Positions 1 to 64,000 of a stretch of 64,000 nt of DNA are shown here, in pieces (the stretch's first letter is position 1; each line of letters starts with the position of its first letter). The translations under genes and the position numbers were made by a program. Source of the DNA: Rhodospirillaceae bacterium (GTDB lineage: Bacteria; Pseudomonadota; Alphaproteobacteria; UBA8366; Aestuariispiraceae); assembly GCA_002709955.1 (NCBI GenBank), contig PAQY01000017.1, positions 1 through 64,000 on the forward strand, written 5' to 3'. A model generated the notes under the pieces. The model saw only the letters and a program-made list of their open reading frames with translations, was not told where the DNA came from and did no database searches.

Positions 1-102
1 ATGAGACGACTCTCCTGGGACGTATATTAACCGGGGACGTGGATTAAATTCATAAATGGAACCTATTCCACCTAACGGAAATCGCAAGCGAAAACTCAGA
101 AA

Positions 103-1014
103 TTATGATTTCGACCGCTTTGCCAGGGGGTGTTTGTCTGCAACCAGGGTCGCCAGACGTTCATTCAGGACATGGGTGTAGATCTGTGTGGTGGAAATAT
201 CCGCATGGCCCAGCATTTGCTGAACCGACCGCAGATCGGCCCCATGGGCGACAAGATGCCCGGCAAAGGCGTGGCGCAATACGTGCGGACTGATTTTGGC
301 CGGGTCCAAACCTGCCTGCAGCGACAGTTCTTTCAGCATCTGCCCAAAACGCTGGCGTGTCAGATATCCTTCCTTGGACCGGCTGGGGAACAGGTAAGGA
401 CTGTCCTTCACCCCGTCGGGCAGAAAAGCATCGCGGACCTTGCGATAGGCGACCAGCGCCTGGCGCGCCGGGGGGGACAGGGGCACAAGGCGTTCCTTGC
501 CGCCCTTGCCCCGCACCATCAGAAAGGGTTCTTCGCGCCGTGCGGCCGACAGGGGCAGGGTCACCAACTCGCTGACCCGCAATCCTGTCGCATAGAGTAC
601 TTCCAACAGGCACACCAATCGCACACCGTCCAGGCCCTTGGTCTTTCGGGCGGCGGTCAGCAGGGTATCCACCTCAGCCTCGCTGAGGAATTTTGGTAAG
701 GGGCGTCCCTTGCGGGGCGCATCGACGGTGGCTGTTGCATCCCGTGGTGCATATCCCTCGCCATACAGAAAGCGATGGAATTGACGAAGGGCCGACAGTT
801 TGCGCGCCGCTGTTGTTGGCTTTGCCCCTGCGCGCGCCAGGGCGCTCAGATAGGCGGAAATTTCCTCTGGACCGACGGTTTGGGGCGTCAGGCCCTGGGA
901 ATTCAGATAGGCGGTGTAATCCTTAAGGTCTCGATCATAGGCGATGCAGGTATTCTTTGACGCGCCGCGCTCTGCCACCAGCATATCCAGGAAGGCGTCG
1001 ATCCAGCGCGACAT
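103..1014 (-). CDS. xerD: Site-specific tyrosine recombinase XerD
   Basis: Tyrosine recombinase of the XerC/XerD type, which resolves chromosome dimers at dif together with its partner. The 303-residue length fits. An N-terminal SAM-like core-binding domain spans about residues 1-90 and the catalytic domain about 108-295. All catalytic residues are visible: Arg146 (ATGLRVSEL), Lys170 (RGKGGKE), His244 and Arg247 (HVLRH), His270 (MLGH) and nucleophile Tyr279 (IYTHV). It is the last gene of a leftward group, 11 bp after the exported 612-residue protein. No integrase-associated genes or att sites are nearby, which favours a housekeeping Xer over a phage integrase. XerC is the alternative; I choose XerD from overall sequence character, not from a decisive residue. 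Confidence 0.88.
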   Translation of the reverse strand: MSRWIDAFLDMLVAERGASKNTCIAYDRDLKDYTAYLNSQGLTPQTVGPEEISAYLSALARAGAKPTTAARKLSALRQFHRFLYGEGYAPRDATATVDAPRKGRPLPKFLSEAEVDTLLTAARKTKGLDGVRLVCLLEVLYATGLRVSELVTLPLSAARREEPFLMVRGKGGKERLVPLSPPARQALVAYRKVRDAFLPDGVKDSPYLFPSRSKEGYLTRQRFGQMLKELSLQAGLDPAKISPHVLRHAFAGHLVAHGADLRSVQQMLGHADISTTQIYTHVLNERLATLVADKHPLAKRSKS

Positions 1015-1025
1015 GACCGTTGGCT

Positions 1026-2864
1026 CTATCTGTCCATCGGGACCGGGTTGGGGGCCGACAGCACGGCTGTTTCCATCGCCAGTTGCCGGGCATCCCGCTG
1101 CAGGCCCACAGCGGTCAGCGCCCGCACGACCGCTATGGGGGTGGAGGGGTTCAATTGCTGTGCCGGGCCAATCGATAAGACAGCGATGGACAGGGCCACG
1201 ACCTCCCCCATACGTTCCGCCTCTGCAGCGCGCGACAGCAGGTGCAGGGGCAGTGCTGCCGCCCCAATACCGGTTTCAGGCTGGGCCGCCATGGCGTCAG
1301 CGCGCAGCTCTGCCTCGCTGGCCAGTGGCTCCCCGCCGGTTGCCGCCTGGACCAGGGCTTTCAATGTCTCAAGATAGGCCCGGCCCGCATCGGGGTCTTC
1401 CGCCCCGTCAATAATGGCCTGGTCCCAGCCACGGCGGGATTGGCCCAGCGCCTGACCGGTTTCACCAGACAGCATGGCCAGATGCCACAATCTGGCATTA
1501 GAAGCCGCGCTGTCTGCATTGGCGGTCGCATGGCTGCGCAGCAGGGCATGCCATTGGCGGGCCCGATCCATATGCCCGGTCATATAGAACAGGCGCGCGG
1601 CATCTTCTGCAAACCACAACAGGTCATTGGAGGGCGGGATTGTCATTGCAGGCGTTGCAAAGACGGGTGCAATGGCGATCAGCAACCCGTCGGACCGTGC
1701 GCGGCTCAGGGCAACGGAAACGGCCTCTGCCCGCAAGGCTGGGATTTCCCATTTCAGCAGGACCTGATACAGCAGCGCCCGTCCAGCCGCAGGGCTGATC
1801 TTGTCCAACGCCTCAAGAGGGGCGTCCAGGGCGCTGGGTTTAAAGGCCTCCGCAAGATATTTATCAGCCAGGGCTTCGGGGGACAGCAACCCACGCCGGG
1901 TGGCGCTTTCTGCCACATCCAGATCGGGTGACTGTTGTACGGCCAATTGGGTGATCAAAGGGTCCGTGCTGCCAAAAGGCACAGCCGCCCCGGAAAAGCG
2001 CAGCATCGCATAATGCATCGCCCCTTCAGGGGTCAAAGCCTTGAGTTCCGGTGATAGGCCCAGGGTGATGCTGTCCATCAGGGTGAAATAAACCGGATCT
2101 TCTACGCCCGTATCAAACAAGGTCTGCGCCGCAAGGGAGGCCTGGTCCTTCTGGCCTGCAACCGCCTGACAGAAGGCAATCAGCTTTTGCCAGAACACAT
2201 CATTCGATGGTGTTACGGCATTCGTGGCCGTGCTGCACGCTTCGGGCAGGTCATAGGCCGATAATTGTGATCGGGCCAGGGCCGCAAGGCCATCGGGGTC
2301 GCGCAAGGCATCGGCACCAGCGCGGGCCAGCGTTTCCGCCTCGCGGGCAAATCCCATGCGGGCCAGTGCTTCTATCCGGGCGTGCAAGACTGATATGGGG
2401 GTCCCAGACTCCTGCGATGGCAGGGCAGCAGCAGACAACAGCAGGCGTTTCGCCAATTCCCGGACAACGGGATAGTCACCATTGCCGGTCAATCCATTGA
2501 TCAGTGCTGCGATTGAGCTTCGTGACAGGCCCGTCCAAAGATCAGGCGGCAGGGCGACAGCCGTGTCTGGCAATGCGCCAACGGCTTCGGTGTCCACCGC
2601 CCCCAAGGTTTCAACGGCCATGCCAGACGGTGCTGTTGGTTCGGGGGTGGCCGATGGTTGGTCAGAAGTCTGCGCATCGGGCTGGTCCTGTGTTCCCCCT
2701 TGCAAGGACGGAAACAGTTGCACCTGTGCCTGGGCATCAGAGGGCGCTGTTATCAGCAGACCGCACAGCGTGACCCCCGCCAGTGTCACCCTGACAGCCG
2801 AAAACGGCATCCAGCCCGGGTTATGACTGCCGTGATTACGACTGCGGGAAGCGGTCATTATCAA
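1026..2864 (-). CDS. Exported hypothetical protein, alpha-helical
   Basis: I do not recognise a named family. The 612-residue product begins with a basic N-terminus, a hydrophobic stretch around residues 22-40 and a likely signal-peptidase site after AQAQA near residue 47, so it is probably periplasmic or surface-exposed. A Pro/Thr/Ser/Gln-rich linker (about 55-85) is followed by a long Ala/Leu-rich body that looks like helical repeats of TPR or Sel1 style, without a clear consensus. The start overlaps the end of a 48-residue membrane protein by 29 bp, suggesting translational coupling. Met3 (position 2858) could also be the start. xerD follows after 11 bp. A role as an envelope scaffold is only inference. 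Confidence 0.6.
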   Translation of the reverse strand: MIMTASRSRNHGSHNPGWMPFSAVRVTLAGVTLCGLLITAPSDAQAQVQLFPSLQGGTQDQPDAQTSDQPSATPEPTAPSGMAVETLGAVDTEAVGALPDTAVALPPDLWTGLSRSSIAALINGLTGNGDYPVVRELAKRLLLSAAALPSQESGTPISVLHARIEALARMGFAREAETLARAGADALRDPDGLAALARSQLSAYDLPEACSTATNAVTPSNDVFWQKLIAFCQAVAGQKDQASLAAQTLFDTGVEDPVYFTLMDSITLGLSPELKALTPEGAMHYAMLRFSGAAVPFGSTDPLITQLAVQQSPDLDVAESATRRGLLSPEALADKYLAEAFKPSALDAPLEALDKISPAAGRALLYQVLLKWEIPALRAEAVSVALSRARSDGLLIAIAPVFATPAMTIPPSNDLLWFAEDAARLFYMTGHMDRARQWHALLRSHATANADSAASNARLWHLAMLSGETGQALGQSRRGWDQAIIDGAEDPDAGRAYLETLKALVQAATGGEPLASEAELRADAMAAQPETGIGAAALPLHLLSRAAEAERMGEVVALSIAVLSIGPAQQLNPSTPIAVVRALTAVGLQRDARQLAMETAVLSAPNPVPMDR

Positions 2865-2982
2865 TCACACGCTCAACCGGGGCGACCGGGGCTGGAATAT
2901 CATAGGCGATCAGATAGATCGCGCCACCGATCAGCGCTGCGAATATCAGCGCGATTAGAAACAAGACAATCTTTCCCACCAT
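2836..2982 (-). CDS. Small single-span membrane protein (48 aa)
   Basis: A 48-codon frame with ATG at 2982 and TAA at 2836-2838. The product has a charged start (MVGKI), one hydrophobic helix of about 22 residues (roughly 5-27, rich in Ile, Leu and Ala), then a short soluble tail rich in Pro and Val ending DRFPQS. A strong Shine-Dalgarno-like AAGGAGGA abuts the ATG so closely that the GTG at codon 2 may be the real start. The frame runs 29 bp into the start of the 612-residue exported protein, the arrangement expected for coupled translation. I know no function. The membrane span plus the exported partner suggest an envelope role. Confidence 0.6.
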   Translation of the reverse strand: MVGKIVLFLIALIFAALIGGAIYLIAYDIPAPVAPVERVIDNDRFPQS

Positions 2983-3158
2983 TCCTCCTTAAGGACGCAA
3001 TTATCACCACATTAATGTGTCATCGGTCAGCACGGGCTTTACCCTATTCCCTGACTATGGCAATTCTGCGACAAGGTTTAAAGGCGCGAACGGCGCGACA
3101 CAATCACAAGAGCAGGGAAATGGATTGATTTTGCCATGAATGCCCTGGAATTGTTGTT

Positions 3159-3719
3159 ATGAAACAGGCAAATGCCGATCACACTGTCCCCCTGGATCGG
3201 TCTATCGTTCTGGTGGGGATGATGGGGGCGGGGAAATCCGCCGTTGGGCGTCAATTGGCGCAACGCCTTGGCTTGCCTTTCGCCGATGCAGATCATGAGA
3301 TTGAGCGGGCGGCCGATTGTACCATCGCGGATATCTTTGCACAGTTCGGGGAAGAGTATTTCCGCGCGGGCGAAAGGCGCGTGATCGCCCGATTGGTGGA
3401 GGAGGGCCCGATTGTCCTGGCGACGGGCGGCGGGGCTTTTATTGACCCGGCAACCCGGGCCTTGCTGCTGGAACAAACCGTCACCGTCTGGTTAAATGCG
3501 GAATTCGATGTCCTGTGGGAGCGTGTGTCAAAGCGCAGCCATCGTCCCCTGCTGCGCACCGAGGATCCGCAAGGAACCTTGCGCAGATTGATGGAAGAGC
3601 GCTATCCAATTTATGCACAGGCGCATGTGACGGTGATTTCCGATCGCGCGCCAAAGGAACAAACGATGTTGCGGGTAATGGACGCGCTGAGCGCGCCAAA
3701 GGAAAGTGATAGTGTATGA
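3159..3719 (+). CDS. aroK: Shikimate kinase
   Basis: Cytosolic ATP-dependent phosphorylation of shikimate to shikimate 3-phosphate, the fifth step to chorismate. The 186-residue protein shows the P-loop GMMGAGKS at residues 20-27, the DADHEIE segment that carries the substrate-binding Asp, the GGGAFID loop and the lid Arg in the HRPLL segment. The length is normal for AroK with a short N-terminal extension. The stop overlaps the aroB start in an ATGA tetranucleotide (3716-3719), so aroK and aroB are almost certainly co-transcribed and translationally coupled. The ATG at 3159 lacks a good ribosome-binding site; no better in-frame start lies just upstream. Confidence 0.95.
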   Translation: MKQANADHTVPLDRSIVLVGMMGAGKSAVGRQLAQRLGLPFADADHEIERAADCTIADIFAQFGEEYFRAGERRVIARLVEEGPIVLATGGGAFIDPATRALLLEQTVTVWLNAEFDVLWERVSKRSHRPLLRTEDPQGTLRRLMEERYPIYAQAHVTVISDRAPKEQTMLRVMDALSAPKESDSV

Positions 3720-4876
3720 CGCCGATGTCTGATTCTGGAACTGGGGTATCTGTTCCAAACCCGTCCAGCGCGATTGTGCCCGTGGCGTTGGGGGATCGGT
3801 CCTATGACATTCATATCGGTTCCACCATTCTGGCGCAGGCCGGGGAGTTGATGAAGCCGGTTCTGGGCCACCCCCGGGTGATCGTGATCACCGATGAAAC
3901 GGTCGCCGCCCTGCATCTGGAAACACTGACAGAATCCTTGCGCAAGGCAGGGATTGTTCAGGAAACCATCATTCTGCCCCCGGGCGAGGGCACGAAAAGT
4001 ATGGAGCGTTTGGCGCGCCTGCTGGATGATATCTTTGAAATTGGTATTGAACGGTCAACGACCCTTGTTGCCTTGGGGGGCGGGGTGATCGGGGATCTGG
4101 TTGGTTTCGTCGCCGCTATTGCCCTGCGCGGGATCAATTTTGTACAGATCCCAACCACACTGCTGGCCCAGGTCGACAGCTCTGTCGGGGGCAAGACAGG
4201 GATTAATGTGCCTGCGGGTAAGAACCTGGTGGGGGCCTTTCACCAACCCCGTCTGGTTCTGGCCGATATTGGGGCGCTGGATACATTGTCGCGGCGGGAA
4301 CTGCGTGCCGGCTATGCCGAAATCGTAAAATATGGGGCCATTGATGATTTCGCCTTTTTCCAATGGCTGGAAACCCACGGGGCGGACCTGATGGCGGGCG
4401 ATCCTGCTGCGCGCATTGCCGCGGTTGAGACAAGTTGTCGCGCCAAGGCCCGGATTGTTGCAGAAGATGAGCGGGAACAGGCTGATCGTCGGGCCTTGCT
4501 GAATTTCGGGCATACTTTCGCGCATGCGCTGGAATCGGCGACGGGATTTGGTTCCAGACTGTTGCATGGCGAAGCGGTGTCGATTGGCATGGTCATGGCC
4601 TTTGACCTGTCAGCCCGGCTGGGGCTGTGTGACGGTCAGGATGCTGCCCGGTTCGCCCGGCATCTGGCGGAACTGGGCCTGCCGACCGGCCCTAATTCTG
4701 TCCCCGGTATTGCCTGGAGCGCGCCTGATCTGGTCGCGCGCATGGCCAGTGACAAGAAGGTGAAGAATGGACGCCTGACATTCGTGCTGGCGCGGGGGAT
4801 TGGTCAGGCCTTTGTGACGCAGGATGTTGCACCGGAAGATCTGACCGCAATCTTGAATGAGGCGATATCCGCATGA
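3716..4876 (+). CDS. aroB: 3-dehydroquinate synthase
   Basis: Converts DAHP to 3-dehydroquinate using NAD+ and a divalent metal, the second shikimate-pathway step. The 386 residues contain the NAD-binding GGGVIGDLVGF loop, the PTTLLAQVDSSVGGKTGIN active-site segment, and the metal ligands Glu in GYAEIVKYG, His in NFGHTFAHALE and His in LLHGEAVSIGM. It sits in the aroK-aroB pair found in many bacteria and overlaps the next gene, a CNNM/CorC membrane protein, by 4 bp (4873-4876). The first 20 or so residues before the conserved core are low-complexity, so a slightly later start is possible. Confidence 0.95.
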   Translation: MTPMSDSGTGVSVPNPSSAIVPVALGDRSYDIHIGSTILAQAGELMKPVLGHPRVIVITDETVAALHLETLTESLRKAGIVQETIILPPGEGTKSMERLARLLDDIFEIGIERSTTLVALGGGVIGDLVGFVAAIALRGINFVQIPTTLLAQVDSSVGGKTGINVPAGKNLVGAFHQPRLVLADIGALDTLSRRELRAGYAEIVKYGAIDDFAFFQWLETHGADLMAGDPAARIAAVETSCRAKARIVAEDEREQADRRALLNFGHTFAHALESATGFGSRLLHGEAVSIGMVMAFDLSARLGLCDGQDAARFARHLAELGLPTGPNSVPGIAWSAPDLVARMASDKKVKNGRLTFVLARGIGQAFVTQDVAPEDLTAILNEAISA

Positions 4877-6162
4877 CCGACTATCCTATTTACGCGGGGC
4901 TGGCGATCCTGCTGCTGCTGATCCTGTCCTTCTTCTTTTCGGGCTCGGAAACGGCGCTGACGGCGACATCCCGGTCGCGGATGCACCAACAGGCGAAACA
5001 GGGCGACAAGAATGCGGGCACGGTCCTGAAATTGCTGGAGCGCAAGGATCGCCTGATCGGGGCGATCCTGCTGGGCAACAATATGGTCAATATTTTGGCC
5101 TCCGCCCTGGCGACGACGGTGCTGGTTTCGATTTTTGGAGAGGCAGGCGTTGTCTATGCCACCATCGGCATGACGGCCCTGGTGCTGATTTTCGCGGAAG
5201 TGCTGCCAAAGACATATGCGCTGAGCCATGCCGACGCCGTTGCGCTGAAGGTGGCGCCGGTCATGCGCTGGATCGTGTTTCTGTTTGCCCCGATCACCGC
5301 CACGGTTCAAAGCATCGTGCGCGCCACCTTGCGGCCCTTTGGGGTGGACCTGTCGACATCGATCAGCGTCGAACAGCATGAGGAAGAATTGCGCGGCGCG
5401 ATTGATCTGCATTCCGGGGAGGACCCGGATATTCGTCACGAGCGGGAGATGTTGCGGTCCATCCTGGAATTGGATGAGGTTGAAGTCGCAGACATCATGA
5501 CCCACCGGCAAAAGGTGGTGACGCTGGACCTGGATGATCCGGTGGAAGATCTGGTCGAACAGATTCTGGGCAGTCCCTATACCCGCCTGCCTGTATATCG
5601 CGGCGATTCGGATGATATCTCCGGTGTTCTGCATGCCAAGGCACTATTGCGGGAAATTCATGCACGGGGCGGCAATATCAAGGATCTGGACCTGGCAACC
5701 CTGGCAGCCCCCCCTTGGTTCATTCCGGATTCGACAACATTGCTGGACCAGTTACAGGCCTTTCGCGAACGCCGGGAACATTTCGCAAATGTGGTTGATG
5801 AATACGGGGCCTTTATGGGGATTGTCACCCTGGAAGATATCCTGGAACAGATTGTCGGCGAAATTGATGACGAAACCGATATTGCCGTGCCGGGCGTTCG
5901 CCCCCAGGCCGATGGCAGCTTTATCGTCGATGGGGCCGTGACCCTGCGCACCCTGGCGCGGGACCTGGACTGGGACCTGCCCGATGATAATGCCGCGACG
6001 GTTGCGGGGATTGTCCTGCATGAAGCACGCCTGATCCCGGATCCCGGACAAACCTTCCTGTTTCATGGGTTCCGGTTTGAGGTGCTGCGCCGACAGCGCA
6101 ATCAGATCACGTCGCTGCGGATCACGCCGCCCGATCCCAATGCGGATGATGAAGAGGACTGA
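4873..6162 (+). CDS. CNNM/CorC-type transporter-associated protein (HlyC/CorC family)
   Basis: A 429-residue inner-membrane protein of the CNNM/CorC (DUF21-CBS-CorC_HlyC) family, linked to Mg2+ and Co2+ efflux or homeostasis. Hydrophobic helices occupy about residues 1-165, with the FFSGSETALTA motif typical of DUF21 in the first span. Two CBS domains follow at about 205-330 (from IMTHRQKVVTLD through GIVTLEDILEQIVGEI), then a C-terminal CorC_HlyC domain to about 415 and an acidic tail (DPNADDEED). It overlaps aroB by 4 bp and is probably the last gene of the aroK-aroB operon. A second, shorter CorC without the membrane domain lies at 61010-61978. 'Hemolysin' labels for this family are historical. 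Confidence 0.88.
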   Translation: MTDYPIYAGLAILLLLILSFFFSGSETALTATSRSRMHQQAKQGDKNAGTVLKLLERKDRLIGAILLGNNMVNILASALATTVLVSIFGEAGVVYATIGMTALVLIFAEVLPKTYALSHADAVALKVAPVMRWIVFLFAPITATVQSIVRATLRPFGVDLSTSISVEQHEEELRGAIDLHSGEDPDIRHEREMLRSILELDEVEVADIMTHRQKVVTLDLDDPVEDLVEQILGSPYTRLPVYRGDSDDISGVLHAKALLREIHARGGNIKDLDLATLAAPPWFIPDSTTLLDQLQAFRERREHFANVVDEYGAFMGIVTLEDILEQIVGEIDDETDIAVPGVRPQADGSFIVDGAVTLRTLARDLDWDLPDDNAATVAGIVLHEARLIPDPGQTFLFHGFRFEVLRRQRNQITSLRITPPDPNADDEED

Positions 6163-6186
6163 GCATCCTCAAATAAGGAGTTTCAA

Positions 6187-6804
6187 ATGCCATTAAGCGA
6201 TCCCGGCTGTGAGCGTCGCCAGTATCATACCCGTGATATTCAAGTGAAAGGGTTCTTCCGTGCGGATGGGCTGTGGGATATTGAAGGCCATATGCGGGAC
6301 ACCAAGACCTATCCGTTTGAGAATGCTCACCGCGGTACCATCGAACCGGGGGATGCGGTTCATGATATGCTGTTGCGTATCACCATAGACGATCAGATGG
6401 TGATCCATGGGGCAGAGGCGGTGACTGTGGCGGGCCCCTATACCCTGTGCGGGGACATCGCGCCGGACTATGAACGATTGATCGGTCTGCGCATCGGTGC
6501 CGGGTTTCACAGGGAGGTCAAAAAGCGCCTGGGTGGCCGTGCAGGCTGCACACATCTGTCAGAACTACTCTATCCCATGGCGACCGTCTGTTATCAGACG
6601 GTCTATGCCTCCAGGGATGCCGCGCGGCGCGATTTTGGACTGCCTGCAGACCCACCCTCTTCACAGGACGACAAACGCCCTGGACATATTGATGCCTGCC
6701 ACGCCATGCGCGCTGATGGCCCGCTGATCAAGGAAATCTGGCCCCAATACTATGAGGGCGAGGAAGCAGCGGATACAAGGGGCCTGTCTGGTACGGATCG
6801 ATAA
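6187..6804 (+). CDS. DUF2889 family protein
   Basis: A 205-residue soluble protein that matches DUF2889 by its pattern: an N-terminal RRQYHTRDIQVKGFFR segment, WDIEGHMRDTK, a central MLLRITIDD strand and a conserved GCTHLSELL motif with Cys and His followed by YPMATVCYQTV. The molecular role of this family is not known to me. The start ATG at 6187 follows a usable AAGGAG seven bases upstream. The gene is 24 bp downstream of the CNNM/CorC gene, so it may belong to the same transcript. The next gene is convergent. Confidence 0.8.
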   Translation: MPLSDPGCERRQYHTRDIQVKGFFRADGLWDIEGHMRDTKTYPFENAHRGTIEPGDAVHDMLLRITIDDQMVIHGAEAVTVAGPYTLCGDIAPDYERLIGLRIGAGFHREVKKRLGGRAGCTHLSELLYPMATVCYQTVYASRDAARRDFGLPADPPSSQDDKRPGHIDACHAMRADGPLIKEIWPQYYEGEEAADTRGLSGTDR

Positions 6805-6827
6805 AGCCAGATAAGGGGGACGACCGA

Positions 6828-7127
6828 CTATTCGCGGGGCCGAAATTCTGGTGGGATCGTGCCGGTGCGGGCGGCAATGGCCGCAATCTTCATCGACTCG
6901 GTCCAGATATAGGCCAAAAGAAAAACGCGCAGTGCGGCCGTCAGGCTTAAAGCCTCATTCCAACAATTGACCTGTGTGCACAGGGCGTGAATTGTCATCC
7001 CTTCGTTCCGGGCGACCTTATCCAGGGCGCGCCAAAAGGCGGGTTCCAGGCGGACGCTGGTGCGCTTGTCCCCGATGCGCACATTCTTCGTGCGCAATGC
7101 TGATACCGGGTCACCAGACTGCATCAT
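6828..7127 (-). CDS. Ribbon-helix-helix domain protein
   Basis: A predicted DNA-binding protein of about 99 residues. It has a short basic N-terminal strand region (RTKNVRIGDKRTSVRLEPAFW), a helical part (ALDKVARNEGMTIHALC) and a hydrophobic C-terminal helix (LTAALRVFLLAYIW). This is the RHH_4-like layout seen in Alphaproteobacteria. I place the start at the first Met of the MMQSG pair (7127) because GGGGAG lies about nine bases upstream; the frame stays open to 7172. The target is unknown. It lies between convergent DUF2889 and the co-directional bolA gene. Confidence 0.72.
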   Translation of the reverse strand: MMQSGDPVSALRTKNVRIGDKRTSVRLEPAFWRALDKVARNEGMTIHALCTQVNCWNEALSLTAALRVFLLAYIWTESMKIAAIAARTGTIPPEFRPRE

Positions 7128-7265
7128 GATTAAGACTCCCCACCCTAATCTCGAATTTGAGTAATCGCACATTTGTTTGTGTCATTCAACACAAAGTTGC
7201 GTGCTTTACAGCAAATTGGGATTATGGTGAGGTCTGTTTCCCTGAAACGTCATGGCGCGTTGGCG

Positions 7266-7541
7266 TCAGACTTCAGACGGTGCCTTTAATTTCAGGGCCA
7301 GGGCGTGAACAGGGCCTGCCAGTTCTTCTGCGAGAACCGTGTAAACTTTGCGTTGTCGGTCGACGCGACCCATCCCTTCAAAGGTCTGGGCGGTCATTGT
7401 CACGGAGAAATGAGACGTGCCGGTACCAGGAGACCCCGCATGACCGGCATGGCGGTGGGAGTCATTTTCAATGATCAGCACGCTTGGTGCGAACGCCGTT
7501 CGCAGTTTTTGCTCCATCATTGTCTCAACCGGATTGGGCAT
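7266..7541 (-). CDS. bolA: BolA family protein
   Basis: A 91-residue BolA-like protein. BolA proteins pair with monothiol glutaredoxins to handle [2Fe-2S] clusters, and some bind DNA. Visible family features are the N-terminal helix (MEQKLRTAF), ENDSHRHAGH with the conserved His residues, the THFSV-like strand (SHFSVTMTAQTFEGM), and the RQRKVYTVLAEEL helix with the (R/K)hR/K-Y pattern. It is divergent from the J-domain gene, which starts 111 bp away, so both promoters lie in 7542-7652. bolA next to a DnaJ-like gene and cobST is an arrangement I associate with Rhodospirillales. Confidence 0.88.
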   Translation of the reverse strand: MPNPVETMMEQKLRTAFAPSVLIIENDSHRHAGHAGSPGTGTSHFSVTMTAQTFEGMGRVDRQRKVYTVLAEELAGPVHALALKLKAPSEV

Positions 7542-7652
7542 ACATCCTCCAGGGCATTAAGTTGTGGGACTTGGATCGACTTGGGCTTGTCGCGACCTAT
7601 CCGCAACCCCATAGTGAAGGTCAGGTGATTGCAATGCAATATTGGAAAAGAC

Positions 7653-8261
7653 ATGCGCCGGACAGTGTATAAAGACCCCAGAGACCGTGCCACGGGCATG
7701 CGGGTCTGCGCGCATCCGGAATGCGTCGAAGCAGGCGTGCATCCCGCGCCCAAGACCAGGGATCGGCTACGGGACTATTTCTGGTTCTGTAAGGTCCATG
7801 CCCGGGAATACAATGCCGCATGGGATTTCTGTCGTGGCCTGGGTCAGGCCCAGATTGATTCCATGATTCGTCACGACACGGTCTGGGGGCGTCCCACCTG
7901 GCCATTGGGCATGCAACAGGCAGCACGCGCCGGGGCGGATTTCACATTTCATGATCATACCGGCCTGTTTAATGATGGGCCGGAAGCCGGATCTGGGACT
8001 GGGGACCGGTCTGATTCCGCCGGTCGCACCGACCCGCCCAGCGGGCAATCAGGCATCGGAACACAGGTTTGGGCCATGCGGGCACTAGACCTTTCCCATC
8101 CGCTCACCTTGACCGGCTTGAAGGCGCGTTATAAGGAATTGGCCAAGCGTCTGCATCCCGATGTCAATGGCGGCGATGCTGAAGCAGAGGAGCGGTTGAA
8201 ACGGATCAATCTGGCCTATGCAACGCTTCGCGCTAGTTTGATGCCTAAGCTTGACGATTGA
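7653..8261 (+). CDS. J-domain (DnaJ-like) protein
   Basis: A protein of about 202 residues with a C-terminal J domain (about the last 60 residues) carrying the HPD motif in KRLHPDVNGG, required to stimulate DnaK-type Hsp70 ATPase. The N-terminal half has CxxPxC-like (CAHPECVEAG), WFCKVHAREYN and WDFCRGL segments, a Cys/His-rich region with several aromatic residues that could be a small zinc-binding fold; I do not know its partner. A low-complexity linker rich in Gly, Ser and Asp joins the halves. I choose the ATG at 7653 because GGAAAAG precedes it; an upstream ATG at 7629 is less likely. The gene is divergent from bolA and precedes cobS by about 77 bp. Confidence 0.8.
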   Translation: MRRTVYKDPRDRATGMRVCAHPECVEAGVHPAPKTRDRLRDYFWFCKVHAREYNAAWDFCRGLGQAQIDSMIRHDTVWGRPTWPLGMQQAARAGADFTFHDHTGLFNDGPEAGSGTGDRSDSAGRTDPPSGQSGIGTQVWAMRALDLSHPLTLTGLKARYKELAKRLHPDVNGGDAEAEERLKRINLAYATLRASLMPKLDD

Positions 8262-8338
8262 TGACCATTTCACGGGGCCTATGGCCTTCCTAAAGCAGCC
8301 AATTTGACCTAACGACACTGTATGAGAGCCCACACGAT

Positions 8339-9349
8339 ATGATGAAAAGCAGCGCCGCCGTCGCGGGAAATGACGAAGCCATGCCCCTGGACGCGCCCGA
8401 TATAGAAGTTTCTGTTCGCGATGTATTTGGTCTTGATACCGATATGAAAGTCCCGGCTTTTTCGGTTCGCACGGAACATGTTCCGGATATCGATCCGGCC
8501 TATGTCTTTGACCGGGATACGACAATGGCGATCCTGGCCGGGTTTTCCCATAACCGTCGCGTGATGATCCAGGGATATCACGGGACCGGGAAATCCACCC
8601 ATATCGAACAGGTGGCGGCGCGCCTGAACTGGCCCTGTATCCGCGTCAACCTGGACAGTCATATCAGCCGTATCGATCTGGTTGGCAAGGACGCAATTGT
8701 CCTGCGCGATGGCATGCAGGTCACGGAATTCCGGGAGGGCATTCTGCCCTGGGCGTTGCAGAATCCAGTCGCAATCTGTTTTGACGAATATGATGCCGGG
8801 CGGCCTGATGTGATGTTCGTGATTCAGCGCGTGCTGGAAATCGAAGGCAAGCTGACGCTGTTGGATCAGTCCAAGGTTATTCGTCCCCATAAATATTTCC
8901 GTTTGTTCGCCACTGCCAATACGGTTGGTCTGGGCGATACGTCGGGCCTTTATCACGGGACGCAACAGATCAACCAGGGTCAGATGGACCGCTGGTCGAT
9001 TGTGACGACCCTGAACTACCTTCCCCATGAGGAAGAGGTGAAGATCGTGCTGGCGAAATGCCCGGATTTCGACACGGACGAAAAGCGCGATCAGGTTGCC
9101 GCCATGGTTCATTGCGCCGATATGACGCGGACCGGCTTTATGGGGGGGGATATCTCCACCGTTATGAGCCCGCGTACCGTGATCACCTGGGCGGAAAATG
9201 CCCGGATATTCTCGGATATCGGTTTCGCCTTCCGGGTCACCTTCCTGAACAAATGTGACGAGACGGAACGCGCAACGATCGCGGAATATTATCAACGCTG
9301 CTTCGGCGAAGAGTTGCCGGATTCCAGCGCCGCAATTCAAGTGCACTAA
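8339..9349 (+). CDS. cobS: Cobaltochelatase subunit CobS
   Basis: AAA+ ATPase subunit of the aerobic cobalt chelatase (CobN-CobS-CobT), which inserts Co2+ into hydrogenobyrinic acid a,c-diamide. The 336-residue protein has Walker A GYHGTGKS at 79-86, a Walker B-like [10 protein letters not shown], and a sensor segment [14 protein letters not shown]. The N-terminal region with [14 protein letters not shown] is typical of CobS. The length matches the family. cobT follows 15 bp downstream, as usual. The cobN subunit is not in this window. The start may be the second of two adjacent Met codons. Confidence 0.94.
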
Positions 9350-9364
9350 GCCAGGGCAAACGCG

Positions 9365-11272
9365 ATGGCAGGTAATGATCGGGATGGACCGCTGGAGGTG
9401 TTTAAACGCGCCAATGCGGCATGCTTCCGGGCCGTTTCCAAGCGCCCGGAGGTTGAGGTCGTCTATGGGTCTGATCCAGCCCATATGACGGGGGAGCGCG
9501 CGCGCCTGCCCCTGCCCAGCCGTCAGTTGCCCCCAGAAGAAATCGCCCAGGCGCGGGGGGAAGGCGATCAATTGGCCTGTCGCCTGCGATACCATGATGG
9601 CAAGGCCCATTCCGCACTGCGCCCGACGGGAGAGGTCGCCCCGGTGCTGTTCGATGCACTGGAAACCGCCCGTGTCGAGGCGATGGGCAGCAAGGATCGC
9701 AGCGGCTTGCAGGCCAATCTGGCGGCCGCATTGGACCAGAAATACCGCCGTATGGGCTTTCACCGCATTGAAGAGCGGACGGAAAGCACAATGCCAGAGG
9801 TCGTGCGCCTTTTGGCCCGTGAATATATGACGGGCGAAGCGCCGCCGCCATCGGCCCAGCGGGTGGTGGATCTGTGGCGCGATCATATCGGCCCCAAGAT
9901 CGAAGGGTCGCTGGAAACCCTGGCCCCCCTGATGAAAGATCAGCGCGCCTATGGCGAGGCTGCCCGCAAGCTGATCCGGGCCATGGATATCGATATCGGT
10001 CGGGAAGATCCCAGTGACAGTTCTGACGATGGCGACAGCCAGGATGATCAGGAAGAAACCGACAACCAGACCCAGGGCCAGAACGAGGATCAGGGGGGCG
10101 ATGATAATGCCGCCCAGACCGAAGGTGCATCTGACTCCGCCATGGGGGAAGGTCAGGACGACGATCAGGGTGACGCCGCTGATGAGGATATGGCCGGCGA
10201 GATGATGGAAGCGCCCGGCGCAGAAGAACCCGGCGATTCCGGGAAGCGCTGGCGGCCTGAAAACGATCTGTCCAATGTGCCGAAAGAAAAATTCTATAAA
10301 GCCTATGCCGAAAGCTTTGACGAGGTCGTGGGGGCCGAAGACCTGTGTGATCCAGAGGAATTGACCCGCCTGCGGTCGATGCTGGATCAGCAATTGACCC
10401 ATTTGCAGGGCATTATCGGTAAGCTGGCAAACCGGTTGCAGCGTCGCCTGATGGCACAGCAACAGCGGTCCTGGGAATTTGACCTGGAAGAAGGCCTGCT
10501 GGATACCGCACGGATTGATCGTGTGGTCACGAATCCGGCGCATCCGCTGTCTTTCATGCGTGAAAAGGAAATGAATTTCCGCGATACGGTCGTGTCCTTG
10601 TTGATCGACAATTCAGGCTCTATGCGCGGGCGCCCCATTTCCATTGCGGCCATGTCGGCGGATATTCTGGCGCGCACGCTGGAACGCTGTGGTGTGCGGG
10701 TTGAGATTCTGGGCTTCACCACGCGCGCCTGGAAGGGTGGTCAGTCCCGTGAACGCTGGCTGGCCGATGGAAAACCTGCCAATCCGGGTCGCCTGAACGA
10801 TCTGCGCCATATCGTCTATAAGCAGGCGGACATGCCCTATCGCCGGGCCCGTCGTAATTTGGGACTGATGCTGCGCGAAGGCCTGTTGAAAGAAAATATC
10901 GATGGCGAGGCGCTGATCTGGGCGCATCAGCGGTTGCTGGCGCGGACAGAAGAACGCCGCATCCTGATGGTCATTTCCGATGGTGCGCCGGTGGATGACT
11001 CCACCCTGTCGGTCAATCCGGGCAATTATCTGGAACGCCATCTGCGCGATGTGATTGACCAGATCGAAACACGATCCCCGGTGCAATTGGTCGCAATCGG
11101 CATTGGGCATGATGTGACACGCTATTATCGGCGCGCGGTGACCATCATCGATGTGGATCAACTGGGCGGCACGATGATGGAGCAATTGGCAGATCTGTTT
11201 GAAGATGAATCGCAATTGCCCAGAGGACGGCGTAAGGAAGCCAAACTGGAACCGATCCGGGCGCGGCGGTGA
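9365..11272 (+). CDS. cobT: Cobaltochelatase subunit CobT
   Basis: Second AAA-associated subunit of the aerobic cobalt chelatase; it forms a chaperone-like complex with CobS. The 635 residues divide into an N-terminal helical region (1-212), a strongly acidic linker of Asp, Glu and Gln (about 213-292) and a C-terminal von Willebrand factor A domain (about 405-620) with MIDAS residues DNSGS at 415-419. This domain order and length are standard for CobT. It is in one transcription unit with cobS. The GC-rich repetitive codons of the acidic linker create long antisense open frames that I take to be spurious. Confidence 0.94.
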
Positions 11273-11378
11273 TCTATGGTAAATGGATTTTACCCTGCGA
11301 GGGTGATTTGCATCCCCCCCTGTCTGTGCTAGGAACCACAGGTACTTGTTGAAATCATTGGGATAGGCGAACCGCACC

Positions 11379-12335
11379 ATGCGGAATTATCTGGATTTTG
11401 AGCAGCCAATTGCTGAATTAGAAGGCAAAATTGAAGAGCTGCGCCATTTGGCGGATGATGGCGAAGTCAATATCGCCGATGAAGTGACGCGCTTGCAGGC
11501 CAAGGCCGATAAGCTGTTGCGGCAAAGCTATCAGAAGCTGACCGCCTGGCAGAAGGTTCAGGTCGCCCGTCACCCGGACCGTCCTCATTTCCGGGACTAT
11601 ATCGATGGAATAATTGATGATTACATCCCGCTGGCCGGGGACCGCGCCTTTGCCGATGACAAGGCGATCCAGGGCGGCATTGGTCGCTTCCGGGGGCGCG
11701 CCGTCGTCATTCTGGGCCATGAAAAAGGGGCCAATACGACCGATCGTGTTACCCATAATTTTGGCATGGCCCGCCCGGAAGGCTATCGCAAGGCCATCCG
11801 GTTGATGGAATTGGCCAACCGCTTCAACCTGCCGGTCATCACACTGGTCGACACGCCCGGTGCCTATCCCGGCGTTGGCGCGGAAGAGCGCGGCCAGGCC
11901 GAAGCAATCGCCCGGTCCATCGAAACCTGTCTGCGCCTGAATACGCCGATTATCTCCGTGGTTATTGGTGAAGGGGGATCAGGTGGGGCCATTGCCATCG
12001 CCGCTGCGGATGCGGTTCTGATGTTGGAGCATTCGGTCTATTCGGTGATCTCTCCAGAAGGCTGTGCGGCCATTCTGTGGGACAATTCGGATCAGGCCAG
12101 CGCCATGGCGGAAGCCTTGAAGCTGACAGCGGAAGACCTGAAATCCTTGAACTGTATTGACGATATCATCACAGAACCAATGGGCGGTGCGCATCGCAAT
12201 GTCCAGCAGACCATGGCCTCAGCGGCCGATGCGATTGAGGCGGCTTTAGCGAAGGTCGAAGGGCTGAGTGCGACCGCCCTGCGCAAGGCACGACGCGAAA
12301 AATATGTCGCCATGGGGCGTGATGGCCTCGCCTGA
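11379..12335 (+). CDS. accA: Acetyl-CoA carboxylase carboxyltransferase subunit alpha
   Basis: Alpha subunit of the carboxyltransferase that makes malonyl-CoA for fatty acid synthesis. The 318-residue length, the N-terminal coiled coil ([17 protein letters not shown] onward), the VGRHPDRPH-like segment ([14 protein letters not shown]) and the core around [18 protein letters not shown] and [15 protein letters not shown] are diagnostic. The partner accD is about 36 kb away at 47847-48833, linked to trp and folC, the usual separation in Alphaproteobacteria. It stands 107 bp after cobT and probably has its own promoter in that gap. Confidence 0.96.
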
Positions 12336-12361
12336 TCGTTAACTGGAACGGACGTGATAAT

Positions 12362-12655
12362 ATGGCGAGGATCATTTCCATCGCTGTTTTGGGGATGCTG
12401 ACCGGACTTGTTTCGGCCTGTCAGACCCGTTCCGATATTCCCCCAACCTGTCGCATGGGTGTGCTGACGAATGAAGGCGCAACCTGTCAGGCTATGCGGG
12501 ACGATCAGGGGGATCTCTATACCTTTTACACAGATATGACCGGATATCATCTGGGGGATGAAGTCTGTCTGTGCGGTGAACAGGCGCAGATGTCTTTCTG
12601 TGCTCAGGGTGTTGCGATCGATATGACCTATCTGGGAGCAGAGTGCCCCAAATAA
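12362..12655 (+). CDS. Small cysteine-rich putative lipoprotein
   Basis: A 97-residue protein with a lipoprotein signal: Arg at residue 3, a hydrophobic stretch 4-17 and a good lipobox LVSAC with Cys20 as the predicted lipidation site. After it come six further Cys (30, 42, 69, 71, 80, 95) in a 77-residue mature chain, which suggests disulfides in the periplasm or a small cofactor site. I recognise no family. The gene starts 26 bp after accA and may be carried on its transcript; a weak purine-rich segment precedes the ATG. The next gene, MarR, is convergent and begins six bases away. Confidence 0.65.
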   Translation: MARIISIAVLGMLTGLVSACQTRSDIPPTCRMGVLTNEGATCQAMRDDQGDLYTFYTDMTGYHLGDEVCLCGEQAQMSFCAQGVAIDMTYLGAECPK

Positions 12656-12660
12656 GACAA

Positions 12661-13089
12661 TCAGCCCAGGCGTTCCAAAAGATCCAGCAGTTGCTTCTGT
12701 TCTGCTGGTGTCAGCGGGGCCAGTGTCTTGGCGCTGACTTCTTTAGCGCTGGGGACCAGGGATTTTGCCAGCGCAGCACCCTCGGGCGTTACAGACAGGA
12801 CCGTGCGGCGGCGGTCGGTCTGGTCGGGAACCCGGCTGACCAGGCCGCGTTCCTGTAGGCGACGGATCACGCCCTGAACTGTGGCGGGATCCATCGCCGC
12901 CAGTCGGCCCAAATGGTTCTGGGACATGGATCCATCATCATGCAACCGCATCAGGGCGGCAAACTGCATTGGTGTTAAGGCCTTATCGTCCAGCGTTTCC
13001 TGGAAAATAGCACTCGCCCGTTGATGGGCCCGTCGCAACAAATGGCCAATCTGCTGCTCTACGCGATAGGGTGGTTTTCCCCCTGTCAT
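12661..13089 (-). CDS. MarR family transcriptional regulator
   Basis: A 142-residue winged-helix regulator. The pattern fits MarR: N-terminal dimerisation helix (IGHLLRRAHQRASAIFQETL), LTPMQFAALMRLHDDGSMSQ, the recognition helix (GRLAAMDPATVQGVIRRLQERG) and the wing DQTDRRRTVLSVTPEG with the conserved D-x-R. The ATG overlaps the stop of the upstream EamA exporter gene by 4 bp (13086-13089), so the two are one operon. MarR proteins paired with exporters commonly respond to a compound handled by the pump; the ligand here is unknown. I could not identify a clear operator. Confidence 0.9.
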   Translation of the reverse strand: MTGGKPPYRVEQQIGHLLRRAHQRASAIFQETLDDKALTPMQFAALMRLHDDGSMSQNHLGRLAAMDPATVQGVIRRLQERGLVSRVPDQTDRRRTVLSVTPEGAALAKSLVPSAKEVSAKTLAPLTPAEQKQLLDLLERLG

Positions 13090-13982
13090 CCGGCCACGAC
13101 CTTTTTCGTGCTGGGCCAGTTCACCAGCAGAATCCCAATCGCAACTGGGACCAATCCGCCGATATCGGTGGCGGAAATATGCTCATCCAGAACAACCCAG
13201 GCGATCAGCATGGCGATGCCCGGATTGAGGAAATGGAAGGCGCTGGCCGCCCCGGCCCCTGCGGCCCGGATAAGGGCGAACCACAGCAGCAATGCGCCAA
13301 AGGTCATGATGATTGCCGTATAGGCCAGGGTCCAGGCCAGGGTCCAGCCCCAGATAATCTTTCCCGGGTCTTCCATGAAATAGGCGGCAGGCAGCAAAAC
13401 AACAGCGGCGGACAGGGCCTGTATGGCATTCATCGCCAGCGGGTCGGCATGGGCACCGCGTTTTTTATACAACACCGTGCCACAGGCCAGGCAGATCATG
13501 CCGACAGTCGCGATTCCAAGGCCGAACGGGTCGTCGATTTGAATATCGCCCCCCAGGCGGTTCCACAGGATGAACCACGCCCCAAATGTGCCCAGCGCTA
13601 GACCCAATACCTTAAGCGGCGTTAAGGGTTCTTTCAGCACCGGCCAGGCTAGGGCTGCGGTGACCAGGGGCATCAGGCTGGCGATCAGGGCCACCATGCT
13701 GGACGATACCGATTGAAAGGCGATGAAGGCGAGGCCCAGATAGGCCCCGTTGTTTAAGACTCCCAACCAGATGGCGGTCCATCGATCTTGGCCGTTGCTG
13801 GGCAGGCTGCGCCGCAGGATCAGCAGCACAATCCACATCACCACAAAGGCCAGCGCGAAGCGGATGCTCAAAAAATACAATGGCGGCGCGGCGGTGATGG
13901 CAAATTTCCCAACGGTGAAGGCAGAGCTCCACAGCGTGCAGAATGCCAGACCCAGCAGATAGACTTTCCAACCGATTTTCAT
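13086..13982 (-). CDS. EamA/DMT-family transporter
   Basis: A 298-residue inner-membrane protein with about ten hydrophobic helices in two EamA repeats, the drug/metabolite transporter layout. Typical segments are the first-helix WSSAFTVGKFAI, FLSIRFALAF, and the second-repeat FLNPGIAMLIAWVVLDEHIS that ends near a conserved Glu. The substrate cannot be read from sequence. It is translationally coupled to MarR (4-bp overlap) and starts 3 bp after the DUF3253 gene, so it belongs to a four-gene leftward operon. A second EamA protein is present at 21527-22492; the two are not close copies. Confidence 0.88.
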   Translation of the reverse strand: MKIGWKVYLLGLAFCTLWSSAFTVGKFAITAAPPLYFLSIRFALAFVVMWIVLLILRRSLPSNGQDRWTAIWLGVLNNGAYLGLAFIAFQSVSSSMVALIASLMPLVTAALAWPVLKEPLTPLKVLGLALGTFGAWFILWNRLGGDIQIDDPFGLGIATVGMICLACGTVLYKKRGAHADPLAMNAIQALSAAVVLLPAAYFMEDPGKIIWGWTLAWTLAYTAIIMTFGALLLWFALIRAAGAGAASAFHFLNPGIAMLIAWVVLDEHISATDIGGLVPVAIGILLVNWPSTKKVVAG

Positions 13983-13985
13983 GAT

Positions 13986-14306
13986 TTACGACCGTTTCAA
14001 CCGCATGCGCCAGACCCCTTTGAAATCATCGGGATTGACGGGTTCGCCCCGGCGCAGGATCTCTATGCGACCGGCCCGGGCCAGATGAATGGCCTGTTCT
14101 TTCACGGCTCGCTGATAGCGTTTGTAAAGGTCGCGCCCGTCACTTGGCTTGCGGCGGATTTCCGCATAGGCGCGCGCAACATCATCGGGCGCAGCACTTT
14201 TATCCTGGGGCAGGGTCGCCAGATGGTCCAACAGCACAATGGCGACTGGATCCAGCGGGGCAGGTGTCTTTGGCGTTTGTGGCGCGTCGTTCGTATCATC
14301 ACTCAC
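13986..14306 (-). CDS. DUF3253-like winged-helix protein
   Basis: I place the start at GTG 14306, which overlaps the stop of the upstream gene by 8 bp (GTGAGTGA); the frame is open upstream but runs through that gene. The product is about 106 residues: a short acidic/Pro leader, then a compact domain with APDDVARAYAEIR, GRDLYKRYQRAVKEQAIHLA and GRIEILRRGEPVNPDDFKG. The last segments match what I know of DUF3253, a small winged-helix-like family of unknown role. It lies in one operon with the preceding 107-residue gene and the EamA transporter. Confidence 0.7.
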   Translation of the reverse strand: MSDDTNDAPQTPKTPAPLDPVAIVLLDHLATLPQDKSAAPDDVARAYAEIRRKPSDGRDLYKRYQRAVKEQAIHLARAGRIEILRRGEPVNPDDFKGVWRMRLKRS

Positions 14307-14622
14307 GGAATGCGTCCTTTTCAATTGGATAGGCCAGGCGATAGATGCCGCCTGCTGTGACCGGATCGACGGGGCGCGCACCGCGTGTCGCCCGAAGCAG
14401 CCTTTTGTTCACAAGAATCTGGGCCGCTTCGTCAATCATGCCCTTTTCATTGTCAGTGGGCTCTGTATAGCCCCCGCGCTGTATATTCAAGCGCGCATAC
14501 AGAAAAGCGGCATCCACGGCCCCATTGCCATCAATAAAGGTCAGAATTTGGCGCTGGACCTGTTCTGTCGTTGGTCGGGTGCGCCCGGTCACCAGTCGCC
14601 CAAATATTTCGGAGAGTTTCAT
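14299..14622 (-). CDS. Hypothetical protein (winged-helix-like, 107 aa)
   Basis: Not a family I can name. The 107-residue sequence is soluble, with a helical start (MKLSEIFGRLV), a segment QILTFIDGNGAVDAAFLYARLNI, a helix DNEKGMIDEAAQILVNKRLL and a C-terminal strand GIYRLAYPI, consistent with a small helix-turn-helix or winged-helix fold. It is the first gene of a leftward operon: its stop overlaps the GTG start of the DUF3253 gene, followed by the EamA transporter and MarR. It diverges from the NnrU-like gene, so promoters for both should lie within about 14623-14699. Confidence 0.55.
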   Translation of the reverse strand: MKLSEIFGRLVTGRTRPTTEQVQRQILTFIDGNGAVDAAFLYARLNIQRGGYTEPTDNEKGMIDEAAQILVNKRLLRATRGARPVDPVTAGGIYRLAYPIEKDAFRE

Positions 14623-14699
14623 CCCGTTCCCTGATGCTTATTGCGCATCGCATTCAATCGACTATGGACGGGCGCTTCAACCTTGTCCATATTAGCAAA

Positions 14700-15401
14700 A
14701 TGATAGAATCGGTCTTAACACTTGTGATCGCAACGGCAACTTTCGTGGCCAGCCATTTCATTTTGGCAAGCCTGTCGGTGCGTGCGTTTATTGCCGAGAA
14801 AGTGGGGGAAAACGGTCATCGTATCGTGTTTTCCCTGATTTCTGCAGGGGCGATTACGTGGATGTTGATGGCCTATGGACAGGCGCGATACGACACGACC
14901 CTGCTATGGGTCTCGCCGCCGATCCTGTCGATGGTTCCTTTGCTGGTTATGCCCCTGGTGACGATCCTGCTGGTCTGTTCGCTGACGACCCGAAACCCCA
15001 CCGCAGTGGGGGGAGAGAAAGTTGCCACGGATCCAAAGCCGCTGTCAGGTATCATGACCGTGACACGCCACCCCATGATGGTGGGATTTGCCCTATGGGC
15101 AGTATCTCATCTGGTCGCGAATGGGGATCTGGCCTCTGTCATTCTGTTTGGCGGCCTTCTGATCCTAAGTGTCGGGGGCATGTTTCATATCGATTACCGC
15201 CGCAGTGTCACTTTGGGGTCAGATTGGGGGCCAATCGCCCTGACCACCAGCATTACGCCTTTCCTTGCGGTCATTCAGGGTCGAACGAAACTGGATTGGG
15301 CAGGGATTGGCCTGTTGCGGGTGGTGGCCGGGCTGGCGCTTTATGCCGGGCTGATTTTCGGCCATCCCTGGATTGCCGGTGTTCCGGTCATGATGCACTG
15401 A
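14700..15401 (+). CDS. NnrU-like integral membrane protein
   Basis: A membrane protein of about 233 residues with six or so hydrophobic segments. It resembles the NnrU/NnuR-type family, named from nitric-oxide-related loci in Alphaproteobacteria and related to isoprenylcysteine-methyltransferase-like membrane folds. The family pattern TVTRHPMMVGFALWAVSHL, with conserved Arg-His-Pro, is clear. I prefer the ATG at 14700 (MIESVLTLV) because it places the first helix at the N-terminus; the frame is open to 14571 with another ATG at 14664. No denitrification genes are close, so no role in NO metabolism can be assigned. Confidence 0.75.
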   Translation: MIESVLTLVIATATFVASHFILASLSVRAFIAEKVGENGHRIVFSLISAGAITWMLMAYGQARYDTTLLWVSPPILSMVPLLVMPLVTILLVCSLTTRNPTAVGGEKVATDPKPLSGIMTVTRHPMMVGFALWAVSHLVANGDLASVILFGGLLILSVGGMFHIDYRRSVTLGSDWGPIALTTSITPFLAVIQGRTKLDWAGIGLLRVVAGLALYAGLIFGHPWIAGVPVMMH

Positions 15402-15420
15402 TCTGCCATCGCAGACCCGG

Positions 15421-15657
15421 TTACTGCAGCGTTACCGGCTCAATTTCTAGATGTTCAGCAGCAAACAGCGCGGCAGCTTCGGTTTCAGCCGTAGCCAACT
15501 GGCTGCCATCGGCACCGCGCAATTCAAACTGGATGCCTTCATCGGTTTCGATCTGTCGGATATACCCGACATGACCTTCCCCCAGCCCCGCCAACTGTGC
15601 GACGGTCAGGCTTTTCAGGTCTTCGATTTGAAGGTCACGATCTTCCATTTTATGCAT
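15421..15657 (-). CDS. DUF1150 family protein
   Basis: A 78-residue acidic protein matching DUF1150, a small alphaproteobacterial family typically found just downstream of an Hsp20 gene. Visible features are the helix LKSLTVAQLAGLGEGHVGYIR and the strand-rich centre with FELRGADGSQLA. The start overlaps the end of the hsp20 gene by 8 bp (15650-15657), so the two are translationally coupled. Its biochemical role is unknown to me; synteny with a small heat shock protein suggests a stress-related accessory function. Confidence 0.8.
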   Translation of the reverse strand: MHKMEDRDLQIEDLKSLTVAQLAGLGEGHVGYIRQIETDEGIQFELRGADGSQLATAETEAAALFAAEHLEIEPVTLQ

Positions 15658-16120
15658 CCTCTACATCTAACGTTTTCGGTGTTTGGCGCGCGGATTTGCT
15701 GCTGCCCTTGTTAATCGTAATATTCTGTACCCGTGTTTCCGGTTTCGGGCGGCGTAAATCAATGTCCAACAGACCGTTGCTTAATGTGGCACCCTCGATC
15801 TCAATTCCTTCTGCCAGAACAAAGCGGCGCTGAAACTGGCGCGCGGCAATGCCACGATGCAGAAAAATCCGATCAGCCTCTGCCGTATCCGCCACCTGTC
15901 GTCCCACCACAACAAGCTGATCATCTTCGCGCTGAATTGTCAGGTCCTCTTCTGAAAACCCGGCAACAGCCAGTGTAATGCGCAAACAGTCTTCGTCCAG
16001 TTGTTCTATGTTATACGGGGGATAGCCGTCCGAAGACATTTTGGCAACCCGATCAAGGGTGCGTTCAATTTCATCAAAGCCCAGCAAAAGGGGGCTGTTA
16101 AAAAGCGTCATGCGCGCCAT
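15650..16120 (-). CDS. Small heat shock protein (Hsp20 family)
   Basis: ATP-independent holdase of the alpha-crystallin superfamily, 156 residues. The crystallin domain spans about 35-140, beginning with YPPYNIEQLDEDCLRITLAV and including GFSEEDLTIQ, RGIAARQFQRRFVLAEGIE and the conserved A-x-x-x-N-G-L-L pattern (ATLSNGLLDIDL). A C-terminal I-T-I resembles the IxI oligomerisation motif. AAGGAG lies nine bases before the ATG. It is co-transcribed with DUF1150. The upstream 5' region of about 80 bases is divergent from polA and includes a CTTGAA-like element, so heat-shock control is plausible but unproven. Confidence 0.92.
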   Translation of the reverse strand: MARMTLFNSPLLLGFDEIERTLDRVAKMSSDGYPPYNIEQLDEDCLRITLAVAGFSEEDLTIQREDDQLVVVGRQVADTAEADRIFLHRGIAARQFQRRFVLAEGIEIEGATLSNGLLDIDLRRPKPETRVQNITINKGSSKSARQTPKTLDVEDA

Positions 16121-16202
16121 GGGGCGATCTCCTTATCAAAATCAAGCGAGTGCCATTCTCCGCGCCTGGACCCTGATAGAGGCATCCACCCGCGTTCTTC
16201 TT

Positions 16203-16231
16203 ATTTTGTGCCATTGGCGGCAAAATTCAAG
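16203..16231 (-). promoter_or_regulatory. Candidate heat-shock-type promoter of hsp20
   Basis: On the minus strand CTTGAA (16231-16226) is followed after 17 bases by CAAAAT (16208-16203), about 83 bases before the hsp20 start. CTTGAA is the -35 core recognised by RpoH-type sigma factors in Alphaproteobacteria, while the -10 part is a poor match to the usual C-rich element. The assignment rests on position and on the -35 only. Confidence 0.3.
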
Positions 16232-16317
16232 CGCGCCGGTATTTCCCCATCCTTAAGAGACGGGCATACTGGCCGCATCGTGTTTTCATTCTGCCCAATT
16301 GTTAAGGTCCTGATCCT

Positions 16318-19095
16318 ATGTCCGATGCCGCCTCTGACGCTCCAAAGCATCTCTATCTGGTTGATGGGTCAGGCTATATTTTCCGCGCCTTCTTTGCCCT
16401 GCCACCAATGAACCGGCCTGACGGCACGCCCACCAATGCGGTGTTTGGCGTCACCAGCATGCTGTTGAATCTGATTGAACAGACCGATGCGGATTATGTG
16501 GCGGTGATCTTTGATGCCAAGCGGATCAATTTTCGAAATGACATCTATCCGGATTATAAGGGCCATCGTCCCGATGCGCCGGAAGAACTGATCCCGCAAT
16601 TTCCGCTTATTCACGAAGCCGTCGCCGCGCTCAGCCTGCCCGCCATCCAGATGGAGGGGTATGAGGCGGATGATCTGATCGCGACCTATGCCGAACAGGC
16701 CAAGGCGCTGGGCGCGATTGTGACCGTGGTTTCGTCGGATAAGGACCTGATGCAACTGGTCGATGACAAGGTTTCCATGTGGGACCCGATGAAGAATATC
16801 GACATCAAATATGATCAGGTGATGGAAAAATTCGGCGTCGGCCCGGACCGCGTTGTGGATGTGCAGGCGCTGGCCGGGGATTCGTCGGATAATGTGCCAG
16901 GCGTGCCAGGCATTGGGATCAAGACCGCCGCGCAATTGATCAATGACTATGGCGATCTGGAGTCGCTGCTGGCGCGTGCCTCTGAAATCAAACAGCCCAA
17001 ACGCCGCGAAAGCCTGATTGAATTTGCCGATCAGGCCCGCATATCGCGCCAATTGGTGACCCTGGTGCGCGATGTCGAGGTGCCTGTGCCCCTGACCGAA
17101 TTGAAACGATCGGTCATGGATAAAGACCGGCTGATGACCTTCCTGCAGGACAATAACTTCAAACGCCTGATCGCGCGCGTTGGGGATGGCAGTGAAAAGG
17201 GCGGCGCACAGGAACAGGCCGCCGCCGCGCCAACCCCGACCGAAGCCACCTATGAATTGGTACAGGATGTGGCCGCGCTGAAAAACTGGATCGCAGCTGC
17301 CAGCAAAAAGGGAACGGTGGCCGTCGATACGGAAACCACCAGCGTCAATCAGATGCGCGCCAAGATCGTTGGTGTCTCTCTGGCGACAGAGGCGGGCAAG
17401 GCCTGCTATATCCCGCTATCGCATGTCGCGCCGGGTCAGGGCGGGGATATCTTTGACCAGGGGGGGGAAGCCCCCAAGCAAATCCCGAAACGGGAAGCCC
17501 TGGACCTGTTAAAGCCACTGTTGGAAGATCCAGGCGTGCTGAAGATCGGTCAGAACATCAAATATGACGCCGTTATCTTCGCGCAGGAGGGAATTTTCAT
17601 CGGCCCGATTGACGATACGATGCTGATCAGTTTCGTGCTGGAAGGCGGCATGCACGGTCATGGTATGGACGAATTGTCCGAACTGCATCTGGATCACAAC
17701 ACGATTTCCTTCTCTGACGTGGCGGGCAAGGGCAAATCCCAGGTCACCTTTGACCAGGTGCCGCTGGACAAGGCCTGCGACTATGCGGCCGAAGATGCCG
17801 ACATCACCCTGCGCCTGTGGCAGAAGCTGAAACCGCAATTGCTGACGGAAAAGCTGACCACGGTCTATGAGACGATAGAGCGCCCCCTGGTCCCGATCTT
17901 GGCGGAAATGGAACGGACCGGCATTAAGGTCGATCCAACCGTGCTGCGCGCGATGTCCAAGGATTTCGCCCATCGCCTTGCCGATTTGGAGGTGGCGATC
18001 CACAAGGATGCCGGGCGGGAATTCAATGTCGGCTCCCCCAAGCAATTGGGCGAAGTGCTGTTTGACGAAATGGGATTGCAAGGCGGCAAGAAGACCAAGA
18101 CCGGGGCCTATTCCACCAATTCAGAGGTCCTGGAGCCGCTGCGTGACGCCCATCCTATCGTTGCAAGGCTGCTGGACTGGCGCATGCTGTCCAAGCTGAA
18201 AAGCACTTATACCGATGCGCTGGTCGAAGACATTCATCCGGAGACCGGGCGGGTTCATACATCCTATATGATGACCGGGGCGCAGACCGGGCGGTTGAGT
18301 TCGACTGACCCGAACCTGCAGAATATCCCGATCCGCATGGAAGAAGGTCGCAAAATCCGACAGGCCTTTGTGGCCCCCCAGGGCTCCACCCTGATATCCC
18401 TGGATTATTCCCAGATCGAATTGCGGCTGGTCGCCCATGTCGCCAAGATTGAGCCGTTGATTCAGGCCTTTCTGGACGGTCAGGATATTCATGCGGCCAC
18501 CGCGTCGGAGGTCTTTAACGTGCCCATGGCCGATATGACGCCCGATATTCGCCGCAAGGCAAAGGCGATCAATTTCGGCATCATCTATGGCATCTCCGCC
18601 TTTGGCCTGGCCAATCAGATCGGCGTGTCCCGGGGGGAGGCGCAGGACTTCATCACCCGCTATTTCCAAAAATTCCCTGGCATTCAGCATTACATGGATG
18701 AAACGGTGGACTATTGTCGCAAGCATGGCCGGGTGGAGACCCTGTTCGGGCGGCGCATCCATATCCCGACCATCCTGGACAAAAACCCGATGCGCAAAAA
18801 CTATGCGGAACGCCAATCCATCAACGCCCCGATCCAGGGCACGGCGGCAGATATCATCAAACGCGCCATGATCCGCATTCCCAAGGCCCTGGCCGATGCA
18901 GGCCTGACAGACGACGCAAAAATGCTGCTGCAGGTCCACGATGAATTGGTCTTCGAAGCGAAACAGGGCAGCGAAGACGCCGTCATCCAATGCGTCAAAG
19001 ACACAATGCAAAACGCCGCCAACCCGGTGCTGAACCTAAGCGTCCCGCTGGTGGTGGAAGCAGGAACGGGTGCAAACTGGGCGGAGGCGCATTGA
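16318..19095 (+). CDS. polA: DNA polymerase I
   Basis: Full-length replication and repair polymerase of 925 residues. The N-terminal 5'-3' exonuclease domain (1 to about 290) begins with LYLVDGSGYIFRAFFAL and has the metal-binding GYEADDLIATYA and VSSDKDLMQLV motifs. The 3'-5' proofreading domain (about 310-515) keeps the DxE pair Asp337/Glu339 in VAVDTETT, so proofreading is probably active, unlike in some Gram-positive homologues. Polymerase motif A is LDYSQIELRL (Asp696), motif B is RRKAKAINFGIIYG, and motif C is VHDELVF (Asp875). It is divergent from hsp20 and followed by an AT-rich stretch. Confidence 0.97.
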   Translation: MSDAASDAPKHLYLVDGSGYIFRAFFALPPMNRPDGTPTNAVFGVTSMLLNLIEQTDADYVAVIFDAKRINFRNDIYPDYKGHRPDAPEELIPQFPLIHEAVAALSLPAIQMEGYEADDLIATYAEQAKALGAIVTVVSSDKDLMQLVDDKVSMWDPMKNIDIKYDQVMEKFGVGPDRVVDVQALAGDSSDNVPGVPGIGIKTAAQLINDYGDLESLLARASEIKQPKRRESLIEFADQARISRQLVTLVRDVEVPVPLTELKRSVMDKDRLMTFLQDNNFKRLIARVGDGSEKGGAQEQAAAAPTPTEATYELVQDVAALKNWIAAASKKGTVAVDTETTSVNQMRAKIVGVSLATEAGKACYIPLSHVAPGQGGDIFDQGGEAPKQIPKREALDLLKPLLEDPGVLKIGQNIKYDAVIFAQEGIFIGPIDDTMLISFVLEGGMHGHGMDELSELHLDHNTISFSDVAGKGKSQVTFDQVPLDKACDYAAEDADITLRLWQKLKPQLLTEKLTTVYETIERPLVPILAEMERTGIKVDPTVLRAMSKDFAHRLADLEVAIHKDAGREFNVGSPKQLGEVLFDEMGLQGGKKTKTGAYSTNSEVLEPLRDAHPIVARLLDWRMLSKLKSTYTDALVEDIHPETGRVHTSYMMTGAQTGRLSSTDPNLQNIPIRMEEGRKIRQAFVAPQGSTLISLDYSQIELRLVAHVAKIEPLIQAFLDGQDIHAATASEVFNVPMADMTPDIRRKAKAINFGIIYGISAFGLANQIGVSRGEAQDFITRYFQKFPGIQHYMDETVDYCRKHGRVETLFGRRIHIPTILDKNPMRKNYAERQSINAPIQGTAADIIKRAMIRIPKALADAGLTDDAKMLLQVHDELVFEAKQGSEDAVIQCVKDTMQNAANPVLNLSVPLVVEAGTGANWAEAH

Positions 19096-19210
19096 GAAAA
19101 TTTATATTCAGGGTGGTATTGATTTCTTAATTCAACTTTTTTATGGACGCAGGCCCCTCAAGTGCTTATGTTTCCCTTGGAGGCTTTGTCGGGAACGGCA
19201 TTGCCTTTTT

Positions 19211-20074
19211 TTATTCTAATTGCCGATCATTCAAAGCCCGCAAGTCATTGATAACTTTAAAACCATAAACATTATAACCCCGGTCCGTGATATGGGTGAA
19301 TCTTAGCTTCAGAATCTCTTCAGCAAAGGACGCCAATTCTGGGCGTCTTGGATAATCCATGTTCTTTAATCGGACCCCCCAACTGATGACATAGGCGATA
19401 AGGTCCGCCATTTGGACCAATGTTGTTAAATCGCTGTGCACAAAAAAAGGTTCCGGAATTATGAGACGAGAGCGCGTTCGACCGTTTCGGGTTTCTTTAA
19501 AGTAAGCTTGAACCTGGTTTAGCAAAATCTGGCTTGCGGATTTTTCAAGTTCATCGAATATCAAGTACCCCATCGGTTGATCGCGTTGAAGGTTCAAGTG
19601 GGAAAAGAACCTTTCGAATAGATATGCATAATCCTTCCGTAATCTATCTGTGCTGGGTCGCTGCGCTGATTGCGGTACGATCGAAGCAAAGGCGACGCCT
19701 CCAAACTGTCTCGTCGCGATGAGGAATTTCAAGCAATAGTCGAGCTTTGCCTGTGCCAAGGCAGTCAGCCGCTGTTTTGATACCGCAGACCCATCTTGCA
19801 AAACCTCAGATGCCAATTGCCTTCTTAAAATGGGGTCAATTTGTGGAAGTTGCGCCGCATGTTTGAACACTTTTGCCTTTAAAAGCTTTTGGGCTTTGGC
19901 TTCCTTCCCATAGGCAGAAAACAACGGGATACCAAACATCTGTATTTGGAGTTTGGTTAACTCCTGAATAAGAGGCCATATTTGACTATCTTTAATAGCA
20001 ATTCCCGCGAGAACTTCGTAAGGGCTCGATTTTTGATCCTGCCCAGACTCGTCAATAAAAAGGGACCAACTCAT
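19211..20074 (-). CDS. DUF3800 domain protein in an AT-rich islet
   Basis: A 287-residue protein beginning SLFIDESGQ, with later acidic residues in LIFDELEKSA and the C-terminal QMADLIAYVISW. This is the DUF3800 pattern: a predicted RNase H-like fold with an Asp-rich putative metal site. Members often occur sporadically and next to mobile or defence genes, but no activity is established to my knowledge. Base composition is clearly more AT-rich than in polA and DUF3429 on either side, and it stands alone. A 9-bp direct repeat ATTTATATT brackets the region (19100-19108 and 20129-20137). I infer horizontal acquisition; a defence role is speculation. Confidence 0.78.
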   Translation of the reverse strand: MSWSLFIDESGQDQKSSPYEVLAGIAIKDSQIWPLIQELTKLQIQMFGIPLFSAYGKEAKAQKLLKAKVFKHAAQLPQIDPILRRQLASEVLQDGSAVSKQRLTALAQAKLDYCLKFLIATRQFGGVAFASIVPQSAQRPSTDRLRKDYAYLFERFFSHLNLQRDQPMGYLIFDELEKSASQILLNQVQAYFKETRNGRTRSRLIIPEPFFVHSDLTTLVQMADLIAYVISWGVRLKNMDYPRRPELASFAEEILKLRFTHITDRGYNVYGFKVINDLRALNDRQLE

Positions 20075-20191
20075 TCAGATAACGCCCTATAATCGTAAAA
20101 TGAAATATACTCATAATATAGTTGTGTGATTTATATTAAGTCAATTTTGCTTTTGATTGACTTCAGGGCGCTTTCGAAAGACGTTTGCTTT

Positions 20192-20665
20192 ATGAATACT
20201 GCTATCGTTGCCATCCCAAAACCCGCCCTGATCCTCGGTCTTCTGGGTCTGATCCCCTTCTTCGCGCCTGTGGTTACGCTGTGGAACGGGGATCCGATGT
20301 TGGCCGGGGGAGCGTTGTCGCTGCAATTTGGGTATGCGGCGGTGATATTGTCCTTTCTGGGCGGGGTGCATTGGGGACGGGCCCTGGCGGGGGATCGGTA
20401 TGGGCCGACGGGACCGCGGCTGCTGTGGTCGGTTGTGCCGTCGCTGTTGGGCTGGGTCTTGCTGTTGACGCCCGATATGGTGGTTATTCTGATCGGCTTC
20501 GTGATTGCCTTCGCGCTGGCCTTTCTGGTTGATATCAAGGCGGTGAAGGCGGGCATGTTTCCCGTCTGGTATGGTACCTTGCGCAAGATACTGACCATCG
20601 GCGTGCTGGCAGCCCTGCTGTTGACCCTGGCGGCGAGTTTCTCAGCGGTTCCGGTTGGGGCATAG
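20192..20665 (+). CDS. DUF3429 family membrane protein
   Basis: A protein of about 157 residues with four to five hydrophobic helices. It matches DUF3429 by LGLLGLIPFFAPV near the start, the YAAVILSFLGGVHWGRAL motif and the LLGWVLLLTPD segment. The function is unknown. I use the ATG at 20192 (MNTAIVAIPKP) because upstream codons lie in AT-rich flank and the first helix then starts at the N-terminus; the frame is open to 20126. The BKACE gene follows after 6 bp, so the two are probably co-transcribed. Confidence 0.78.
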   Translation: MNTAIVAIPKPALILGLLGLIPFFAPVVTLWNGDPMLAGGALSLQFGYAAVILSFLGGVHWGRALAGDRYGPTGPRLLWSVVPSLLGWVLLLTPDMVVILIGFVIAFALAFLVDIKAVKAGMFPVWYGTLRKILTIGVLAALLLTLAASFSAVPVGA

Positions 20666-20671
20666 GCCGCC

Positions 20672-21547
20672 ATGGCGACCTGGCTGGAAGTGGCGCTGAA
20701 CGGGCCCTGGACGCGGGCCAAACAACCCTTGATGCCGATCACGGTGGAAGAGGTCGTCGCCGAAGGGCTGGCCTGTATCGATGCGGGCGCGGCGATCATC
20801 CATGTGCATGCCTATGACCCCATCAGTGGACGTCAGGACGACGACTGGCAGACCTATGCCCGGATCATCGAAGGCATTCGCGCGAAAAGCGACGCGATGG
20901 TCTATCCCACCATTCCCTTCCCAGGCGGTTTGGGCGACCCCAATGGGATGAGCGCGGTTCAGCGATTCTCTCATGTGGAGGAACTGGCCAAGCGGGGCCT
21001 GCTGGAATGCGGTGTGGTCGATCCAGGCTCCACCCAGATTGCAGGTTTTGAAGAGATTGCGGGCGGGGAAATGGGGTTTCTGTACGCCAATCCCGGCGAC
21101 CATATTCAGCAGGGGCTGCAGCTGGCGGCCGAGTATAAATTCCACCCCGGCTATGCGATATACGAGCCTGGCTTTACCCGCCTGGGGGCGGCGCTGCACA
21201 AGGCGATGCCGGGCTGTCCTGTACCGATCTATCGCTTCATGTTTTCGGACGGGTTTGCCTTTGGCTTTCCGCCACAGGATTGGGCGTTACACGCACATTG
21301 TAAGCTTTTGGATCACGTCGCCCCTCAGGCCCCCTGGATGATTGCAGGCTTGCGCGTTGATATCACATCCCTGATTGCCCCTGCGGTGCGGGCGGGTGGG
21401 CATGTGCGGGTTGGGCTGGAAGACGCCCCCTGGCAGTCACAGATCAGCAATCTGGACCTGACCCGACAAGCGATCAAAGAAATAGAGGCAGCGGGCGGTA
21501 CACCGGCAAGTCCGGCACAGGTTCGATCAGTCCTGAACCGGTCGTGA
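20672..21547 (+). CDS. BKACE family beta-keto acid cleavage enzyme (DUF849)
   Basis: A Zn2+-dependent TIM-barrel enzyme of the 3-keto-5-aminohexanoate cleavage (Kce/BKACE) family, which condenses a beta-keto acid with acetyl-CoA to give an acetoacetate-type product and a new CoA ester. The 291 residues show the N-terminal EVALNGPWTR, the metal-binding HVH in AAIIHVHAYDP, a catalytic-region GLLECGVVDPGS, and the C-terminal RVGLEDAPW. The in vivo substrate varies widely in this family and cannot be read here. It may follow DUF3429 on one transcript and ends inside the 3' end of the convergent EamA gene (21-bp overlap). Confidence 0.85.
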   Translation: MATWLEVALNGPWTRAKQPLMPITVEEVVAEGLACIDAGAAIIHVHAYDPISGRQDDDWQTYARIIEGIRAKSDAMVYPTIPFPGGLGDPNGMSAVQRFSHVEELAKRGLLECGVVDPGSTQIAGFEEIAGGEMGFLYANPGDHIQQGLQLAAEYKFHPGYAIYEPGFTRLGAALHKAMPGCPVPIYRFMFSDGFAFGFPPQDWALHAHCKLLDHVAPQAPWMIAGLRVDITSLIAPAVRAGGHVRVGLEDAPWQSQISNLDLTRQAIKEIEAAGGTPASPAQVRSVLNRS

Positions 21548-22492
21548 TTTCTTCGTCAATTGCTGTTCCCGCCGGGCGATATAGATCGCGCTGCTGGCGA
21601 TGATCGCGGCACCAATCCAGGTGATGTAATCCGACACCTGACCAAAGGCGAAATAGCCGACAATTGCGACAAAGGGCAGTCTGGCATAGTCAAAAGGGAT
21701 GACGATGGAGGCATCGGCGGCGGCAAAGGCCTTGGTCATCAGGATATGACTGACCGCGCCCGTAACCCCCATACCAATGCCCAATAGCCATAATTCTGGG
21801 GTCATGGGCATCCAGACCGTCAGGGCGGGGATCAGGGTCCCGATTGTCAGGCAGACATTGGTCCAGAACACAATCCGCTCCGGGGGTTCCGTGCGGGTCA
21901 AAAGCTTGATCAACAAAGCAGACATTGCCATGCCCCCCGCGGCGGCCAGGGCCCAGATCGTGCCGGGTTCAAGGGGAACCATACCAGGGCGCAGGATGAC
22001 CAGAACACCGACAAACCCAATCGCGACGGCGGTCCACCGCCGCAAGCGCACGGTTTCGCGCAGGATCACAGCACTGCCGATCGTCGCGAAAAGCGGGGCG
22101 GCAAAACTGATCGCCGTGACTTCGGCCAGGGGCAGCATGGTCAGCGCGGTCATCCAGACAATGACCCCGACACTGGCGGTTGCGCCCCGAAACAGCATCA
22201 GAAAGGGCCGCTGTGGTATCAGATAGGCAAATCCATTCCTGCGGATGGGCTGCACCAGAAAGGGCAGCATTGCGCCTGCTGCAAAGACGCTGCGCAGAAA
22301 GGATATCTGCAACGCATCCATGCCCAACAAATTGGTTTGTTTCACCAGCCCGTTCAAACAGGCGAAAAGTGCGGCGGCCAGGGTCATCAACAGGGCGGCC
22401 ATCAAGGGGCGTCCGGGCCCAGAATCCAGGCGCACGGGAACAGCGGCGACCTTTGCCGCGACCTGATCAATCTCCGATACCGGAGGACTCAT
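21527..22492 (-). CDS. EamA/DMT-family transporter
   Basis: A 321-residue inner-membrane protein with about ten predicted helices in two EamA halves. Typical stretches are AALFACLNGLVKQTNLL, ISFLRSVFAAGAML, SFAAPLFATIGSAVILRE in the first half and IPFDYARLPFVAIVGYFAFGQ in the second. The solute is unknown. It lies downstream of the GntR-controlled operon in the same direction but is separated from it by about 300 bp of hairpin repeats, so shared transcription is uncertain. Its 3' end overlaps the end of the BKACE gene by 21 bp in convergent orientation. Confidence 0.87.
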   Translation of the reverse strand: MSPPVSEIDQVAAKVAAVPVRLDSGPGRPLMAALLMTLAAALFACLNGLVKQTNLLGMDALQISFLRSVFAAGAMLPFLVQPIRRNGFAYLIPQRPFLMLFRGATASVGVIVWMTALTMLPLAEVTAISFAAPLFATIGSAVILRETVRLRRWTAVAIGFVGVLVILRPGMVPLEPGTIWALAAAGGMAMSALLIKLLTRTEPPERIVFWTNVCLTIGTLIPALTVWMPMTPELWLLGIGMGVTGAVSHILMTKAFAAADASIVIPFDYARLPFVAIVGYFAFGQVSDYITWIGAAIIASSAIYIARREQQLTKKSRPVQD

Positions 22493-22534
22493 GGGGATGC
22501 CTCAGCTCACATTCTTATTGTTAAGGTGCAGTGT

Positions 22535-22552
22535 GCACCGCTCTTGCGGTGC
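22535..22552. repeat. Perfect inverted repeat upstream of the EamA gene
   Basis: GCACCGC (22535-22541), loop TCTT, GCGGTGC (22546-22552): a 7-bp perfect stem about 40 bases upstream of the EamA start. No T-tract follows on either strand, so it is more likely an operator, an RNA hairpin in the 5' leader, or a relic of the neighbouring hairpin array than an intrinsic terminator. Confidence 0.55.
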
Positions 22553-22657
22553 CTACAAACCCCCTGAACGGGTCATCCTGTCCATTGCGGGAAAAGGTGT
22601 TGTGCCCGTTCATCGAATTTTGCGGATGCGGTCGCAGAATACGGACGTATTTATTTT

Positions 22658-22787
22658 GCGCTCCTGCGGTTGCAGGATGCTTGGTTTACTAATGCGCTCC
22701 TGCGGGCGCAGGATGAATTAGATTGTTTTGCGCTCCTGCGGGCGCAGGATGAATTAGATTGTTTTGCGCTCCTGCGGGCGCAGGATG
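22658..22787. repeat. Four-unit hairpin array with exact 36-bp period
   Basis: Four 22-bp cores begin at 22658, 22694, 22730 and 22766. Each contains the stem TCCTGC/GCAGGA; the loop is GGTT in the first and GGGC in the other three, so the stem is conserved while the loop varies. The 14-bp spacers are AT-rich, and the second and third are identical (AATTAGATTGTTTT). The array fills the 3' flank of the SDR gene, which ends at 22790. Unequal spacer identity argues for tandem duplication of one unit. It could act as a transcript-end or RNA-stability element for the gntR operon. Confidence 0.85.
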
Positions 22788-22789
22788 CG

Positions 22790-23539
22790 CTAGCGCCCGC
22801 CGCTGACCGGCAGGATCACGCCCGTTGTATAGCGGGAGTCATTGGACAGCAGCCACAGGATCGCCTCGGCCACTTCTTCCGCGGTGCCGCCCCGCCCCAT
22901 GGGGACCATGGATTGCAGCCGTTCCACCCGGTCGGGGGCACCGGCTGTGGCGTGAATGTCGGTATCGATCAGGCCCGGTGCGACGGCATTCACGCGGATG
23001 CCTTCCTGCGCGACTTCTTTTGCCAAACCGATGGTCAGGGAATTGGTTGCGCCCTTACTGGCGGCGTAATGCACGAATTCATTGGGCGATCCCAGCCAGG
23101 CAGCGGCGGAAGAGACAATGACAATGGTGCCGCCCTTGCCCCCGCTTTTCGTCGACAGGCGTTTGACTGATTCCCGCGCACACAGCATCGCACCGACGAT
23201 ATTCAGGTTCATAACAGCCTGGATATCCTCAACCGTCATATCGACCACGCGCTTGATCCTGCCGGTAATTCCGGCATTGATCACCACCTGATCCAGCCGC
23301 CCGAACCGCCCATCAACGGCGGTGAATAAGCTCAGGACCCCGTCTTCCGTTGCCATATCTGCCTTGATCGCCAGGGCCTGCACGCCCGCCGCCTCAATCT
23401 CTGCAGAGACAGACGCCGCCGCAGCATCATTGGCGGTATAGGAGAAGGCGACATCATAGCCCCGTGCCGCCAGCATCCGGCAACACGCCGCCCCAATCCC
23501 GCGCGATCCCCCGGTGACGATGGCGACAGGATTGGTCAT
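22790..23539 (-). CDS. Short-chain dehydrogenase/reductase
   Basis: A 249-residue NAD(P)-dependent oxidoreductase of classical SDR type. The cofactor motif TGGSRGIG is at residues 9-16, NAG lies at VVINAG, and the catalytic Ser-Tyr-Lys is in VSSAAAW and VHYAASKGA. The C-terminal PVSGGR is typical of 3-oxoacyl-ACP-reductase-like and sugar dehydrogenases; the substrate cannot be chosen from this. It is the fourth gene of the tight gntR-phyH-oxidoreductase-SDR operon, 15 bp after the preceding gene. The hairpin array begins right after its stop. Confidence 0.9.
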   Translation of the reverse strand: MTNPVAIVTGGSRGIGAACCRMLAARGYDVAFSYTANDAAAASVSAEIEAAGVQALAIKADMATEDGVLSLFTAVDGRFGRLDQVVINAGITGRIKRVVDMTVEDIQAVMNLNIVGAMLCARESVKRLSTKSGGKGGTIVIVSSAAAWLGSPNEFVHYAASKGATNSLTIGLAKEVAQEGIRVNAVAPGLIDTDIHATAGAPDRVERLQSMVPMGRGGTAEEVAEAILWLLSNDSRYTTGVILPVSGGR

Positions 23540-23554
23540 GGCGGCGGTCTCCTT

Positions 23555-24892
23555 TTAAGAGAAGGCGGCTTCCATCTCTTTCCGGAAGCGCAAAGTTGGG
23601 TCTTGTTCGTCCAGGACCACATCGTCCCAGGTCAGGACCTGGTCGGTGGCGACGGAACGCTTCAATGTGATCCCATGGGCAAGGCCAATCGGCAAGGCCC
23701 CTTTTGCGCGGGATGTGGCCGCAGGCATTAATTTGCCATAGACGGTATAACCGCCTTCGCCATCCAACTGATCACCCTGCTTTAGGGGCTTCTTGGCGGT
23801 GGCAACAGCATCCCCTGCCCAGGCGCGCGGCGCGCCGGTGGCTTCCTGACGCAGGGCGGCACTGGCAACAGAAATCCCCAATTCCAGCCCAATCAGGTGA
23901 TAGGGCTTGTACATCGTGGAATAACGCCCGGTTGGATCTGTCAGCAGCCCGTATTCCGAAAAACAGCGGGCGACATAATCGCTGGGCGCTTCAAAGGTGA
24001 CATAAACGCCCCAGCGCAGATCCCGGAAGACCGGGCGACCATCCCGCTCCACGCTGGAAACCACTTCCACCGTGCCCTTGCGGCTTAGGACGCCACCTGT
24101 CTCTCTGGGGGATAGGATGCGCGGCAAATCATCCACGCCACACGGCGGAAAGGCCAGACCATCGTCTTGTGGGACCAGATCACAGGCGTTGGAAACGGCT
24201 GCCATCTCAATCGCAGATTTGGTGCCATCCAGGAAGCTGTTGAACATTTGCGGATTCATGCCCCCGGCCTTTGCCTGTTCCGGTGTCAGACCGTAATGGG
24301 TCCAGACATCGTCAGGTGTCACATGGTGATAGGCGGGCAGGTATTTCGTCCCCTTCCCAGCACAGACGATGTTCATGCCAACCGCCCGGCCCCAATCGAC
24401 CATTTCCGCGATCAGGGCAGGTTGGTCACCATAGGCCAGACTGTAGACCAGACCGGCCTGTTCAGCCTTTTTCGCCAATAGGGGGCCGGCCAGAACGTCG
24501 GCCTCCACATTCACCATGACCAGATGGCGACCGTTTTCGATGCCTTTCAGGGCATGGCGAATGCCCGCCGCCGGGTTGCCGGTGGCGTCGATCAGGACTT
24601 CCAGGCCATCCGCCTCGATCAAGGCATCGGCATCTTCGGTGATCCAGGTTTTCTTCTGGGCCAGGGCGGTGGCGGCGTCGGGGGCGTCATAACGCTCCTT
24701 CGGCCATCCAACCCGTTCCAGCGTTGCGCGGGCACGATCCGCACTCAGATCGGCAATGCCCAGAACGTGATAGCCCGGATGATGGCCGCATTGGTTCAAA
24801 AACATCGCGCCGAATTTACCGGCACCGATGATGCCAACGCGAACGGGATTCCCCTCCGCCGCGCGGCGACGGAGTTTTGCGTCAAGATTCAT
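23555..24892 (-). CDS. SAF-domain NAD(P)-dependent oxidoreductase (predicted homoserine dehydrogenase-like)
   Basis: A 445-residue protein with an N-terminal Rossmann fold (VGIIGAGKFGAMFLNQ, about 18-33), a substrate domain with VLIDATGNPAAGIRHAL and GKGTKYLPAYH, and a C-terminal part that resembles a SAF domain (VATAKKPLKQGDQLDGEGGY). This matches the family called predicted homoserine dehydrogenase with SAF domain. Members occur in carbohydrate-acid and other catabolic clusters and do not serve threonine synthesis. It is 6 bp after phyH and 15 bp before the SDR gene, in an operon with a GntR regulator. Oxidation of a hydroxylated or sugar-acid-like substrate is my inference. Confidence 0.8.
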   Translation of the reverse strand: MNLDAKLRRRAAEGNPVRVGIIGAGKFGAMFLNQCGHHPGYHVLGIADLSADRARATLERVGWPKERYDAPDAATALAQKKTWITEDADALIEADGLEVLIDATGNPAAGIRHALKGIENGRHLVMVNVEADVLAGPLLAKKAEQAGLVYSLAYGDQPALIAEMVDWGRAVGMNIVCAGKGTKYLPAYHHVTPDDVWTHYGLTPEQAKAGGMNPQMFNSFLDGTKSAIEMAAVSNACDLVPQDDGLAFPPCGVDDLPRILSPRETGGVLSRKGTVEVVSSVERDGRPVFRDLRWGVYVTFEAPSDYVARCFSEYGLLTDPTGRYSTMYKPYHLIGLELGISVASAALRQEATGAPRAWAGDAVATAKKPLKQGDQLDGEGGYTVYGKLMPAATSRAKGALPIGLAHGITLKRSVATDQVLTWDDVVLDEQDPTLRFRKEMEAAFS

Positions 24893-24898
24893 ACCAAA

Positions 24899-25714
24899 TT
24901 ACTCCGCCGCCTGGGCTGTGCGAGACGACTGATGGGCCGCGACCAGATCGTCCAGGCAGTTGTCTTCCAGGGGCGTGATCGGGGTGAAATCGCGATGGGC
25001 GATCCATTCCTTGCGCTTGAACTGGCGGATATGATTGGAAACGGCGCACAGGCTCAAATAGACGATGGTGCGGTCGAACGGGCTGATATTGGCCGGGCTG
25101 GCATGGACCAGATTGCCATGGAACATTACCACAGACCCTGCCGGGCCGACCGGGGCCTCACAGCCGCCTTCCTTTGCCAGGCGTGATACGGTTTCCCGGT
25201 CCAGTGTCCAAAGAGGATAAGAGGTGGTTTCCAGGTCATGCCCGGCTTCCAGCACACCGGCCTCATGGCTTTCCGGGATGAACAACAGCGGCCCATTGGC
25301 GGGCGTCACGTCTTCCAGGAACAGGGCGATGTTAAAGGCTCGGGGTTCGGGCATGTCATCGTCGCGCTGCCAGGTGCCGTAATCCTGATGCCATTGCCAG
25401 ACATCACCGTCAAAGGCGGCTTTGGCGTTGATCTTGTACTGATGCATATAGACCTGTTCTTCCAGGATCTGCATAACAGGTCCCAGCAGGCGCGGATGGG
25501 CGCCCAGGCGACGGTGTGCCTCGTTATACGTATGGGCGGCAAAGGCGGTGCGCGCGACACCCGTGGATTCGCGCCAGACCTCTTCCCGGTCGGTCGCATA
25601 AATGGCTTTCGCCTCGTCCAACAGAAGCGCTGCTTCTTCGCGGGAGAACAGTTCAGGCAGGAAGACGAAGCCTTTCGTCTTGAAATCGGCCAGGGCCGCT
25701 TCGCTCAATTTCAT
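24899..25714 (-). CDS. Phytanoyl-CoA dioxygenase (PhyH) family protein
   Basis: Predicted Fe(II)/2-oxoglutarate-dependent hydroxylase of 271 residues. The facial triad is visible as His109-x-Asp111 in WQWHQDYG and the distal His204 in NLVHASPANIS, with Arg215 in FDRTIVY positioned to bind 2-oxoglutarate. The HxSxxN-type ending resembles EctD-like members, but no ectoine genes are near and the substrate is unknown. I use ATG 25714 because a strong AAGGAGAGT precedes it by a short spacer; the frame is open to 25780. It is the second gene of the GntR operon, followed after 6 bp by the SAF-domain oxidoreductase. Confidence 0.85.
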   Translation of the reverse strand: MKLSEAALADFKTKGFVFLPELFSREEAALLLDEAKAIYATDREEVWRESTGVARTAFAAHTYNEAHRRLGAHPRLLGPVMQILEEQVYMHQYKINAKAAFDGDVWQWHQDYGTWQRDDDMPEPRAFNIALFLEDVTPANGPLLFIPESHEAGVLEAGHDLETTSYPLWTLDRETVSRLAKEGGCEAPVGPAGSVVMFHGNLVHASPANISPFDRTIVYLSLCAVSNHIRQFKRKEWIAHRDFTPITPLEDNCLDDLVAAHQSSRTAQAAE

Positions 25715-25766
25715 GATACTCTCCTTTTCCTCCAATGGGCCCATCCGATCTTGTGTGTCGGTGGGG

Positions 25767-26435
25767 TCAGTTTTTCTCAATCATCCACCCGATCAACTGA
25801 TCTGCGGCGTCTCGGGCATGGTGTACGGCACGGGTTTCCGCCAGAACGGCATCCCCCTGTCGAATGGCGTAGGCAATACCGGCATGCTCTTCCCAGACAG
25901 AGGCCCGGGCGGTGCGATGTTCCAGAACCGCGCGCATGACGCGGCGAATTTGACGCCACACGGCGGCAGACGCCTCCGGCAGCATGGGATTTCCTGATAA
26001 TTCATAAATCGCCTGATGAAAGGCGATATCCGCCTGAACCAGCGCGGTCGTGTCTTCTGCTTCCAGGGCCAGATAGCCCGCCTTCATTTCTGTGACCAGG
26101 GCATGGCGGCGCAGGGAGTCTGGCTGTCCCGCCGCCAATCGTGCAGCCAGCCCATCGAAGGCAGCACGCAGATCATAGACATGGCGGGTGGTTTTCGCAT
26201 CCACGGCGGTTACCTGAAAGCCGCGCTTTCCCGACGGTTCAATCAGGCCGTCGCGCTTGAGCATCGACAAGGCCTGGATAATCGGTTGGCGCGATACGTT
26301 CAGTTCTTCGGCCAGCCATTCCTGGCGCAACGGGGTGCCGGGTGCCAGATCGCCGGAACAAACGGCCTCCACCAGGCGCGCATGCACCTGATCAACCAAA
26401 CTCATCCGTTCCGCCACCGGTTCCATTCCAGACAC
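25767..26435 (-). CDS. GntR family transcriptional regulator (FCD type)
   Basis: A 222-residue regulator: winged-helix domain at about 12-75 (LVEAVCSGDLAPGTPLRQEWLAE.., NVSRQPIIQALSMLKRDGLI), then an all-helical FCD ligand-binding domain with the metal/ligand signature of this family (VYDLRAAFDGLAARLA, ADIAFHQAIYELSGNPML, EEHAGIAYAIRQGD). It is the first gene of the phyH operon. A 28-bp near-perfect palindrome lies 33 bp upstream of its start, a natural autoregulatory operator. FCD proteins generally sense small organic acids and de-repress catabolic genes; the inducer is not known here. Confidence 0.92.
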   Translation of the reverse strand: MSGMEPVAERMSLVDQVHARLVEAVCSGDLAPGTPLRQEWLAEELNVSRQPIIQALSMLKRDGLIEPSGKRGFQVTAVDAKTTRHVYDLRAAFDGLAARLAAGQPDSLRRHALVTEMKAGYLALEAEDTTALVQADIAFHQAIYELSGNPMLPEASAAVWRQIRRVMRAVLEHRTARASVWEEHAGIAYAIRQGDAVLAETRAVHHARDAADQLIGWMIEKN

Positions 26436-26467
26436 AATTCACGTCCCTTGAAAGGATGTCATCGAAT

Positions 26468-26495
26468 ATTTGTATTCTGTATACAGAGTACAAAT
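26468..26495. promoter_or_regulatory. Putative GntR operator, 28-bp palindrome
   Basis: The half-sites ATTTGTA and TACAAAT bracket a centre of CTGTATACAG; the whole 28 bp is self-complementary except for one pair. The TGTATACA core is the type of symmetric site bound by FCD-class GntR proteins. It lies 33 bp ahead of gntR, between that gene and the 12-bp minisatellite, and no second copy was found at the phyH start. I infer that it controls the gntR-phyH-oxidoreductase-SDR operon and gntR itself. Confidence 0.72.
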
Positions 26496-26532
26496 CATGC
26501 AACAAAATTCGTTGCTGCACTGCGGTCAGCGC

Positions 26533-26616
26533 GGGGTCTTGCACGGGGTCCAACACAGGGTCCAACACAGGGTCCAACACAGGGTCCAACACAGGGTCCA
26601 ACACGGGGTCGAAACC
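26533..26616. repeat. 12-bp tandem repeat (minisatellite)
   Basis: Seven 12-bp units run from 26533 to 26616. The central four are identical AGGGTCCAACAC (26557-26604), preceded by GGGGTCCAACAC and a diverged GGGGTCTTGCAC, and followed by GGGGTCGAAACC. The array sits in the intergenic region between gntR and the EI24-type gene. The period is a multiple of three, so frames stay open through it in both directions, giving artificial GSNT and VLDP repeat peptides that I do not regard as genes. Copy number may vary between strains. Confidence 0.9.
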
Positions 26617-26685
26617 GGGGTGATGTGACTGCATCTTGTAATTCCGGCAGAATCTCAATAGATATGCCGCTTATGAAAGAGGGGC

Positions 26686-27489
26686 ATGCTGTTTGATAAT
26701 ACGGCTTGGATGCAGTGCGTCCCGTTCCCCCCGCAAGTAAGGTTGATCGATCTGATGTTTAGCGCGTTTGGCAAAGCCTTGGAGCAATTGCCCGACCCCC
26801 GTTTTTTGCGGGTGGTTCTGATGGGAATTGTTGGGGCAATCGTGACGATGATCCTGTTGTGGTCCGCTGTTGGCTGGGCCTTGCAACAGGTTAATTGGAC
26901 CCAGCTCTGGCTGATCGGCGGGGCGATTGAATCCTTGGGCAATGCTGCAGATGATATTGGCTGGATATCCTTCGCGCTGGGCGCGGGGGGGCTGACCTGG
27001 CTTTTGTTCCCGGTCACCGCGGTATCCGTGATCAGCATTTTCCTGGACAATGTCTGTGAAGCCGTTGAAGCAAAGCATTACCCGCAACGCACCAATGCTC
27101 GCAGCCAGCCGATCCTGGAAGCGATCTATGGCGCGCTTAAATTTCTGGGTATCACGATCCTTTTGAACCTGATCGCCCTGCCGGTCTATCTGATCTTGCT
27201 GGTCGTCTTTGGGTCGGGGGCGTTTCTGTTTCTGTTTGTGAACGGATATCTGGTGGGGCGGGAGTTTTTTGAACTGGTGGCCGCGCGGCGTATGCCGGTT
27301 GGCCCAGCCCAGCGACTGCGCAAAGCCTATGCGACGAAATTCATTGTTTTCGGCATCCTGTCGGTCCTGTTGATGTCTATCCCAATCGTCAACTTGATTG
27401 CGCCGGTCCTGGTCGCTGCTGCTGCGGTCCATTTGTATGAATCTCTGCCCAGAAAGGCAGAGTTTGAAGCCATGACCGGTGAGGCGTAA
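26686..27489 (+). CDS. EI24/CysZ-like membrane protein
   Basis: An inner-membrane protein of up to 267 residues with about four long hydrophobic regions. It matches the EI24 domain family, which includes the sulfate permease CysZ. Family-like segments are LEQLPDPRFLRVVLMGI, FLFVNGYLVGREFFELVAARR and the C-terminal AYATKFIVFGILSVLLMSIPIVNLIAPV. No cysteine or sulfate-assimilation gene is adjacent, so I do not call it CysZ. The true start may be the Met at 26755 (MFSAFGKAL), which fits the family better than the first 23 residues. A lipoprotein candidate follows 35 bp downstream. Confidence 0.8.
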   Translation: MLFDNTAWMQCVPFPPQVRLIDLMFSAFGKALEQLPDPRFLRVVLMGIVGAIVTMILLWSAVGWALQQVNWTQLWLIGGAIESLGNAADDIGWISFALGAGGLTWLLFPVTAVSVISIFLDNVCEAVEAKHYPQRTNARSQPILEAIYGALKFLGITILLNLIALPVYLILLVVFGSGAFLFLFVNGYLVGREFFELVAARRMPVGPAQRLRKAYATKFIVFGILSVLLMSIPIVNLIAPVLVAAAAVHLYESLPRKAEFEAMTGEA

Positions 27490-27524
27490 GAAATGCCCCG
27501 CACGGTCGTAAAGGAATACTGTAA

Positions 27525-27995
27525 ATGATCACCCGCCTTCCCATTGCCGTTGCCGCCTTGCTGGCCGTGTCGGCGCTGGCTTTAAGCCCTGGCTGTCAGG
27601 TATTTGACACTTCAGGTACCAGCGCCCCGACAACGCCAACGGCACAGATTGCCATTCCAGCGGTACCCCAGGCACAGCCCGGGAACACCGCTGGCAGCCT
27701 CGCTGTTGCCCCTGTTGCCGCGCTTGAGCGGGTCAATGATGATCCGATGCAGTTTATGGGATTGAACGGGGATCTGGTGGATGGCCAATTGGGGCATCCG
27801 GATCTTGTGCGTCGTGATGGCCCGGCAGAGGTTCGCCAATTCCAGGGCGGGGCCTGCACTCTGGATCTATTCTTATATCCCCAGAATGGCACATTGGCGG
27901 TCAAACATGTGGAATTGCGCGGTGCCAGCCTGGACAATATGGCCCGGCGCACCTGTCTTGCCGAAATGATCCGGGCCAGAACCATCGCCGGATAA
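27525..27995 (+). CDS. Putative exported lipoprotein, unknown function
   Basis: 156 residues with a typical signal: Arg at residue 4, hydrophobic LPIAVAALLAVSALAL, then SPGC near residue 24, which is only an approximate lipobox. A Thr/Pro/Ala-rich linker follows, then a small folded part with MGLNGDLVDGQLGHPDLVRRDG, a Cys in GGACTLDLFLYP and a final HVELRGASLDNMARRTCLAEMIRA. Two Cys in the mature part could form a disulfide. I do not recognise a family, though the GxPxxxRRxG-type segment recalls SmpA/OmlA-like small outer-membrane lipoproteins. It probably shares a transcript with the EI24-type gene. Confidence 0.6.
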   Translation: MITRLPIAVAALLAVSALALSPGCQVFDTSGTSAPTTPTAQIAIPAVPQAQPGNTAGSLAVAPVAALERVNDDPMQFMGLNGDLVDGQLGHPDLVRRDGPAEVRQFQGGACTLDLFLYPQNGTLAVKHVELRGASLDNMARRTCLAEMIRARTIAG

Positions 27996-28043
27996 TCTGA
28001 TCCAGCGATGGTCGGGCCAGTAATGGTCTGTTCCGGTATATGA

Positions 28044-28496
28044 TCAGGACTGGCTGGCAGCCTTCTGGATCGATGCGTCCAAAGTCTCAGACTCTGTACA
28101 GCCGGTCGGGCATAGCATTTTCAACTTATCCAACTGCGCTTTAGCAGACGGCATATCTCCCTGCATCAGATACCATTCGCCCAGATATTCATGGGCACCC
28201 TTGTGGTTGGGATTGATGGTCAGGGCGCGTTCATAGGCATCCCAGGCATTGCCGCTGTCGCCGGTGTTGCGATAGCTAAAGCCCAGCATGTTCCAGGCAT
28301 CGGCATTCTGTGGATCATCCGCGACAACCTTTTTCAGGACTTCAATCGCCTCGCCATATTGACCATCCATGGCCTTTTTATAGCCCGCATCATAGGTCAT
28401 ATCAGACTCTGGGGAGGAAGAGTTGCCAAAGCCCATGGCCATGGCAGATGTTGGCAGAAAAAGCGCAATCAGCGCGATTGCCAAGAAATGTCGCAT
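28044..28496 (-). CDS. Exported TPR protein
   Basis: A 150-residue protein with a signal peptide (MRHFLAIALIALFLPTSAMA, cleavage after about residue 20) and two to three tetratricopeptide repeats: YGEAIEVLKKVVADDPQNADAWNMLGF, GNAWDAYERALTINPNHKGAHEYLGE and MPSAKAQLDKLKML. TPRs mediate protein contacts; no enzyme domain is present. Cys in the C-terminal CPTGC could form a disulfide. It stands alone on this strand, 130 bp upstream of the larger TPR gene's stop, and I cannot assign a partner. Confidence 0.75.
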   Translation of the reverse strand: MRHFLAIALIALFLPTSAMAMGFGNSSSPESDMTYDAGYKKAMDGQYGEAIEVLKKVVADDPQNADAWNMLGFSYRNTGDSGNAWDAYERALTINPNHKGAHEYLGEWYLMQGDMPSAKAQLDKLKMLCPTGCTESETLDASIQKAASQS

Positions 28497-28628
28497 TTAA
28501 AATCTCCTAGTTCACTTTGTGGCAGATGACATCATCTACCGATCAGTCCCGCCCTCAGGATATACGGTCATATGCGGGGGGGCGATCAGATTTCCAACAA
28601 TAAGTCTAAATTCTCAATCAATTTGCCG

Positions 28629-30143
28629 TCATTCACCAAGGGGATTGGTATCCAGGGCCAAATCCCCCTGGCCGTCGCGAATGGCTGTCAAGCGACGGGA
28701 TATGAATTCGAACACATCCAGATAGGTGCCGCCCCTGGGCTTTCGCAGGCATTCCAGGGTGGGATACCAGGCGCTATTGGTCGGATGCCAACCTAACCGC
28801 CAATCCCCGCCTTCTGGCAGCACCACCCAACAGGGGCGCGCTAGGGCACCTGCCAGATGTGCAATGGCGGTATTGGCCGTGATGATCAGGGCGCATTCCT
28901 GCATCACAACCGCTGTATCAATAAAGGCCCCGTCGCCTTCATCCATTTCCTCGCTGGGGTCATAGATGGGGAAGGGGACGGCATCGATTTCCCGGCGGCC
29001 TTCACCTTTTTGCAGGCTGATCAATCGAATGCCGGGGACCTGCGCCAGGGGGGCGAAATCCGCCAGGGGAATGCTGCGGCGCTGGGTGTCAAACAGGGGC
29101 TCCCCGCCATGCCAGGCAATACCGATCTTTGGTCCAGGGCCCAGACGTTCCCGCCAGGCGGCGAACAGGCTGGGGTCCGGGCGCAGATAGGGGACCTCGT
29201 CCGGGATCGTATCGGCGTCAATCTTCATCAGTCGGGGCAGGGACAACAGCGGGGCCCAGCACTCCGCCTGGGGCAGGGGATCGCCCTGGGCAATGACGTC
29301 CGATACCCAATGGCTGGCCCGCAAAATGGGAACCAGTGCCGGCGGGGCCTCCACAATCACACGACCGCCGGTAATCAACCCGGCCAATCGAAAGAATTGC
29401 AGGCATTCACTCATCCCCTGTTCACAGCGCACCAGCACTCTGCGCCCCGCCAGGGCATCACCGGTCCAGGGGGGCAGTCCGGGATTCAGGTTTGGCAAGG
29501 CACCCGTTTTCCAGCGCCAATCATATTCGCGAAAGCCTTTGGCGATCTGCCCGTCACATAACAGGGTGATGGCGTGCTGAACATGCGCCTGTGCCGCTTC
29601 CGGTCCGGGCGGTGCACAGTCAACCGCCCTGTCCAGGGTGCGCAAGGATCCCGCGATATCGCCTTCCTGACGCTGGATCTGGCCCAACAGGGTCAGTGCT
29701 GGCGCAAAGGGGGTGCGCGCGGCTGCGGCGGCCTCTAACGCCGCGCGTGCCAGCATCTTCTCCCCCCGGCGCGTCTGCAATGTCGCCAACTGGGTCAGGG
29801 GCACGGCATCACCGGGCATCAAGGCAATGGCGTTTTCCGTGATTTCTATGGCTTCGTCGATCCGATTCCAATCCGCCAGGGTCTCTGCCAGGGCGATCAT
29901 GATTTCTGGTGCGTCGGGGTGACGTTCCAACGCCGTGCGCAAAACCGCCTCTGCCTCCGCCACCCGTCCCAGGCGCCGCAAGGTCACGCCCAATTGATGC
30001 AGGGCGGGGCGATAATCCGGTTGCGCCAACAAAACAGCCCGGAACGCGACAACAGAATCCTCCAACCGCCGCCGATCCGAAGACATCGTGGCAGAAGAAA
30101 ACAATTTCAGCAGCGCCGAATTGGTCAAGGCGGAGTCAGTCAT
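28629..30143 (-). CDS. TPR protein with GT9/SPINDLY-like C-terminal domain
   Basis: 504 residues. About 1-210 are tetratricopeptide repeats (YRPALHQLGVTLRRLGRVAEAEAVLRTALE.. and others). About 225-490 resemble the glycosyltransferase-9-like domain that follows TPRs in many proteobacterial proteins: PKIGIAWHGGEPLFDTQRRSI, LISLQKGEG, and a C-terminal donor-binding-like motif ANTAIAHLAGAL followed by GGDWRLGW. In relatives I know, the motif reads DT before AHLAG; here it is NT. It may be a glycosyltransferase or a sugar-binding scaffold. It follows acetoacetyl-CoA synthetase by 81 bp. Confidence 0.68.
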   Translation of the reverse strand: MTDSALTNSALLKLFSSATMSSDRRRLEDSVVAFRAVLLAQPDYRPALHQLGVTLRRLGRVAEAEAVLRTALERHPDAPEIMIALAETLADWNRIDEAIEITENAIALMPGDAVPLTQLATLQTRRGEKMLARAALEAAAAARTPFAPALTLLGQIQRQEGDIAGSLRTLDRAVDCAPPGPEAAQAHVQHAITLLCDGQIAKGFREYDWRWKTGALPNLNPGLPPWTGDALAGRRVLVRCEQGMSECLQFFRLAGLITGGRVIVEAPPALVPILRASHWVSDVIAQGDPLPQAECWAPLLSLPRLMKIDADTIPDEVPYLRPDPSLFAAWRERLGPGPKIGIAWHGGEPLFDTQRRSIPLADFAPLAQVPGIRLISLQKGEGRREIDAVPFPIYDPSEEMDEGDGAFIDTAVVMQECALIITANTAIAHLAGALARPCWVVLPEGGDWRLGWHPTNSAWYPTLECLRKPRGGTYLDVFEFISRRLTAIRDGQGDLALDTNPLGE

Positions 30144-30223
30144 CGCTCAGACAGGTCTCACACAAGGTCATTCCCTAGTGTTAGAACAGACTCGGCCCCA
30201 GGAGAAGAGCGAACAACACCAGC

Positions 30224-32179
<1,956 letters not shown>

Positions 32180-32275
32180 TCCCTAGAACTCCCTCAATTC
32201 TTGGTTTTGTCTGCATTGGGGGATAGCACGAAGCGGAAAGGTCGCCAAGCCGCAGCAGCGTCAGTGCCTGCCGCC

Positions 32276-32496
32276 CTGGACCCCGGATCAAGTCCGGGAT
32301 GACGACACCACCCTCGTCATACCCGCGAAGGTGGGTATCCGGGGCCACAGGCACCAATTGCGTCGGCCGCTCTGGACCCCGGATCAAGTCCGGGGTGACG
32401 AAAAATTTGCACTTCTTTCGTGAGTCCTTGGTATCCAGGGCCACACGTACCAATCGCCCCTACCGCCCTAGACCCCGGATCAAGTCCGAGTTGACG
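32276..32496. repeat. 96-bp tandem composite extragenic palindrome repeat
   Basis: Three copies of a palindromic element of the form GACCCCGGATCAAGTCCGGG start at 32276, 32372 and 32468, an exact 96-bp period. Between them lies a second related element (TATCCGGGGCCACAG and TATCCAGGGCCACAC versions, with ACCCGCGAAGGTGGGT in the first). This is a type of repetitive extragenic palindrome widely seen in Alphaproteobacteria. The third copy is degenerate (CCGAG). The cluster occupies the gap between mutT and aacS, both leftward. It can form strong hairpins on either strand and may limit read-through. Confidence 0.85.
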
Positions 32497-32513
32497 ATGT
32501 TGTAGACAAGTGC

Positions 32514-32613
32514 ACCCTCACCCTGAGGAGCGCAGCGTCTCGAAGGGTGACCTTTCTGGAAGCACCGCCCTTACATCCCCTCCTTCGAGACGCGGCGTTG
32601 TCGCTCCTCAGGA
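32514..32613. repeat. Inverted pair of a second extragenic palindrome family
   Basis: A copy with CCTGAGGAGCGCAGCGTCTC and flanking CACCCT/AGGGTG lies at about 32514-32550. A second, inverted copy lies at about 32579-32613, where minus-strand CCTGAGGAGCGACAACGCC runs into CGTCTCGAAGGA. Each copy has its own dyad, and the pair could form one long stem. This is distinct from the 96-bp repeat beside it. The remaining bases of the 32180-32650 gap hold no gene I can support. Confidence 0.75.
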
Positions 32614-32650
32614 TAAGAATGGTGTTGGGGTTTTATAACGCAGCGCGTCT

Positions 32651-33100
32651 TTAAACCCAGTCGCGCAATTGGGCGATTAAGGGGATGTCGGCAGGCGGCA
32701 TGGGGTAATCGCCCAGGCGCTGGGGCCGGACCCAGGCGAGTTCCTGACCTTCGCGGCCTTGGGGGGTGCCCTGCCAGACGCGACAGACATAGAGCGGCAT
32801 CAGCAAGTGAAAGTCTTCATAGGCGTGACTGGCAAAGCCGATTGGGGCCAGGCAACTGGCCCGTGTATCAATGCCCAGTTCCTCCTGCAATTCCCGGATC
32901 AAGGCCCGTTCCGGGGTTTCGCCCGGATCGACCTTTCCGCCGGGAAATTCCCACAGGCCCGCCAGCTTTTTCCCCTCCGGGCGCTTGGACAGCAGAATGC
33001 GACCATCCTTGTCCAGCAAGGCAACCGCCACCACCAGCAGGGTTTTTACATCCCGCTGAGCCTCTGCAAGCCCACCACTGGCATCCCAACATCCGCTCAT
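32651..33100 (-). CDS. mutT: 8-oxo-dGTP diphosphatase (MutT, Nudix)
   Basis: A 149-residue Nudix hydrolase that sanitises 8-oxo-dGTP. The Nudix box is complete: G(K)VDPGETPERALIRELQEELGI, matching Gx5Ex7REUxEExGU, preceded by the MutT-like LLSKRPEGKKLAGLWEFPGG. The length fits MutT. The first 15-20 residues (MSGCWDASGGLAEAQ) are unusual, and the true start could be nearer KTLLVVAVALL; a GTG or other internal start cannot be excluded. It lies 9 bp downstream of argJ on the same strand, as often in Alphaproteobacteria. The aacS gene downstream is separated from it by the repeat cluster. Confidence 0.9.
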   Translation of the reverse strand: MSGCWDASGGLAEAQRDVKTLLVVAVALLDKDGRILLSKRPEGKKLAGLWEFPGGKVDPGETPERALIRELQEELGIDTRASCLAPIGFASHAYEDFHLLMPLYVCRVWQGTPQGREGQELAWVRPQRLGDYPMPPADIPLIAQLRDWV

Positions 33101-33109
33101 CAGAATTGG

Positions 33110-34342
33110 CTAGCTTCGGTAATCGGCATTGATGTCGATATAGGCATGGGTCAGGTCACAGGTCCAGACGCGCGCCTTGCCGCGGCCAATGCCGACATCG
33201 ACTTCGATATCAATCTCCCGGCCCTTCAGATGGGCGGTGACGGGGGCTTCATCATAATCCTGCACGCCTTCCCCCTGTTCGGCGATCACGGTGCCGCCCA
33301 TGGCAACAGTCAGGCGGTCGCGGTCGGCGCGTTCACCTGCCTTGCCAACGGCCATGACGATACGGCCCCAATTGGCGTCTTCGCCCGCAATCGCGGTCTT
33401 CACCAGCGGAGAATTGGCAATCGACAGGCCGATCTTGCGAGCGGCCGCATCGGAAGCCGCACCGGTCACATCAATGGTGACAAATTTCGATGCGCCTTCG
33501 CCATCTTTAACAACGTGATGGGCCAGTTGCGTCAGGACATCCAGCAGGGCCGCCCGGAAGCCTTTCAGCGCCTTGTCAGAGGCCTTTTTTGGCGCGGTGT
33601 TTCCAGCCTTACCGGTCGCGGCCAGCAATAGCGTATCGCTGGTCGAGGTATCGCCATCGACCGTGATGCAGTTGAAGGTCTTGTCCGTTGCCTTGCGCAA
33701 CAGCTTTTGCAGCACTGCATGGGGGATGTTCGCATCGGTGAAGACAAAAGCCAGCATGGTCGCCATATCGGGTGCGATCATCCCCGATCCTTTGGCAAAG
33801 CCAGCAATGGTGACCTCAACCCCGCCAATTTCACAGGTCGCAGAGGCGCCTTTTGGGAAAGTGTCTGTGGTCATGATGGCGCGCGCGGCGGTCGGCCAGC
33901 CCGTGGGCGTCAATCCGGCATGCAGTTTGGGTACAGCCTTTGATATCCGGTCGGTTGGCAGTTTCTGACCGATCACGCCGGTGGACGCGACCAGCACCTC
34001 TTTTTTCTTACAGCCAATGGCGGCGGCGGCGACTTCCGCCATCGCCTCGGTCCCCTCCATGCCGGCCTTGCCGGTGAAGGCATTGGCATTCCCGGCATTG
34101 ACTAGCATTCCCCGGGCGACGCCCTTTTTCAGAATCTGGGCGCACCATTCAACCGCAGAAGACCGGGTCAGCGAGGTGGTCAACACACCCGCCACCGTGG
34201 TGCCTGGATCCAGCTCTGCCATGAACAGATCCGGGCGGCCCTTATATTTCACCCCGGCAGCAATGCCCCCCAGGCGAACCCCCGCAACTTCCGGAAGGGT
34301 CGTGAAACTCTTGGGAGCAAAGGGGGATTTGGTCGTCGCCAT
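33110..34342 (-). CDS. argJ: Bifunctional glutamate N-acetyltransferase / amino-acid acetyltransferase ArgJ
   Basis: Arginine biosynthesis enzyme that recycles the acetyl group from N-acetylornithine to glutamate and, in bifunctional forms, also uses acetyl-CoA. The 410-residue precursor self-cleaves into two chains; the cleavage and nucleophile Thr195 is in KGSGMIAPDMATML. Other family marks are GNANAFTG, ASTGVIGQKLP and DGDTSTSDT. Whether it is mono- or bifunctional cannot be decided by eye. It lies between the parvulin gene (29 bp upstream) and mutT (9 bp downstream), all leftward. Confidence 0.95.
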   Translation of the reverse strand: MATTKSPFAPKSFTTLPEVAGVRLGGIAAGVKYKGRPDLFMAELDPGTTVAGVLTTSLTRSSAVEWCAQILKKGVARGMLVNAGNANAFTGKAGMEGTEAMAEVAAAAIGCKKKEVLVASTGVIGQKLPTDRISKAVPKLHAGLTPTGWPTAARAIMTTDTFPKGASATCEIGGVEVTIAGFAKGSGMIAPDMATMLAFVFTDANIPHAVLQKLLRKATDKTFNCITVDGDTSTSDTLLLAATGKAGNTAPKKASDKALKGFRAALLDVLTQLAHHVVKDGEGASKFVTIDVTGAASDAAARKIGLSIANSPLVKTAIAGEDANWGRIVMAVGKAGERADRDRLTVAMGGTVIAEQGEGVQDYDEAPVTAHLKGREIDIEVDVGIGRGKARVWTCDLTHAYIDINADYRS

Positions 34343-34371
34343 GGCAGTGCCTTTTCCTGGATGAAACGATT

Positions 34372-35235
34372 TTATTGTTGGGCGGCCGGCATTGGATTGC
34401 CGTCCATATCAAAGCGTTCAACAGTGGCCCCATTGATGGCCTCCTGAATGATACCGCGAACTTTGGCTTCCGCCAATTGTTCCCGAATGCGCGGCGCGAC
34501 TTCTTCAAAGCTGGGGGGCTGAATGTCCCGCTTGCCCTTCACCAGAATGACATGCCAGCCAAATTGGGTCTGGACCGGTTCTGCGGTGAATGTGTTGGGT
34601 TCCAGCGAAAAGGCGGCATCTTCGAACGGCTTCACATACTGGCCCTTGCGGCTCCAGCCATAGCTGCCGCCATTGCTAGCAGAGCCCGGATCCTGGGACA
34701 GTTCTTTGGCCAGTTCAGCAAAATCCTTACCCTCTGTGATCTGTTTGATGATCTCTTTGGCTTGATCTTCTGTTTCGACCAGAATGTGGCTGACATCGAC
34801 TTCCTGGCCGGGGGGCTGTTGTGCCAGCAGGGCGTCATAGCGGGCGCGAACTTCGGCATCATCGACCTGCTTTTCCGCTTCCTTGATGACATAGTAATTA
34901 TACAGCAATTCGTTTTCGACCTGCTTCAGGCGCGCTTGCAGTTCAGGGTCGTCCTGAACCCCGGCAGCCCGGGCCTTGTCGGCAATGACATGTCGGCCGA
35001 TCACTTCTTCCAACAGCAAGGGATAAATCCCCTGCATGCCGGCCCCTTGCACTTCCTTGGGCAAATCCTGGAAGAAATTCACCAATTCCGATTGCTTGAT
35101 TTCGGTGCCATTCACAATGGCGACGGTCTTGTCATCGGTTTGCGCGAAAGCGGGGGCAGTCCCGACAACGCTGAAGCCGCCAACCAGCACAGCGACGGAA
35201 AGTGTTGAACGAAGGGCGCTAAAAGAAAACGGCAT
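34372..35235 (-). CDS. Periplasmic peptidyl-prolyl isomerase (parvulin type)
   Basis: An exported foldase of about 287 residues. With the start at ATG 35235 (MPFSFSALRS) it has a signal peptide ending at APAFA|QTDD. A SurA/PpiD-like N-terminal chaperone region (about 40-140) leads to a parvulin domain (about 145-245) with VSHILVETEDQA, DFAELAKELSQDPGSASNGGSYGW and TQFGWHVILVKG. This PrsA/SurA-like enzyme helps fold outer-membrane or periplasmic proteins. The frame continues to 35328 but lacks a signal-like start there. It is divergent from secA, a fitting neighbour because both act on exported proteins. Confidence 0.87.
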   Translation of the reverse strand: MPFSFSALRSTLSVAVLVGGFSVVGTAPAFAQTDDKTVAIVNGTEIKQSELVNFFQDLPKEVQGAGMQGIYPLLLEEVIGRHVIADKARAAGVQDDPELQARLKQVENELLYNYYVIKEAEKQVDDAEVRARYDALLAQQPPGQEVDVSHILVETEDQAKEIIKQITEGKDFAELAKELSQDPGSASNGGSYGWSRKGQYVKPFEDAAFSLEPNTFTAEPVQTQFGWHVILVKGKRDIQPPSFEEVAPRIREQLAEAKVRGIIQEAINGATVERFDMDGNPMPAAQQ

Positions 35236-35363
35236 GATATCCTCATCAAAAGTGTCGCAGGGCAAAATTTCAGGACGGCGTTCCGACCTGATTTCGGGCG
35301 CACGAAACCATGTATAGCCGGGGATCACAAGCAGAACTGACGGACTCTTCAGGCAAGGGTACG

Positions 35364-35391
35364 TTGACAGAGCGGCATTGGACCCTTATCT
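35364..35391 (+). promoter_or_regulatory. Candidate sigma-70 promoter of secA
   Basis: TTGACA at 35364-35369, a perfect -35 consensus, and TTATCT at 35386-35391, 16 bases apart. Transcription from here would give a leader of about 85 bases before the ATG at 35485. That leader contains the inverted repeat ATCGGG/CCCGAT at 35406-35425. Confidence 0.5.
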
Positions 35392-35405
35392 CCAATCGCA
35401 GTGTC

Positions 35406-35425
35406 ATCGGGCCTGAAAACCCGAT
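35406..35425 (+). promoter_or_regulatory. Leader hairpin in front of secA
   Basis: ATCGGG (35406-35411) and CCCGAT (35420-35425) form a 6-bp perfect stem with an 8-base loop in the presumed 5' leader of secA, followed by a mildly T-rich stretch. It is short for a terminator. It could be an attenuator or RNA-stability hairpin; no SecM-like arrest peptide is visible. Confidence 0.35.
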
Positions 35426-35484
35426 TGTCTTTGTATCTTCACGCCCAGGGTTCTTCTGGCAAAAACTTGAAAGTGACGTCTTTC

Positions 35485-38256
35485 ATGCTCGGCGGCTTGC
35501 TTAAAAGCGTATTTGGGTCTGCGAATGACCGGACTGTTCGAATTCTGCGCAAGCGCGCTGAGGCGATCGGGGCCCTGGAAGAGGGGTTCAAGGCGCTGGA
35601 TGATGCTGCCCTGCAGGCGAAAACGGCAGAGTTCCGCAAGCGCCTAGCAGAGGGTGAAACCGAAGACGACATCCTGAATGAAGCTTTCGCAACGGTTCGA
35701 GAGGCCGCCCGGCGCGTTCTGGGCATGCGGCATTTTGACGTTCAACTGATCGGTGGGATGGTCCTGCACCAGGGCAAGATCGCGGAAATGAAAACCGGTG
35801 AGGGGAAAACCCTGGTCGCGACGCTTCCCGTTTATCTGAACGCCTTGTCGGGCAAGGGCGTGCATGTCGTCACGGTGAACGATTACCTGGCCCGTCGTGA
35901 CTCTGTCTGGATGGGTAAGATTTACGAATTTCTGGGCCTGACTGTTGGTGTCGTGGTGCCGGGTATCGATGAACACGCGCGCCAGCATGCCTATCGCTGT
36001 GACATCACCCATGCGACCAATAACGAGCTTGGCTTTGATTACCTGCGCGACAATCTGAAATTCCGGCTGGAACAGATGGCCCAGCGTGAACCAAATTTCG
36101 CGATCATCGATGAAGTTGACTCGATCCTGATCGATGAAGCGCGCACACCGCTGATTATTTCCGGCCCGACGGATGATTCATCGACCATGTATATGACGGT
36201 CGATGCGCTTATTCCGCATCTGACCCAGGATGATTACGAAAAAGATGAAAAACAGCGCGCCGTGACCCTGACCGATGAAGGGACGGAGCATATTGAAGCG
36301 CTGTTGCGGGAAAAGACCGACCTGTTGGGGGAAGGGGGCCTGTATGATGTACAGAACGTCACCGTCGTCCACCATGTGAACCAAGCCCTGCGCGCCCATA
36401 AGCTGTTTACCAAAGATATCGATTACATCGTCAAGGACAACAAGGTGATCATCATTGATGAATTCACCGGTCGGATGATGGAGGGGCGGCGCTATTCCGA
36501 AGGGCTGCACCAGGCCCTGGAAGCCAAGGAAAACGTGGCGATCCAGATGGAAAACCAAACCCTGGCATCTATCACATTCCAGAATTATTTCCGCATGTAT
36601 CCCAAGCTGGCGGGTATGACCGGGACGGCCCTGACAGAAGCGGGCGAATTTGCTGAAATCTATAGCCTGGATGTGGTGGATATCCCCACCAACAAGCCGA
36701 TGTCGCGTAAGGATAACGATGACGAGGTGTATCGCACCTCTGCGGAGCGCGACACGGCGGTGATCGAACAAATCGTTGCGTGCAATAAGAAAAAGCAGCC
36801 GGTTCTGGTCGGCACGGTTTCGATTGAGAAATCGGAAGACCTGGCCCGCCAATTGAAAAAGCGCGGGATCAAGCATCAGATCCTGAACGCCCGCCATCAC
36901 GAAAGCGAAGCCTTTATCATCGGCGAGGCTGGTGTGCCGGGCGCGGTGACCATCGCCACCAACATGGCCGGTCGCGGCACGGATATTCAGTTGGGCGGCA
37001 ATATGGAATTGCGGGTCCAGCGTGAATTGGACGGTATTGAGGACGAGGCGCTGATCGCCCAGAAGAAGCAGGAAATTCTGGACGATATTGCCGTCAAGAA
37101 TAAGGAAGTCCTGGCCGCAGGTGGCCTTTTCGTTCTGGGGACAGAGCGTCATGAAAGCCGCCGCATCGATAACCAGCTGCGCGGTCGCGCCGGTCGTCAG
37201 GGGGATCCAGGGGAATCGAAATTCTTCGTCAGTCTGGAAGACGACCTGATGCGCATTTTCGGGTCCGAGCGGATGGATGGCGTCCTGCGCAAGCTGGGCC
37301 TGGAAGAAGGGGAGGCAATCGTTCACCCCTGGGTCAACAAGGCGCTGGAAAAGGCGCAGTCCAAGGTTGAGGCGCGCAACTTCGAAATCCGCAAGCAATT
37401 GCTGAAATACGATGACGTGATGAACGATCAGCGCAAGGTGATCTTTGAACAGCGTAAAGACCTGATGCGGGACGAGGACGTGAATGAAACGATCCGCGAC
37501 ATGCGGGCCGAAACCATTGACGATGTCGTCAATCGCTGTGTGCCGGAGAAGGTATTGCCGGAAGAATGGGCGCTGGAATCCCTGCATGAGGAATGCCGTC
37601 GCCTGTTCGCCCTGGACCTGCCGATCGCCGAATGGGCGAAAGAGGAAGGTGTCGGGCACGCAGAATTCCGGGATCGGATCACGACCGCCGTGGAACGCAA
37701 AATGGCTGAAAAGGCCGCAAAATATGGTCCCGACGTGATGCGCATTGCGGAACGCAGCCTGTTGCTGCAACTGCTGGACAATGCCTGGAAGGACCACCTG
37801 CTGCAATTAGACCATCTGCGTCAGGGGATCGGTCTGCGGGCCTTTGCCCAGCGCGATCCGTTGAATGAATATAAAAGCGAAGCCTTCGCTTTGTTTGAAT
37901 CTTTGTTGGTTGGTCTGCGCGGCCAGGTAACCCAGGTGCTGTCGCATGTTGAATTGCGCACCAATGTCGAAGAGGCCATGGAAAAGCAGCGGCAGACAGA
38001 GTCTCAACAGGCGATTAAACCGGCGGCGGATGAAGATATCGCGCAGTTGAAAAGCCGCAGCCTGGCCAATTCCAGCCAGGCGCATTCAGACCGTCCATTG
38101 ACGGCGGAAACGGCACCGAAAGGCTATGTCCTGCACGAAGCAACGGGGCGCTATGTGCATCCGGGAGACCCCAACACCTGGGGTAAGATTCCGCGCAATG
38201 CGGCCTGTCCCTGTCAGTCGGGCAAGAAATATAAACAATGTCACGGTAAGGCCTGA
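35485..38256 (+). CDS. secA: Preprotein translocase ATPase SecA
   Basis: Motor ATPase of the Sec export pathway, about 923 residues from the ATG at 35485 ([15 protein letters not shown]), which matches the usual SecA N-terminus; the open frame extends to 35401. Walker A is GEGKT at 105-109, Walker B is [15 protein letters not shown], and DEAD-type motifs include [12 protein letters not shown] and [12 protein letters not shown]. The C-terminus carries the SEC-C zinc motif with [14 protein letters not shown], which binds SecB and phospholipid. The preceding linker is variable. It is divergent from the parvulin gene, and its stop overlaps the next gene's ATG by one base. Confidence 0.97.
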
Positions 38257-38846
38257 TGGGCGGGGCGGCGACGAAAATTGCCGCACTGACCCAGGATGCC
38301 CTTGCGGCCTATCAGTCCGGCGATCTGAAACGCGCCGAAACGCTGTTTAAGAAAGCAGCAGGCGCGCCCACCGCCCCAGCCCAGACCGCCTATAATTTTG
38401 CTGTCTTCCTGCGCCGGGAAGGGCGAGGGAAGGAAGCGCTTTATTGGCTGGATCGCTGCCTGCGGTCTGTGCCGGACCATAAGAATGCAGGGATCGAGCG
38501 CGGCTTGGCCTTGATCGATCTGGGTCAATTGGATCAGGCGATCGACTGCCTTCACTCCTTTCCAGATGACTTTGATGCTCTGCGCGGCCTTTCCGTCGCG
38601 GCTTTCAAGCGTGGACATTGGGATAAAGCGGTCACTGCGGTTCAGGGCTTGGGTGCGCAGGCGACTGCAGAAGATCATCTGCTGCGAATTCGTGCCCTGG
38701 CTGAACTGGATCGCCTGGACGACGCAGAGGCTGCAGGGAATGCCTTGGGGGCACAACGGGCAGATTTACGGGCGGATATATCCAAGGCCCTTACGCGACG
38801 CTCAAAAGGGCGATTTAGCCTGATAGAACATCAAGCAAGGGCGTGA
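38256..38846 (+). CDS. TPR-like hypothetical protein coupled to secA
   Basis: A 196-residue soluble protein starting at the last base of the secA stop, so translation is probably coupled. It has TPR-like helix pairs: AYQSGDLKRAETLFKKAAGAPTAPAQTAYNFAVFL, GKEALYWLDRCLRSVPDHKNAGIERGLALIDLGQ, and LDDAEAAGNALG. No catalytic motif is visible. Being the only gene directly linked to secA it may aid export or simply share the transcript. I cannot assign a family. Confidence 0.68.
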   Translation: MGGAATKIAALTQDALAAYQSGDLKRAETLFKKAAGAPTAPAQTAYNFAVFLRREGRGKEALYWLDRCLRSVPDHKNAGIERGLALIDLGQLDQAIDCLHSFPDDFDALRGLSVAAFKRGHWDKAVTAVQGLGAQATAEDHLLRIRALAELDRLDDAEAAGNALGAQRADLRADISKALTRRSKGRFSLIEHQARA

Positions 38847-38868
38847 TGGCTTCGCGCCGTAATAAGGT

Positions 38869-39576
38869 CTAATGATCTGAGGCGCGGTGGTTTTTGCGAT
38901 ATCCGCCGCGTGCCTCACCAATCAGATCCAGCGTTTCTTCGACCTGATCGGCATGCGGTCCTTCTAGGATTTCGAACTGTGCGGTCATGGCGCGGGGCAC
39001 GGGCCACAGCTGGGCGACAGGCGTGCCCTTTGGCAGGATTCCCGTCCAATTGCGGTCGCGCCATAGGGCCGGGAAATGCACGAAGCCATGATTGAAGGCG
39101 TCGCAATCAACCAATCCGGTCAAGGTCTGGAAAGGCAGATCCAGTCGGTTCACCGGATGGGTGAACAGTACCGACCAGCCTTTTGGAACCTCAACCGTCC
39201 AGGCGGAATTGAATTTCAACGCGGCCATGCCGGGCTCAACAAAGGGTACGCCATCCAACTGGGCGGAGGGATGCCAGGAAAGTGGCGCGCGCGTCAATCG
39301 GTCCAGTTTGCTGACGGGCAGGTCCCAATCCCAGGAAAAGGTCAGTCCTGCCTGCACCGTAACATCACATAACAGCGGCATCAGCCAACCGCCGCCCATG
39401 GCGTCCAGAAAGGGCGGGCATTGTTTCACAGTCCGCATATCCTGACCCAGCAGCGCGCTGTGGGCTTGTGCGGGCATGGTCTTCAGCCAGTCGGGCAACC
39501 CCTGTCGCCCCGGAATGGGCCGGGGCAGCACGTCCTGCCATTCAGGCGGGCACCGGAAGGTGATGTCTATGCTCAC
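38869..39576 (-). CDS. Conserved hypothetical protein, phage/marine-type family
   Basis: 235 residues from a GTG start at 39576. The sequence is Trp/Pro-rich, with GLPDWLKTMPAQAH, TVKQCPPFLDAMGGGWLMPLLCDV, SAWTVEVPKGWSVLFTHPVNRLDLPF, HFPALWRDRNWTGILPKGTPVAQLWPV and an ending with DLIGEARGGYRKNHR. From memory this resembles uncharacterised proteins found in marine bacteria and in some tailed phages of cyanobacteria. I cannot confirm that, and no function is known. It is convergent to the secA-linked TPR gene and lies 12 bp upstream of the polyamine-type transporter genes' 3' end. Confidence 0.6.
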   Translation of the reverse strand: MSIDITFRCPPEWQDVLPRPIPGRQGLPDWLKTMPAQAHSALLGQDMRTVKQCPPFLDAMGGGWLMPLLCDVTVQAGLTFSWDWDLPVSKLDRLTRAPLSWHPSAQLDGVPFVEPGMAALKFNSAWTVEVPKGWSVLFTHPVNRLDLPFQTLTGLVDCDAFNHGFVHFPALWRDRNWTGILPKGTPVAQLWPVPRAMTAQFEILEGPHADQVEETLDLIGEARGGYRKNHRASDH

Positions 39577-39587
39577 AGCGGGTCTGA

Positions 39588-40406
39588 TTATCCCAAGGCG
39601 GCGCGGCGTTGTTTTTCCCGTTCTTTCTGGATCGTATAGAGCGTCGCGGCGATGACGGTCAGGATCACGAAAAGAACCCCGATCACATTGATAACCGGTG
39701 ACAGGCCAAAACGGAAGCGTGAGCCTATCTCTGTTACCAATGTCCAGTCTCCGCCGACGGCGAATATGGTCGTGTTATAGTTTTCAATCGATTGCAGGAA
39801 GCCAATAACAGCCCCGGTAATCAGTGTGGGGGCCAGAAAAGGGACGGTGATCCGGCGGAACATGAAAAAACTGGAGGCACCCAGATCCAGGGCGGCCTCT
39901 TCCAGAACGCGGTCCTGTCGCTGCAACCGCGCCATGAACAAAAGCATGGAATAAGAGGCGATAAAGCTGCTCTGGGCCAGGACTGTCAGGAACAACCCAC
40001 CTGGCACATCGACCCGCCCCCAAAAGATCAGCGTCGAAATCCCCAGAATAATGCCGGGAATCAGCAGGGGGGAGACCAGAACGGCGTAAAGGACATTGGT
40101 ATAGCGGCTTTGCAGACGTGTCAGGATCAGTGCCCCTGACAGGCCCAATGGCAGGGACAGCCCAACAACGCCCAATGCAACCAGCACGGAGTTCACGATC
40201 CCTTGCAGAATGCGATCATCCTGCGCCAATTCCCCGAACCAGTGCAGGGTCCAGCCACGCCATTGTGTGACAGATGGATATTCATAGGAATTAAAGGCAG
40301 CCAGTGACATCACCAACAACGGGGCGAACAGGTAGACAAAAAATACCGCCATATAAATCTTCAAAATCAGGCCCGACAGTCCGGGTCCATTGGATTGCGT
40401 GCTCAT
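39588..40406 (-). CDS. potC: ABC transporter permease, PotC-like
   Basis: A 272-residue inner-membrane permease of the spermidine/putrescine type (BPD_transp_1). Six hydrophobic helices are visible. The cytoplasmic EAA-like loop that docks the ATPase is EEAALDLGASSFFMFRRITVPFLAPTLI. The conserved first-helix region AVFFVYLFAPLLVMSLAAFNSYEYPSVTQWRGWTLHWF is characteristic of PotC/PotI. It is the last gene of the leftward binding protein-ATPase-permease-permease cluster, 11 bp after the PotB-like gene. Substrate specificity for polyamines is inferred from family resemblance. Confidence 0.85.
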   Translation of the reverse strand: MSTQSNGPGLSGLILKIYMAVFFVYLFAPLLVMSLAAFNSYEYPSVTQWRGWTLHWFGELAQDDRILQGIVNSVLVALGVVGLSLPLGLSGALILTRLQSRYTNVLYAVLVSPLLIPGIILGISTLIFWGRVDVPGGLFLTVLAQSSFIASYSMLLFMARLQRQDRVLEEAALDLGASSFFMFRRITVPFLAPTLITGAVIGFLQSIENYNTTIFAVGGDWTLVTEIGSRFRFGLSPVINVIGVLFVILTVIAATLYTIQKEREKQRRAALG

Positions 40407-40417
40407 CCCATCGTCCC

Positions 40418-41452
40418 CTATTTCGAAATGTCGCGAATGCCGACTTTAAAGACCTTCATCATGATCAGGATAAAGGCCAGACAGACCAGAACCAGGCTGA
40501 AGGCATAGGCTGCGCCCACATTCCAATTCTGGGTTTCGAAGAACTGTCGATAGATCAATTGCGAGAACCAGTCGCCTGATTTCCCCCGTGTCATGATCTG
40601 GGGCACGGAATAGGAGCCGACAGACAACATGAAGGTCATGATGCACCCCACGGCGATGCCGGGCTTGGCATGGGGCAGGACCACGCGCCAATGGGTCAGG
40701 AACACCGACCCACCCAGATCTTGCGCCGCCTCCAGCTGGTTTTTATCCAGCGTCTCGACGGTGTTGTAGATCGGGAAAATCATGAACAGGACATAGGCGT
40801 AAATCAGGGCGACAAAGACAGAGCCCGGATATTCCAGGAAGGGAATCCAAGTCTTGTCAGCAAAACTGACCACCCCCATCCAGGCCAGCAAACTGTTGAT
40901 AACCCCCTGATAATCCAGGATCATCAACCATGCATAAACCCGCAGCAATTCATTGATGGCATAGGGAATAATCAGCCCCAGCATCAACAGCGCGGCGCGC
41001 TGAGGGGTCGCCAGCTTGGCGATGGTGAAGGCAACCGGATAACAGACGGCAAAGGCCAGTACCGTGACCGCCAGGGCGTAAAAAATGCTTTTCACGAAGA
41101 TAGAGAAATGCAGTGAGGACATGCGGGTATAATTCTGCAACCCGTATTCTCTGGGCGGGTCGGTTTCCTGGGCTTCCAGGGTGGCGATTTCCTCTTTCAG
41201 GGTGTCGATCTTTTCCTGCACGGCGGGGTTGGTATCGCCTGTCGCCTGTTGCGCATCGTATTCCAGCAGGCCCAGATCAGAATAGGCGCGGTCGATCTTC
41301 ATACCCAACTGGTCGTCTTTATCGATGGACCACAAAGATTGATCCAGCATGAAGGCCTGCGGCAAGATAATCAGCAGCAACAGCCAGAATGCCGTCAGGG
41401 TTACGAAAATGCCGGTCAGACCCTTCCCATAACTGCGGATCAGGCTATTCAT
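40418..41452 (-). CDS. potB: ABC transporter permease, PotB-like, with periplasmic insertion
   Basis: A 344-residue permease of the PotB/PotH type. After the first helix (about 14-36) there is a hydrophilic segment at about 42-105 with heptad-like Leu/Ile/Glu spacing (PAVQEKIDTLKEEIATLEAQE), predicted as a periplasmic helical hairpin or coiled coil and longer than in the homologues I recall. The remaining helices and the EAA loop (QLEAAQDLGGSVFLTHWRVVLPHAKPGIA) are standard. The start overlaps the ATPase gene's end by 8 bp (41445-41452). Confidence 0.86.
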   Translation of the reverse strand: MNSLIRSYGKGLTGIFVTLTAFWLLLLIILPQAFMLDQSLWSIDKDDQLGMKIDRAYSDLGLLEYDAQQATGDTNPAVQEKIDTLKEEIATLEAQETDPPREYGLQNYTRMSSLHFSIFVKSIFYALAVTVLAFAVCYPVAFTIAKLATPQRAALLMLGLIIPYAINELLRVYAWLMILDYQGVINSLLAWMGVVSFADKTWIPFLEYPGSVFVALIYAYVLFMIFPIYNTVETLDKNQLEAAQDLGGSVFLTHWRVVLPHAKPGIAVGCIMTFMLSVGSYSVPQIMTRGKSGDWFSQLIYRQFFETQNWNVGAAYAFSLVLVCLAFILIMMKVFKVGIRDISK

Positions 41453-42527
41453 CGCTTAATTCCCCCGATCGCATGACGATGGCGTCGGATGCGTTGAACC
41501 CGATCTTCGCGCGGCCTTCCAGTTCCTTGTGCTGACCCAGATTGGCTTCATGGACGATGATGGAACCCGTATCGCTCTTGAAGAACAGGTTGACGAAGGC
41601 CCCTTCCAGATCACGGCGCTCAAAATCCACTTCGAAGGTATTGTCCAGGGCTGCCCCGTTCAGCAGCTTTGTGCGTTCTGGTCGCACGAAGACCATCGCC
41701 TTATCGCCGATGGTTGCTTTGTCCTGATTGATGCCGCGAATGGCCCCCTGTTGGGTCTCGACAATGGCAAACCCGTCCTGGATATGGGAAATCTTTCCCT
41801 CCAGCACGTTGTTTTCACCAACAAAGGTCGCCACAAAGGGTGTCCGGGGATGGGCATAGAGATTATCGACCGTATCAACCTGTTCCACCACCCCGGCCTT
41901 CATCACAGCGATGCGGTCGGACATGGTCAGGGCTTCGCCTTGATCATGGGTGATGAAGATGAAGGTAACGCCGGTTTTGCGCTGAATTTCCTTTAATTCC
42001 GCGCGCATATACTGGCGCAGCTTCAGGTCCAGGGCGGATAAGGGCTCGTCCAGCAACAGCACCGCTGGCTCCACCGCCAGGGCGCGGGCGATGGCGACGC
42101 GCTGTTTCTGTCCGCCGGATAATTCATTGGGGGTTTTTTCCTCATGCCCCTGCAGCCCGACCAGCGCCATTAGTTCATAGGCACGGTCTCGACGCTTGGC
42201 CTTGGCAACGCCTCGGGCTTCCAGTCCAAAGGCGACATTCTCCCAATTGCTCATCAGGGGAAACAGGGCAAGATTCTGAAAAATCAGCGCTGTCGGGCGT
42301 TTTGCCGGCCCGATGCCGTTCATCTGTTCCCCACCGATCAGGACCCGGCCTTCGCTGGGATCGATAAATCCTGAAACCATGCGCAGGATTGTCGTCTTAC
42401 CGCATCCTGACGGCCCCAGGATCGAAAAGAATTCTCCTGCGTTGATTGTCAGGTTGGTTTGCTGGACGGCTGTGAAGCTTCCAAAACGCATCACAACATC
42501 TTCCAGACGAACGTCTTTTCCGCGCAT
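41445..42527 (-). CDS. potA: ABC transporter ATP-binding protein, PotA-like
   Basis: A 360-residue ATPase that powers the PotB/PotC-like permeases. Walker A is GPSGCGKTT, the signature LSGGQKQRVAIARAL, Walker B LLLDEPLSALD, and the switch His is in FITHDQGEALT. The C-terminal part (about 240-355) is a TOBE-type regulatory domain as in PotA and FbpC. It follows the binding-protein gene after a gap containing a strong hairpin with T-tract, and it overlaps potB by 8 bp. Confidence 0.92.
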   Translation of the reverse strand: MRGKDVRLEDVVMRFGSFTAVQQTNLTINAGEFFSILGPSGCGKTTILRMVSGFIDPSEGRVLIGGEQMNGIGPAKRPTALIFQNLALFPLMSNWENVAFGLEARGVAKAKRRDRAYELMALVGLQGHEEKTPNELSGGQKQRVAIARALAVEPAVLLLDEPLSALDLKLRQYMRAELKEIQRKTGVTFIFITHDQGEALTMSDRIAVMKAGVVEQVDTVDNLYAHPRTPFVATFVGENNVLEGKISHIQDGFAIVETQQGAIRGINQDKATIGDKAMVFVRPERTKLLNGAALDNTFEVDFERRDLEGAFVNLFFKSDTGSIIVHEANLGQHKELEGRAKIGFNASDAIVMRSGELSDE

Positions 42528-42555
42528 AAAAGCCCCCCAAATCTAAGAAAGTGAC

Positions 42556-42599
42556 AAAAGAAAACGGGGTCCAGGCGTTATAAAATTGCCTGGACCCCG
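42556..42599 (-). terminator. Hairpin with T-tract between binding-protein and ATPase genes
   Basis: A 12-bp perfect stem (42565-42576 with 42588-42599) and an 11-base loop are followed on the minus strand by TTTTCTTTT. This is a textbook intrinsic terminator, 12 bases after the binding-protein stop and 29 bases before the ATPase start. Because all four transporter genes point the same way, it probably acts as a partial terminator that gives more binding protein than membrane components. Confidence 0.88.
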
Positions 42600-42610
42600 A
42601 AAAGGACGCG

Positions 42611-43738
42611 TTAAGAATTGGTGATTTTCTCTACATATTCCTGACGCAGAGAGGCGAAGTATGGGGTGTCAGCCTGCCACCACCACAGATTTGCCAGGGC
42701 GGCATCTGTGTAAACTTCGTTGAACTGCTTCTGGTATTCGTCACCAGCAAAGTCCGCAGCGCCTTTCACAGCAGAGTTATAGCCGGTGTTCATCGCGAAC
42801 ATGCCGCCCATTTCTGGTTCCAGCATGGCGTTGATGAAGGCATAGGCCTGGTCGGTATTGGCTGCGCCGGACGTCACACCCATGGAATCCATCCAGGTGA
42901 TCCCGCCTTCTTTCGGCATGCGGTATTTCCATTTGGCGTTTTCGCGGTTCAGCAACAGGCCGGTCGTGTCCCAGGTCTGACCGATGATCGCACCGGAATC
43001 GGTGAAAGCAGAGGTTGCTTCCGTTGCATTGTTCCAGAAAGCCGCGATGTTTTCTTTGTGATCCAGGATGAATTTGGTGCAGGCATCCCAGACACGGCGG
43101 GCATCTTCTTCAGACTTGTACAGGTCCAAGGCACGGTTCGAAGGAACTTCGCCAATGGCGTCCAGATAAATTGCAACGCCCATGATCGCGGATTTCTGAC
43201 GGAAGGCGGATCCGCCTTTTGCTTCTGGAACCCACAAGGAGCCATAGGAAACATCGGCATCGCTCATCGGCATCTTTTCAGAATCGAAGGTGATTGCTTC
43301 CGTGCCCCAGTCGAACGGCAGCAGATAGCGCTTGCCGCGATAGGTCGCACCCAGATTGAAAGAATCACGGACCATCGACGGGATGATGTTGTCCATGTTG
43401 ACCTTGCTTTCGTCCAGCGGGGCCAACAGGTTGTCTGGATAATAGTTCGGGCCGTTGGTGATGGATGGGAAGATCACGTCGAACCCTTTTCCACCCGCAG
43501 CGCGCAGTTTGTTTTCGGCTTCGTCGTTTGACCCATAGGTCGACAGGTTGATTTTGATCCCGGTGTCGCCTTCAAATTTCTGGATCATGTTTTCTTTGAT
43601 ATAGTCACCCCAGGCATAGACATCGACCTGCCCGGAGGAGGCCAGGGCGTCATGGGCGCGCAGGATCGCGGGCGCGGCAATCGCCACGGCGGTCGCAGCG
43701 GCAGAGCTTTTCAGCAGGGAACGGCGAGTAACAGACAT
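42611..43738 (-). CDS. potD: Extracellular polyamine-type solute-binding protein
   Basis: Periplasmic substrate-binding protein of about 375 residues from the Met at 43738 (MSVTRRSLLK); the open frame extends to 43762. The N-terminus has a twin-arginine motif TRRSLLKSS, a hydrophobic AAATAVAIAAPAIL and a likely cleavage after DALA, so Tat export is probable; this is unusual for PotD, which normally uses Sec. The mature protein resembles PotD/PotF (VDVYAWGDYIKENMIQKFE, GFDVIFPSITNGPNYY, WDTTGLLLNRE). The ligand is inferred to be a polyamine, but related proteins bind other cations or amino-acid derivatives. It is the first gene of the transporter unit. Confidence 0.86.
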   Translation of the reverse strand: MSVTRRSLLKSSAAATAVAIAAPAILRAHDALASSGQVDVYAWGDYIKENMIQKFEGDTGIKINLSTYGSNDEAENKLRAAGGKGFDVIFPSITNGPNYYPDNLLAPLDESKVNMDNIIPSMVRDSFNLGATYRGKRYLLPFDWGTEAITFDSEKMPMSDADVSYGSLWVPEAKGGSAFRQKSAIMGVAIYLDAIGEVPSNRALDLYKSEEDARRVWDACTKFILDHKENIAAFWNNATEATSAFTDSGAIIGQTWDTTGLLLNRENAKWKYRMPKEGGITWMDSMGVTSGAANTDQAYAFINAMLEPEMGGMFAMNTGYNSAVKGAADFAGDEYQKQFNEVYTDAALANLWWWQADTPYFASLRQEYVEKITNS

Positions 43739-43993
43739 TGAGTCATTCCTTCTTTCGGTCATTTTTGAAATGTGTAAAGGGCGGTCTTACCGGCACGGTT
43801 GACCGATGCGCACTGGCATACCCGCAATGCTTGACGATCTGGTGAAGGTGCTGTTTCCGTTGCGTGACGAAACTATGGACTTCTTATGACTGGGCCATGA
43901 CGCATTCGCGATGGTGCGCGGGCCCGCCCGTAAGGTCTTTTCACAGCTTGATTTTAAAGTGTAATTTTTGTTCCCCCTATCGGATGATGGATC

Positions 43994-44707
43994 ATGGCAA
44001 TAAAATCTTTCGCAAAAATTCAAGAACGTGCAGCCGAACGCAAAGGTGGGAGGGATGCATTGGCCCAATTGGTTCCGCCCGCCCCGGATCTGTCGGCGTT
44101 AGCGCAACTGGGCGATGACCGCATCCTGGCTGCGATGGCGAAATGTATCTTTCGATCCGGATTTGTCTGGCGGGTCATTGATCATAAATGGCCGGGCTTT
44201 GAGGCAGCGTTTTTGGCGTTTCAGCCAGGTCCCCTGTGCTTTCAGCCTGATGAATTCTGGCATGATCTGGCCAGCGACACCCGTATCGTGCGCCACGCGC
44301 AAAAGATCCGGGCGGTGCACGCCAACGCCCTTTTCGTGCAGGACATTGCTGCACAGCATGGCAGTTTCCGGGCGTTTCTGGCGGCCTGGCCACAGGACGA
44401 TCAGGTGGGCCTGATGGCGTTTCTGTCCAAACGGGGGTCCAGGCTGGGTGGTGCCACGGGACAGTATTTTCTGCGTATGGTCGGCTGGGACGCCTTTATT
44501 CTATCGCGCGATGTCGTGGCGGCGATCCGGGATGCGGGCATTGATGTTGCCGATATGCCGACATCCAAGGGCGATCTGGCAAAGGTTCAGGCGCAATTCA
44601 ATGTCTGGCGCAAACAATCCGGCCTGACCGGTGTTCAGATGTCGCGCATTCTGGCCCTGTCGATTGGTGAAAATTACGATCAGACTGTTTCCCCTGAGGC
44701 CGATTAA
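43994..44707 (+). CDS. DNA-3-methyladenine glycosylase I (Tag)-like protein
   Basis: A 237-residue protein resembling the Tag/DNA-3-methyladenine glycosylase I superfamily. The core has CIFRSGFVWRVIDHKWPGFEAAFLAF, then KIRAVHANALFVQDIAAQHGSFRAFLAAWP and a helix-hairpin-helix-like end, GGATGQYFLRMVGWDAFILSRDVVAAI. The N-terminal Cys/Trp motif of classical Tag (MxRCxW) is replaced by a different extension (MAIKSFAKIQERAAERKGG), so it is a divergent subgroup. It would act on alkylated bases in base excision repair. It is divergent from the transporter's binding-protein gene. Confidence 0.75.
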   Translation: MAIKSFAKIQERAAERKGGRDALAQLVPPAPDLSALAQLGDDRILAAMAKCIFRSGFVWRVIDHKWPGFEAAFLAFQPGPLCFQPDEFWHDLASDTRIVRHAQKIRAVHANALFVQDIAAQHGSFRAFLAAWPQDDQVGLMAFLSKRGSRLGGATGQYFLRMVGWDAFILSRDVVAAIRDAGIDVADMPTSKGDLAKVQAQFNVWRKQSGLTGVQMSRILALSIGENYDQTVSPEAD

Positions 44708-44764
44708 CCCTGTGTCGCGCCGCATTATATTAAGATTACGAAACAACGAAGGTGGAGTGGCGCA

Positions 44765-45601
44765 ATGTATATCGGGAAGGTACTAAAAGGGCTGGAAACA
44801 TCCGATGGCGACGGTGTGCGCCTGACCCGGATGATCGGGACACAGCAATGCGACATGATCGATCCCTTTTTGATGCTGGATCGCTTCGACAACAATGATC
44901 CCAATGCCTATGTCGGTGGGTTCCCGGACCATCCCCATCGTGGCTTTGAAACCGTCACCGTGATGCTGGACGGTCGGTTGCGTCACCAGGATTCGACAGG
45001 CGGTGCCGGGATCATCGGCCCAGGCGATGTGCAATGGATGACCGCCGGGCGCGGCATCATTCATTCGGAAATGCCTGAACAGATCGAAGGCCGGATGCGC
45101 GGCTTTCAATTATGGGTCAATCTGCCTGCCGCCGATAAGATGACACCGGCTGGCTATCAGGATCTGACCGCGGACAAGATTCCAATGGTGGAAGGCGACG
45201 GATTGTCCGTCCATGTCATTGCGGGCACGTATCGCGATATAACCGGTCCCGCAAAAACAGCAACTGCGATCCGCCTGTTGCGCATCAATGCCCAGCCTGG
45301 GGCAAAGATTTCAATCGACACGCCACCGGGCCGGAATGCGTTCTTTTGTGTCTATGAAGGCCAAGTCACCGGCCCGTCTGATCAGGGCAAGGACAGTGCT
45401 GTCATCGCCCCGTCCCTGGCGCAACTGGGCGGCAATGGCACGGTAGAGGTCACCGCAGGCCCCGACGGCGCGGCCCTGTTTTATGGCGAAGGAGCCCCAA
45501 TCAACGAACCCGTCGCCCGCTATGGCCCCTTTGTCATGAACACCCGCGATGAGCTGATCCAAGCTGTAGAGGATTTTCAGAATGGGCGGCTGGCTGATTA
45601 A
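44765..45601 (+). CDS. Pirin family protein
   Basis: A 278-residue bicupin. The N-terminal pirin cupin holds the metal-binding residues in FPDHPHRGFETVTVML, GRLRHQDSTGGAGIIGPGDVQWMTAGRGIIHSE (His, His, His and Glu), and the C-terminal domain has GRNAFFCVYEGQV and YGPFVMNTRDELIQA. Bacterial pirins include quercetin 2,3-dioxygenase-like enzymes, but most are of unknown role. GGTGGAG precedes the ATG by a suitable spacer. It ends 130 bp before trpB. Confidence 0.92.
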   Translation: MYIGKVLKGLETSDGDGVRLTRMIGTQQCDMIDPFLMLDRFDNNDPNAYVGGFPDHPHRGFETVTVMLDGRLRHQDSTGGAGIIGPGDVQWMTAGRGIIHSEMPEQIEGRMRGFQLWVNLPAADKMTPAGYQDLTADKIPMVEGDGLSVHVIAGTYRDITGPAKTATAIRLLRINAQPGAKISIDTPPGRNAFFCVYEGQVTGPSDQGKDSAVIAPSLAQLGGNGTVEVTAGPDGAALFYGEGAPINEPVARYGPFVMNTRDELIQAVEDFQNGRLAD

Positions 45602-45732
45602 GAAAACAGCGAAATCTTTCACTTGAAATCCACTGTATGGACAGGCCCCCGCTGCTGGTTTAGAACCGACCTCGCACAAAATACCCGATTGCGGGCCGTG
45701 GGGGGTCACGGAACAGTTAAGGTCTGATACCC

Positions 45733-46944
45733 ATGCAACAGTTAAATTCCTATCGCACCGGTCCGGATGAAAGCGGGCGTTTTGGTCTTTATGGCGGGCG
45801 GTTCGTCGCTGAGACCTTGATGCCGCTGATACTTCAGGTCCAGCAAGCTTATGAAGATGCCAAGGCGGATCCAAGCTTTCAGGCGGAAATCGACTATTAT
45901 GCGAAGCATTATGTCGGTCGGCCCAGCCCGCTGTATTTCGCCAAGCGCATGACCGAGCATCTGGGCGGCGCAAAGATTTACTTCAAGCGCGATGAGCTGA
46001 ACCATACCGGCAGTCACAAGATCAACAATGTGATGGGTCAGATCCTGCTGGCGCGCCGTATGGGCAAAACCCGCATCATTGCCGAAACCGGTGCGGGCCA
46101 GCACGGTGTTGCCACGGCGACCGCCTGTGCGCTGTTTGATATGCCCTGCAAGGTTTATATGGGGTCCGTCGATGTGGCCCGCCAATCCCCCAATGTCTTT
46201 CGCATGAAGCTGTTGGGTGCCGAGGTTGAGGCCGTGGAAAGCGGATCGAAGACCTTGAAGGATGCCTTGAACGAGGCGATGCGCGATTGGGTCGCGAATG
46301 TCGAAGATACGTTCTATATTATTGGGACGGTGGCCGGACCCCATCCTTATCCGGCCATGGTGCGCGATTTCCAATCCGTGATTGGTAATGAAACCAAAGA
46401 ACAGATGATGGAAGCGGAAGGCCGCCTGCCCGATACGCTGGTTGCCTGTATCGGTGGTGGGTCGAATGCGATGGGCCTGTTCCATCCGTTCCTGGATGAC
46501 AAATCCGTCAAGATCATCGGTGTTGAAGCCGCCGGTAAGGGGATTGAGACGGGAGAGCATGCTGCGTCATTGACCGGCGGGCGCCCCGGTGTTCTGCACG
46601 GCAACCGCATGTATCTGATCCAGGATGAGGATGGCCAGGTGGTGGAGCCTTATTCGATCTCTGCCGGGCTGGATTATCCAGGCATCGGGCCGGAACATTC
46701 CTGGTTGAAAGATACAGGCCGCGTGACCTATGCGTCGGCCACCGATATGGACGCGGTTGAGGCGTTTCAGTTCTGTTGCAAGATGGAGGGGATCATCCCC
46801 GCGCTGGAGCCGTCCCATGCCCTGGCCCATGTCATGCGGATCGCGCCTGACCTGCCAAAAGATCATATCATCGTGATGAATTTATGCGGTCGGGGGGACA
46901 AGGACGTCACCACCATCGCCAATCTGTTAGGGGTGAAGCTGTGA
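45733..46944 (+). CDS. trpB: Tryptophan synthase subunit beta
   Basis: PLP enzyme that joins indole and serine to make tryptophan. The 403-residue protein has the PLP Lys in [12 protein letters not shown], the EFGRF-like start [15 protein letters not shown], the [14 protein letters not shown] active-site loop, the GGGSNAMG phosphate loop and [16 protein letters not shown]. The trpA GTG start overlaps its stop by 4 bp. trpF, often immediately upstream in Alphaproteobacteria, is not in this window. I looked for a leader peptide or attenuator between pirin and trpB and saw none. Confidence 0.97.
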
Positions 46945-47804
46945 GTGAGGCGGCAGTGACTGAGGCGGCAGTGGCGATTGCGCCGGATTCAGGGCGCATT
47001 GCGGCGCGATTTGCGGCGCTGAAGGCGGAAGGGCGCGGCGGACTGGTGACCTATGTCACCGCAGGCGATCCGAATTACGAGACCGGGTTGGAAATTCTGC
47101 TGGGCCTGCCGGATGCCGGGGCGGATATCGTTGAAATCGGTATGCCCTTCACTGATCCGATGGCCGATGGTCCAGCGATTCAGGCAGCGGGCCTGCGCGC
47201 CCTGCATAATGGTCAGACGATGAAGAAGACCCTGGCCATGGCGACCGAATTCCGGGCCAAGCATCCAGAGACGCCATTGGTGCTGATGGGCTATTACAAC
47301 CCGATCTATTCCTATGGCGTGGATCGGTTCTTACAGGACGCCATTGCGGCTGGCATTGATGGTTTGATCGTGGTCGACCTGCCGCCGGAAGAAGATGTGG
47401 AATTGTGCATTCCAGCCCTGCAGGCCGGGGTAAATTTCATCCGTCTGGCAACGCCCACGACCGATGACAAGCGCCTGCCGAAGGTGCTGCAGAACACATC
47501 GGGCTTTGTCTATTACGTGTCGATCCTGGGGATCACCGGGACGAAAGAAATTCAGGCCGATCCGGTGCGGGGTGCCGTGGCGCGGATCAGACGGCACACG
47601 GATCTGCCGATCGTCGTGGGCTTTGGCATTCGCAGCCCAGAGCAGGCCCGTGAAATCTCGCGGGCAGCCGATGCGGCGGTCATCGGATCTGCAATTATCG
47701 AAAAGGTGAAGGCGAATCTGGATGATCAAGGGGCTCCCTTGCCAGGATGCACCCAGGCCGTGCTAGACTATGTTGCCGCGCTGGCACAGGGCGTGCGACG
47801 CTAA
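46941..47804 (+). CDS. trpA: Tryptophan synthase subunit alpha
   Basis: Cleaves indole-3-glycerol phosphate to indole for TrpB. The protein is about 287 residues from the GTG at 46941, which overlaps the trpB stop (GTGA); a later GTG would also be possible because the first 15 residues repeat EAAV. The TIM barrel shows the catalytic Glu in [18 protein letters not shown], the catalytic Asp region [13 protein letters not shown], and [12 protein letters not shown] plus [12 protein letters not shown]. The operon continues with accD. Confidence 0.95.
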
Positions 47805-47846
47805 TCATAGACCAACACAAGCAGGATCAGAGGGGCTAACCGGTTC

Positions 47847-48833
47847 ATGAACTGGCTTACCAATTGGGTGAAACCGAAGATCAAGGCACTGGTGGGTGAA
47901 TCCGATGTGCCTGATAACCTATGGCATAAATGTCCAAGCTGTGGACAGATGATCTTTCATCGGGATCTGGAAAGCCATCTGCATGTCTGTCAGCATTGCG
48001 GCTATCACCTGCGTCTGCCCCTGACAAAGCGGCTGGATCATCTGTTTGATGATGCGGATTATACCCGTATTCAATTGCCCCGGGTGAAGATTGACCCGCT
48101 GAAATTCCGCGATAAAAAGCGCTATACCGACCGGTTGAAGGATGCCCAGGCGAAAACCGATGGCGGCGATGCGATCGTTGTTGCCCATGGCAAATTGCTG
48201 GGTCAGAAGGTGGTTGTCGCCGCGTTCAATTTTGACTTCATGGGCGGGTCCATGGGCATGGCGGTGGGCGAAGGCATGCTGGCGGCAGCCCGTCTGGCCG
48301 TGATGCAAAAGGCCCCGTTGATTGCGATTCCTTCCTCTGGTGGGGCGCGGATGCAGGAAGGTTTCCTGTCCCTGATGCAGCTTCCCCGCACGACCATTGC
48401 GGTTGAGGAAGTGAAAGAAGCCGGATTGCCCTATATCGTTATGCTGACCGACCCAACGACGGGCGGTGTCTCTGCAAGCTTTGCGATGCTGGGCGATATC
48501 CACATGGCGGAACCGGGCGCGCGCATCGGCTTCGCAGGTCGGCGCGTGATCGAACAGACTGTGCGGGAAACGCTGCCCGAAGGGTTCCAAACGGCGGAAT
48601 ATCTATTGGATCATGGCATGGTCGATCTGGTCGTACCACGGTCGAAACAGCGTGAGACCCTGCATGGGCTGATCACGTTGCTGATGGCGGGGCGCACCAT
48701 TGACACAGGCAATGGAAATTCTGCGGATAAAGCGACGTCGGGCACGGGACGGGATTTGGATATCCCAGCGCCAGAGTCCTCCGCACCCGATTCTGCAGCA
48801 AAACCAGACGGAAAGTCTGTCGCCAAGACCTGA
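47847..48833 (+). CDS. accD: Acetyl-CoA carboxylase carboxyltransferase subunit beta
   Basis: Beta subunit of the carboxyltransferase, partner of accA at 11379-12335. The N-terminal zinc ribbon has four Cys in the pattern C-x2-C-x15-C-x2-C (CPSCG and CQHCGY, residues about 30-55). The catalytic core includes GSMGMAVGEGML, IPSSGGARMQEGFLSLMQ and PTTGGVSASFAMLGD. The C-terminal 40 residues are low-complexity Ser/Ala/Pro/Asp, a lineage-specific tail. GAGGGG lies upstream of the ATG. The position between trpA and folC is the usual alphaproteobacterial order. Confidence 0.96.
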   Translation: MNWLTNWVKPKIKALVGESDVPDNLWHKCPSCGQMIFHRDLESHLHVCQHCGYHLRLPLTKRLDHLFDDADYTRIQLPRVKIDPLKFRDKKRYTDRLKDAQAKTDGGDAIVVAHGKLLGQKVVVAAFNFDFMGGSMGMAVGEGMLAAARLAVMQKAPLIAIPSSGGARMQEGFLSLMQLPRTTIAVEEVKEAGLPYIVMLTDPTTGGVSASFAMLGDIHMAEPGARIGFAGRRVIEQTVRETLPEGFQTAEYLLDHGMVDLVVPRSKQRETLHGLITLLMAGRTIDTGNGNSADKATSGTGRDLDIPAPESSAPDSAAKPDGKSVAKT

Positions 48834-48875
48834 CAGGCCCCGCATCCGTTCATTTGAAAAGGCGTTGCGTTCTCC

Positions 48876-50207
48876 ATGATCGCTCCTCAGCACCCCTCTC
48901 TGTCTGATCCAGGCGCACTGGGCAGCGATACGATATTGTCGCGCCTGATGCAGTTGCACCCCAAGGTGATCGATTTGTCCTTGGGCCGTACGCAGGACCT
49001 GCTGGATCGGTTGGGACGCCCCCAGGACCGCCTGCCGCCCGTCGTGCATGTCGCGGGCACCAATGGCAAGGGATCGACCATTGCCACGCTGCGCGCCATT
49101 GCACAGGCCGCAGGCTATCGTGTGCATGTTTATACCTCGCCCCATCTGTCGCGGTTTCATGAGCGGATACGCCTTGCAGGGCGACTGATTCATGAAGAGG
49201 CATTGCAGGCCCTGTTGAGTGACTGTGAATCCGTCAATGAAGGTCGCCCGATCACTTTTTTCGAGATTACAACCTGCGCGGCCTTCAAGGCGTTTTCGGA
49301 AACACCGGGGGATTTGTTGTTGCTGGAAACCGGTCTGGGGGGGCGGTTGGATTCCACCAATGTCGTGGATCACCCGGCCGCCACGATAATCACCCCGATT
49401 TCTATGGATCATATCCAGTTTCTGGGCGACAGCCTGGCAGCCATTGCGGGGGAAAAGGCGGCGATACAGAAATCTGGAACCCCATCGGTCATTGGTCCCC
49501 AGGACCCGGTCGCGCAGCAGGTTCTGACCGATTATGCACAACAGGTGGGGGCCCCCTTGCTGCGGCATGGGTTGGAATGGTCGGTCGCCGAAGGGGCGGA
49601 TGGTGGGTATCACTTCGACAGCGCGGCCTGGTCTGGCACCCTGCCACGCCCGAACCTGCCCGGTGCCCATCAGCAAGCCAATACAGCAACCGCTGTCGCC
49701 GCCGCGCTGGTCCTGCGGGATCAGGGATTCGATCTACCTGATCAGGCGATTCGCGATGGCGTGCGACAGATCGAATGGCCCGCCCGGCTGCAAACCCTGA
49801 CCCAGGGGCCATTGAAGCGTGCCTTGCCCGGCTGGACCTTAACGCTGGATGGCGGTCACAATGCTGCGGCTGGCCTTGCTTTGGCCGATGAAATCGCCCG
49901 TTGGGATCGTTCGGTCCCGGTGCATGTGATTTGTGGCATGATGAACAGCAAGGCAGCGGTCGATTTCCTGCGGCCTTTTGCGCCGCTGATCGCCAGTTTT
50001 CAGGCCGTCACCATCCCGGGGGAGGAAAACAGTTTTTCCGCCACAGACCTATGTGCCATGGCGCAAGAAGCGGGTTTGCCCGACCCGTCCACAGCCGAAA
50101 GTGTCCTGGAAGCGTCGGAAAGACTGGCAAGACGCCAGCAAGGGGGGCATCTGTTGATCTGTGGGTCGCTGTATCTGGCCGGGCGTCTGCTGGTGGAAAA
50201 TTCTTAG
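48876..50207 (+). CDS. folC: Bifunctional folylpolyglutamate / dihydrofolate synthase
   Basis: Mur-ligase-fold enzyme of 443 residues that adds glutamate to dihydropteroate and folates. The ATP loop is VAGTNGKGST, with YTSPHLSRFHERIRL, ETGLGGRLDSTN (substrate and Mg2+ site), ITPISMDHIQFLGD and the carbamylated-Lys region GEKAAIQK. The C-terminal domain has LDGGHNAAAG. It ends the trpB-trpA-accD-folC cluster; 42 bp separate it from accD. Confidence 0.95.
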   Translation: MIAPQHPSLSDPGALGSDTILSRLMQLHPKVIDLSLGRTQDLLDRLGRPQDRLPPVVHVAGTNGKGSTIATLRAIAQAAGYRVHVYTSPHLSRFHERIRLAGRLIHEEALQALLSDCESVNEGRPITFFEITTCAAFKAFSETPGDLLLLETGLGGRLDSTNVVDHPAATIITPISMDHIQFLGDSLAAIAGEKAAIQKSGTPSVIGPQDPVAQQVLTDYAQQVGAPLLRHGLEWSVAEGADGGYHFDSAAWSGTLPRPNLPGAHQQANTATAVAAALVLRDQGFDLPDQAIRDGVRQIEWPARLQTLTQGPLKRALPGWTLTLDGGHNAAAGLALADEIARWDRSVPVHVICGMMNSKAAVDFLRPFAPLIASFQAVTIPGEENSFSATDLCAMAQEAGLPDPSTAESVLEASERLARRQQGGHLLICGSLYLAGRLLVENS

Positions 50208-50275
50208 GGCTTCCCCAAATCTAGTGATAAGGTTTGGTCAAAACAAACAGCATGAACATGGCTAATGGGGATGAA

Positions 50276-50788
50276 ATGACGGAAAGCACGGACAGTGCCA
50301 GACCGCCTGAAGACCTTCCGGATGATCGGCATCGGGTCTTTCTGGTTGTTGTCGATGACAGCGAAGAAATGCAGGTCGCCATGCGGTTTGCCTGCTTGCG
50401 GGCTAAAAACACGGGGGGGCGTGTGGCCCTGCTGTATGTTCAGGAACCCGCTGAATTCCATCATTGGCTGGGTGTCGGGGAATTGATTCAGCATGAGCGT
50501 CGCGAAGAGGCAGAAGCCCGCTTGAGTGATCTGTCCAGCCGCGCGCAGGAAATTTCCGGCACCATGCCGATTCTGATCGTGCGTGAAGGCAAACGGGGTG
50601 AAGAATTGCTGAAACTGCTGGACGAGGATCGCTCGATATCCATCGTCGTTCTGGCCGCCAGCACGGATACGGAAGGGCCCGGCCCGATCATTAATTATAT
50701 GATGAAACAGGGCGCGGCGAGTATGCGCGTGCCCCTGACCATCGTGCCAGGATCGCTGTCTAATGAGGACATGGCAAAACTGACATGA
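50276..50788 (+). CDS. Universal stress protein (UspA) family
   Basis: A protein of about 170 residues with one Usp domain: the first strand VFLVVVDDSEEMQVAMRFAC, the VALLYVQEP strand, the LIVREGKRGEELLKLLDE helix and a nucleotide-binding-like end in SMRVPLTIVPGS. The classic G-x2-G-x9-G(S/T) loop is poorly kept, so ATP binding is uncertain. I choose ATG 50276, which has GGGGA upstream, over in-frame starts at 50252 or TTG 50234; the extra residues would be disordered. The role is generally stress resistance, with no specific partner known. Confidence 0.82.
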   Translation: MTESTDSARPPEDLPDDRHRVFLVVVDDSEEMQVAMRFACLRAKNTGGRVALLYVQEPAEFHHWLGVGELIQHERREEAEARLSDLSSRAQEISGTMPILIVREGKRGEELLKLLDEDRSISIVVLAASTDTEGPGPIINYMMKQGAASMRVPLTIVPGSLSNEDMAKLT

Positions 50789-50810
50789 CCAGGGGCGTGA
50801 TCTCCAGGGC

Positions 50811-50825
50811 TTGACGTCAGGTCAA
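50811..50825. promoter_or_regulatory. 15-bp palindrome upstream of the Nfu gene
   Basis: TTGAC (50811-50815) and GTCAA (50821-50825) are perfect 5-bp half-sites around GTCAG, 92 bp before the Nfu-type gene. The TTGAC half can also serve as a -35 element. The spacing is one base too long for a classical FNR site. I infer an operator, regulator unknown. Confidence 0.4.
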
Positions 50826-50916
50826 TAAAAGCCATCTATGCAGTGCAATTGATGGATAGAATCAGCCGGTGCCGTTACAGAGTGTGTAATTCCACCGGAG
50901 AGAGGCAAAAAACGCG

Positions 50917-51504
50917 ATGTTTATTCAAACGGAACAGACCCCAAACCCGGCCACGCTGAAGTTCCTGCCGGGACGTGCGGTCCTGGACAAGGCCGATCCA
51001 TTGGACTTTCCCAATAAGGATTCGGCGGAAGGGGTTTCCCCTCTGGCCAGTGCTTTGTTTGAAATCGATGGCGTCGCGGCGGTCTTTTTGGGCAATGACT
51101 TCATTTCGGTCAGCAAGACTGAAAGCCGGGAATGGTATGTGATGAAGCCCTCAGTCCTGGGCGTTATCATGCAACACTTTACCGCTGGGCGGGATGTTCT
51201 ATCAGCAGGTGCCGGCCCCGCTGATGCCGCCGCAGCGTCCACCACGGCGGAAGCCACCTATGATCCAGAAGATGAGGCCGTTGTCGGTCAAATCCGCGAG
51301 CTTCTGGAAACCCGGGTGCGTCCTGCCGTAGCACAAGACGGGGGGGACATTGTCTTCCACGGCTTTAAGCAGGGCGTGGTCTTTCTGACCATGCGGGGTG
51401 CATGTGCGGGCTGCCCTAGCTCGACCGCAACCCTGAAGATGGGGATCGAAAATATGCTCCGGCACTATATCCCCGAAGTAACAGAAGTACGCGCAACCGC
51501 CTGA
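50917..51504 (+). CDS. NifU-like iron-sulfur cluster carrier (Nfu)
   Basis: A 195-residue protein with an N-terminal Nfu_N domain (MFIQTEQTPNPATLKFLPGR, about 1-90) and a C-terminal NifU-like domain (about 115-190) carrying the cluster-binding Cys163-x2-Cys166 in GACAGCPSS. Proteins of this layout take assembled Fe-S clusters to recipient apoproteins, and they are standard in Alphaproteobacteria and mitochondria. An Ala/Thr-rich linker separates the domains. It stands alone with its own upstream region, where a TTGAC/GTCAA palindrome is present. Confidence 0.93.
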   Translation: MFIQTEQTPNPATLKFLPGRAVLDKADPLDFPNKDSAEGVSPLASALFEIDGVAAVFLGNDFISVSKTESREWYVMKPSVLGVIMQHFTAGRDVLSAGAGPADAAAASTTAEATYDPEDEAVVGQIRELLETRVRPAVAQDGGDIVFHGFKQGVVFLTMRGACAGCPSSTATLKMGIENMLRHYIPEVTEVRATA

Positions 51505-51692
51505 TTATCGGTTTCGCTGACTGTTTGGATGGGATTGGCTGACGGCATCGGGGTTCCTTTCGGATTGCCCTGAAACTGTCTCAATGATGACACCTTGGCA
51601 CCCTGATTACGGGCGATATGTATCGCTTATGATCGGGCTTGTGCTTTTTGTGGTCCGCAGTGCTGCGGGAAACGCAAAACAGAGGATGTGAG

Positions 51693-52784
51693 ATGGCGGA
51701 TACAACAATAGACAACACAACGGGGTCGCAACCCAACCGACCTGACAATTGGGCGGTGCTTTTTGCCTTGGGGTTTGCCGCCGGTATTGGCGTCATTCTG
51801 GCAGTGTCGAGCCTCAGCGATCAGGGGTCTTTGACGGGCTATCTGCGCAGTGACCGCCTGTCGGGGGATGAACGGCCCACGGCGCGGGTGTCGCTGTCTT
51901 TGCTACCCACAGACCTGAATGCCCCCCTGGATACCGCGACGGATCAAACAGACGATGCGACGACCCGACCGCGCGCAACGAACCGCCGCCTGTCGCCGTC
52001 TGGGGATGCGATGACGGTGGCAGACCTGGAATCAGAATTTACGGCGCTTAATTATCGCCTGGATGATATTCGTGCCCAGACAATGACGGTGCCCCGGGTT
52101 ATCACGGTCTCTGTTCCGGGCGACCTGGAAGAGATTCAGGAAATTGATCGCCGCAAGGCCGTGTTCTTCAAGATGCTGTTGCCGTTGGTGTTGATCACCA
52201 ATGAACGCCTGGTGGTTGATCGCAATCGTCTGGAGGCGTTGCGGGAGCGGGAGATGACAGGAAAGTCCATCACTGCTGGTGATGCGGCATGGATGGCGAA
52301 ACAGTTTGAGTCGTATCGGGTTGAGGCCGGTCAATGGGATTTGCTGTTGCGGCGCGTGGATGAGGTTCCGCCCTCTCTGGCGCTGGCCCAGGCGGCTGTG
52401 GAAAGTGGTTGGGGGACATCCCGCTTTGCCCGTGAAGGCAATGCCTTATTCGGGCAATGGGTCTGGGGCGAGGGTGCAGAAGGTCTGGTGCCGGAACAGC
52501 GCAAGGATGGGCTGACCCACAAGATCAAAGTTTTTGAAACCCCGCTGGAAGCGGTCGCGGCCTATATCAAGAATCTGAATACGCATCGTGCTTATCGCAG
52601 TTTGCGGGACATTCGCGCCAAAATGCGCCGGGAGGGCAGCACATTGAATGGGGCGGCCCTGGCGGCTGGTCTGGAATCCTATTCCGAAAAGGGCCATGAA
52701 TATATTGAACTGATCCGTGGGATCATTTCCGCAAATGAACTGCGTCCGCTGGATAAGGCAAAGCTTAGAAACCCGCAGGCTTGA
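51693..52784 (+). CDS. Membrane-anchored glucosaminidase-domain (Bax-like) protein
   Basis: A protein of about 363 residues from ATG 51693; AGAGGATG precedes it and the frame is open upstream. Residues 20-45 are hydrophobic (AVLFALGFAAGIGVILAVSSL), an inner-membrane anchor. A low-complexity Thr/Asp/Arg region follows, and about residues 195-350 match the Bax/FlgJ glucosaminidase fold: SLALAQAAVESGWGTSRFAREGNALFGQWVWG, with the catalytic Glu in AAVESGWG, and KVFETPLEAVAAYIKNLNTH. It probably cleaves or remodels peptidoglycan. It is convergent with the deacetylase gene. Confidence 0.85.
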   Translation: MADTTIDNTTGSQPNRPDNWAVLFALGFAAGIGVILAVSSLSDQGSLTGYLRSDRLSGDERPTARVSLSLLPTDLNAPLDTATDQTDDATTRPRATNRRLSPSGDAMTVADLESEFTALNYRLDDIRAQTMTVPRVITVSVPGDLEEIQEIDRRKAVFFKMLLPLVLITNERLVVDRNRLEALREREMTGKSITAGDAAWMAKQFESYRVEAGQWDLLLRRVDEVPPSLALAQAAVESGWGTSRFAREGNALFGQWVWGEGAEGLVPEQRKDGLTHKIKVFETPLEAVAAYIKNLNTHRAYRSLRDIRAKMRREGSTLNGAALAAGLESYSEKGHEYIELIRGIISANELRPLDKAKLRNPQA

Positions 52785-52796
52785 TATAGTCGGGCT

Positions 52797-53888
52797 TTAT
52801 TCGGGCGGAACGTAGTACTGCATCCCGAACCAGCGCCACCGTCCGGAATGTCCCAGCATGGTGCAATTGATGCGGGTGCGCCCCGGTGCAAAGGCCCCAT
52901 CAAATCGTACTTCAAACCGGTTCCCCAATTGCTGAAAGTCTGAAATCTGGCTGGCATCGGAATGATAGCATTTCAGGTCCGTCAAATTCTCTGAGACGCC
53001 TTCCACTGTAAAGCCAAAGGCTGGCGGATTGCCCGAACCTTCTGTGGGCAGGGTTGGGTTGCTGGGCGTCAGGCCCGATACCGGCAGGGGCAGGGCGTTT
53101 ACCAGCCGCGTAAATCGCTCAACCCCGCCATAATTCACATTGATCGGAAAACGGGGCAGATAGAACATATCACTGGTGCTGTTCGTAACCCCGGAATGTT
53201 GACCAAAGGCTGCGCTGTATCCCTGTTCCTGGGTCAGGGTCATGATATCGCGACTGGCCTCTCCATAGGGATAGGCAAACAAGGTCGGGCGGATCCCGGT
53301 CATCTCCTGCAGCCGGTTTGCAGAAAGCGTCAGTTCTTCCCTGTTCCTGGCATCGGATTTCAACGGCATATGGGGATGGGTCACCGCCTGGCTGCCGATT
53401 TCGACAAGGCCGGAATCCTTTAATTCCAGGATTTGATCCCAGGTCATGAAATCCGATGATCCCTGGTCGACAGGGTCGGTCGCGACGAACAGGGTAAAGG
53501 GTATTTCTGCGCGTTGCAGTATAGGCCAGGCCCTGTCGTAAACCGAAACATAGGCATCATCAATCGTCAGGGCGACGGTCCGTTCTGGCAATTGGGTTCC
53601 CGCCTTCAGGGCAGAAACGATCCTGGAAAGAGGCATCACGGTATATTTTCCAGATGTCAGTTCCGCCACATGGGCTTCGAATTGCTCCATCGTGACGCTG
53701 GTGCTGGCATATTCATCTTCACCAAAACGGTGATACATCAGGACGACAGCAGATGTTACAGCCTCTTGCGCCGATGCGGTCCCGACCATGCCAGGGCCGG
53801 TCGCCGCCAGGATTACAAGTAAGACTGGACCGATTAATCGGTAAAAAGCCTGGGGGATGCGGTCCCTAAAGGAATTCCAAACGACCAT
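52797..53888 (-). CDS. Exported polysaccharide deacetylase family protein
   Basis: 363 residues with an N-terminal hydrophobic segment (about 16-40, ending with ASAQE), so exported or anchored. The NodB homology domain covers about 45-280: LTIDDAYVSVYDRAWPIL contains the conserved Asp pair, and GSQAVTHPHMPL contains the metal-binding His pair. The C-terminal 90 residues (after about 270) form a separate beta-rich domain ending in WFGMQYYVPPE. Substrates of the family are N-acetylated glycans such as peptidoglycan or exopolysaccharide. It is convergent with the Bax-like gene, another glycan enzyme. Confidence 0.86.
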   Translation of the reverse strand: MVVWNSFRDRIPQAFYRLIGPVLLVILAATGPGMVGTASAQEAVTSAVVLMYHRFGEDEYASTSVTMEQFEAHVAELTSGKYTVMPLSRIVSALKAGTQLPERTVALTIDDAYVSVYDRAWPILQRAEIPFTLFVATDPVDQGSSDFMTWDQILELKDSGLVEIGSQAVTHPHMPLKSDARNREELTLSANRLQEMTGIRPTLFAYPYGEASRDIMTLTQEQGYSAAFGQHSGVTNSTSDMFYLPRFPINVNYGGVERFTRLVNALPLPVSGLTPSNPTLPTEGSGNPPAFGFTVEGVSENLTDLKCYHSDASQISDFQQLGNRFEVRFDGAFAPGRTRINCTMLGHSGRWRWFGMQYYVPPE

Positions 53889-54126
53889 ACGTGTCTCCAG
53901 CTATCGACTTGCCAAATGCGGTTATAAATCCGCTTTGATGTTCAGCATGGACCCCCGATATGTTCTAAGCATGGCATCACGATTGCCACAATCTTAAAAA
54001 GTGACGCACCGACAATGCTGCTAAAATCCCACCGGTTCTGCCAAGGGCCTGCATGTAAAGTGCTTGCTTGCCATTCTGCTGAACCTGGGCCATTTTCTGT
54101 TTATGTTCCATCCAAAGGCATCTCCC

Positions 54127-54630
54127 ATGACCCTTCACCCCCCTGATTTGCCGATAGAAGGCATTCGGATTGCGCCAATTGGGGTGGAGGGATTCCGCGT
54201 GATTGCCGCGCTTTATGCTCTGGCTTTCGATGACCCCTGGCCAGAACCGTCGGTGCGTGAATTATTATCCGTTCCGGGGACATGGGGGCTGATTGCCCTG
54301 AATTCTGTTCCGTCGAAATCGGATTCCTCGGGTGATCCTGTTGGCTTTATTTTGGCCAGAATTGTCCTGGATGAGGCTGAAATATTATCCATCGGGGTGC
54401 CGCCCAATTGGCGGAAGGCCGGAATTGGTCGGGCGTTATTGACCGCCGCCCTGGACCAGGTGCAGGAAAAGGGCGCGAATAAGGTGTTTCTGGAGGTTGG
54501 AAAAGATAATCCCGCCGCTGTGGCGCTGTATACTGATATGGCGTTCAAACAAGTTGGCTTGCGGAAAAAATACTATCGAAGAAGTGATGGCGCATTAATC
54601 GACGCGCTTGTTATGCAAAAAAGGCTTTAA
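54127..54630 (+). CDS. GNAT acetyltransferase, RimI-like
   Basis: A GNAT-fold acetyltransferase of about 167 residues resembling RimI, which acetylates ribosomal protein S18 N-termini. The acetyl-CoA loop is VPPNWRKAGIGRALL (R-x2-G-x-G/A), followed by VFLEVGKDNPAAVALYTDMAFKQVGLRKKYY, the RimI-like pattern. I take ATG 54127; the open frame reaches 54064. tsaB and tsaE, frequent neighbours of rimI, are absent here. It lies just upstream of an AT-rich gap before MucR. Confidence 0.78.
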   Translation: MTLHPPDLPIEGIRIAPIGVEGFRVIAALYALAFDDPWPEPSVRELLSVPGTWGLIALNSVPSKSDSSGDPVGFILARIVLDEAEILSIGVPPNWRKAGIGRALLTAALDQVQEKGANKVFLEVGKDNPAAVALYTDMAFKQVGLRKKYYRRSDGALIDALVMQKRL

Positions 54631-54710
54631 AGATAAAGGGGTTTTAGTTTTTCTGGTTCAGATACTGGCATGCAAATAAATTAAAAGTTAAAGCACTTGA
54701 TTCTTCTCTT

Positions 54711-54732
54711 GCAAAAATCAATATTTTTTTGC
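54711..54732. promoter_or_regulatory. AT-rich inverted repeat upstream of mucR
   Basis: GCAAAAA (54711-54717) and TTTTTGC (54726-54732) form a 7-bp stem with an 8-base loop inside a clearly AT-rich 240-bp gap (54631-54873), which is unlike the GC-rich surroundings. MucR-type proteins bind degenerate AT-rich sites and repress their own genes, so this is a plausible autoregulatory region. I cannot define the exact site. Confidence 0.4.
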
Positions 54733-54873
54733 TAAGTCCAAAAACATGCTTGATGAATGATAATTCTATAATCAATGCATGAAGCTGGTTGTGTGATTAG
54801 TAAATGTCACTTGAGATTCGGTGTTGGTTTGATCGATACGGAGTGATCAGGCTCCTAAAAGAAAGGTAAAGTC

Positions 54874-55302
54874 ATGGCGGAAACTTCTGAAACAGATATT
54901 GGGTCCTCTGAATTGTTACAATTGACGTCCGATATTGTCGCGGCGCATGTATCCAATAACTCTGTTCCCTCTTCTGAGCTTTCCGGATTGATTGAACAGG
55001 TCTATCGAACGCTGGAGCAGGTCGGCAAAGGGCCAGAGCCCGAAGCGGATAAACCCATTCCGGCGATTTCGGTTAAGAAATCAATTCATCCAGATTATCT
55101 GGTCTGTCTGGAAGATGGTAAAAAATTGAAGATGCTGAAGCGTCATCTGAAAACATCTTATGACATGTCACCGGAAGAATATCGGGAACGCTGGAACCTG
55201 CCTGCGGATTATCCGATGGTTGCGCCGAATTACGCCAAACAGCGCTCGAAGCTGGCTAAAGAAATTGGCCTGGGGCGGCAATCCCGCAGCAACAGCAAAT
55301 AA
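54874..55302 (+). CDS. mucR: Ros/MucR family transcriptional regulator
   Basis: A 142-residue regulator of the alphaproteobacterial Ros/MucR zinc-finger family, which controls exopolysaccharide, motility and virulence genes by bridging AT-rich DNA. The conserved DNA-binding part is at about 74-130: VCLEDGKKLKMLKRHL (Cys78, Asp81, His91), then MSPEEYRERWNLPADYPMVAPNYAKQRSKLAKEIGLG. The position four after His91, commonly His in MucR, is Ser95 (KTSYDM), so one zinc ligand seems absent. AAAGAAAGG precedes the ATG, and a strong terminator follows. Confidence 0.88.
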   Translation: MAETSETDIGSSELLQLTSDIVAAHVSNNSVPSSELSGLIEQVYRTLEQVGKGPEPEADKPIPAISVKKSIHPDYLVCLEDGKKLKMLKRHLKTSYDMSPEEYRERWNLPADYPMVAPNYAKQRSKLAKEIGLGRQSRSNSK

Positions 55303-55331
55303 TAATTTTGCACAATGGTCTGGTTTCAATT

Positions 55332-55372
55332 CCCGCCGCATCATCCAGACGATGATGGGCGGGTTTCTTTTT
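55332..55372 (+). terminator. Rho-independent terminator after mucR
   Basis: CCCGCC pairs with GGCGGG and, inside one unpaired G, CATCATC pairs with GATGATG around loop CAGAC, followed by TTTCTTTTT at 55364-55372. It is 30 bp after the mucR stop and separates it from fur. Confidence 0.93.
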
Positions 55373-55533
55373 GCAGGCCCGTTCTGTGCCAAATCATCCT
55401 GCCAGCAGGCAGGCAATATGCGATGTAATGCATATTGGGGTGCTTATAGAATTGATCCTTGGGGGCTGCGCAGGTAGGGTTTGAGCAACAGCAATTGGTA
55501 CAGCCAACTGTCAGAATAGAAGGGAACGCTGTA

Positions 55534-55977
55534 ATGGATGGGACGGACCCTCTTCGCATTGAAAATCTTTGCGCAGAAAAAGGCTTGAAGATGACAGAGC
55601 AGCGCCGGGTCATCGCCCGCGTGCTTTCTGAAAGCAATGATCACCCAGATGTGGAACAATTGCATCAACGCGCGACTGAGGTTGACTCAAAAATCAGCAT
55701 CGCAACCGTGTATCGCACCGTTCGCCTGTTGGAAGAGGCAGGGATCCTGACCCGCCATGACTTCGGGGATGGGCGTGCGCGCTATGAAGAAGTTCCAGAT
55801 GAACATCACGACCACCTGATTGATATCGAATCTGGAAAAGTGATCGAATTCCACAATGAAGCGATTGAGCGTTTGCAGGAAGCCGTCGCCAAGGAATTGG
55901 GGTATCAGCTGGTCGATCATCGGCTTGAATTATTTGGTGTGCGCCTGGGTCGATCAGGGAAGAAGGGCCCATCGTGA
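55534..55977 (+). CDS. fur: Fur family transcriptional regulator
   Basis: A Fur-type metalloregulator of about 147 residues starting at ATG 55534 with GAAGGGA upstream. The winged helix is KMTEQRRVIARVLSES..HPDVEQLHQRATEVDSKISIATVYRTVRLLEEAGI. The regulatory metal site includes His and Glu in EEVPDEHHDHLIDIESGKVIEFH. The structural Cys pairs of E. coli Fur are absent, as common in Alphaproteobacteria, where Fur-like proteins may be Mur (Mn) or Fur (Fe). Its stop overlaps olsB by 4 bp (ATCGTGAC), so it leads the fur-olsB-olsA transcript. Confidence 0.92.
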   Translation: MDGTDPLRIENLCAEKGLKMTEQRRVIARVLSESNDHPDVEQLHQRATEVDSKISIATVYRTVRLLEEAGILTRHDFGDGRARYEEVPDEHHDHLIDIESGKVIEFHNEAIERLQEAVAKELGYQLVDHRLELFGVRLGRSGKKGPS

Positions 55978-56819
55978 CAGGTACCAGTTCACTGAATGAG
56001 TCGTTAGCGCAATTGACGAGCAATAATCTTGGAATACGGCTCGCCAATGGGGATCCTGGTTTTGTTGATGCGTCTCAGGCGCTTCGGTACCGGGTCTTCT
56101 ATGAAGAAATGACCGCCCATCCCAGTCCGGAAACCGCGCGCAGCAAGCGCGATGTGGATACTTTTGACGATGTTGCAGATCATCTGCTGGTGGTTGATCG
56201 AAATCTAGGTGACGGTCCGGAATCTGTCGTTGGCACCTATCGATTGGTCCGGCGAGAGGCCGCCGCGCGCCATGGGCAGTTCTACAGCGTCGATGAATAT
56301 GATATCAGCGCGATTGTGAACCAGCCCGGTGAAATTCTGGAATTGGGCCGGTCCTGCGTCGATATCAATTACCGCTCCCGCCATGTTATGGATCTGTTGT
56401 GGCGGGGCATTGCCGCCTATGTCTTCCATTATGACATTACGCTGATGTTCGGTTGTGCCAGCTTTTCGGGTGTGGATCCGGAAGCCATCGCCCTGCCATT
56501 GAGCTATTTGTATCAGAATCACCTGGCCCCGATTGAAAAGCGCCCGGTCGCCCTGCCGGAACGGTATGTTGAAATGAATCGCCTGCCCGCGGACAGTTAT
56601 GAAAAGCGCAAGGGCCTGGCCGCCGTTCCGCCGCTGATCAAGGGCTATTTGCGTCTGGGGGGCTTTATCGGCGATGGTGCCGTGATTGACCCACAATTTG
56701 ATACGATCGATGTCTGTATCGTGGTCGAAACCGATCTGGTGACGGATCGATACTATAAACACTATGTCCGCAAGACGGGCGAAAGTGGCAGTGATGAGCG
56801 CAGTTCAAGCGAGACCTGA
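55974..56819 (+). CDS. olsB: Ornithine N-acyltransferase OlsB-like (GNAT)
   Basis: Transfers a 3-hydroxyacyl group from ACP to ornithine, giving lyso-ornithine lipid. The 281-residue protein belongs to the GNAT/hemolysin-like family, with ALRYRVFYEEMTA near residue 36, VVGTYRLVRREAA, ILELGRSCVDINYRSRHVMDLLWRGIAAYV and LMFGCASFSGVDP. Its GTG start overlaps the fur stop, and its 3' end overlaps olsA by 26 bp, so a three-gene operon is clear. The olsB-olsA pair makes phosphate-free membrane lipids. Some annotations call this family 'hemolysin'. Confidence 0.86.
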   Translation: MTGTSSLNESLAQLTSNNLGIRLANGDPGFVDASQALRYRVFYEEMTAHPSPETARSKRDVDTFDDVADHLLVVDRNLGDGPESVVGTYRLVRREAAARHGQFYSVDEYDISAIVNQPGEILELGRSCVDINYRSRHVMDLLWRGIAAYVFHYDITLMFGCASFSGVDPEAIALPLSYLYQNHLAPIEKRPVALPERYVEMNRLPADSYEKRKGLAAVPPLIKGYLRLGGFIGDGAVIDPQFDTIDVCIVVETDLVTDRYYKHYVRKTGESGSDERSSSET

Positions 56820-57693
56820 AAAGCCAGACCCCAGCAGCTATCGGCGACCGCGCGTCATTCCTCAACCAGGTGTTTTTAAGACATCTCGTTTCCTGGCGGG
56901 GTTGCGCGCAACGGGGATCGCAGTGTGGACCCTGTGGCTGGCATTATTGAACCTGCGCAGTATTCTGGCGAAACGGGGCGTTACACCCGACGTCACGATG
57001 CAATGGCACAAAATGACTCAGCGGATTGCCGCGATTGACGTGCGGGTAACCGGCACCCCGATCCGGGACCGCCCCGTCCTGTTTGTCGCCAATCATGCAT
57101 CTTATCTGGACATAATCGTGCTGGGTGCCTTGCTGCCCTGTTCCTTCGTGTCGAAGTCCGAGGTCCGCGACTGGCCGATATTTGGCTGGCTGGCGGTTCA
57201 ACAGCGCACGGTTTTCATCGAACGCGATCCCCGTAAGGCGGATCGACATTTGAGCGAAATGAAGCAACGCATCGAAGATGGCGGCTGTCTGGTCCTGTTT
57301 CCAGAGGGAACAAGTTCGGATGGCAGTCGCGTTTTGCCCTTCAAAAGCGCGCTGTTCCAATCCGCCAGCATCGAATTCCCAGAAACCGGACAGATTGAGG
57401 TGCAGACGGTGTCCATCGCCTATAACCGGTTGGATGGCATGCCTATGGGCCGCGCTTTGCGCCCGCTCTATACCTGGTTTGGCGATATGGAACTGGTGCC
57501 CCATCTGATGGGGTGGCTGGGTCTGGGCACGGTTGGGGTGGATGTCGTGTTTCATGAACCCCTGCGCATGGCCGATGTTGGGGGGCGCAAAGAATTGGCG
57601 CAGGCGACACAACGGGCCTGTACACACGGGCTGCAAACCGCACTGCGTAATGCGCCACAGCCCAGCAGCCCAATGGTCCAGGCTGTGTCGTGA
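56794..57693 (+). CDS. olsA: Lyso-ornithine lipid acyltransferase OlsA-like (PlsC family)
   Basis: A PlsC-type 1-acyl-acyltransferase of about 299 residues that adds the second acyl chain to lyso-ornithine lipid. The HX4D motif is NHASYLD, and the PEGTS motif is in LFPEGTSSDGSRVLPFKSALF. A hydrophobic segment near residue 40 (GIAVWTLWLALLNL) anchors it to the membrane. I use ATG 56794 (MSAVQARPEKP); an upstream Met at 56784 is out of the likely register of translation. Alternatively it could serve phosphatidic acid synthesis; synteny with olsB favours OlsA. Confidence 0.87.
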   Translation: MSAVQARPEKPDPSSYRRPRVIPQPGVFKTSRFLAGLRATGIAVWTLWLALLNLRSILAKRGVTPDVTMQWHKMTQRIAAIDVRVTGTPIRDRPVLFVANHASYLDIIVLGALLPCSFVSKSEVRDWPIFGWLAVQQRTVFIERDPRKADRHLSEMKQRIEDGGCLVLFPEGTSSDGSRVLPFKSALFQSASIEFPETGQIEVQTVSIAYNRLDGMPMGRALRPLYTWFGDMELVPHLMGWLGLGTVGVDVVFHEPLRMADVGGRKELAQATQRACTHGLQTALRNAPQPSSPMVQAVS

Positions 57694-58018
57694 TCCTTGA
57701 AGTTGAAACAATCTTGCAGTAGGCTGCAAGGGCATCAGGCATCCCGTGACACGTTAGGAAATTGGCAAGCATTTCGCAGTATGGTCCTTAGCAATTGTCC
57801 GCCCTCTCCGGTTCAGGCATTCCACACGCGATCAAACGCGGCGTTGGATGGGCGCACATGACGGTCCAACGCAATGACACTGCCGCCCTCTGGTGCCGAC
57901 TCACCGCACAGTTTTCAGCGTTTGGCGCAGGAGATGCCGCATTGACGGCACCCCATTGTCTGTCCTATCAGGCGCGGGATTGTTGTATTATCCCGCATAC
58001 TGTGAAGCGAGCGTGTTG
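57694..58018 (+). other. 325-bp intergenic region before miaB with two hairpins
   Basis: No gene is supported here. A 7-bp stem (CTTGCAG/CTGCAAG, 57713-57730, loop TAGG) lies 20 bp after the olsA stop, without a T-tract. A second 7-bp stem (GCGGGAT/ATCCCGC, 57974-57996, loop of nine) lies 22 bp before the miaB ATG, close enough to affect ribosome access. The rest is ordinary GC-rich sequence. Confidence 0.5.
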
Positions 58019-59512
58019 ATGACCCAAGGTGCCACTACTTCAATGAAGACCCCGGAACGCCAGTCTCAGGATCGATTGCGGAAGGTCCATATCAAGACCT
58101 ATGGCTGTCAGATGAATGCGTATGACAGCGAGCGCATGATAGAGACTTTGGCCCCATTGGGGTTTGAAGTCAGCGCTGAAATGGAAGGGGCTGATCTGGT
58201 CATTCTGAACACCTGTCACATTCGTGAGAAGGCGTCGGAAAAGGTCTATTCGGAACTGGGTCGCCTGCGGGAGGCACAGGCCCGAATGGCGGAAACCGGC
58301 GGGCGCATGATGTTGGCGGTTGCAGGCTGTGTCGCCCAGGCCGAAGGCGCAGAAATTCTGCGGCGTGCGCCCCAGGTCGATATGGTTTTCGGGCCCCAGA
58401 CCTATCACCGCCTGCCTGCCATGCTGGCAGAGGCCGAAAAGAATCTGGGCAAGGGTCAGGTCGATACGGATTTCCCGATTGAAGATAAATATGATGTCCT
58501 GCCCGAAGAACGCATTCCGGCTGGTATTTCTGCCTTTCTGACCATTCAGGAAGGGTGCGACAAGTTCTGTACCTTCTGCGTTGTTCCCTATACCCGCGGG
58601 TCGGAACAGTCCCGGTCCGCGATCGCCATTCTGAACGAAGCCAAACAGATGGTTGCCAAAGGGGTGCGGGAAATCACGCTGCTGGGCCAGAATGTGAATG
58701 CCTATCATGGTGTTGGGCCGGATGGGCGCGAATGGGGCCTGGCCCGATTGATCCGCGCCCTGGCGGAAATTGATGGTCTGGCACGGATTCGCTACACAAC
58801 CAGCCATCCCCGGGACATGGATGATGATCTGATCGCGGCCCATGGGGATGTGCCCGCCCTGATGCCCTTCCTGCATTTGCCGGTACAAAGCGGGTCGGAT
58901 CGCATTCTGGCGGCAATGAACCGCAAGCATAAAGTGGATGTATTCCGCAAGGTTGTGGATCGCCTGCGGGATGTGCGCCCGGACATGGCTTTCAGTTCCG
59001 ATTTCATTGTCGGCTTCCCCGGTGAAAGCGATGCGGATTTTGCTGAAACGTTGAAGCTGGTGACGGATATCGGTTTCGCCGCCAACTTCTCGTTCAAATA
59101 CTCGCCCCGCCCTGGAACGCCGGCTGCGGATATGGGGAATGCGGTCCCCGATCCGGTCATGACGGATCGGCTGACGGCATTGCAGCAATTGCTGGATGCC
59201 CAACAGGAAGCCTTCAACCGGGGCTGTATCGGCAAGACCATGCCGGTGCTGATGGAAAAATCGGCCCGCGACCCAGGTCAACTGGTCGGGCGATCACCGT
59301 ATCTGCAGCCTGTGCATATCTTCGGGGACGCGTCACTAATTGGTCATATTGTAAATTGCGACATTCAGGACCTTAAGGCTTATAGTTTGTTCGGGTCGTT
59401 GGTTTCTGGCGACCCTGCCTTGTTGCCATCTCAATCGTTTGTATCTCAATCGGGAGCCGCTGTAGGTGGGCAATCCCCGCCTATTGATCCCAAGGAAAGG
59501 GTCTGCGCTTGA
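58019..59512 (+). CDS. miaB: tRNA-2-methylthio-N6-dimethylallyladenosine synthase
   Basis: Radical-SAM methylthiotransferase acting on i6A37 in tRNA. About 497 residues from ATG 58019. The N-terminal UPF0004 domain has its three cluster Cys in [15 protein letters not shown] and AGCVAQ. The radical SAM motif is CDKFCTFC, followed by the SEQSRSAI loop. A TRAM-like C-terminal domain is recognisable ([25 protein letters not shown]), then a variable Ser-rich tail of about 45 residues. The stop TGA overlaps the phoH TTG start. Confidence 0.95.
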
Positions 59513-60501
59513 ACTCCATCCTGACAGAAGATATGGGCACCATCACCCATGTCATTGAATTCGAAGACAATCGCCTCCTACCCGAATTGTTTGGAGAGCA
59601 TGATAAGAATTTGGTTCGGATAGAAGCACAGTTGGGAATAACGCTGATCAATCGCGGCAATCAGGTGGCGATGACCGGTTCTAAAGACGGGGTCGCCCTG
59701 GCGGAAGAAGGCCTTAATCGCCTGTACAGCCGATTGCGCAGCGGCGAATCGCTGGAAGATGCGGATATTGATGCCGCCTTGCGCATGGTGGGCCAGCCGA
59801 CGGATCTGTTCGGCCAACAGGAACCCATCATCCGCACCCGCCGCCGCCAGATTTCCCCCCGCACGCCGTTGCAGGCAGAATATGTCGATCTGATCCGGGG
59901 CAATGATCTGGTGTTTGGGATTGGTCCTGCGGGAACGGGCAAGACCTATCTGGCCGTCTGTATGGCGGTTTCCATGATGCTGTCGGGTCAGGTGGAAAAG
60001 ATGATCCTGTCGCGCCCCGCTGTCGAAGCCGGGGAGCGTCTGGGCTTTCTGCCGGGCGATATGAAGGAAAAGGTCGATCCCTATCTGCGCCCTATCTATG
60101 ACGCGCTGTATGATACGCTGCCGGCCGATCAGGTGTCGCGGAAATTGGAGAATGGAGAGATTGAGGTCGCGCCTTTGGCCTTTATGCGCGGGCGCACGCT
60201 GAAAAATGCCTTCGTGCTGTTGGACGAGGCGCAGAACACCACGGCGATGCAGATGAAGATGTTCCTGACACGGCTGGGGGAAAACAGCCGCATGGTGGTA
60301 ACCGGGGATCTGTCCCAGATTGACCTGCCCCCCGGTCAGATATCCGGATTGGCCGAAGCTGTGCAGACCTTAAGCGGCATTAAGGGCATTGGCATGACGC
60401 GGTTCACCTCTGCCGATGTCGTGCGCCATCCTCTGGTGTCCAAGATTGTTCAGGCCTATGACGCCCGCGACGCAGCCAAGGCAGGAGGCAAACCGGCGTG
60501 A
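59509..60501 (+). CDS. phoH: PhoH-like ATPase
   Basis: A 330-residue protein with an N-terminal KH-like/PhoH region and an AAA-type NTPase core. Walker A is [14 protein letters not shown], Walker [10 protein letters not shown], with [16 protein letters not shown] and the sensor [14 protein letters not shown]. It starts with TTG at 59509 that overlaps the miaB stop (TTGA); AAGGAAAGG upstream supports this. ATG 59533 is the next choice. PhoH is encoded with YbeY in RNA maturation clusters. The TTG start and overlap give coupled expression with miaB. Confidence 0.93.
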
Positions 60502-60989
60502 GCACCTCTACCCATTGGGACATTCAATGCACCATTTTAGCAGGGGATTGGACGCCAGCCGATGAAGCCACAGCCCAGGCTGCCGCACGGGCGGCGCTTG
60601 CTGCCATGAACCCAACCCGCGATCTGGAATTGTCGCTTGCCCTGGCCGATGACGAAACGGTCCAGAAGTTGAACCGGGACTATCGCGGTCAGGACAAGCC
60701 GACCAATGTGCTGTCTTTTGAATCCGGCGATGATGCGGATATTCCGGGCGAACCTTTGATGCTGGGCGATGTTGTGCTGGCGCGGGAAACCTGCACGCGG
60801 GAGGCGGGGGAGGAAGGCAAGCAATTTGCCCATCACCTGAGCCATCTTACAATACATGGCGTACTGCATTTATTGGGCTTTGATCATGAGAATGAGGAAG
60901 AGGCCGAAGAGATGGAATCCCTTGAGATAAAGATTTTGGCTGACATTGGCATCGCAAATCCCTATCTCGAAGGCGCAGAAACAAAGTAA
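60498..60989 (+). CDS. ybeY: Endoribonuclease YbeY
   Basis: A 163-residue metalloprotein required for 16S rRNA 3' maturation and ribosome quality control. The zinc-binding H3XH5XH motif is HLTIHGVLHLLGFDH, and the conserved Arg-rich LNRDYRGQDKPTNVLSF segment is present. GTG start at 60498 overlaps the phoH stop (GTGA). The N-terminal 25 residues are long compared with E. coli YbeY. The order phoH-ybeY-corC is broadly conserved. Confidence 0.95.
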   Translation: MSTSTHWDIQCTILAGDWTPADEATAQAAARAALAAMNPTRDLELSLALADDETVQKLNRDYRGQDKPTNVLSFESGDDADIPGEPLMLGDVVLARETCTREAGEEGKQFAHHLSHLTIHGVLHLLGFDHENEEEAEEMESLEIKILADIGIANPYLEGAETK

Positions 60990-61009
60990 GGGCGTAAAAG
61001 GTAAATATC

Positions 61010-61978
61010 ATGGCAGACCATTCATCCTCCGGCACATCCAGTACCGGTGATCAGGGCCCCGGCGAACCCAGTTCTAGAAAGCCGAGTGGCCTGCGCGGGT
61101 TTCTGCGCACGCTTCTCGGCCGAAACGGAGAATCGCAGCTTCGCGACAGTTTTGAAGAACTGTTGGAACAGCACGATGATCGCGCCACACCGATTGATTC
61201 GGATGAACGGGCGCTGATCGACAATATTTTAAATGTCGGGGAAGAAACCGCCTATGACGTGATGATACCCCGGGCGGATATCGTCTCTGTCCCGGCGGAT
61301 ACGTCGCTGGATGAATTGGTCGCGATCATGTCGCGCCAGCCGCATTCGCGCTATCCGGTGCATCGCGACAGCCTGGATGACGTGCTGGGCATGGTCCATA
61401 TCAAGGATGTTCTGGCCGCCACGACAGAGCCGAAGGAAAATTTCTCCGTCCGTGCCGTGATGCGCAAGGTCCTGTTTGTTGCGCCGTCTATGCGGGTGCT
61501 GGATCTGTTGCTGCAAATGCGCATGAACCGGCTGCATATGGCCCTGGTGGTGGATGAATATGGCGGCATCGATGGATTGGTGACGATTGAGGATCTGGTC
61601 GAAGAAATCGTCGGAGAAATCGAAGACGAACACGATATTGATCGCGGCCCCAAGATTGAGCACAAACCCGATGGAACCTGGATCGCCGATGCCCGTCTGG
61701 ATATTGAAGACCTGGAAAAACGGCTGGGCCCGATCCTGACTGACGAAGAGCGTCAGGAAGATATCGATACTGTGGGCGGGTTGGTGTTCACGCTGGCCGG
61801 GCGCGTCCCGATCCGGGGGGAATTGATCCCGCACGAGGAATCCGGCCTGGAATTTGAAGTCCTGGAAGCTGACCCTCGCCGTATCAAGCGGGTTCGTCTG
61901 CGCTATCGCCCCGCTGCGGTAACGCCCAGTGTCGACGCAAAACGCGCCGCTGAAACGACCGCGAAGGCGGCTGAGTAA
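61010..61978 (+). CDS. corC: CorC-like CBS-domain protein
   Basis: A 322-residue cytosolic protein with two CBS domains (about 85-205; VMIPRADIVSVPADTSLDELVAIM and VMRKVLFVAPSMRVLDLLLQM) and a C-terminal CorC_HlyC domain (about 225-300; GTWIADARLDIEDLEKRLG). The CorC partner of CorA-type Mg2+/Co2+ efflux has this layout without transmembrane helices. The first 40 residues are a Ser/Gly/Pro-rich disordered leader. It is the last gene of the miaB-phoH-ybeY-corC row. In many Alphaproteobacteria lnt follows; here a convergent bestrophin-like gene begins 19 bp later. Confidence 0.9.
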   Translation: MADHSSSGTSSTGDQGPGEPSSRKPSGLRGFLRTLLGRNGESQLRDSFEELLEQHDDRATPIDSDERALIDNILNVGEETAYDVMIPRADIVSVPADTSLDELVAIMSRQPHSRYPVHRDSLDDVLGMVHIKDVLAATTEPKENFSVRAVMRKVLFVAPSMRVLDLLLQMRMNRLHMALVVDEYGGIDGLVTIEDLVEEIVGEIEDEHDIDRGPKIEHKPDGTWIADARLDIEDLEKRLGPILTDEERQEDIDTVGGLVFTLAGRVPIRGELIPHEESGLEFEVLEADPRRIKRVRLRYRPAAVTPSVDAKRAAETTAKAAE

Positions 61979-61997
61979 GTCGCGCAGCCCCCTACAG

Positions 61998-62903
61998 TCA
62001 TGTCAGAATATGATCCCTGGGCTCCAGGGGCATTGGGGGCGGGGTGTTCAGGGCTTCTGCCACGGATATTTCGACGGTGCGGCACATGGCGTCCAGGGGG
62101 ATCCCGTTCACGGAATTTGTGAAGGGATGCTTCAATTCGTCTGTCACGGCGGCCAGTCCATAAAAGACATAGGCGATGATCCCAGCAAAGACCGGGGCCA
62201 TCCAGCCCACGGATTCGATCAATCCAAACGGCACCAGGATACAATACAGAAAGATCGTGCGATATATCAGCAGGACATAAACATAGGGCATGGGGGTGCT
62301 GGAAATCCGCTCACAACCCGCCTGGGCCAGTGAAATCGCGCCCAGTCGTTGGGTCAGAACGCGCAGGCCAAAGTCGCTGATCCCCCCATTTGCATGAATC
62401 CGGTGCAGCCGCTTCGCCATTTCATTCAAAGGCCCGCAGGCTGGGTTGCGCATATCTTTAAAGGATTGGATCAATGCCGGATCGGCAAAATCCTGCAATT
62501 GCGCAGGGGGGTCCGTTCGGCGCAGATTGGTGCGGTGCAGATGCAGGAACACACAGGCCAGCTTCAACAGTTCCGCGCGGTCCTGGGTTTCACCCATGAA
62601 GGTCATCGTTTCCCGTCCCAGGCTGCGGATATCTGCGATCAAATGGCCCCACAAGGTGCGTGCCTCCCACCAACGCTCATAGGCGGCATTGTTGCGAAAC
62701 CCCAGAAACAGGGACAGTGCTAGGCCGAAAATACTGGCGGCTTGAAAGTTGATATGGATGATCGGAACGCCGGTGTGGTCCAGCACCAGGATGATGACCG
62801 ACAAGGCCATGAAGAATGCGATTTTGGGCGCTACTTTCGGAACAATTGATCCTTTTGTGATCAGAAACAGCGTCAGGAATGTGGGATTCTTACGAACGAT
62901 CAT
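61998..62903 (-). CDS. Bestrophin-like membrane protein
   Basis: A 301-residue inner-membrane protein of the bestrophin/UPF0187 family, chloride or cation channels related to eukaryotic bestrophins. The hallmark RWWEARTLWG lies in a NAAYERWWEARTLWGHLI segment, with the first helices in IAFFMALSVIILVLDHTG and the pore region MAPVFAGIIAYVFYGLAAVTDELKHPF, which includes the ending typical of the family (PFTNSVNGIPLDAMCRTVEI). The ion selectivity is unknown. It is convergent with corC and stands in the place where lnt usually follows. Confidence 0.87.
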   Translation of the reverse strand: MIVRKNPTFLTLFLITKGSIVPKVAPKIAFFMALSVIILVLDHTGVPIIHINFQAASIFGLALSLFLGFRNNAAYERWWEARTLWGHLIADIRSLGRETMTFMGETQDRAELLKLACVFLHLHRTNLRRTDPPAQLQDFADPALIQSFKDMRNPACGPLNEMAKRLHRIHANGGISDFGLRVLTQRLGAISLAQAGCERISSTPMPYVYVLLIYRTIFLYCILVPFGLIESVGWMAPVFAGIIAYVFYGLAAVTDELKHPFTNSVNGIPLDAMCRTVEISVAEALNTPPPMPLEPRDHILT

Positions 62904-63034
62904 GGGGGGCGGGCCTTTAGAAAACTCTATGGATACTCAAGATGGGAGCATTCGACATGATCCCCTGATATGAAATGCGGGACCATGCTGTTTGCGACTT
63001 TCATTGCGTGAATAAATACTTGGCCTGCTTTTGT

Positions 63035-63400
63035 CTAACCGTGCCGTTGTTCTGCCCATTTCAGCAAGGCATCCAGGGCCGGGCACAAGGATTGTCCCCA
63101 ATCGGTTAGACAATATTCAACTTTCGGCGGCACCTGATGGTGGACAATACGGCGGACGATGCCATCAGCCTCCATTTGCCGAAGCTGCTGGATCAACATT
63201 TTTTGCGATATCGCCGGAATGGCGCGCTCAAGGTCAGAAAAACGCATGATCTTTCCACCGAAAAGATGGAAGAGAATGACCAGTTTCCAGCGCCCTTCCA
63301 GCATTTTAAGGGCCTGTTCTGCCCCTTCATCCGCAGAGGTTGGCGTGTATTGTACCTTACCTTCAGGTAAGTACCCAACTTTTTTGTCCGTACTTGTCAT
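63035..63400 (-). CDS. HxlR family transcriptional regulator
   Basis: A 121-residue winged-helix regulator: LEGRWKLVILFHLFGGKIMRFSDLERAIPAISQKMLIQQLRQMEADGIVRR, then VEYCLTDWGQSLCPALDALLKWAEQ, the HxlR/MarR-like pattern. The conserved Cys near the N-terminus used for redox sensing in some members is absent (position occupied by Thr/Ser), so it is not a YodB-type sensor by that route. It is divergent from the SnoaL-SDR pair. An inverted repeat CTTACC/GGTAAG overlaps its first codons and could be its operator. Confidence 0.88.
   Translation of the reverse strand: MTSTDKKVGYLPEGKVQYTPTSADEGAEQALKMLEGRWKLVILFHLFGGKIMRFSDLERAIPAISQKMLIQQLRQMEADGIVRRIVHHQVPPKVEYCLTDWGQSLCPALDALLKWAEQRHG
63356..63371. 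promoter_or_regulatory. Putative HxlR operator palindrome
   Basis: CTTACC-TTCA-GGTAAG is a perfect 6-bp inverted repeat, extended by GTAC-like bases on its flanks. Sites of the type TACTTAC...GTAAGTA are seen for HxlR-class regulators. It lies about 30-45 bases inside the hxlR coding region and 85-100 bases ahead of the divergent SnoaL-like gene. Confidence 0.45.
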
Positions 63401-63455
63401 CTTTAAAGCGTATTCTTATTTTTCCGATGATGCAAACAGACAAAGGAAAAAGCCC

Positions 63456-63782
63456 ATGCCAATAAATCTGCCAAAGCCGATTTCCCAATATTACCAATAT
63501 GACCTGGATAACAATCCTGCTTTCGCAGAGTGCTTTACTGAAGACGCTGTCGTCGTTGACGAGGCACAAACCTATACCGGACGCCAGGCGATACAGGAAT
63601 GGAAAACAGGGGCGTCCCGCAAATTTAACTATACCGTCGACCCCTTCTCAATTGAAGAAACCAACGGCACGACCATCGTGACCGCGCATGTCGTGGGTAA
63701 TTTCCCAGGCAGTCCTGTGGATCTGCGATATTTCTTCGTTCTGCGGGATGAAAAAATCGCATCGCTGGAGATCACATTATGA
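63456..63782 (+). CDS. SnoaL-like (NTF2-fold) protein
   Basis: 108 residues from ATG 63456, with AAGGAAA upstream. The sequence has the SnoaL/NTF2-like layout: N-terminal helix (ISQYYQYDLDNNPAFAECF), TEDAVVVDEAQTYTGRQAIQEWKTGA and a C-terminal strand pair FFVLRDEKIASLEITL. Such small cone-shaped proteins act as isomerases, hydrolases or binding proteins. Its stop overlaps the SDR start by 4 bp. Together with the divergent HxlR regulator this forms a typical inducible oxidoreductase locus whose substrate is unknown. Confidence 0.82.
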   Translation: MPINLPKPISQYYQYDLDNNPAFAECFTEDAVVVDEAQTYTGRQAIQEWKTGASRKFNYTVDPFSIEETNGTTIVTAHVVGNFPGSPVDLRYFFVLRDEKIASLEITL

Positions 63783-64000
63783 GCTTCGATCTGGGTCTTT
63801 CAGGCCGTCGCGCCCTGGTCACCGGGGGCACCAAAGGGGTCGGGGCCGCAGTCGTTCAATCGCTGCGCAATGCCGGGGTGAAGATTATGACAACGGCGCG
63901 CACAATTCCCGATATGCCCCAGGATGATGTTCTGTATGTCGCCGCAGATGTGGCAACGGCCGAAGGGTGCCAGACTGTGGCGGATGCTGCGTTGATGCAG
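63779..64000 (+). CDS. Short-chain dehydrogenase, truncated by window end
   Basis: The first 74 residues of an SDR, starting with ATG in ATGA at 63779-63782. The NAD(P) motif TGGTKGVG is at about residues 15-22, and the DV pair after the fourth strand (VAADVAT) is present. It begins MSFDLGLSGRRALVTGG. The rest lies beyond 64000, so the catalytic Tyr cannot be checked. Overlap with the SnoaL-like gene makes co-expression under HxlR likely. Confidence 0.85.
   Translation, partial: MSFDLGLSGRRALVTGGTKGVGAAVVQSLRNAGVKIMTTARTIPDMPQDDVLYVAADVATAEGCQTVADAALMQ

Follow-up and report, generated by a model that had tools for sequence, protein, structure and literature searches.

A Conserved gntR-phyH-drl Gene Unit Coupling a PhyH Dioxygenase to a DXR-II-Fold Oxidoreductase, with a Probable Role in Carboxylate Catabolism

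Gene Organization of the Locus

The window, a stretch of 64,000 nucleotides from a Rhodospirillaceae bacterium, contains four minus-strand open reading frames encoding a GntR regulator, a PhyH dioxygenase, a SAF-domain oxidoreductase (here drl), and a short-chain dehydrogenase (SDR), separated in that order by gaps of 52, 6, and 15 bp. Both the genes and the spacings agree with those in an earlier note on this DNA. The features considered here are as follows:

26468..26495, no strand: putative GntR operator, a 28-bp palindrome recognized by its symmetry, with related palindromes before some other gntR copies
25767..26435, minus strand: gntR, FCD-type GntR regulator and first gene of the unit (Pfam GntR and FCD)
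24899..25714, minus strand: phyH, Fe(II)/2-oxoglutarate dioxygenase of the free-amino-acid/small-acid hydroxylase type (Pfam PhyH)
23555..24892, minus strand: drl, NAD(P)-dependent oxidoreductase with a DXR-II fold and a SAF domain, DLO2-like (Pfam DRL_cat and SAF)
22790..23539, minus strand: SDR dehydrogenase, a probably cotranscribed accessory outside the conserved unit (Pfam adh_short_C2)
21527..22492, minus strand: EamA-type transporter, a candidate transporter of the unit (Pfam EamA; weak EamA enrichment nearby)

The start of phyH was placed at the ATG behind GGAGGAAAAGGAG; a longer frame, opening with TTG from 25780, overlaps gntR and was not preferred. The tight spacing suggests that the four genes form one transcript. 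A consensus promoter scan returned nothing useful, with one site against 2.2 expected in shuffles.

The palindrome is symmetric at 26 of its 28 positions, with 32 bp separating it from the gntR start downstream. A regulon search of the genome that allowed up to three mismatches returned this single site and so revealed no distant transporter. Related palindromes precede some gntR copies elsewhere, and many of the 29 copies tested are without one by the test used. Through this putative operator, GntR would repress its own operon until an inducer arrives.

Conservation of the Unit

Of 385 genomes sampled from the class, 89 encode the oxidoreductase and 63 encode PhyH, the latter spanning 32 families. 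All 63 PhyH-positive genomes also encode the oxidoreductase (a raw genome count, uncorrected for shared ancestry); 26 genomes have the oxidoreductase only and none has PhyH only. The two genes lie within 4 kb of each other in 40 of the 63 and are unlinked in 23. The earlier note had called for a search of oxidoreductase neighborhoods for PhyH, and the pairing does recur: in 118 loci, chosen by oxidoreductase similarity and thus not a random sample, PhyH (at least 40% identity) occurs within 6 kb in 28. Gene order is kept, PhyH being upstream on the same strand in 27 of these and on the opposite strand in one (L087). Furthermore, a gntR gene is found next to one or other of this pair in 29 gene-called loci, the window included. 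The arrangement of the three genes exceeds chance. The gene caller takes the farthest start and, before improvement, mis-called frames in high-GC loci, so that neighbor lists may omit genes and some operator distances may be off; many neighbor labels reflect similarity to Pfam-tested or annotated representatives rather than a Pfam run for each gene. Together, the tight spacing, the palindrome before gntR, and the constant company of the oxidoreductase bear out the earlier proposal of a GntR-controlled oxidation unit.

Comparison with close relatives sets the limits of this unit. A congener (G001) is missing exactly gntR-phyH-drl at this place and keeps the SDR beside the same flanking gene; thus, the SDR is best seen as an accessory. 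In six other relatives (G002-G005, G007, and G012) the genes remain together as far as the contigs reach. The scattering that the earlier note regarded as damaging to its operon is seen in part, for the SDR, whose best match is located elsewhere in G008, G013, and G011, and for the oxidoreductase of G011 (L055), which has no adjacent PhyH. The conserved core is the three genes gntR-phyH-drl, with the SDR more loosely attached.

These patterns bear on the reaction sequence first envisaged, a hydroxylation followed by two NAD(P)-dependent steps. The order of hydroxylation before oxidation fits the one-way dependence observed, since no genome has PhyH without the oxidoreductase and 26 have the reverse. 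The SDR as an obligatory last step, making the four genes one three-enzyme pathway, appears quite unlikely. It would account for the 15-bp gap and for the 12 same-strand runs in which an SDR follows the oxidoreductase. However, the SDR also trails oxidoreductase genes lacking PhyH, it persists in G001 without the other three genes at this place, and, of 22 loci from outside the order in which PhyH and the oxidoreductase are both seen, not one has it directly after the latter.

The PhyH Dioxygenase

PhyH carries the features of its type, an HxD...H iron triad (H109, D111, and H204) and the Ser and Arg for 2-oxoglutarate (S206 and R215). All five residues are invariant in 66 sequences and align with the EctD residues given in the available text of PMC2871039. 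The structural model is closest to the leucine hydroxylase GriE (Z 32.2) and the trans-3/4-proline hydroxylase H11 (Z about 31, 41% identity), with an rmsd of 2.1-2.4 over about 250 aligned residues, followed by EctD (Z 29); human phytanoyl-CoA hydroxylase scores lower (Z 23). With GriE and H11 (32-42% identity) the protein shares the fold, the iron and 2-oxoglutarate residues, and an arginine near the C-terminus that aligns with an arginine in both. In contrast, H159, D160, T164, and P167-W169, invariant in PhyH's own clade, are absent from GriE and H11.

The likeness to the ectoine hydroxylase EctD extends to fold and catalytic residues but not to the 17-residue EctD signature, given as FxWHSDFETWHxEDG(M/L)P in the portions of PMC5924519 and PMC2871039 available, in place of which the window protein has WQWHQDYGTWQRDDDMP. 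In addition, it scores 136.4 bits against the cut-off of 336.5 of the NCBIfam EctD model (TIGR02408). PhyH as an EctD is thus ruled out, and with it, as far as the hydroxylase is concerned, the match to ectoine degradation that the earlier note had named as a possible refutation. Judging from the modeled structure, PhyH groups with the free-amino-acid hydroxylases and EctD, yet is not EctD.

Where PhyH genes are unlinked to the oxidoreductase, they adjoin amidase, luciferase-like, GMC, AMP-ligase, or PLP-dehydratase genes, so that PhyH could perhaps also serve other routes. Neighbors of PhyH without an adjacent oxidoreductase, which further include MFS genes and a galactarate-dehydratase-like gene accompanying the PLP dehydratase, do not converge on one substrate.

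The DXR-II-Fold Oxidoreductase

In both sequence and structure the best match of the drl product is DXR-II (DRL), the Brucella DXP reductoisomerase (PDB 3upl/3upy), with which it shares Pfam domains and fold; against 3upy the model reaches Z 48.8 (rmsd 1.7, 425 aligned residues, 31% identity over the structural alignment). Ordinary DXR (Z up to 19.5) and homoserine dehydrogenase (Z 17.7) are more distant and nearly tied. A role as an alternative DXR making MEP, with PhyH adjoining by coincidence or modifying an isoprenoid precursor, would follow from this best match, and DXR-II is reported to be able to coexist with the ordinary enzyme (PMC3847144, in the text available). We nevertheless consider this role highly improbable, and it was set aside because the host has an ordinary DXR and key residues differ. 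Thr229 and Arg320 of DXR-II, described in the same text as the substrate anchor and as part of the dimer cavity, are replaced by Ser226 and Lys329, while the GKGKNN loop becomes GKGTKYLP followed by an insertion, giving an enlarged substrate loop. Moreover, that paper reports that none of the four DLO1/DLO2 proteins put to the test could take the place of DXR, and the company of PhyH, GntR, and transporters better suits catabolism.

The DLO2 proteins were described in 2013 as uncharacterized DXR-II relatives, with an Achromobacter member listed in the text available (Carretero-Paulet 2013, PMC3847144). Achromobacter proteins are 61% identical to the window drl protein, which resembles the DLO2 group, a tentative assignment made by taxon and similarity. 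In line with an oxygenase partner, the same oxidoreductase shares a same-strand run in other loci with different oxygenases, a Rieske protein plus a ferredoxin-reductase-like gene (L112) or another PhyH (L132).

Neighboring Genes and Transporters

The earlier note suggested that a nearby EamA transporter and a BKACE enzyme might extend the unit. For EamA there is a weak enrichment: such genes account for 11 of the 989 genes close to the unit and for 4 of the 1257 farther away (p = 0.02), the 11 including two from close congeners and one search seed. A gene of 294 aa in a 1.2-Mb genome (G140, L250), which overlaps the oxidoreductase gene and was itself a search seed, looks EamA-like, but its match to the window EamA is weak (23% identity, E 0.002). 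BKACE comes with a DUF3429 gene, and the two are close to the unit in the window, in two close relatives, and in one other genus; given such patchy co-location, BKACE was rejected as a pathway member. A citramalate-type end point was likewise dismissed: the CoA-transferase or RipC-like lyase neighbors (L055, L059, and L135) all score below curated cut-offs and come from too few loci.

Among the partner transporters, several belong to organic-acid types (TRAP, TAXI-TRAP, CitMHS, and Mem_trans). In 11 of 142 loci an MFS gene comes after the oxidoreductase, and L048 has a peptide-type ABC system. Because they differ between lineages, the transporters fail to fix one substrate.

Relatives within the order, and other members of the class, have the oxidoreductase between sdhCDAB and AFG1-mdh-sucCD-sucA, whether or not PhyH and the SDR accompany it. 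Such a setting could point to metabolite repair or housekeeping of central metabolism instead of catabolism of an external compound. We give this little credence, as the adjoining gntR with its operator-like palindrome and the repeated pairing with transporters suit a nutrient pathway, and presence is patchy (63 genomes for PhyH and 89 for the oxidoreductase, out of 385).

Proposed Function

We put forward that gntR-phyH-drl is probably a small self-contained catabolic unit, in which a carboxylate is hydroxylated by PhyH, the product is oxidized by the drl enzyme, and GntR acts as repressor. This compound, in all likelihood a free amino acid or hydroxy acid of small size, would enter through whichever transporter the host pairs with the unit and would be hydroxylated at the expense of O2 and 2-oxoglutarate. 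Using NAD(P)+, the DXR-II-fold enzyme would then oxidize the hydroxylation product, perhaps with a DXR-II-like shift of the carbon skeleton; oxidation or rearrangement of a hydroxylated small carboxylate is its most likely task. Housekeeping enzymes or local partners (the SDR, a GarR-like dehydrogenase, a lactonase, an aldolase, or a CitE-like lyase) may finish the product. The presence of PhyH in 63 of 385 genomes and 32 families suggests that the compound is common in nature.

More tentatively, and rather doubtfully, the unit might represent an undescribed route in which the dioxygenase makes a branched polyhydroxy acid whose carbon skeleton is oxidatively rearranged by the DXR-II-fold enzyme. 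If so, Alpha- and Betaproteobacteria, among others, would use reductoisomerase chemistry to catabolize an unphosphorylated acid as a source of carbon. Among the matches listed in a search of the open-licence literature, none contained "SAF domain" together with "phytanoyl-CoA dioxygenase". Identifying the substrate would assign a function to the DLO2 proteins, a branch of the DXR-II family described as uncharacterized in 2013 (PMC3847144), and would test skeleton-shifting DXR-II-fold chemistry outside isoprenoid synthesis; PhyH and the drl product are the two enzymes to assay together.

In an alternative scenario, the substrate is a free amino acid: PhyH omega-hydroxylates it, and the drl enzyme, acting like a homoserine dehydrogenase, oxidizes the product to an amino-acid semialdehyde that passes to core metabolism, for example from 2-aminobutyrate through homoserine to aspartate semialdehyde. 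Two enzymes would suffice, in keeping with the minimal unit; the nearest solved PhyH relatives hydroxylate leucine and proline, and the structural neighbors of drl include, at greater distance, homoserine dehydrogenases. We regard this scenario as unlikely, since drl fits DXR-II and, by a narrow difference, DXR above homoserine dehydrogenase, and several partner transporters are of organic-acid types. The neighbors identified incidentally comprise no aminotransferase, but they do include an SBP_bac_3 gene (L058) and a branched-chain amino-acid ABC system (L073). A lead on homoserine catabolism from R. leguminosarum pRL8 was set aside: by length, without alignment, the gene annotated there as homoserine dehydrogenase has about 353 codons against 445 for drl.

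Gene set and conservation

The four genes are positioned as the earlier note had claimed, all encoded on the minus strand and separated by 52, 6 and 15 bp:

26435-25767, minus, gntR (GntR+FCD domains in Pfam)
25714-24899, minus, phyH, predicted Fe(II)/2-oxoglutarate dioxygenase (PhyH)
24892-23555, minus, drl, SAF-domain oxidoreductase (DRL_cat+SAF)
23539-22790, minus, SDR (short-chain dehydrogenase)

The unit is real and widespread. As far as our searches of the literature show it is undescribed, its enzyme families being already known. The conserved neighborhood of PhyH and oxidoreductase that the earlier note had proposed to look for is found in 28 of 118 loci sampled by oxidoreductase similarity (PhyH at ≥40% identity, within 6 kb). 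In 27 of these PhyH precedes the oxidoreductase on its own strand, and in one (L087) the two genes are on different strands. Among the window's own genome and its relatives, 34 of 59 genomes have an oxidoreductase match (E 0.001 or better), two of these (G027, G049) at 29-34% identity only.

Because the oxidoreductase is missing from the flank in a good part of 46 PhyH loci (flanks of 1.5 kb or less), co-occurrence was counted per genome in 385 alphaproteobacterial genomes (PhyH at E 1e-60 or better, oxidoreductase at E 1e-100 or better). PhyH matched in 68, 63 at ≥53% identity and five at ≤48% only (G049, G161, G225, G264, G269), the latter being excluded from the count. The oxidoreductase occurs in 89 genomes, which include all 63 PhyH-positive ones; four of the five excluded genomes carry it too, and G049 does not. 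A further 26 genomes have the oxidoreductase without PhyH and 296 have neither (Fisher p about 1e-51, kinship ignored). No more than 4 kb separates the two genes in 40 of the 63 genomes; in the other 23 they are farther apart or on other contigs. The 63 represent 32 families and the 23 unlinked cases 12. In these genomes PhyH appears to depend on the oxidoreductase, and not vice versa.

The SDR is accessory

The earlier note had made the SDR a pathway step, but its distribution does not support an obligatory role. The congener G001 has no oxidoreductase match but has an SDR (69% identity), which there (L278) directly adjoins the homolog of the window gene at 26686, exactly gntR-phyH-drl being absent between them. 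The best SDR match of G008, G013 and G011 maps to a different part of the genome. In the wider order an SDR follows the oxidoreductase both with and without PhyH, and outside the order the SDR stands directly after the oxidoreductase in none of the 22 loci of one survey that have both PhyH and oxidoreductase. It directly follows the oxidoreductase in L082 and lies upstream of gntR in L134.

A palindrome upstream of gntR

A putative operator, ATTTGTACTCTGTATACAGAATACAAAT (gntR strand), lies 32 bp upstream of gntR, a 28-bp palindrome symmetric at 26 of 28 positions. At up to 3 mismatches the genome has no second site, one site is present in each of the congeners G002 (shortly upstream of gntR) and G004, and the five other genomes searched have none. 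Among 29 gntR genes adjoining PhyH or the oxidoreductase, a palindrome with a similar core occurs 15-24 bp upstream of gntR in L051, L227, L229 and L230, and more distant palindromes in L079, L160 and L210; most remaining copies have none by the same test. A pattern scan of other gene-called loci, with a pattern that does not fit the window's own, slightly asymmetric palindrome, gave 14 distinct sites. Nine are at ≤40 bp from the start of a called gntR, three of the nine (L224, L232 and L234) falling slightly within that ORF; a tenth (L126) adjoins a start to which the gene caller gave no label, and four lie elsewhere. These sites support, short of proof, a local and probably autoregulated operon under the GntR control previously proposed. 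Upstream of the operator, 26542-26610 holds an array of 5.8 copies of the 12-bp unit CACAGGGTCCAA.

The two core enzymes

The label "SAF oxidoreductase" obscures a kinship with DXR-II. The closest solved relative is the Brucella DXR-II, a DXP reductoisomerase (3upl/3upy), and the nearest named sequence is from Thalassospira profundimaris (80% identity). The model (mean pLDDT 93.0) superimposes on DXR-II with Z 48.8 and rmsd 1.7 over 425 residues, the next matches, ordinary DXR and homoserine dehydrogenases, having Z < 20. The GKG lysine is retained, whereas Thr229 and Arg320 of DXR-II are replaced by Ser226 and Lys329, and the loop GKGKNN by GKGTKYLP plus an insertion (residue roles after PMC3847144). 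An ordinary DXR is encoded in the same genome. Four DLO1/DLO2 proteins are reported to be unable to replace DXR, both families being uncharacterized at the time (PMC3847144).

The closest solved sequences to PhyH are the proline hydroxylase H11, the leucine hydroxylase GriE and EctD. Its AlphaFold model (mean pLDDT 88.2) ranks GriE first (Z 32.2), then H11 (about 31), EctD (about 29) and human phytanoyl-CoA hydroxylase (23.1). After 79 aligned sequences were reduced to 66 non-redundant ones, the iron and 2-oxoglutarate residues are invariant throughout, as is Arg234, whose counterpart in the alignment is an arginine in both GriE and H11; in GriE this arginine holds the substrate carboxylate. 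H159, D160, T164 and P167-W169 are invariant in the window's PhyH clade but not common to its solved relatives, so that the clade probably acts on a substrate of its own. Plausible candidates for the unit's substrate, left unnamed in the earlier note, would be short amino acids, or else short hydroxy or dihydroxy acids with a branched chain. Identity with EctD itself is excluded by the EctD signature and score.

The window's genome has four more PhyH-family genes (C9:22598-23215; C11:194815, 236911 and 250323). In L242 (3903-8903) the run that contains a PhyH ortholog also comprises genes for two ABC permeases, a serine/threonine dehydratase and a galactarate-dehydratase-like SAF protein.

Genomic partners

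Many relatives carry the cassette, or just the oxidoreductase, between sdhCDAB and AFG1-mdh-sucCD-sucA, which may be no more than a shared chromosomal site. The oxidoreductase is the sole gene of its run in 42 of 142 loci, and an MFS gene directly follows it in 11, mostly in Caballeronia and relatives. Other transporters nearby are TRAP (L041, L042, L055, L073, L076), TAXI-TRAP (L123, L231), CitMHS (L037, L038), Mem_trans (L230) and peptide-type ABC (L048). Among its partners on either side are SDR, GarR-like dehydrogenase, SMP30 lactonase, zinc alcohol dehydrogenase, class II aldolase and RipC-like lyases. Furthermore, it shares a run with a Rieske protein, a ferredoxin-reductase-like gene, an aldolase and GntR in L112, and in L132 its run includes another type of PhyH and a gene of the old-yellow-enzyme type. 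The recurrent theme is an oxygenase, the oxidoreductase and a transporter.

Between the window's SDR and EamA genes, 22654-22787 holds 3.7 copies of a 36-bp unit with an inverted repeat. At 20126-21547 DUF3429 adjoins BKACE, and the two are also neighbors in L049, from a different genus in the family, which suggests a pair of their own.

Distant DXR-II-type homologs

Distant homologs, 32-36% identical, occur in L271 (7962-12609), L272 (7983-12740), L273, L274 and L277. They stand beside glucitol-type PTS genes in Rhizobium, Pseudoroseomonas, Ligilactobacillus and Listeria innocua, and with MFS and an FGGY kinase in Priestia. Three of the five loci have pyruvate/acetoin-type E1-E2 complex genes (best NCBIfam matches, pyruvate dehydrogenase), in place of which the Ligilactobacillus locus has fructose-6-phosphate aldolase and transketolase. 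Possibly, these loci serve uptake and phosphorylation of 2-C-methylerythritol, MEP being oxidized to DXP and cleaved to acetyl-CoA and glyceraldehyde phosphate; among the papers listed in a literature search, none is on such a route by title. A survey of 289 genomes from the class found close homologs in 2. In Deinococcus taeanensis (L275, 4373-9302) the gene of a DXR-II-like SAF protein comes after nucleotide-sugar genes (cytidylyltransferase, SDR, rfbC), an order that hints at branched-sugar chemistry.
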